Positions 1-20,336 of a DNA stretch of 20,336 bases are shown here, piece after piece. The notes under the pieces were generated by a model. It was not told where the DNA came from, searched no databases, and saw nothing but the letters and a program-made list of their open reading frames with translations. The position numbers and the translations under genes are program-made. The DNA comes from a virus: positions 37,403 through 57,738 of IMG/VR virus record IMGVR_UViG_3300002514_000032. One strand, 5' to 3'. Position 1 is the stretch's first letter; the number at the start of each line of letters is the position of its first letter.

Positions 1-3000
1 GCACTAATATATGTATTTGGTCCTGGAGGTGTGTTAGCGTTAAATATGCATTGTTGCCATCCCGATGGGTCACATTCCCAGGTACACCAATCTTCACAAT
101 CCTGAAGACTAGTAAAGGGACCCGGGTACAATGGGTCACCTGGTGGGATAGGGAAACACCCTCCAGGATTACTAGGGTCTGTAGAACAATTTTGTAAAGT
201 ATCACAATAATAGGTCATCGCACTTATTCCACAACAATCCAAAGATGGGAATAGTGACATACAATCATTATAGGAAGCAAATGGAAATAGTGGGTTAAAT
301 ATTCCCGCTGGTACTGGGGGGAATGTTGGGTAGGGTGGTGCTATAGTATTTGTGTTTGTGTTATTTAACCAATCTTGTTGTACAACACATCCGGTTTCAT
401 CAATAGTCATAGGGTCGTTATCCAAATCACCACAATAACAACTTGCCATACACTCTGATTCACAAGTACTCGACGTATAACAATTTTGTGCAGTTTGTGC
501 AGCTAAACTAGCCGGTGCAATACATGGTATACCACTAACAATAAGTGAATTCTCACATCCGTCCACAGTACATTCATAGGTGGACGCGGTTACATTGCCC
601 AAACAGGTTTGACATCCTAAAGGTGGTAGTCCTGGTGTTTTAAGACATTTTTCCCAACAATTTGGTGTTCCGTTAGGAGCAAATGGGTCACCGCCAGGAA
701 TACCGGTATTAGTTGGGTCATTACAATCATAAAAACCAAAATTAAAAGGACACGTACAAATATAACAACATAATGGGTCTGAAGGGTCTGCCCAAGAAAC
801 AACATCGTCTTGTTGGTAGTTTGTGTACATACTGTCCCAGGTACCCATATCATTTAAAACTGCAGAAGTAATACCTGAACATGCACACTCACACCCCGCT
901 TCCTCACATGTTCCACTTGGGTGTGTCAACAGACAATCTTGCATGGTACAATAGGGTAAGCCAGGATTTGCTATAACGGGATTATAGGTATAACAAAAGG
1001 AGCCCATATTAAATGGGTCATACACACAAGGGTAATTACCTAGTGGTGGTAAGGGGTTGGACGCGTTTGGTCCTGGATTAATGGTGGGGTCATCTTCACA
1101 ATATACATTACAACAGGAACTACCGGAACAACATTCCTCAACAGTATTATAGATACCGCCTGGACTAGGATACCATCCTTGCCAATTTTGGAAGAACGTG
1201 TCCGCGGATGCACAATAACCGATACTAACTAAGGTACCACTACCATCATCCTCCAACCAGCAATCCCAACCACCTGTACAATCACAATACGGAGTACAAG
1301 CTGTTTCAGTTGGGTAAGTTCCCAGTGCTGGATTAGGACCATATAGTCCTAGAGGATTTGTACCTGCTGATATGGTAGGACAACATGTGAGTTGTACACA
1401 GGGGCAGCCGGGTTCGTCTGTTCTACAGGACCAACACATTTCACAATCCGTACACGCAGAAAGACAGGCATTTAGGGTACTATAATTACCACAACCAAAA
1501 CCATTATAGCATGGTTCGCATGGTGTAGTTCCTGGTGCCGGCGGATTTCCTACTGGGTATTGAATTGGGATAAGTGGGTCTATACAGTTATATCCACATA
1601 CTGCGGTATAAGGTGCGGTTAGTGCAAAACCATAAGAATAAGCTCCAGTAGAAGCACTGTATTCACATTCTGCTAGTGTCATAGTTTGTCCTGGTGTTAG
1701 TACACATCCTTGGTCACATGTCCAGAAATAACCAGTAGTGTCACAACAACCAGATTCACAATCAATTCCTGTAAAGTATGGGCTTGTCCATAAGTCAAAA
1801 TTATTAGCAATCCAGGTTGGTGTATTAGGGAGTGGCGATGGTGGTACTAAACTATATATATTAGTCATTATGTTAGTATAACTACCTGGGTCAGTCTGGG
1901 AGGTACCCGCAGCCCAATCCATAGCACAAGATATTTCGGTACAACATTGGGCACCGGTAGGGGTGGTACAGGACCACGCCATAGGGTCACACTGTACAGT
2001 ACAACCTGTCTGAGAATCAAATAATACTCCATTACCTATAGGCCCTAAAGTAAAATAAAGTGGGTCGGTGTAGTCTATTTCGGTACACCCACTACAACCA
2101 CTTAAACAGTACCAAGCTGTGTCTGCAGAACATTCACCACCATTATAAGAATATATACATCCTTGATTACCACCATAAAATGTAAAACTATTAGGTGTTT
2201 GGCCGGAAATCATCTCACAAATTAATGGTCCTGGATTTCCTAAATCTGGAGGGCATATCCAACTTACACAACCTATATAATCCCAACTAGATGAATTTGT
2301 TAATGCGGTAGGTGGTGGTGCTGGGGCTGCCATATCCACTAGAGCTTGGAAACAGTCTCCATTTGGCCCCTCAACAAATTGACCTACATAATAATCGTTT
2401 CCAGGTATATATGTACCCCCAAACATAGGTTGGGGTCCTGCTGAGGTAGGAAATAATATCGGGGTTGGGAATTGTAGGGACACATCATTACATGGTGTTT
2501 GGGTTCCTGGTGGACACGCTACACAATCTGGTGAACAGGCTTCCCAAATATGTACATCACTACCACCAGATTGGTTTTGCCAAATCCCTGAAGATAATAA
2601 TGTAGCGGGTGGCCACCCAGCCCATGGGTCTGGTGTTGTACTTGTTTGGTCTATGGAATGCACCGCCATAAAACAACAACATGTATTATATGTTTCATCA
2701 TATACAATATCCCCAACAGCATAATCTACAAATTGACTCCACACTCCTTGATTTATATTAAAAGCTATTGGTGTTGGTGTGAAAGTTACTCTATCCACAT
2801 ATTCGTCCTTTGTTTCACACCAAGCACAGTCTTCGTCGGGACATGGTGCACATTGAGCACCACCAAACATACTTGGGTCAATACCACAACTCGTAGCTAC
2901 AAAAATAGTAATACCATTAGTGAAATCATAAAAATCTATTGGGGTGTTATTAAGTCCTGTAGATGTGACAGTGTAACCCGTATATGTAGGTGTAGCAGCA

Positions 3001-4232
3001 AATATCTGTCCCTGCATACCTTGTTGTATCGACCCATCAATAGGGTCTATAACATCACCACCTATAGGCACCCACACCCCTAATACAAAACCACCTGCTA
3101 AATCGGGGGATGTAACCGTAGAACTATATGTTTGAAAAGTTCCTAATATACTTTCAGACACACCACTGAATTCAAAACAAGGTGTTGGTGAATTTGCACT
3201 ATACGCATTAATGTCTATCCCTGAGTCTAATGGTCCCCAATCTTGGAGTCCACCTGGAGAAGTTGTATACATCAAAGCACCGGAAGGGTCCAATACTTGG
3301 ACGGGTGCAGGTGGATACGCTACCTGTAAAGCAGCAAAAGATAAGGCTGGAGTTGTAATAACCTTAGTTGTTTTCATCTTTCCCCAAGGAGTGTCTTGGG
3401 TTAGAATAATTTTTCTTTGCATTGGTGGTGTTGCTGGGTATGTAAAGTTTGCTGTAAGATTAGGAAATTGTAAGGTTTGACACCCTCCACCACCAAAACA
3501 TATTGGGTCATTACAGTCACAACCATACCAACTTATAATAAAAGGAGAATCTTGTAATGTTTTATAATATCCAAAATCAGTAGTGTTAGTTATTCTTATA
3601 TCTAACCCAGTACTTGTCATTGAAGAAAATACAAAATTATTAAAAATGTCTTTTTGTTCTACATTACCGTCCCACATAGAATAGTGACCTATATCATTAA
3701 AATCTTGGTCAAGGAAAATTGTTAGTTGGTTTGTGTGTTCGTCTAAATAATTAATGCAGTTACATGGAGGCCCATAATTCGCCGTTAAATTAATAGCTAC
3801 TTGATTGTGTAGGGGTATACGTATGTCGGAATTGGTAATTTGGTAAATATCAATTATTTCATTGTAACTACCTGTTGTGACTGTACTGGCGGAGGTTGAT
3901 TTTAACCCCATGAATAACATATAAAGATGCCCGTCTAAACTTAAACATTCGGTAAGACCGGTGATGGTGGGGTCTATATAAATTGTATCCCATAATATAA
4001 TACACGGATTAGTAATCGAACAATCTCTAAGTTCTTGTGGGAAAGTACTCATGTCACCACTCAAAGCTTGGTCTACCATACTATAGGTGGAGTTGTACAT
4101 AGTTATACCTGAACAGTCATAACTAGTGTTTATAGGCCAGTAATTAGTACCACCACTACAGGGAATACTCCCGTATGTTGGTGTGAGTCCAGATGATGGA
4201 GGTCTTTTTAATCTTATTTTTTGTATTTCCAT
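1..4232 (-). CDS. Giant Cys-rich repeat virion protein, probable tail adhesin/fibre (partial, 3' end outside window)
   Basis: The frame is open from the ATG at 4232 (Met-Glu-Ile-Gln-Lys) to the window edge with no stop, giving at least 1410 residues. The start lies 3 nt after the preceding stop. Residues 1 to about 430 are an ordinary, Cys-poor beta-type sequence rich in Thr, Ser, Asn and Gly. From about residue 430 onward the chain is extremely rich in Cys, Pro and Gly, with roughly 93 Cys in the last 980 visible residues. Two short motifs recur: Trp-x-Cys (WTC, WSC twice, WYC, WIC, WEC, WDC) and Gly-x-[Tyr/Phe]-x-[Thr/Ser]-x3-Cys-x3-Cys. At least three segments resemble CBM5/12 chitin-binding modules. 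There is no signal peptide. I do not recognise the whole protein. Its position at the end of a baseplate cluster, its size and its carbohydrate-binding look suggest a host-recognition fibre or adhesin; this is inference. Confidence 0.8.
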   Translation of the reverse strand, partial: MEIQKIRLKRPPSSGLTPTYGSIPCSGGTNYWPINTSYDCSGITMYNSTYSMVDQALSGDMSTFPQELRDCSITNPCIILWDTIYIDPTITGLTECLSLDGHLYMLFMGLKSTSASTVTTGSYNEIIDIYQITNSDIRIPLHNQVAINLTANYGPPCNCINYLDEHTNQLTIFLDQDFNDIGHYSMWDGNVEQKDIFNNFVFSSMTSTGLDIRITNTTDFGYYKTLQDSPFIISWYGCDCNDPICFGGGGCQTLQFPNLTANFTYPATPPMQRKIILTQDTPWGKMKTTKVITTPALSFAALQVAYPPAPVQVLDPSGALMYTTSPGGLQDWGPLDSGIDINAYSANSPTPCFEFSGVSESILGTFQTYSSTVTSPDLAGGFVLGVWVPIGGDVIDPIDGSIQQGMQGQIFAATPTYTGYTVTSTGLNNTPIDFYDFTNGITIFVATSCGIDPSMFGGAQCAPCPDEDCAWCETKDEYVDRVTFTPTPIAFNINQGVWSQFVDYAVGDIVYDETYNTCCCFMAVHSIDQTSTTPDPWAGWPPATLLSSGIWQNQSGGSDVHIWEACSPDCVACPPGTQTPCNDVSLQFPTPILFPTSAGPQPMFGGTYIPGNDYYVGQFVEGPNGDCFQALVDMAAPAPPPTALTNSSSWDYIGCVSWICPPDLGNPGPLICEMISGQTPNSFTFYGGNQGCIYSYNGGECSADTAWYCLSGCSGCTEIDYTDPLYFTLGPIGNGVLFDSQTGCTVQCDPMAWSCTTPTGAQCCTEISCAMDWAAGTSQTDPGSYTNIMTNIYSLVPPSPLPNTPTWIANNFDLWTSPYFTGIDCESGCCDTTGYFWTCDQGCVLTPGQTMTLAECEYSASTGAYSYGFALTAPYTAVCGYNCIDPLIPIQYPVGNPPAPGTTPCEPCYNGFGCGNYSTLNACLSACTDCEMCWSCRTDEPGCPCVQLTCCPTISAGTNPLGLYGPNPALGTYPTETACTPYCDCTGGWDCWLEDDGSGTLVSIGYCASADTFFQNWQGWYPSPGGIYNTVEECCSGSSCCNVYCEDDPTINPGPNASNPLPPLGNYPCVYDPFNMGSFCYTYNPVIANPGLPYCTMQDCLLTHPSGTCEEAGCECACSGITSAVLNDMGTWDSMYTNYQQDDVVSWADPSDPLCCYICTCPFNFGFYDCNDPTNTGIPGGDPFAPNGTPNCWEKCLKTPGLPPLGCQTCLGNVTASTYECTVDGCENSLIVSGIPCIAPASLAAQTAQNCYTSSTCESECMASCYCGDLDNDPMTIDETGCVVQQDWLNNTNTNTIAPPYPTFPPVPAGIFNPLFPFASYNDCMSLFPSLDCCGISAMTYYCDTLQNCSTDPSNPGGCFPIPPGDPLYPGPFTSLQDCEDWCTWECDPSGWQQCIFNANTPPGPNTYIS
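72..2261 (-). repeat. Degenerate Cys-rich protein repeats (W-x-C and G-x-Y-x-T-x3-C motifs)
   Basis: These repeats are seen at the protein level inside the giant gene. Trp-x-Cys codons lie at about 2253-2261, 2106-2114, 1968-1976, 1716-1724, 1425-1433, 1260-1268 and 72-80. The partner motif Gly-x-Tyr/Phe-x-Thr/Ser-x3-Cys lies at about 1452-1490 (GNYSTLNACLSAC), 1284-1322 (GTYPTETACTPYC), around 1125-1160 (GIYNTVEECC) and 84-122 (GPFTSLQDCEDWC). Pro/Gly-rich loops of variable length separate them, so the repeats are not visible at the DNA level. I read this as a chain of small Cys-stabilised modules, bonded either by disulfides or by metal; the sequence does not say which. Confidence 0.6.
750..845 (-). 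other. Possible CBM5/12-like module 3 (short) in the giant protein
   Basis: A Gly-Thr-Trp-Asp-x-Met-Tyr-x-Asn-Tyr-x2-Asp-Asp-Val-Val segment is followed by Cys-Cys-Tyr-x-Cys-x-Cys. It mirrors the Trp...Tyr-x2-GD-x-V...CysCys pattern of the first module but lacks an obvious closing Trp loop. It may be a truncated or strongly diverged copy. Confidence 0.3.
2268..2405 (-). other. CBM5/12-like module 2 in the giant protein
   Basis: Residues about 610-655 of the giant protein follow the same plan: a Pro-Gly-Asn-Asp-Tyr-Tyr start, Val-Gly-Gln-Phe-Val, a Gly-Asp-Cys-Phe-Gln-Ala strand, a Pro-rich loop and a closing Ser-Trp-Asp-Tyr. The Gly-Asp-x-Val core is replaced by Gly-Gln-Phe-Val. The Cys-Phe-Gln-Ala strand parallels the Cys-Phe-Met-Ala strand of module 1, which supports duplication of the same domain. 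Confidence 0.4.
2580..2741 (-). other. CBM5/12-like (chitin-binding type) module 1 in the giant protein
   Basis: Residues about 498-551 of the giant protein read Trp-x5-Tyr-x-Val-Gly-Asp-Ile-Val-Tyr, then a CysCysCys-Phe-x-Ala strand, a Pro-containing loop and closing aromatic Trp residues (DPWAGW, then GIWQNQ). The order W...Y-x2-GD-x-V...aromatic/Cys...P...W is typical of CBM5/12 and related modules, which bind chitin or other beta-glycans through exposed aromatic residues. The match is by eye, and the triple Cys is not usual for the family. Confidence 0.45.
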
Positions 4233-4235
4233 ATG

Positions 4236-5123
4236 TTACGCTGATATATATTCATAAAACATTATTTCGTCACCCACCATGGTCCCCGTTTGTACCGACA
4301 CCACACCCGACATCATATTTAGACTACTGAAGGGGTGTACTGTATATCTATATCGTGGTGGTTCTGGGCCGTCCTCCACTCTAAGTATTACTTGATAAAA
4401 GAACCAATCTTCATACGAGTATGGTCCTGGTTCAAGTATACCTGTCCCTGGTTGAATTGGTGGTTGGGTAACCATTCTAATTACTCTCCCGTCTTTTGCG
4501 TTATAGAATTTACAACTCATATAAAAGGTATTACCTGTGAATAAATCTCTATTTTTTAACCATTGTATGTAATAGTTTTCATTTCTACCTTGTTCGGTAG
4601 ATAATATCGCTTCAGGGACATATACACCATACATAGGCATGGGTGTTGGTACGGGTGGTAGATTGGCCATTTGTGCCCAATATTCTACTGGGTCTTCCGA
4701 AACAATGACTAGTTTTTGTTCTTTTCTACAGTTATTCGCTGGCATTACACTACTAAACATTATCTTTTGTTCGGATTTAATTGGTGAATCGTAAAAGTCA
4801 AATTTAAAAAAACTTTTTTTAAAGGCTTGTCGTGTTCTCGCTAATTCATAGTCTTTATACCCTAAAATATTAAAATCGTCATGATAAGTTCCCGAGGAGA
4901 AAAATAAGAACTTATAATAGATTTTATAATCGTTATGGGGATTGTAGTGGGAGTACCTAGTGGTTTCATAATCTTGTATAAAGTTTATATTATCTTGTAA
5001 CTGTACTTCTTCCCAAGTTTTTATTAACTCCTCACGACCAATTTCATCAAATTTTTGACCCATTGGTATTGTTATTTGTTTCTCATTAAGGGAAACTTTC
5101 ATATGTACTCTATTCGCAGTCAT
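4236..5123 (-). CDS. Unknown virion-module protein (295 aa)
   Basis: I do not recognise this protein. It is a soluble mixed alpha/beta sequence without signal peptide or membrane segment. The N-terminal third is charged and aromatic (Tyr/Phe/Asp/Lys-rich). A Pro-rich linker lies near residues 155-165 (PPVPTPMPMYG). The C-terminal third looks like beta strands. It contains only two Cys, unlike its giant neighbour. The first ATG overlaps the end of the upstream gene by 14 nt; a second ATG at codon 8 (position 5102) is a plausible alternative start, and neither has a Shine-Dalgarno sequence. It sits between a 599-aa unknown and the giant adhesin-like gene in a baseplate operon. T4 has gp8 (334 aa) in a comparable place, but I see no motif proving that identity. 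Confidence 0.8.
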   Translation of the reverse strand: MTANRVHMKVSLNEKQITIPMGQKFDEIGREELIKTWEEVQLQDNINFIQDYETTRYSHYNPHNDYKIYYKFLFFSSGTYHDDFNILGYKDYELARTRQAFKKSFFKFDFYDSPIKSEQKIMFSSVMPANNCRKEQKLVIVSEDPVEYWAQMANLPPVPTPMPMYGVYVPEAILSTEQGRNENYYIQWLKNRDLFTGNTFYMSCKFYNAKDGRVIRMVTQPPIQPGTGILEPGPYSYEDWFFYQVILRVEDGPEPPRYRYTVHPFSSLNMMSGVVSVQTGTMVGDEIMFYEYISA

Positions 5124-6909
5124 CGATAAATGTTGATAATATATTTATGGTCTCAGCCGTGTAATTGTGTAAAATTGGTTCTATAATAAATTCTAAATTA
5201 TGATGCGGATAATGAGCGTCATTTAGGTAGGGATAACTTACACCATTAACTTCATCATCATAAAATTCTATTGGTAATATCGGTCTCCATCTAAATGTGT
5301 TGTCAACTAAAGAATAAACACTGTATTGTGGTGATGTAAATAGTGAATCATTATGTCTTATACTGTTTGATAGTTTTTTTATAGGTATCCTATTATGTGG
5401 ACGATATTTGTATATAGACTTTATAAATTCTGGTGCACTTGCGGTACCCACCTCATATATAACATTTTTATTAAATTTTAAAGAGTATCCAAGTTCCGAA
5501 ATTATACGTTCTTTTAACTCTAATAAGTTATATTCCACAAAAGCTCCCCTAAAGGTACTACCACTAGCTGGTAGAGGGGAAACACCACTTGTGGTATTTT
5601 GTAAAACATTAGATGGGTTAGTATCGTTATCTACAAATGGGTCTATCACCCCTATTTTTCTAAAATTCCAATCCCAACCATACCCTGCTGGTGAACCCGC
5701 ACCGTTATAATGCCACATTAAATTTCTATTAGTGGGAAAAATACTTAAATATAAATCTGTTAATGGTCTATTATGGTTATCATAGTAACTATCAACATCA
5801 ATATCTAGGGTACATACCCAGGTATAGGATTTAAATTCCTCTAATATAGTTGTTGTGCCAGGATAGGTTGCTGGTGTTTTTTTCGCTTTAAAAACTCTAC
5901 CTTTTTTATTATACACACCAACCTCAAAACCTGTCCTATCAAGGGTGTAATCATTAGGTTGTGTTATCAATTTATGTTGATGACAATAATAATTGGACCT
6001 ACTTTCTGTAAGATTATCAGGATTGATTATTCTTTTTAGTGTTCCTACTGGATTGTTTACTATGGATGTTGGGTTTAGACCAACTGTATTAATATTTATA
6101 ACGTATTCCTCACTATTAGCAAACTCATTACCTAATGAGTCTACTTTAAATAAATTTTGTTGGGTTGTCCAAGTCCCCGATGGTATTGTATATGTTAAAC
6201 TAATCTCAAACATTAAATTAGCGTTTCCTTGTGTGGTGGGTGTTGGTTGTAATTCAATATATTCTCCTGGTGATACACCATGTGGTACTGGAGTAGTAAA
6301 TCGAACGGTCTCTCTTCCCGCGTCATCTATAAGTGTTTCAACAGTAAATGGAATTCCGTCCGACGCAATAAAATCCATATATGAAGGTGTACTATATTCA
6401 GTATAAAACTGCATTGGTTCATCGTCATTTGAGTGGCTAATGTAGGACATATATAGTATCCAATTATCCGTATATGCCGAGAACACACTGTATGTAGATG
6501 ATGCTGCATTATCACCGTATATTGTGGGGGGTATAAAATCAAATGTCATCGCAGGTGGCATTCCTACACATGGAGGTCCTGCGGAGGGGTTGGTTGGGTA
6601 CGCTACTGGGTCTGGACATCCTAGGTAATCGGGTTTAAAATACATATAACCCAAAAAATTACTGTCTGAAGTTTCTCCCGATATGACATTATTGTATAGT
6701 ATGTCTATCTTACCATACATTCTATAGGTTGTACAATAGTCTCGTTCAAAGTCAAATTGGTCCGCTAGATTTAAAACTAAATTTCTATCTCCTTGTATTA
6801 AAGTCCTTTCATCGGAACTTAATAATGGTTGTAAACTAATATCTTTATTAACTGAACCAGCGAATTTAGAAACACCTCTTACTATTCTTATGTTTTTTTC
6901 GTTACTCAT
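5110..6909 (-). CDS. Unknown structural/baseplate-module protein (599 aa)
   Basis: I do not recognise this protein. The sequence is rich in Tyr, Asn, Thr, Pro and Asp with strand-like stretches throughout, as in large phage tail proteins, and has few Cys and no signal or membrane segment. The N-terminus is basic (SNEKNIRIVRGVSK), and the C-terminal 100 residues are rich in Tyr, His and Pro. Its ATG overlaps the stop of the 1161-aa gene as TAATG (positions 6907-6911), so translation is probably coupled. It overlaps the next gene by 14 nt. Position after gp25, gp6 and the 1161-aa protein suggests a baseplate wedge or fibre-attachment part. Function is inferred from context only. Confidence 0.82.
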   Translation of the reverse strand: MSNEKNIRIVRGVSKFAGSVNKDISLQPLLSSDERTLIQGDRNLVLNLADQFDFERDYCTTYRMYGKIDILYNNVISGETSDSNFLGYMYFKPDYLGCPDPVAYPTNPSAGPPCVGMPPAMTFDFIPPTIYGDNAASSTYSVFSAYTDNWILYMSYISHSNDDEPMQFYTEYSTPSYMDFIASDGIPFTVETLIDDAGRETVRFTTPVPHGVSPGEYIELQPTPTTQGNANLMFEISLTYTIPSGTWTTQQNLFKVDSLGNEFANSEEYVININTVGLNPTSIVNNPVGTLKRIINPDNLTESRSNYYCHQHKLITQPNDYTLDRTGFEVGVYNKKGRVFKAKKTPATYPGTTTILEEFKSYTWVCTLDIDVDSYYDNHNRPLTDLYLSIFPTNRNLMWHYNGAGSPAGYGWDWNFRKIGVIDPFVDNDTNPSNVLQNTTSGVSPLPASGSTFRGAFVEYNLLELKERIISELGYSLKFNKNVIYEVGTASAPEFIKSIYKYRPHNRIPIKKLSNSIRHNDSLFTSPQYSVYSLVDNTFRWRPILPIEFYDDEVNGVSYPYLNDAHYPHHNLEFIIEPILHNYTAETINILSTFIDDCE

Positions 6910-9900
6910 TACACTACAGTATCAGCTAATTCTTCATCCACATATAACCTCAAGAATATATTATAAGCGGTTTTACCGGGTCTTAACCCGAAATAATAAA
7001 ATAATGGTTGTGAAAATACGGTAGTACTTAAACTGTTTTGGTCTAGGGTTGGATAATTTCCTGGGTGTAATAATCCACTCCCCGGAGAAGTTGTTAGTGA
7101 GTTCCCCATATCATGTTGAAATTCACCGCTTAGTATTTGTCCGTTAGCAAATAGTCCGTCTATTGGTCCCCCACCACCATCCGAGTCAACAAACCAACCA
7201 GACGGTGCGATACCTGTACCTGTTTGGTATCTCCCTTGGGTCAAGCTCCAATCGTTATATTCACTACCCCATGGTACTCCTGGTGCTCCTTGCATATTCC
7301 ATAGATAATAAGGAATCTCTTGGGTGGAAGCTGATAAGTCTAATGTGGTACACTCTATTAGTTCGTAACCGGTCATCATACTCGCTGTAGCTGAGGTAAA
7401 TATAAATGGGGTCCATCCTATATGGTAAGAAGGGTCTATAGCGTTCACCGCGTTAGGGACGATAATACCGGTAACATTCTCGTCATTAGTTGGTGGGTAT
7501 GTTAATCCTGAAGTTACCTGAGTTGTAACTGGGGCGACACAATCACATTGGCTCATCCCCATAGTTGCTTCATACCCATAAACTCCTAACATACAATTTT
7601 GCATCAAGGCCTGTGCAACATCTCCACCTATTTCTTTATGGGGTCTAGGAAACATAGTAGCAATAACAGCCATCTCTCTATCCATTTTCATATTATATAT
7701 ATCGGAAACTAATTCGGTAATATCTTGAAATGTTGTACTTCCTATTTGGTCTGTAACCGCACATTCTTCTGCAAATTGTGGGTCTAAACATACTTGTTGT
7801 ATACATTGGTTTCGTGACCCCATGTCTGTGATTGTGGTAGGCCAATATATATGTCTCTCCATATCACCATCTGCGTGGTCTGGATTGGTTACTCCACCGC
7901 TACCCCCCCAAAAACTACTACTCCACCAGGGAGCGTAAATACCTTCATCGTCACCAATGAATGTTCCTGTATTAATCGTATTAACTTTAAATGGGGTGCT
8001 TCTATAATAAAACACATTTTCGGTTGGGTGGAGGTATACACATTTTTTACACCATTGGGAGTCAGTGGTGTAGTCATCATTTGAAACATTGTATCTTAGT
8101 TTTGCGTTGAATTGGAATGGGTATAGGAACCCTGTAACCCAATTGTTTTCCCATATGTAATTCATTACTCCGTTACATAGAGCTTGGGACATTTTTTCGC
8201 GTCTTCCCCATTCATGGAACACTTTCATAGACATGTTGGTACCTACACATACTGGGTTAATACATATAATTTTTACGTAACAGCCTCCACCTGCAGCATC
8301 ATCCATATTTCCTGCAACACCGTCATCATTAAACCCATATGAATCATCACAACAAATTTCCACATCATCTGTTTCACCACAACATATATGCCCATTCCAA
8401 ACCCCTAACCCTAACCAAGTACCACTACCATTACAGTTAGGTATACAACCACACGGGTTACCATTCCATGATGACTGTGAAGCTGCAGGCATTCCGTCAC
8501 ATGGCCAATTAGTTGCCAATGTCAGTAAATCACCACTTGCTGTACTTCTACAATTACATTTTTCACACTCAGGATATTTGGTTTGTTTCAAATTAAATAA
8601 CACGAATCCCATTGGGAGTCCTAAATATTCGCATTCAGCCCCACAACCATTACAACTTATACAAAATTGCCCACACCCCAATCCTATTATCCACGGTAGT
8701 AATAGGTTATTAGATATAATCCAGTTTGGAAAGCTGTTTAGGAGTGAATTTAATGCACACAATAACAAACAAATCAACATAATAACCATTATGACTATAA
8801 ACATTATCATACCTAATATAAAAGCTATTGCGGCTACTAGCATTGAGAGGAACCCATATAAGAAACTCATAAGACTAATGAACATACTATAAAGGATAAT
8901 CCAAAAATTATTATTTCTTACAGCACTATTAACTGGGAAAAACATTGCTGATGTAGCACATTGTTGTGCTTGTTCTGGTAATATTTCTTTTATACCTATG
9001 AATTGTCTTCTTCCCCAATGTTTTACATGGTCATGATGTTGAGCTGGTGAATACACCCTATTAAATGTCATGTCATAGAAAAAATCTCTTGCTCCGGGTA
9101 TTAAATTAAGTTGTGCATATGGATGGTAATCATGATATTCTATAGAAAAAGTATAACTAGCCGCCTGTGCAGTACTCCATTGACCACTATTATTTGTGTT
9201 AAATTCTCTAAGATTAGGGACTAGGAAGGACCCTATCCTTCTTAGTCTTGAGCTTCCTCCCGCTTGTTCTGGTCTAATTCTAAATCTACATCTTGCTCGT
9301 GTAGGTACACCAACATTAGGGCTATCCGACATTACTAAATTACCAAACTCATCAGTAATTAAATAATCTAAATTCATCGGAATATGTGTTAAAAAAGCTC
9401 CCGTATCGTCTATTACCCTTCCTCCGTTTGGTAAATAATACCTTTCTAGTACTGGAACTGTTCCTCCAACTCCATTATAAGCTACTGGGTCTTCTTTAAA
9501 AAATGGGGTATATCTTATACAATCTACTATTCCTGGTATGGATATAAGACTACATAACTCACCCATATGTTTTTTAGGTCTACAATTAAGATTTACAGAA
9601 TCTTTATCGGTATCAGTAGCGGTACTCCCCATAAAAACCGCTGTAGGTTCTAGCTTAAATCCAGAATTTGCTAAATCAAAATCAACTCTAGTTATAGCTC
9701 CTTGACATATATCTTCGTCCCCCCAAAATGGTTTTACGTCTATAGATTTTTGTTGATTTAATATTTGTGCTAAAGCGTCTATCGCGTCATCGTCTTTAAA
9801 TCTAGGCCCGTCAAAATCTGATTCTGGGTATCCTTTTTGTTTAAAATCTTCTGGTAACATAGAAAAACACCCCATATCACTTAAATCTACGTCCATTATT

Positions 9901-10394
9901 ATGGTTTGAACCCCTGTTGGGATTCCGTAAATCATAAAGTCTCCTGCCTCGTTAGTTTTAGCTGTAAACTTATAGTACTTTTCAAAAACATATCTCACCT
10001 CTTGTTGTTGTAATACAGAAGCCGATGTGGGGAATGTGCCTACCGGTATATGACAGTCGTGATTAGATTCTGAAGATAGTAGGTTGAATCTTTTACCGTC
10101 TCCATCCTTATCAAAAGATTGTTTGTAGGGATAAAGTTCACTTATTACTTCATTATTTGCGTCAATTTCATCTAGTGGGATGAATATACATACTTTTGCA
10201 TTAGGTATCCCATACCCACCATTAGCGAACACCCTTCCAACCACAACACCAAAATCTGCACACATTCTCGTGTAAACATCTTGTTGTGTTAATGATAGAC
10301 TTAATATTTCTAATAAATCAAAATCTTGTTTTAATTCAAAAGTTACATTTTTGTCTTTACCTACTTCTGTCCTTACTCTATATGATTTAGACAT
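6909..10394 (-). CDS. Large baseplate-module protein with prealbumin-like domain, hydrophobic hairpin and Cys-rich domain (1161 aa)
   Basis: Residues about 45-175 look like a prealbumin-like/carboxypeptidase-regulatory beta domain (GVVVGRVFANGG..., then TNEAGDFMIYGIP). Residues about 180-490 are globular. Residues 497-549 are almost wholly hydrophobic (for example LVAAIAFILGMIMFIVIM), enough for two membrane helices, and a shorter apolar stretch follows at 557-573. Residues 574-716 hold 19 Cys, including CNGCGAEC, CEKCNC, CGCIPNC and two CC pairs. The C-terminal half is Gly/Trp/Tyr-rich and ends in an FYYFGLRPGKTAYN segment. There is no signal peptide. It follows gp6 and is close in size and place to T4 gp7 (1032 aa), but I see no decisive gp7 motif. 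A membrane-like segment inside a presumed baseplate protein is unusual. The start lies after the 113-nt gap. Confidence 0.82.
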   Translation of the reverse strand: MSKSYRVRTEVGKDKNVTFELKQDFDLLEILSLSLTQQDVYTRMCADFGVVVGRVFANGGYGIPNAKVCIFIPLDEIDANNEVISELYPYKQSFDKDGDGKRFNLLSSESNHDCHIPVGTFPTSASVLQQQEVRYVFEKYYKFTAKTNEAGDFMIYGIPTGVQTIIMDVDLSDMGCFSMLPEDFKQKGYPESDFDGPRFKDDDAIDALAQILNQQKSIDVKPFWGDEDICQGAITRVDFDLANSGFKLEPTAVFMGSTATDTDKDSVNLNCRPKKHMGELCSLISIPGIVDCIRYTPFFKEDPVAYNGVGGTVPVLERYYLPNGGRVIDDTGAFLTHIPMNLDYLITDEFGNLVMSDSPNVGVPTRARCRFRIRPEQAGGSSRLRRIGSFLVPNLREFNTNNSGQWSTAQAASYTFSIEYHDYHPYAQLNLIPGARDFFYDMTFNRVYSPAQHHDHVKHWGRRQFIGIKEILPEQAQQCATSAMFFPVNSAVRNNNFWIILYSMFISLMSFLYGFLSMLVAAIAFILGMIMFIVIMVIMLICLLLCALNSLLNSFPNWIISNNLLLPWIIGLGCGQFCISCNGCGAECEYLGLPMGFVLFNLKQTKYPECEKCNCRSTASGDLLTLATNWPCDGMPAASQSSWNGNPCGCIPNCNGSGTWLGLGVWNGHICCGETDDVEICCDDSYGFNDDGVAGNMDDAAGGGCYVKIICINPVCVGTNMSMKVFHEWGRREKMSQALCNGVMNYIWENNWVTGFLYPFQFNAKLRYNVSNDDYTTDSQWCKKCVYLHPTENVFYYRSTPFKVNTINTGTFIGDDEGIYAPWWSSSFWGGSGGVTNPDHADGDMERHIYWPTTITDMGSRNQCIQQVCLDPQFAEECAVTDQIGSTTFQDITELVSDIYNMKMDREMAVIATMFPRPHKEIGGDVAQALMQNCMLGVYGYEATMGMSQCDCVAPVTTQVTSGLTYPPTNDENVTGIIVPNAVNAIDPSYHIGWTPFIFTSATASMMTGYELIECTTLDLSASTQEIPYYLWNMQGAPGVPWGSEYNDWSLTQGRYQTGTGIAPSGWFVDSDGGGGPIDGLFANGQILSGEFQHDMGNSLTTSPGSGLLHPGNYPTLDQNSLSTTVFSQPLFYYFGLRPGKTAYNIFLRLYVDEELADTVV
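8748..8906 (-). other. Hydrophobic transmembrane-like segment inside the 1161-aa protein
   Basis: Codons 497-549 encode about 53 mostly Leu/Ile/Met/Phe/Val/Ala residues with no charged residue, starting at FWIILYSMF and ending at LLCALNSLL. A polar Asn/Ser/Pro turn and another apolar stretch (codons 557-573) follow, and then the Cys-rich domain. The length fits two membrane helices or one hairpin. A buried hydrophobic core helix bundle is the alternative. Confidence 0.7.
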
Positions 10395-10434
10395 ATTTTT
10401 ACTAATTTTTTACCTATAAAATATTATTGCATAG

Positions 10435-10458
10435 ATTTATGTTCCTTATAACATAAAT
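10435..10458. promoter_or_regulatory. Perfect 9-bp inverted repeat in the only sizeable intergenic gap
   Basis: The 113-nt gap at 10395-10507 contains ATTTATGTT, a 6-nt spacer (CCTTAT on the plus strand) and AACATAAAT, an uninterrupted 9-bp palindrome. The gap separates the gp25/gp6 pair from the downstream virion genes, so it is the natural place for a promoter, an operator or an RNA processing site. No T-tract follows on the transcribed strand, so a standard intrinsic terminator is unlikely. I see no clear Bacteroidetes-type TAnnTTTG box in the gap. Confidence 0.4.
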
Positions 10459-10507
10459 AGTTCAACCCATAAAATTAAAAGTAAGTTTCTATCCTTTATA
10501 GTAAAGT

Positions 10508-12349
10508 TTAGATGAAAGTTGGTTTGACTGGTTTTTTGACTCTAATCGCTATATCTTTATTAGGGTATCTTATCTGTAGGACTTCGTTAGCTTGAGCAAA
10601 TACCGTGTCGTCTAATAACCCAATTTGTTTGGTGGTTTGGTTTATATATGGTTGTGATGAAACGGATTGAGAGTATTGTCCCCCTACTTTATTAAACACT
10701 TTGAGGTCAACTATATTTAAAACCCCTGGTTGGTTCATTATTTGACTTTTTAATTGTCCTAAATTTAAGTCAGTACCCATTTCCATCTTGTCTATATCAA
10801 AATAATCAGAGACCTGTGTTATTACATTAGAGATAGATTCACCCTGATTAGATGTAGTATCTAATATTAAATCCACCTCAATACCTAAATCAATAACCTT
10901 TGCTGGACCAACATTAATATAGTCGTTTAACATTCTGTAATTAGATAAATAATTAGCTATATTCTTTACAAGTGTAGGTGTTACGTTTGAAGTTAATTTT
11001 CCGTCGGGTGTGTAGGATAGAACGTTTATTATTATTTTATTTTCTATCTCGGTAGCACTTACTTTTGCTGGAGCTCCATACGCTGATGGCATAGTTCTTA
11101 CTCTAGCAATATAATCTTTAATAGTGACTGCTCGTTGTTGAGCGGAAAAATTAAAAGAAATATAATTTCTAATTTCTTCAACCGACATTTGGTTTGCCCC
11201 ACCAATAGCTGCTGTAACATTGGTTACGGACAGACTACCGACCACCGATTGGTTGATTTGTTGACTGGGTCCCGCGACTACAAAATCAATAGTTCCAATT
11301 CCATTTATGGCTCCCGCTCCTAAATTAGATGATTTACCTCCCCCTACACGGTATTGAATGAATAGGGTACTGTTAGGGTTTACCATATTTCCTAGTGATA
11401 TATTATTCATGAATCTAGACATATTTAACTTTACTCCGTTTGAGGAGAATTGGTTCAGTAGTTCTTGTGATGTTTGGTTGCCACCACCAAAAGTTAAAAA
11501 GAAATATCCTTGTGGGGTATATTCTGTAATAAATCTTTGTGGAGCTGTAATATATTTACCAACCTTAAGTCCTGCTTTGTCTGGTGGGGATGATGGGTCT
11601 TCAACAAATACTTCTGTCTCTGCTAAGGCCTCTACTTCATGCCAATTATTAGATGTGGGACTTATAAATTCTAGATTACTTGGTGTTGTTTGGTACCCTA
11701 ACCCGTCTTTCTGAATCACACCTGTAACACTAATAACATTTTGTTCTGGTAAGAATAACTCGTAAAATGGTTTGGTGATGGTATCGGTTATTTCTTTTTT
11801 ATATACTTTGGTTACCCCGTTAACCACCACTTCTCTTTTTGTCATGGTATAATTAACTAATATTCCGTTACTATCGAAATTAGGTATTTTAGTTCTATTA
11901 GGTATCCCTTCTGTGCTGTATGGGGAGGAGAAGTCACAATCATCTATTAACTCGAATATTTGCCCTCCACCTCTAAATTGTGAACCTCTTCTTAATAGTC
12001 CTAAGTATTTAAAATCTTCTTTATCACCCAATACTGGTACGATTATAGATAGGTCACACATAGTAACTGACGGTCTATTTCCTGGTATTTTTAAACCATA
12101 AGTTTTTGCTAAATTATATAAAGAGCTTCTTTCTTGAGCGAACTGTAGAACTGTCTCTTGGAATGTTCTGTCTATTTGAAAATTTAGGTTGTCTGCTACC
12201 GCGGCGTTTAAATCTAAAAAGACAGAATATATGGACGCGTCATTAGCGTTTTTAATTAAATCAGGATAATAGGTATTAGTTAACCTTAATAATTCGTTTC
12301 TAATACCTAAAAAATCTCTTTCAGTGTATGCTATTTTTTTTTCTGCCAT
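10508..12349 (-). CDS. gp6: Baseplate wedge protein, T4 gp6-like / baseplate J family (613 aa)
   Basis: Forms the inner ring of the baseplate, where gp6-type proteins link the wedges and drive the shape change during sheath contraction. The N-terminus (residues 8-90) has the family's helical start: ERDFLGIRNELLRL, then a DASIYSVFLDLNAAVADNLNF stretch in which particles are checked for a baseplate-J type core. The diagnostic block is at about 382-430: GGANQMSVEEIR, SAQQRAVTIKDYIARV and PSAYGAPAKV. At 613 aa it is slightly shorter than T4 gp6 (660 aa). It starts 1 nt after the gp25-like stop, which is the expected neighbour, and ends before the 113-nt gap. I am confident of the family and fairly confident of the gp6 role. 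Confidence 0.92.
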   Translation of the reverse strand: MAEKKIAYTERDFLGIRNELLRLTNTYYPDLIKNANDASIYSVFLDLNAAVADNLNFQIDRTFQETVLQFAQERSSLYNLAKTYGLKIPGNRPSVTMCDLSIIVPVLGDKEDFKYLGLLRRGSQFRGGGQIFELIDDCDFSSPYSTEGIPNRTKIPNFDSNGILVNYTMTKREVVVNGVTKVYKKEITDTITKPFYELFLPEQNVISVTGVIQKDGLGYQTTPSNLEFISPTSNNWHEVEALAETEVFVEDPSSPPDKAGLKVGKYITAPQRFITEYTPQGYFFLTFGGGNQTSQELLNQFSSNGVKLNMSRFMNNISLGNMVNPNSTLFIQYRVGGGKSSNLGAGAINGIGTIDFVVAGPSQQINQSVVGSLSVTNVTAAIGGANQMSVEEIRNYISFNFSAQQRAVTIKDYIARVRTMPSAYGAPAKVSATEIENKIIINVLSYTPDGKLTSNVTPTLVKNIANYLSNYRMLNDYINVGPAKVIDLGIEVDLILDTTSNQGESISNVITQVSDYFDIDKMEMGTDLNLGQLKSQIMNQPGVLNIVDLKVFNKVGGQYSQSVSSQPYINQTTKQIGLLDDTVFAQANEVLQIRYPNKDIAIRVKKPVKPTFI

Positions 12350-12350
12350 C

Positions 12351-12818
12351 TTATAAAGTTATTATAACAAAGTCTCTTGTTTCAAATAAACTATCACCAG
12401 ACGAATAATCTATACGAACCCGTATGGTATAATCTTTTTGTTTATCACTCACAAAACTAAAGGTATTATCGTCTAACGATGGGTCTTCAGATTGTAGGTT
12501 ATGTTTTTCTTCTTCTTGTACGTCTTCATATGTCTTAACTTCTACCTTACTTATTTTTAAATTAGGTATAAATTTTTTCACTGCCTCTCTTATCTCCCTG
12601 TCTATAGCAATTTTAGTGGTTTGGTCCATTTGTTCGAATATATATTTAACTAAATTCGTACCAAAATCAGGTAAAAAATACCGAGAACCTTTAACTGTTA
12701 ATATTAAATGTATTAGGTTACTCTTAGCTTCATTCGGAATAGTAGTATTAAGGCCAAGGAAAAAACCTTCTTGGCTATCTACAAATGGAAATGTTATACC
12801 GTATCTTTGAGTGGGCAT
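12351..12818 (-). CDS. gp25: Baseplate wedge protein, T4 gp25-like (GPW/gp25 family, 155 aa)
   Basis: A sheath-initiator/baseplate wedge protein that contacts gp6-type partners and the first sheath ring. The family signature is visible: an N-terminal GITFPF segment, then SNLIHLILTVKGSRYFLPDFG (read as helix, T-x-x-G-x-R-x-x-x-P-x-F-G) at about residues 33-53, followed by NLVKYIFEQMD. A C-terminal strand region ends in FETRDFVIITL. A Glu/Asp-rich insert near residues 100-120 makes it somewhat longer than T4 gp25 (132 aa). It is separated from the next gene, gp6, by 1 nt, which supports the call. The start is preceded by an A/T-rich leader without Shine-Dalgarno. Lysozyme activity should not be assumed from the old family name. 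Confidence 0.92.
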   Translation of the reverse strand: MPTQRYGITFPFVDSQEGFFLGLNTTIPNEAKSNLIHLILTVKGSRYFLPDFGTNLVKYIFEQMDQTTKIAIDREIREAVKKFIPNLKISKVEVKTYEDVQEEEKHNLQSEDPSLDDNTFSFVSDKQKDYTIRVRIDYSSGDSLFETRDFVIITL

Positions 12819-12845
12819 GCTTTTTTATAATAAATACTTCAAAAA

Positions 12846-13058
12846 TTAGTTTGTTTTAAGTTTAATGTTTCCCTTTTGGTGTTTAGGGGAATAAGGGCAT
12901 TCTTTACACCCACAACCACAACAATTCCCTCTCTTCTTATGGTATATTTCGGTTAATACTATCTTTCCGTTTTCCCAATAAAAATCCTCTGGTTGTAACT
13001 TGGATTTAATAAATTCTTTATAGTGTAATTTACTAATCCAATCATCATTTCTTATCAT
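12846..13058 (-). CDS. DUF5522-like small Cys-rich protein (70 aa)
   Basis: Residues 23-56 carry the DUF5522 pattern: PEDFYW, a short turn, IVLTEIYHKKRG, then CCGCGCKECPYSP with Cys at 46, 47, 49, 51 and 54. Chromosomal members in Bacteroidetes and other Gram-negatives are similarly small, end in a near-identical Cys/Pro/Tyr block and have no known function; the Cys cluster suggests metal binding. It is the only gene in the window with a strong Shine-Dalgarno sequence, which lies inside the end of the preceding zinc-ribbon gene. It overlaps that gene by 14 nt and precedes gp25 by 27 nt. It may have been acquired from the host. Confidence 0.8.
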   Translation of the reverse strand: MIRNDDWISKLHYKEFIKSKLQPEDFYWENGKIVLTEIYHKKRGNCCGCGCKECPYSPKHQKGNIKLKTN

Positions 13059-13218
13059 TTTTCACCTCCTTTATTTTTTCTGTGTGTGTACAATATGGAC
13101 ACGTTATCACCTCAGATACATTATTAGACAATAAATGGTAGTCAGCAATTGACCACCATTTATTACATTTACCACAATTAAAGTGGTATAAAATCTCCTT
13201 ACTGAATTTATGCCTCAT
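13045..13218 (-). CDS. Zinc-ribbon miniprotein (57 aa)
   Basis: A short frame starts at ATG 13218, within the end of the ribonucleotide reductase gene (11-nt overlap), and stops with TGA at 13045-13047 inside the start of the DUF5522-like gene (14-nt overlap). The product has two Cys knuckles, C15-G-K-C18 and C40-P-Y-C43, 21 residues apart, with aromatic and hydrophobic residues between (NKWWSIADYHLL), the layout of a zinc ribbon. The C-terminus is Lys-rich (KIKEVKNDKK). The overlaps on both sides and the conserved four-Cys design support a real gene. Translation is probably coupled to the reductase gene. Function is unknown; such ribbons often mediate nucleic-acid or protein contacts. Confidence 0.75.
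   Translation of the reverse strand: MRHKFSKEILYHFNCGKCNKWWSIADYHLLSNNVSEVITCPYCTHTEKIKEVKNDKK
13062..13071 (-). promoter_or_regulatory. Strong Shine-Dalgarno site for the DUF5522-like gene
   Basis: The minus strand reads AAGGAGGTGA, with the GGAGG core 6 nt upstream of the ATG at 13058. It lies within the last codons of the upstream zinc-ribbon gene. No other start in the window has a comparable site, which makes this one stand out. Confidence 0.8.
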
Positions 13219-15121
13219 TTAATTCAGTTTCTTCTTTTTCCTTCTCCATACTCTTTAAATCTACATCAATTTCACAAACCCCACCAGCACACGCTAGTTC
13301 TCCTGAAAGATTGGTATTGTCGTCCAATTCCACTACTTTAGACAAATCGACTTCCGATAAAGAACCCATCATTCTTTCGTATGTTTCTTCATCAATATCT
13401 TCAAAAGGAGCTTGGATGTATGTTCCTCCGTCATAAGGTAGTACCGATAAACCATTATAGTGTTTTCTATTTTCCCACATCCATTCACCCGCTGCGTCCC
13501 ATTCATGGTCTCTCAAACTAATTGTTGCAGACACATTATGTGAATTAGAACCTTTTCTGTGACCAGATTTTACCCATTCTGTTGCAACTTTTTTAACTCG
13601 TTCTAATAACTGAAATGGAGATTCTGTTCTCATTATTGACCCTTCTGGTGCTTTTTGTGGTATACTTATCACTGCGGTATCGTGTGGTCGGAAATACTCA
13701 TCTTCCACTAATTCTGGGTGATTAATATTTAAGTAGGTGTAAATAGCTTCATTTTTACCAACTCTAATTCTTCTAATGTAGTAATCATTATGCCAAGCGT
13801 GAATGCCTGAACTTGTACCTAATGTTAAGGAAGTTGTCCCAGCTGGTTTAACTGTCGTACATCTTGCTGATTGGTTTATATCTATTAGTTTTGATACTCT
13901 GGTATTTTCTCTCTTAACTAAACTAGCGGATTTTGACATGTCATAATCTAATACTTTACCTGAACCAATACCAGTCATTGATACCCCAATTAAAGCGTCT
14001 TTCTCTGTTGTTTCTTGCCATATTTCTCTTAGATAGTGGAAGTCTGTATAACCCGCTTGGAGTGTGCCGATAAACGCAGCTGTTTTTACTCTTTGATTTA
14101 AGTCTTCTTGTGATTCTATATTTGAAACATTTACCTCACATAGATTACAAAATTGATTTGGTCTTAGTGCAATCTCACAACATGGGTTAGTGCCCCAATC
14201 TTTATCATTATTAAGATAAATTCCTGGTTCACCAGCACCAGATAACTCCACACGTTTCCATAAATCCATAAAGAATTCTTTTGTTATTTTATGTCTCATT
14301 AAACATGCTGAATTATTTGCTCTCCCTCTTTGTGAGTTTAGTTCCCACCAATTTCCAGTTTTACAAGATATCATTTGTTCGTCGTCCGCACTAAATAAAC
14401 TAATTAATGCTGCTCTTCTAATTCCACCAGCTAATACAGCATCTGCTATATAACAAACTATATCATGTACTTCTAGTGTTGTTAGTTGTTCACCATTTTC
14501 TTTACTATCTAATGTTCCTTTGATTTTAACCAAACATTCTTTAAGTGGTTGAGGTCCTGGAGCTTTTCCACCCGATGTTACAAGACGTGCTCCTTTTGCT
14601 CTAATATCCGAAAAGTCAAATTCAATTCTTGACCCTCCACCATTCATATATGATTTCATTAGAACTTTTATAGAGTCTGCCCATCCTTCAATAGAATCTC
14701 CAATTAAAAATCTTTTTTTCCTTTTTGGGTATGGTTTTTGAATTACTGGTAGTTTTTCTACGTGGTGTTTTTGAACGGAGTATCCAACTCCTGTTCCACC
14801 TAAAAGTAAAAACATTGTTTCGGAAAATGAATCCACGTGTTCTATTGGTAGGTACGCACAATTATAAATTCTATTTGGTGATATTTCAATTGGTTTACCA
14901 CCAAATTGCATTGACCTCATTGATGGTAATACTTTTTTCTGGTATACAAATTCATATTTTTCGTTTATTTCGTCCTTTAGTTGGGGATATTTTTTAATAT
15001 GCATATTCTTATTCCGTGTAACTAATTCTTCCCATGTCTCTCTTCTATTTAATTCGGGTAGGTATTTAGCATATTTCATATACACGGTGATATCCGAAAG
15101 GATTCTGTTTGATACTTCCAT
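13208..15121 (-). CDS. nrdJ: Adenosylcobalamin-dependent (class II) ribonucleotide reductase, compact monomeric form (637 aa)
   Basis: Reduces ribonucleotides to deoxyribonucleotides for phage DNA synthesis, using coenzyme B12 to make the active-site thiyl radical, so no radical-bearing small subunit gene is needed. Key residues are visible. N312-P-C314-C-E316 matches the Asn-x-Cys-x-Glu active site, with C314 as thiyl Cys. The redox pair is C88 (RIYNCAY) and C325 (NQFCNLCEV). The C314-C325 spacing of 11 equals that of C408-C419 in Lactobacillus leichmannii RTPR. PAGTTSLTLGTSSGIH lies at 426-441. A C-terminal CAGGVC (C611/C616) is the swinging dithiol. It is about 100 residues shorter than the 739-aa L. 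leichmannii enzyme. It lies between the helicase and two small Cys-rich genes. No cobalamin riboswitch is seen in the short leader. Confidence 0.93.
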   Translation of the reverse strand: MEVSNRILSDITVYMKYAKYLPELNRRETWEELVTRNKNMHIKKYPQLKDEINEKYEFVYQKKVLPSMRSMQFGGKPIEISPNRIYNCAYLPIEHVDSFSETMFLLLGGTGVGYSVQKHHVEKLPVIQKPYPKRKKRFLIGDSIEGWADSIKVLMKSYMNGGGSRIEFDFSDIRAKGARLVTSGGKAPGPQPLKECLVKIKGTLDSKENGEQLTTLEVHDIVCYIADAVLAGGIRRAALISLFSADDEQMISCKTGNWWELNSQRGRANNSACLMRHKITKEFFMDLWKRVELSGAGEPGIYLNNDKDWGTNPCCEIALRPNQFCNLCEVNVSNIESQEDLNQRVKTAAFIGTLQAGYTDFHYLREIWQETTEKDALIGVSMTGIGSGKVLDYDMSKSASLVKRENTRVSKLIDINQSARCTTVKPAGTTSLTLGTSSGIHAWHNDYYIRRIRVGKNEAIYTYLNINHPELVEDEYFRPHDTAVISIPQKAPEGSIMRTESPFQLLERVKKVATEWVKSGHRKGSNSHNVSATISLRDHEWDAAGEWMWENRKHYNGLSVLPYDGGTYIQAPFEDIDEETYERMMGSLSEVDLSKVVELDDNTNLSGELACAGGVCEIDVDLKSMEKEKEETELNEA

Positions 15122-15134
15122 ATTTTAATCTTTA

Positions 15135-16514
15135 TTAATTATTTTTATTTATTATCTGTTGTCTTCTTTGGAGTGCTTGTGTCACTCTTTCTCTATTTCT
15201 TTGTGTTTTTTCTTCCTCGAAACCTAGGAATGTTTGGGTGGCTTCTGTGTCTATTTCTAACGTACCGTTATCAAATTTACAATTTTCAAATATTACACCG
15301 TCTCTACCTAATCGAGATTTTACTATAGCTATAGTCGCTAGTCCCAATTCTTTTTGTTGTAGGGTTTTGGCTACAGATATAATTACATGTCCCACCTGTG
15401 CTTTTTTAATGGACCCACCCATCATGTCAGTAGTTACCACTTCCGAACTTATAGAAGTTCTATTACCCTGTGTAGCGGTCCAACCAGCTAAATTAAGTTC
15501 GTGACACATGCCTTCGAATTTCCTCATAACAGAACCTTCTCCTTTCCATTCATCATTAAAAGCTCGGTCTGGCAATATACAGTCTATGTAATCAATTAAA
15601 ACCATATCTAATTTTATACCTTCTGATTGAATTTTTCTAACTTGGTTTTTAATCTGTAGTATGGTCATTTCATCTGATGGTAATTTTTTTAAAATTAGCC
15701 TTCCTCCGGATTTTTTCATCTCATCCGCTTTTTCTAGAACGGTTTCTTTGTGATTACTTAACTCATCATTAATTATACCCGTCCAGCAAGTAAAATGTTT
15801 TCTTTGTATAATTTTAGGGTTGTCTTCAAAAAATATTTGTAAAACATTATATCCCATATTAAAAGCTGTATTAGCAAATCGAGTTAACATTGTTGTTTTA
15901 CCCACACCAGTAGGAGCTAATATAACACCAATCTCACCTTTAGCTAATCCCCCATTTAAAATATTGTCTAACCCGTCTACACCTGTTGGTACCGGGTGTC
16001 TATAGTCTTCTTCTAGTAATTTATCTAGTTCGGTAAAGATTTCAAAGCTCCCTGTATCACTATCACCTATTGTAATAGCTTCTCTAATATACTCCTCACA
16101 CTTATCATAACTTTCAAAATCACCCTTTTCCATTATATTTTCTACTTTCCGAATAGCTTTTTTAAGTTCTTGTTGTTTACAAAATTTAATTGACTTCTCT
16201 TTAACAAATAAGTGGTCCTCAAAAGAAGCTTCTTTAATCTCTTTTAACATATCAAATATATTTTTTCTTGCCATTTCGGAAGAAATTTCTATTCTCGTTA
16301 GTTGGTCGAGTGCGTCAAATGATGGGGAAGATTCGTACTTTTCGTAGTATTCTTTAATCAATTGCATAACTAATTTAAAATACTGGTTATCGAAGTATTT
16401 TGCTAAAATAGCGTCTATTATCAACTTAAAGAACGTATTATCCGTTATTATTAAGTTTAGTAATTTTAATTGGAAGTTATGTCCTAGGTAGCCAAAATTT
16501 TTATTGTCAGTCAT
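15135..16514 (-). CDS. gp41: Replicative DNA helicase, DnaB/T4 gp41-like (459 aa)
   Basis: A hexameric 5'-3' helicase that unwinds the replication fork. A helical N-terminal domain (residues 1 to about 150) starts with NFQLKLLNLIITDN and precedes a linker. The RecA-like ATPase domain begins near VPTGVDGLDNILNGGL (176-190). Walker A is APTGVGKTT (200-208), the catalytic Glu is in FFEDNP (228-233), Walker B is MVLIDYID (304-311), the sensor is TATQGNR (346-352), and the arginine-finger region is KSRLGRDG (399-406). Length is close to T4 gp41 (475 aa). It follows the 149-aa unknown by 30 nt and precedes the reductase by 13 nt. No primase or helicase-loader gene is recognisable in the window. Confidence 0.93.
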   Translation of the reverse strand: MTDNKNFGYLGHNFQLKLLNLIITDNTFFKLIIDAILAKYFDNQYFKLVMQLIKEYYEKYESSPSFDALDQLTRIEISSEMARKNIFDMLKEIKEASFEDHLFVKEKSIKFCKQQELKKAIRKVENIMEKGDFESYDKCEEYIREAITIGDSDTGSFEIFTELDKLLEEDYRHPVPTGVDGLDNILNGGLAKGEIGVILAPTGVGKTTMLTRFANTAFNMGYNVLQIFFEDNPKIIQRKHFTCWTGIINDELSNHKETVLEKADEMKKSGGRLILKKLPSDEMTILQIKNQVRKIQSEGIKLDMVLIDYIDCILPDRAFNDEWKGEGSVMRKFEGMCHELNLAGWTATQGNRTSISSEVVTTDMMGGSIKKAQVGHVIISVAKTLQQKELGLATIAIVKSRLGRDGVIFENCKFDNGTLEIDTEATQTFLGFEEEKTQRNRERVTQALQRRQQIINKNN

Positions 16515-16544
16515 GTATTAATTTCTTTAATGATAAATATCTGA

Positions 16545-16994
16545 TTAGCTTGTAATTAAATTATAATCTTGGTAGTACGTTGTAACTTTTTTACTTGATA
16601 GGATTTGTGTTAGGTCTCGTAGAATAGAGAAGACTTGTGGTCTAATATCTACCGTAAATCTTACCTTGGGTGGGTATATATCTGCTCTAAAACATCTCGT
16701 ATATATAGTTTTAGTGCCTTTATTAATTGTTAATGTAAAATACTCTTCTTTCATCTTTGACTCGGAAATATTAGTTCTATGATTACTATCTAATAATAAT
16801 AGAGTTCTCCATCTTAGGTCATGTTCAAAATCGTGTACTAACTCAGTTATATTCTCATGTAAGTCTAAAGAATTTGTAGCTCTAGGATTAAAATTCCTTA
16901 CTGTAAAGTATCTTTGGCATACGATATTATCTTCTAATTTTAATACTAATTCACACTTTTGTGTGTTATCTGTCGTTTGTTTCATTTTAATCAT
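16545..16994 (-). CDS. Unknown protein between exonuclease and helicase genes (149 aa)
   Basis: I do not recognise this protein. It looks like a single small alpha/beta domain: strand-like segments at KCELVLKLED, YFTLTINKGTKTIYTR and KVRFTVDI, an acidic helix (ENITELVHDFEHDLRW), and a C-terminal helix (VFSILRDLTQIL). There is no signal peptide or membrane segment. The first ATG (16994) overlaps the stop of the exonuclease gene by 8 nt; an in-frame ATG at codon 4 (16985) is an alternative start. Its place within a replication operon, directly before the helicase, suggests a role in replication, but no motif shows one. Confidence 0.8.
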   Translation of the reverse strand: MIKMKQTTDNTQKCELVLKLEDNIVCQRYFTVRNFNPRATNSLDLHENITELVHDFEHDLRWRTLLLLDSNHRTNISESKMKEEYFTLTINKGTKTIYTRCFRADIYPPKVRFTVDIRPQVFSILRDLTQILSSKKVTTYYQDYNLITS

Positions 16995-18000
16995 TTTTTT
17001 TATTTTTATAAAAATCTTTTTCTATTCTTGTTAATCTTAAAAATGGTCTTACAAAATCTACCCAAGAATCATCTTTCTTAGGTAAAATATTAAGTAAACC
17101 ATCTGACATCATCAAGTCTAAAGCGTTTTTCCAATGTCTTCCTTGTGGGTCTATAGCTTCCTTTGATAATTCTTTTATTCCATTTATGGCGTCTTGTGTT
17201 AAAAATTGTTCACCAACACCTATTATAGTATAATTAATATCTAATATATGCTGATTTTCGTGTTCTTGTGTGTTGTTTGTTATACCTTCTATGATATTTT
17301 TCTCTTTCTGTGTTACTTTGTCTTTTTCTTTAATACTATCTATCACTTCTTTTAATGTAACTTTTTCTTCTAATATTTCAGGTTTTATTTTTATTAATGA
17401 CTTTATTCCTACCATTTTTATCCCGTATATATTGTCGGATGAATCCCCACAAATAGTTTTAACTAGTCTAACATTATTTGATGGGATATTAATGCCGTTT
17501 AAAGGTACCTTCTCACCGTATTTGAAGAGTCTACTTAAGGATAGGATATATAAGGATACTTTGGGTGATATGAGTTGTAAGAGGTCTCTGTCGGACGTTA
17601 GAATAATAATTTCTTCGTCTCTTGATTTTTCACAATAGTGACCTAAACAATCATCAGCTTCACATTTTGGGAATGTTGCTTGTCTAACGTAAAGTTCTTC
17701 TAGGTATTCTTGTACACGTAATTTTTGTTTAGCGTAAGACTGTATATCTTCTTCAGATTTATTTTTTAATCTTCTTTTTAGTTTGTAGTCTGGGTATAAT
17801 TTAAGACGTGGGTGGGTATTATCCTTCCCGTCCCAAAATACAACTACCTTTGTAATGAGATATCCATCAATATGTTTTCTTAAGGTGTTTAAAAAATGAT
17901 ACAAACCGCCTATGTGGTCTGTGCCATTATACATATTTTTTATACCATGAAAACCTGTACTTAATAAGGAGTTTCCGTCAACTAATAATGTTCTTGTCAA
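16987..18000 (-). CDS. rnh: T4 RNase H-like 5'-3' exonuclease / flap endonuclease (337 aa)
   Basis: Removes RNA primers and flaps on the lagging strand. The FEN/5'-nuclease acidic metal-site residues are all visible: D8 in LLVDGNS, D57 in VVFWDGKD, E114, D116 and D117 in CEADDCLG, D137 and D139 in LTSDRDL, and D186/D189 in GDSSDNIYGI. The helix-3-turn-helix follows (GIKMVGIKSLIKI, 193-205). A basic arch segment lies at PDYKLKRRLKNK (70-81). Length is close to T4 RNase H (305 aa). It follows the FKBP gene by 31 nt and overlaps the next gene by 8 nt. T4 RNase H and bacterial PolI-type exonuclease domains share these motifs; context favours the T4-type phage enzyme. Confidence 0.9.
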   Translation of the reverse strand: MTRTLLVDGNSLLSTGFHGIKNMYNGTDHIGGLYHFLNTLRKHIDGYLITKVVVFWDGKDNTHPRLKLYPDYKLKRRLKNKSEEDIQSYAKQKLRVQEYLEELYVRQATFPKCEADDCLGHYCEKSRDEEIIILTSDRDLLQLISPKVSLYILSLSRLFKYGEKVPLNGINIPSNNVRLVKTICGDSSDNIYGIKMVGIKSLIKIKPEILEEKVTLKEVIDSIKEKDKVTQKEKNIIEGITNNTQEHENQHILDINYTIIGVGEQFLTQDAINGIKELSKEAIDPQGRHWKNALDLMMSDGLLNILPKKDDSWVDFVRPFLRLTRIEKDFYKNKKND

Positions 18001-18031
18001 AACACATTTTTAAAGGGTTAAACAATTTTTT

Positions 18032-18466
18032 TTACTTTACTACTTCTAACAATTCAATTTCAAAATTCAAATCTTCACCAGCTAGAGGATGATTCATATC
18101 TAAGGTTATTTTTTCTTCCTCTATTTTTATTATTTGCCCTTGGATTGGTCTTTGTTTGTCATCTTGTCCTTGTACAAACCCCTTAAGTTCAAACTTCATG
18201 TCGGGTGGGAATTCGGTTTTTGGAACTTCGATAACAGCTTCGTCAATATACTTGCCGTATGCTTCTTCTGCTTTCAAAGATATTTTTTTAGTGCCTCCAA
18301 TCTCCATTTCTTTTACTGAGTCATTAAATCCTTTTAGTAATTTACCGTCGTCTATAGTAAATTCTAATGGTTGATTTCTTTCTCTCGAGTTGTCGAACTG
18401 TTCACCCTCTTTAAGGGTTCCTACATAATGTATTTTTACTGTATCTCCTGTTTTTAATTTAGTCAT
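18032..18466 (-). CDS. slyD: FKBP-type peptidyl-prolyl isomerase, SlyD-like (144 aa)
   Basis: A prolyl cis-trans isomerase and folding chaperone. The FKBP core is split: residues 1-70 (VKIHYVGTLKEGEQFDNS, then GKLLKGFNDSVKEM and KKISLKAEEAYG) and 120-144 (TLDMNHPLAGEDLNFEIELL). The NHPLAG-x-L-x-F block is characteristic of SlyD. Residues about 72-119 form the insert-in-flap chaperone domain (VIEVPKTEFPPD, then KGFVQGQDDKQRP). The His/Cys-rich metal-binding tail of E. coli SlyD is absent. The start overlaps the uvsX stop by 8 nt, so it is co-translated with recombination genes. A SlyD gene is an unusual member of a T4-type replication operon; host capture is likely but unproven. Confidence 0.92.
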   Translation of the reverse strand: MTKLKTGDTVKIHYVGTLKEGEQFDNSRERNQPLEFTIDDGKLLKGFNDSVKEMEIGGTKKISLKAEEAYGKYIDEAVIEVPKTEFPPDMKFELKGFVQGQDDKQRPIQGQIIKIEEEKITLDMNHPLAGEDLNFEIELLEVVK

Positions 18467-19463
18467 TTTCTTTTTCTATTTTTAAGTCGAAATCACCACC
18501 GGCCCCCAATTGTTCGGACCAAAATGTAGCGTATTCTTGTTTATATTTCTCAATTGATTTTTTTTCTTCTGTCTGTTCCCTTCCGGAAACAAATCCGTGT
18601 GGGGTTATTAATATTTTGCCGTCTTCATAACCTAAACCGTTAACATGATTTTTCATAATAGTTATTTTGGTTCTTGTAGCAAATTTTACCTTCCTTTTTT
18701 CTTTAACAGCTGAAATATTTGTCGTTCCAGCATTTTTTTGGTTACCAAACCTAAAAACTAATGTAGAGTTTAACCATAATGACTCACCACCTTTAGCTTT
18801 AATTTTTGGTTGGCCAAATGGGTTGTCGGGTAACTCAACCCATGGTTGGTTTACAACAACTAGGGTATTGGTGTGTTTGGAGTCTTGTCTTCGAGATTTA
18901 CCAATTCTTTGATTTAACCCCATGCCGATTTTATCAGCGAGAGTGGCCGCGTTATGCATTTTTCCACCCTTACCATCAAAAGTCATCTTACATGGTACTG
19001 AACCAACAGAATCCCATAAAAATAATAAATCGTAATCTAATTCACCTTTATCTTGAGCGTCTAATAAGGTATTAATATAGTCAGTAATCTCTTCTATATA
19101 TTGGAAGTCGTTATTAAATAGAAAAAATCCGTCCCAATCTATTTCACCTGTAGTTTGGTCTACAACTTCTTCACAGTCAAAACCCAAAAGTTTAGCGTGT
19201 TCAAATCCCCATTTTTGTTCAGTAATAATCAATACCGGTAAAATTCCTTTGGTTTGTGCGTCGACAGCTGCTTTTATTAAAGCTGTTGTTTTTCCAGTAT
19301 CAGAGTGACCTAGAAACATTTGTAAATGTCCCATTGCTGGTCCTGGTAACCCAGTAGCATCAAGAAAAGCTTTCCCTAAATCAAAAAATCTTTCTGGTTT
19401 AAAGTTAGCTTTCTTTGAAAACTTGTTTTTTAGTTCTGAAAATGTTCTTTTTTTCAATGCCAT
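18459..19463 (-). CDS. uvsX: UvsX/RecA-like recombinase (334 aa)
   Basis: Forms filaments on ssDNA and carries out strand exchange for recombination-dependent replication and repair. The RecA ATPase core shows Walker A GHSDTGKTT (52-60), the catalytic Glu in IITEQKW (E82), Walker B LLFLWDSVGS (146-155) and the conserved VVVNQPW strand (202-208). Before Walker A comes an N-terminal helical region (FSELKNKFSKK). It is shorter than T4 UvsX (391 aa), and no obvious acidic RecA-type tail is visible beyond a KIEKEND end. It lies 9 nt downstream of the gp32-like gene, the partner that UvsX-type proteins work with, and overlaps the SlyD gene by 8 nt. Confidence 0.9.
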   Translation of the reverse strand: MALKKRTFSELKNKFSKKANFKPERFFDLGKAFLDATGLPGPAMGHLQMFLGHSDTGKTTALIKAAVDAQTKGILPVLIITEQKWGFEHAKLLGFDCEEVVDQTTGEIDWDGFFLFNNDFQYIEEITDYINTLLDAQDKGELDYDLLFLWDSVGSVPCKMTFDGKGGKMHNAATLADKIGMGLNQRIGKSRRQDSKHTNTLVVVNQPWVELPDNPFGQPKIKAKGGESLWLNSTLVFRFGNQKNAGTTNISAVKEKRKVKFATRTKITIMKNHVNGLGYEDGKILITPHGFVSGREQTEEKKSIEKYKQEYATFWSEQLGAGGDFDLKIEKEND

Positions 19464-19472
19464 AGTCCGTAA

Positions 19473-20336
19473 TTAAAATGGTAAATCTTCGGATTGTGGT
19501 TCGTTTGCTTGTGGGTCAGTGTTATTTGAGCCTACTGTTGTTGTGTTGGTCATATTACTAACACTATTAGGGTCGTCATAAACATATTTTTTAAGTTCTG
19601 AATCCCAGACTGGGTCAAGACCTTTAGAAATAGCTTCTAAATATTCAACTGGTTTTTGTGAGTACACATCTTTCCAAGTTCTTTCGTCTTCAGTCCATTC
19701 TTTTACTTTAGTTTCATCTTCAGATAATTTTCCTGGGTCTTCATACATCACGGAAGATACTGTTGTGTATTCTCCTCTACCTCCTGGTAGTGGTACAGCT
19801 TGAAGGATTAATATTAAATCTCTTCCTTCGTTTATGTCAGTCACATCTCCTTTGTTTCTCCAAATAGGAATAATTTTATCTATTGGTCCGTCTCCTTTCC
19901 AGTTATGTTTAAATCTCCAGAATTTTACACCATCTTCCTCGTTGTCTCTATCAACAACCTTTACTATGTAGAATTTTTGTGAACGATAAGAACGAGCTAA
20001 TTCTTTTGATTGTGCGTCACCGGCTAATCTTAAAGCTTCTTCAACTTCATTTAATGGACTTCTTTCTCCTGTTGGTTTACCTGTGGAGTCTTTACCTGGG
20101 TCATAAATTTTCATCCATCTACCTTGTACTTGTGTGTTGTGAAAAAACACTTCTTTAAATGGTGAACTACCGTCTTGTGTTGGTACTATTCTAATTCTTT
20201 TTTCTCCTGATTTTGTTCCTTTTGGCAACATGATAGAAAGATATTGTTTCATTCTTTCTTCTGATGTCATTTGTGGTTTTGTGGAACCACCACTTTGTTT
20301 GTTTTTCTCGTATTGAGCTAAAACCGCATCTAAACT
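19473..20336 (-). CDS. gp32: gp32-like single-stranded DNA-binding protein (partial, 5' end outside window)
   Basis: The frame is open to the window edge. An ATG at 20270 has 22 further codons upstream without a stop (including LAQYEKNKQSGG), so the true start is outside the window. The core starts like gp32 (LPKGTKSGEKRIRIVP, then SPFKEVFFHN) and continues with aromatic/basic OB-fold-like stretches (KFWRFKHNWKGDG). The visible part has no Cys at all, so the zinc site of T4 gp32 is missing. The C-terminus is a Ser/Thr/Asn-rich linker ending in EDLPF, close to the bacterial SSB tip (DDDIPF) that recruits repair proteins. The neighbouring uvsX gene supports the role. I am fairly sure it is the phage SSB; gp32 homology is judged by eye. 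Confidence 0.82.
   Translation of the reverse strand, partial: SLDAVLAQYEKNKQSGGSTKPQMTSEERMKQYLSIMLPKGTKSGEKRIRIVPTQDGSSPFKEVFFHNTQVQGRWMKIYDPGKDSTGKPTGERSPLNEVEEALRLAGDAQSKELARSYRSQKFYIVKVVDRDNEEDGVKFWRFKHNWKGDGPIDKIIPIWRNKGDVTDINEGRDLILILQAVPLPGGRGEYTTVSSVMYEDPGKLSEDETKVKEWTEDERTWKDVYSQKPVEYLEAISKGLDPVWDSELKKYVYDDPNSVSNMTNTTTVGSNNTDPQANEPQSEDLPF

Follow-up and report, generated by a model that had tools for sequence, protein, structure and literature searches.

Agrobacterium phage Milano has a heavily disulfide-bonded virion, and its particles are less robust in the presence of DTT, as described in the accessible portions of two papers (PMC10491603, PMC10811340). The bonds described in those portions join subunits of the capsid, neck, collar, sheath, and baseplate, and no giant Cys-repeat protein is reported there. 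The phage that we describe here resembles Milano in its high Cys content and in what are most likely abundant disulfides in a tailed virion. Two cultured relatives, Flavobacterium phage immuto and Microcystis phage Mel-JY01, have gp25 and gp6 homologues in the same order (26-29% identity in gp6) but are without a homologue of the giant protein reported below. Closer to that protein is A0A6J5L9U6, a PKD domain-containing protein from an uncultured Caudovirales, which together with homologues at three loci in our set (L050, L198, and L199) has the same core and gene position; these proteins differ in being only 358-365 aa long, in having 0 Cys, and in keeping a C-terminal module attached.

We analyzed a window of 20,336 bases, the final part of a viral record of 57,738 bases that is probably from a marine phage. 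An earlier note, made from the letters of the window, had pointed to a giant, tail-associated protein with about 93 Cys in roughly 980 residues. The count is exactly 93 in 976 aa (residues 435-1410, window 3-2930), and the seven W-x-C units it named are likewise exactly seven in these residues. We have now obtained the rest of the gene, which extends outside the window and is three times as long as the stretch first noted: the complete gene occupies record 32740-41634 on the minus strand, ends in a stop codon, and encodes 2964 aa with 243 Cys (8.2%) and just 2% Lys plus Arg. The note had called the Cys density exceptional, and indeed the mean among the remaining tail-module proteins on the contig is 1.5%. 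Translation starts at an ATG at window 4232 and the frame exits across the left window edge, continuing to record 32740. The features that lie within the window are these:

Window 1..4232, minus strand: 5' part of the giant Cys-rich tail gene (residues 1-1410), a single open frame with purifying selection and homologues.
Window 2892..3755, minus strand: putative ancestral core, residues ~160-447 (~290 aa), also present in Cys-free homologues of 358-365 aa; profile E-values of 1e-22 to 1e-31 in Cys-poor homologues.
Window 3345..3635, minus strand: predicted PKD-like beta-sandwich in the core, residues ~200-296, from Pfam matches in homologues and a beta-rich AlphaFold model.
Window 2535..2741, minus strand: CBM5/12-like module, residues 498-566, with the pattern W..Y..GD.V....CCCF...W..C, from the motif and a weak alignment.
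Window 1110..1724, minus strand: residues 837-1041, degenerate, long-looped units of the W-x-C...G-x-Y-x-T-x3-C type, recognized by the motif and by weak profile matches that score about as shuffled protein does.
Window 645..839, minus strand: second CBM5/12-like module, residues 1132-1196, holding the covarying Cys pair 1161/1192, from the motif and covariation.
Window 1..206, minus strand: a pair of neighboring repeat units at residues 1343-1383 and 1384-1421 (the second cut by the window edge), with profile i-Evalues of 0.019 and 2.5e-5.

The reading that we favor, with a probability of about 60%, is that the giant protein of this phage, whose hosts are probably Flavobacteriales, carries a disulfide-stabilized, extracellular adhesin array made of host-type surface modules.

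The giant gene lies among tail and baseplate genes. Pfam identifies a gp25 and a Baseplate_J/gp6-type protein adjoining it, and the gene order, which is kept in related records, is gp25, gp6, and proteins of 1161, 599, and 295 aa, followed by the giant protein, a small module, a protein of 304 aa, and one of ~1070 aa. By these neighbors (gp25 and gp6 wedge genes, with terminase in the group), the gene belongs to the tail/baseplate module of a tailed, myovirus-type phage. The group's larger records reach 317 kb, and those that were tested encode a terminase. We infer that the giant protein belongs to the virion's tail in a large uncultured tailed phage. Elsewhere in the window, Pfam matches include a fragment of a class II (B12-dependent type) ribonucleotide reductase (13208-15121), a DnaB-like helicase, a 5'-3' exonuclease, and an FKBP; a RecA-like protein in the UvsX position has a weak Pfam match and is 44% identical to the recombinase of phage immuto.

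Several neighboring genes have features of their own. The conserved 1161-aa protein after gp6 (window 6909-10394, minus strand) contains a very hydrophobic stretch of ~55 residues (~8739-8909) followed by a Cys-rich part, with 41 Cys in all (3.5%); it is unusual for a baseplate region and possibly interacts with membranes. One copy of the W-x-C repeat closes a second tail protein, of 1262 aa (L002:4690-4767, minus strand; record ~24,690-24,770; YSCFNGECFASDDGIYSDIEVCKEAC), and a short tail-region protein with 12 Cys in 259 aa (L003:17896-18675, minus strand) contains a dockerin type I/EF-hand pair (Pfam 1.4e-5). In some relatives, a gene of ~190-220 aa with a nucleotidyltransferase-like look lies between the giant gene and the gene for the small C-terminal module (L185:15932-16573, L193:12771-13406), and we place such a gene in the gaps at L190 and L191 as well.

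The giant gene is conserved in a large phage group that is known from metagenomes only. A profile of the N-terminal part retrieved a whole series of homologues of differing length and Cys content, and a scan with the 1161-aa neighbor yielded 80 loci, dozens of which have giant Cys-rich proteins in the equivalent place. Proteins in the clade of the window have 2440-2991 aa and 181-255 Cys. Other forms consist of two adjacent ORFs of ~1020 and ~1070 aa with 62-66 Cys apiece, of a single protein of 1139-1156 aa with 50-53 Cys, or of an ORF of 421-567 aa followed by a Cys-rich ORF of 842-851 aa; the shortest form has 358-397 aa and 0-5 Cys. Common to every size class is the core at residues ~160-447, whose best match in BFVD is a phage PKD protein of 364 aa (E 7e-16). 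This core contains a predicted PKD-like domain that is recognizable in several homologues: the best Pfam values are 8e-6 for PKD_4 (PF18911) and 4e-5 for PKD (PF00801), each found in six of 50 aligned homologues, the window's copy itself giving none. Fold searches agree, with PKD and FnIII among the Foldseek matches of the core model, all at E > 1e-3. The whole giant protein had no match in Pfam, PHROGs, NCBIfam, the PDB, or 50,697 phage records.

The two ends of the protein bear on how the array arose. The Cys-free form has a conserved C-terminal end (...NVFVERGK..YERVQRLGEV...NYGYGFF...). In sister phages, core and C-terminal module are fused in one gene of ~360 aa without Cys, in intermediate clades the C-terminal stretch closes the second Cys-rich ORF, and in the window phage and its closest relatives it is a separate gene of 73-78 aa directly after the giant gene. 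The Cys-rich array therefore sits between two ends that elsewhere form one gene, consistent with insertion and later splitting. In an independent tree of gp6, all Cys-rich types form one clade (support 1.0) that is sister to a Cys-poor clade. The likely direction of change, judged from these comparisons, is the gain of the Cys-rich array.

Profile searches define the repeat unit as [GT][FYW][WY]xC-x(n)-C-x-C-x(~10)-G-x-[YF]-x-[ST]-x3-C-x(~5)-CC. Eleven units fall below E 0.01 in the giant protein, nearly all of them past the left edge of the window, with clean tandem units at residues 1781-2319 and 2796-2892. The W-x-C motif occurs 15 times in the whole protein (shuffle mean 6.2, maximum 14 in 2000), and G-x-[YF]-x-[ST]-x3-C occurs 10 times (0.66 expected by shuffling, maximum 5 in 1000). 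The repeats had originally been located at window positions 1-2940; the units there are degenerate and long-looped, and the regular ones lie mostly elsewhere. Within residues 435-1410, the sole unit well over shuffled protein is 1384-1421, which reached 1.8e-6 in a further profile search. AlphaFold predicts a beta-hairpin and a helix in many units at low confidence (pLDDT 57, pTM 0.25), and distances between Cys can therefore not be read from the model.

The repeat had also been called undescribed. This holds for domain databases, since it has no significant match to known Cys-rich domain families in Pfam, NCBIfam, PHROGs, or the PDB, and we found no paper in the open-licence full-text literature describing such a phage protein. 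It is not unknown to biology, however, because T9SS-secreted proteins of Flavobacteriales carry the module. Several candidate likenesses were set aside: a single PDB fold match to the model of the repeat stretch, judged to be chance; the 'cysteine-rich repeats' of rusticalin (PMC6339383, PMC7379824), which are eukaryotic and differ in spacing; a roizmanbacterial 'cysteine-rich' protein, an unrelated secreted protein; and a Kunitz-like look (a hairpin, then an x-[ST]-x3-C-x3-C helix), a visual likeness unsupported by profile or fold search.

In T9SS-secreted repeat proteins of marine Flavobacteriales (AH-229-A09, L245; the G038 protein in L289; L298), the unit W-x-C-x(n)-C-x(n)-G-x-Y-x-[ST]-x3-C-x3-C is the same as in the phage. 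Profiles built from phage units only match Flavobacteriales proteins (rep3, E 4.6e-5, at L249; A7, E 9.5e-5 and 9.9e-4), and with these phage-only profiles the Cys spacing of the secreted repeats is found together with G-x-Y-x-[ST]-x3-C. The L289 protein has eight near-identical tandem SWDCDGQGNCxDPGNGTGQYNSLAACQTxCVVP units after CTDP repeats and a Peptidase_M43 domain. All four bacterial carriers scanned with Pfam and NCBIfam end in a T9SS sorting domain, whereas neither database matches anything in the phage protein. Bacterial arrays consist of a few near-identical 4-Cys units followed by the sorting domain; the phage array, in contrast, has more diverse units of 4 to 6 Cys, stands behind a tail core, and lacks the sorting domain. 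A partial match of LDL-A to the bacterial repeats was weak, covered only part of the profile, and was judged spurious.

A mixed profile that counts three units from two bacterial genomes among its members gives matches in 56 of 396 Flavobacteriales genomes, compared with none of 241 genomes of Hymenobacter's order and one of 245 genomes of the phylum of a Neomarinimicrobiota genome. Given this distribution and its occurrence in T9SS-secreted proteins, the repeat is an extracellular module of (mostly small-genome) Flavobacteriales, the most likely hosts. A second repeat points the same way: arrays in the sister clade are built of GCTDPxAxNYNPxAxxDDGSCxY repeats (L153:17518-20046, L162:16044-19463, L142:19283-22474), which are common in Flavobacteriales secreted proteins. 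In a search of 84,980 species genomes with GCTDPxAxNY...DDGSC, 67 of the best 80 loci were titled Bacteroidota, and this repeat is shared between Flavobacteriales secreted proteins and the sister phages. Judging from the shared repeats and a distant cultured relative, the hosts are probably marine Flavobacteriales, and the common repeat suggests that the phage sticks to its host by host-type surface modules.

The array contains a further kind of module, which recurs at residues 498, 1132, ~1700, and 2707. It resembles CBM5/12 (PF02839) in its W..Y..GD.V motif and closing W, to which PDB chains also align weakly, but it differs in having extra Cys after the GD.V strand. Its scores stay under the curated Pfam cut-off, with a best E of 0.012 and a match in three of 26 modules.

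In the mechanism that we propose, the conserved part of the protein is the N-terminal ~450 residues with their PKD-like core, which probably anchor it at the baseplate. Over the other ~2500 residues, small modules would follow one another in an array, disulfides closing each of them: W-x-C units, CBM5/12-like modules, and spacers. The chain would be made in the reducing cytoplasm and would most likely acquire its disulfides once lysis has released it into oxygenated water; the array, now locked, would stand out from the tail and hold on to the host surface by many weak contacts with glycans or proteins. We infer the baseplate attachment, the timing of oxidation, and the multivalent binding to the envelope, while covariation supports the disulfide pairing.

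The strongest rival is a pure spacer role, in which the array would be a long, protease-resistant, disulfide-hardened stalk or sleeve and other tail proteins would do the binding. It would suit the large variation in length (2440-2991 aa) and the low identity between most members (34-43%) with Cys positions kept, as well as the presence of further large tail proteins downstream. We think it unlikely, though worth serious consideration, given the resemblance of modules to sugar-binding CBM5/12, albeit below the Pfam cut-off, and the kinds of repeat held in common with secreted multidomain proteins of the host.

The earlier note had left two options for the Cys, disulfides or metal-binding modules, and the first is the one that the data favor. 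When 11 non-redundant proteins, complete or nearly so, are aligned (34-75% identity), the share of aligned cells in which a residue is kept is highest for Cys (91%), followed by Trp (53%), Pro (52%), and Gly (52%); the Cys value is somewhat inflated because the alignment program itself favors matching Cys. Across 18 non-redundant sequences, 122 Cys columns are invariant. For 23 of the variable columns, another column no more than 60 residues away gains or loses its Cys in the same sequences (permutation mean 7.4, maximum 19 of 5000); the covarying pairs, such as 238/240, 681/703, 902/929, 1161/1192, 1386/1402, and 1829/1870, are 2-41 residues apart within one chain. A chain of modules holding Zn, Cu, or Fe in Cys clusters would fit the very high Cys density and synthesis in a cytoplasm that is reducing. 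We nonetheless regard it as improbable: CxxC is not enriched in the giant protein (22, compared with 20 in shuffles), His makes up ~1% with no enrichment of Cys-His clusters, Cys mostly vary in twos, and the repeat is carried by proteins that the T9SS exports from the cell. Given the pairwise variation, the low His content, and the unenriched CxxC, the 243 Cys most likely form disulfide bonds. At least one Cys must be free or interchain where the total is odd, as it is in about half of the family. A search for a phage-encoded oxidase of the Erv/ALR kind gave no match, its positive control being equally silent, and glutaredoxin (L003:4276-4647) was rejected as an explanation since Cys-rich and Cys-free phages alike have it.

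Disulfides might also serve as a redox latch of the kind proposed for Milano, locking the baseplate until reduction at the host surface releases it. The Milano work gives the precedent of a disulfide-locked sheath and baseplate (PMC10811340), and the 1161-aa neighbor is Cys-enriched too. We hold this idea to be about as improbable as metal binding, since the Milano bonds described there are largely between subunits while the covarying pairs here close within one chain, and since most of the remaining baseplate-region proteins have few Cys. An assembly or frame artefact is very unlikely, to the point of being negligible, because the frame is unbroken in 12 further copies (11 complete, of 2440-2991 aa, and one exiting its contig) and substitutions relative to the closest relative (75% identity) are strongly synonymous, with dN/dS of 0.09-0.27 over the whole gene and 0.17 over residues 435-1410.

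What is new here is a phage tail protein, by our reading an adhesin, with a disulfide-repeat architecture common to secreted proteins of its probable hosts. A bolder and distinctly tentative version is that this phage clade amassed an adhesin of ~2500 residues from disulfide-locked modules like those on its hosts' T9SS-secreted surface proteins, made it in the cytoplasm to be oxidized only after lysis, and docks with it on the same ligands or on the host's own repeats. The findings suggest that disulfide chemistry has evolved as a lineage-wide trait of a single tail protein in a group of large uncultured phages, and they connect modules of phage tails with surface modules that bacteria secrete by the type IX system. 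The repeat also offers a sequence handle for host assignment and receptor work in phages of marine Bacteroidota.
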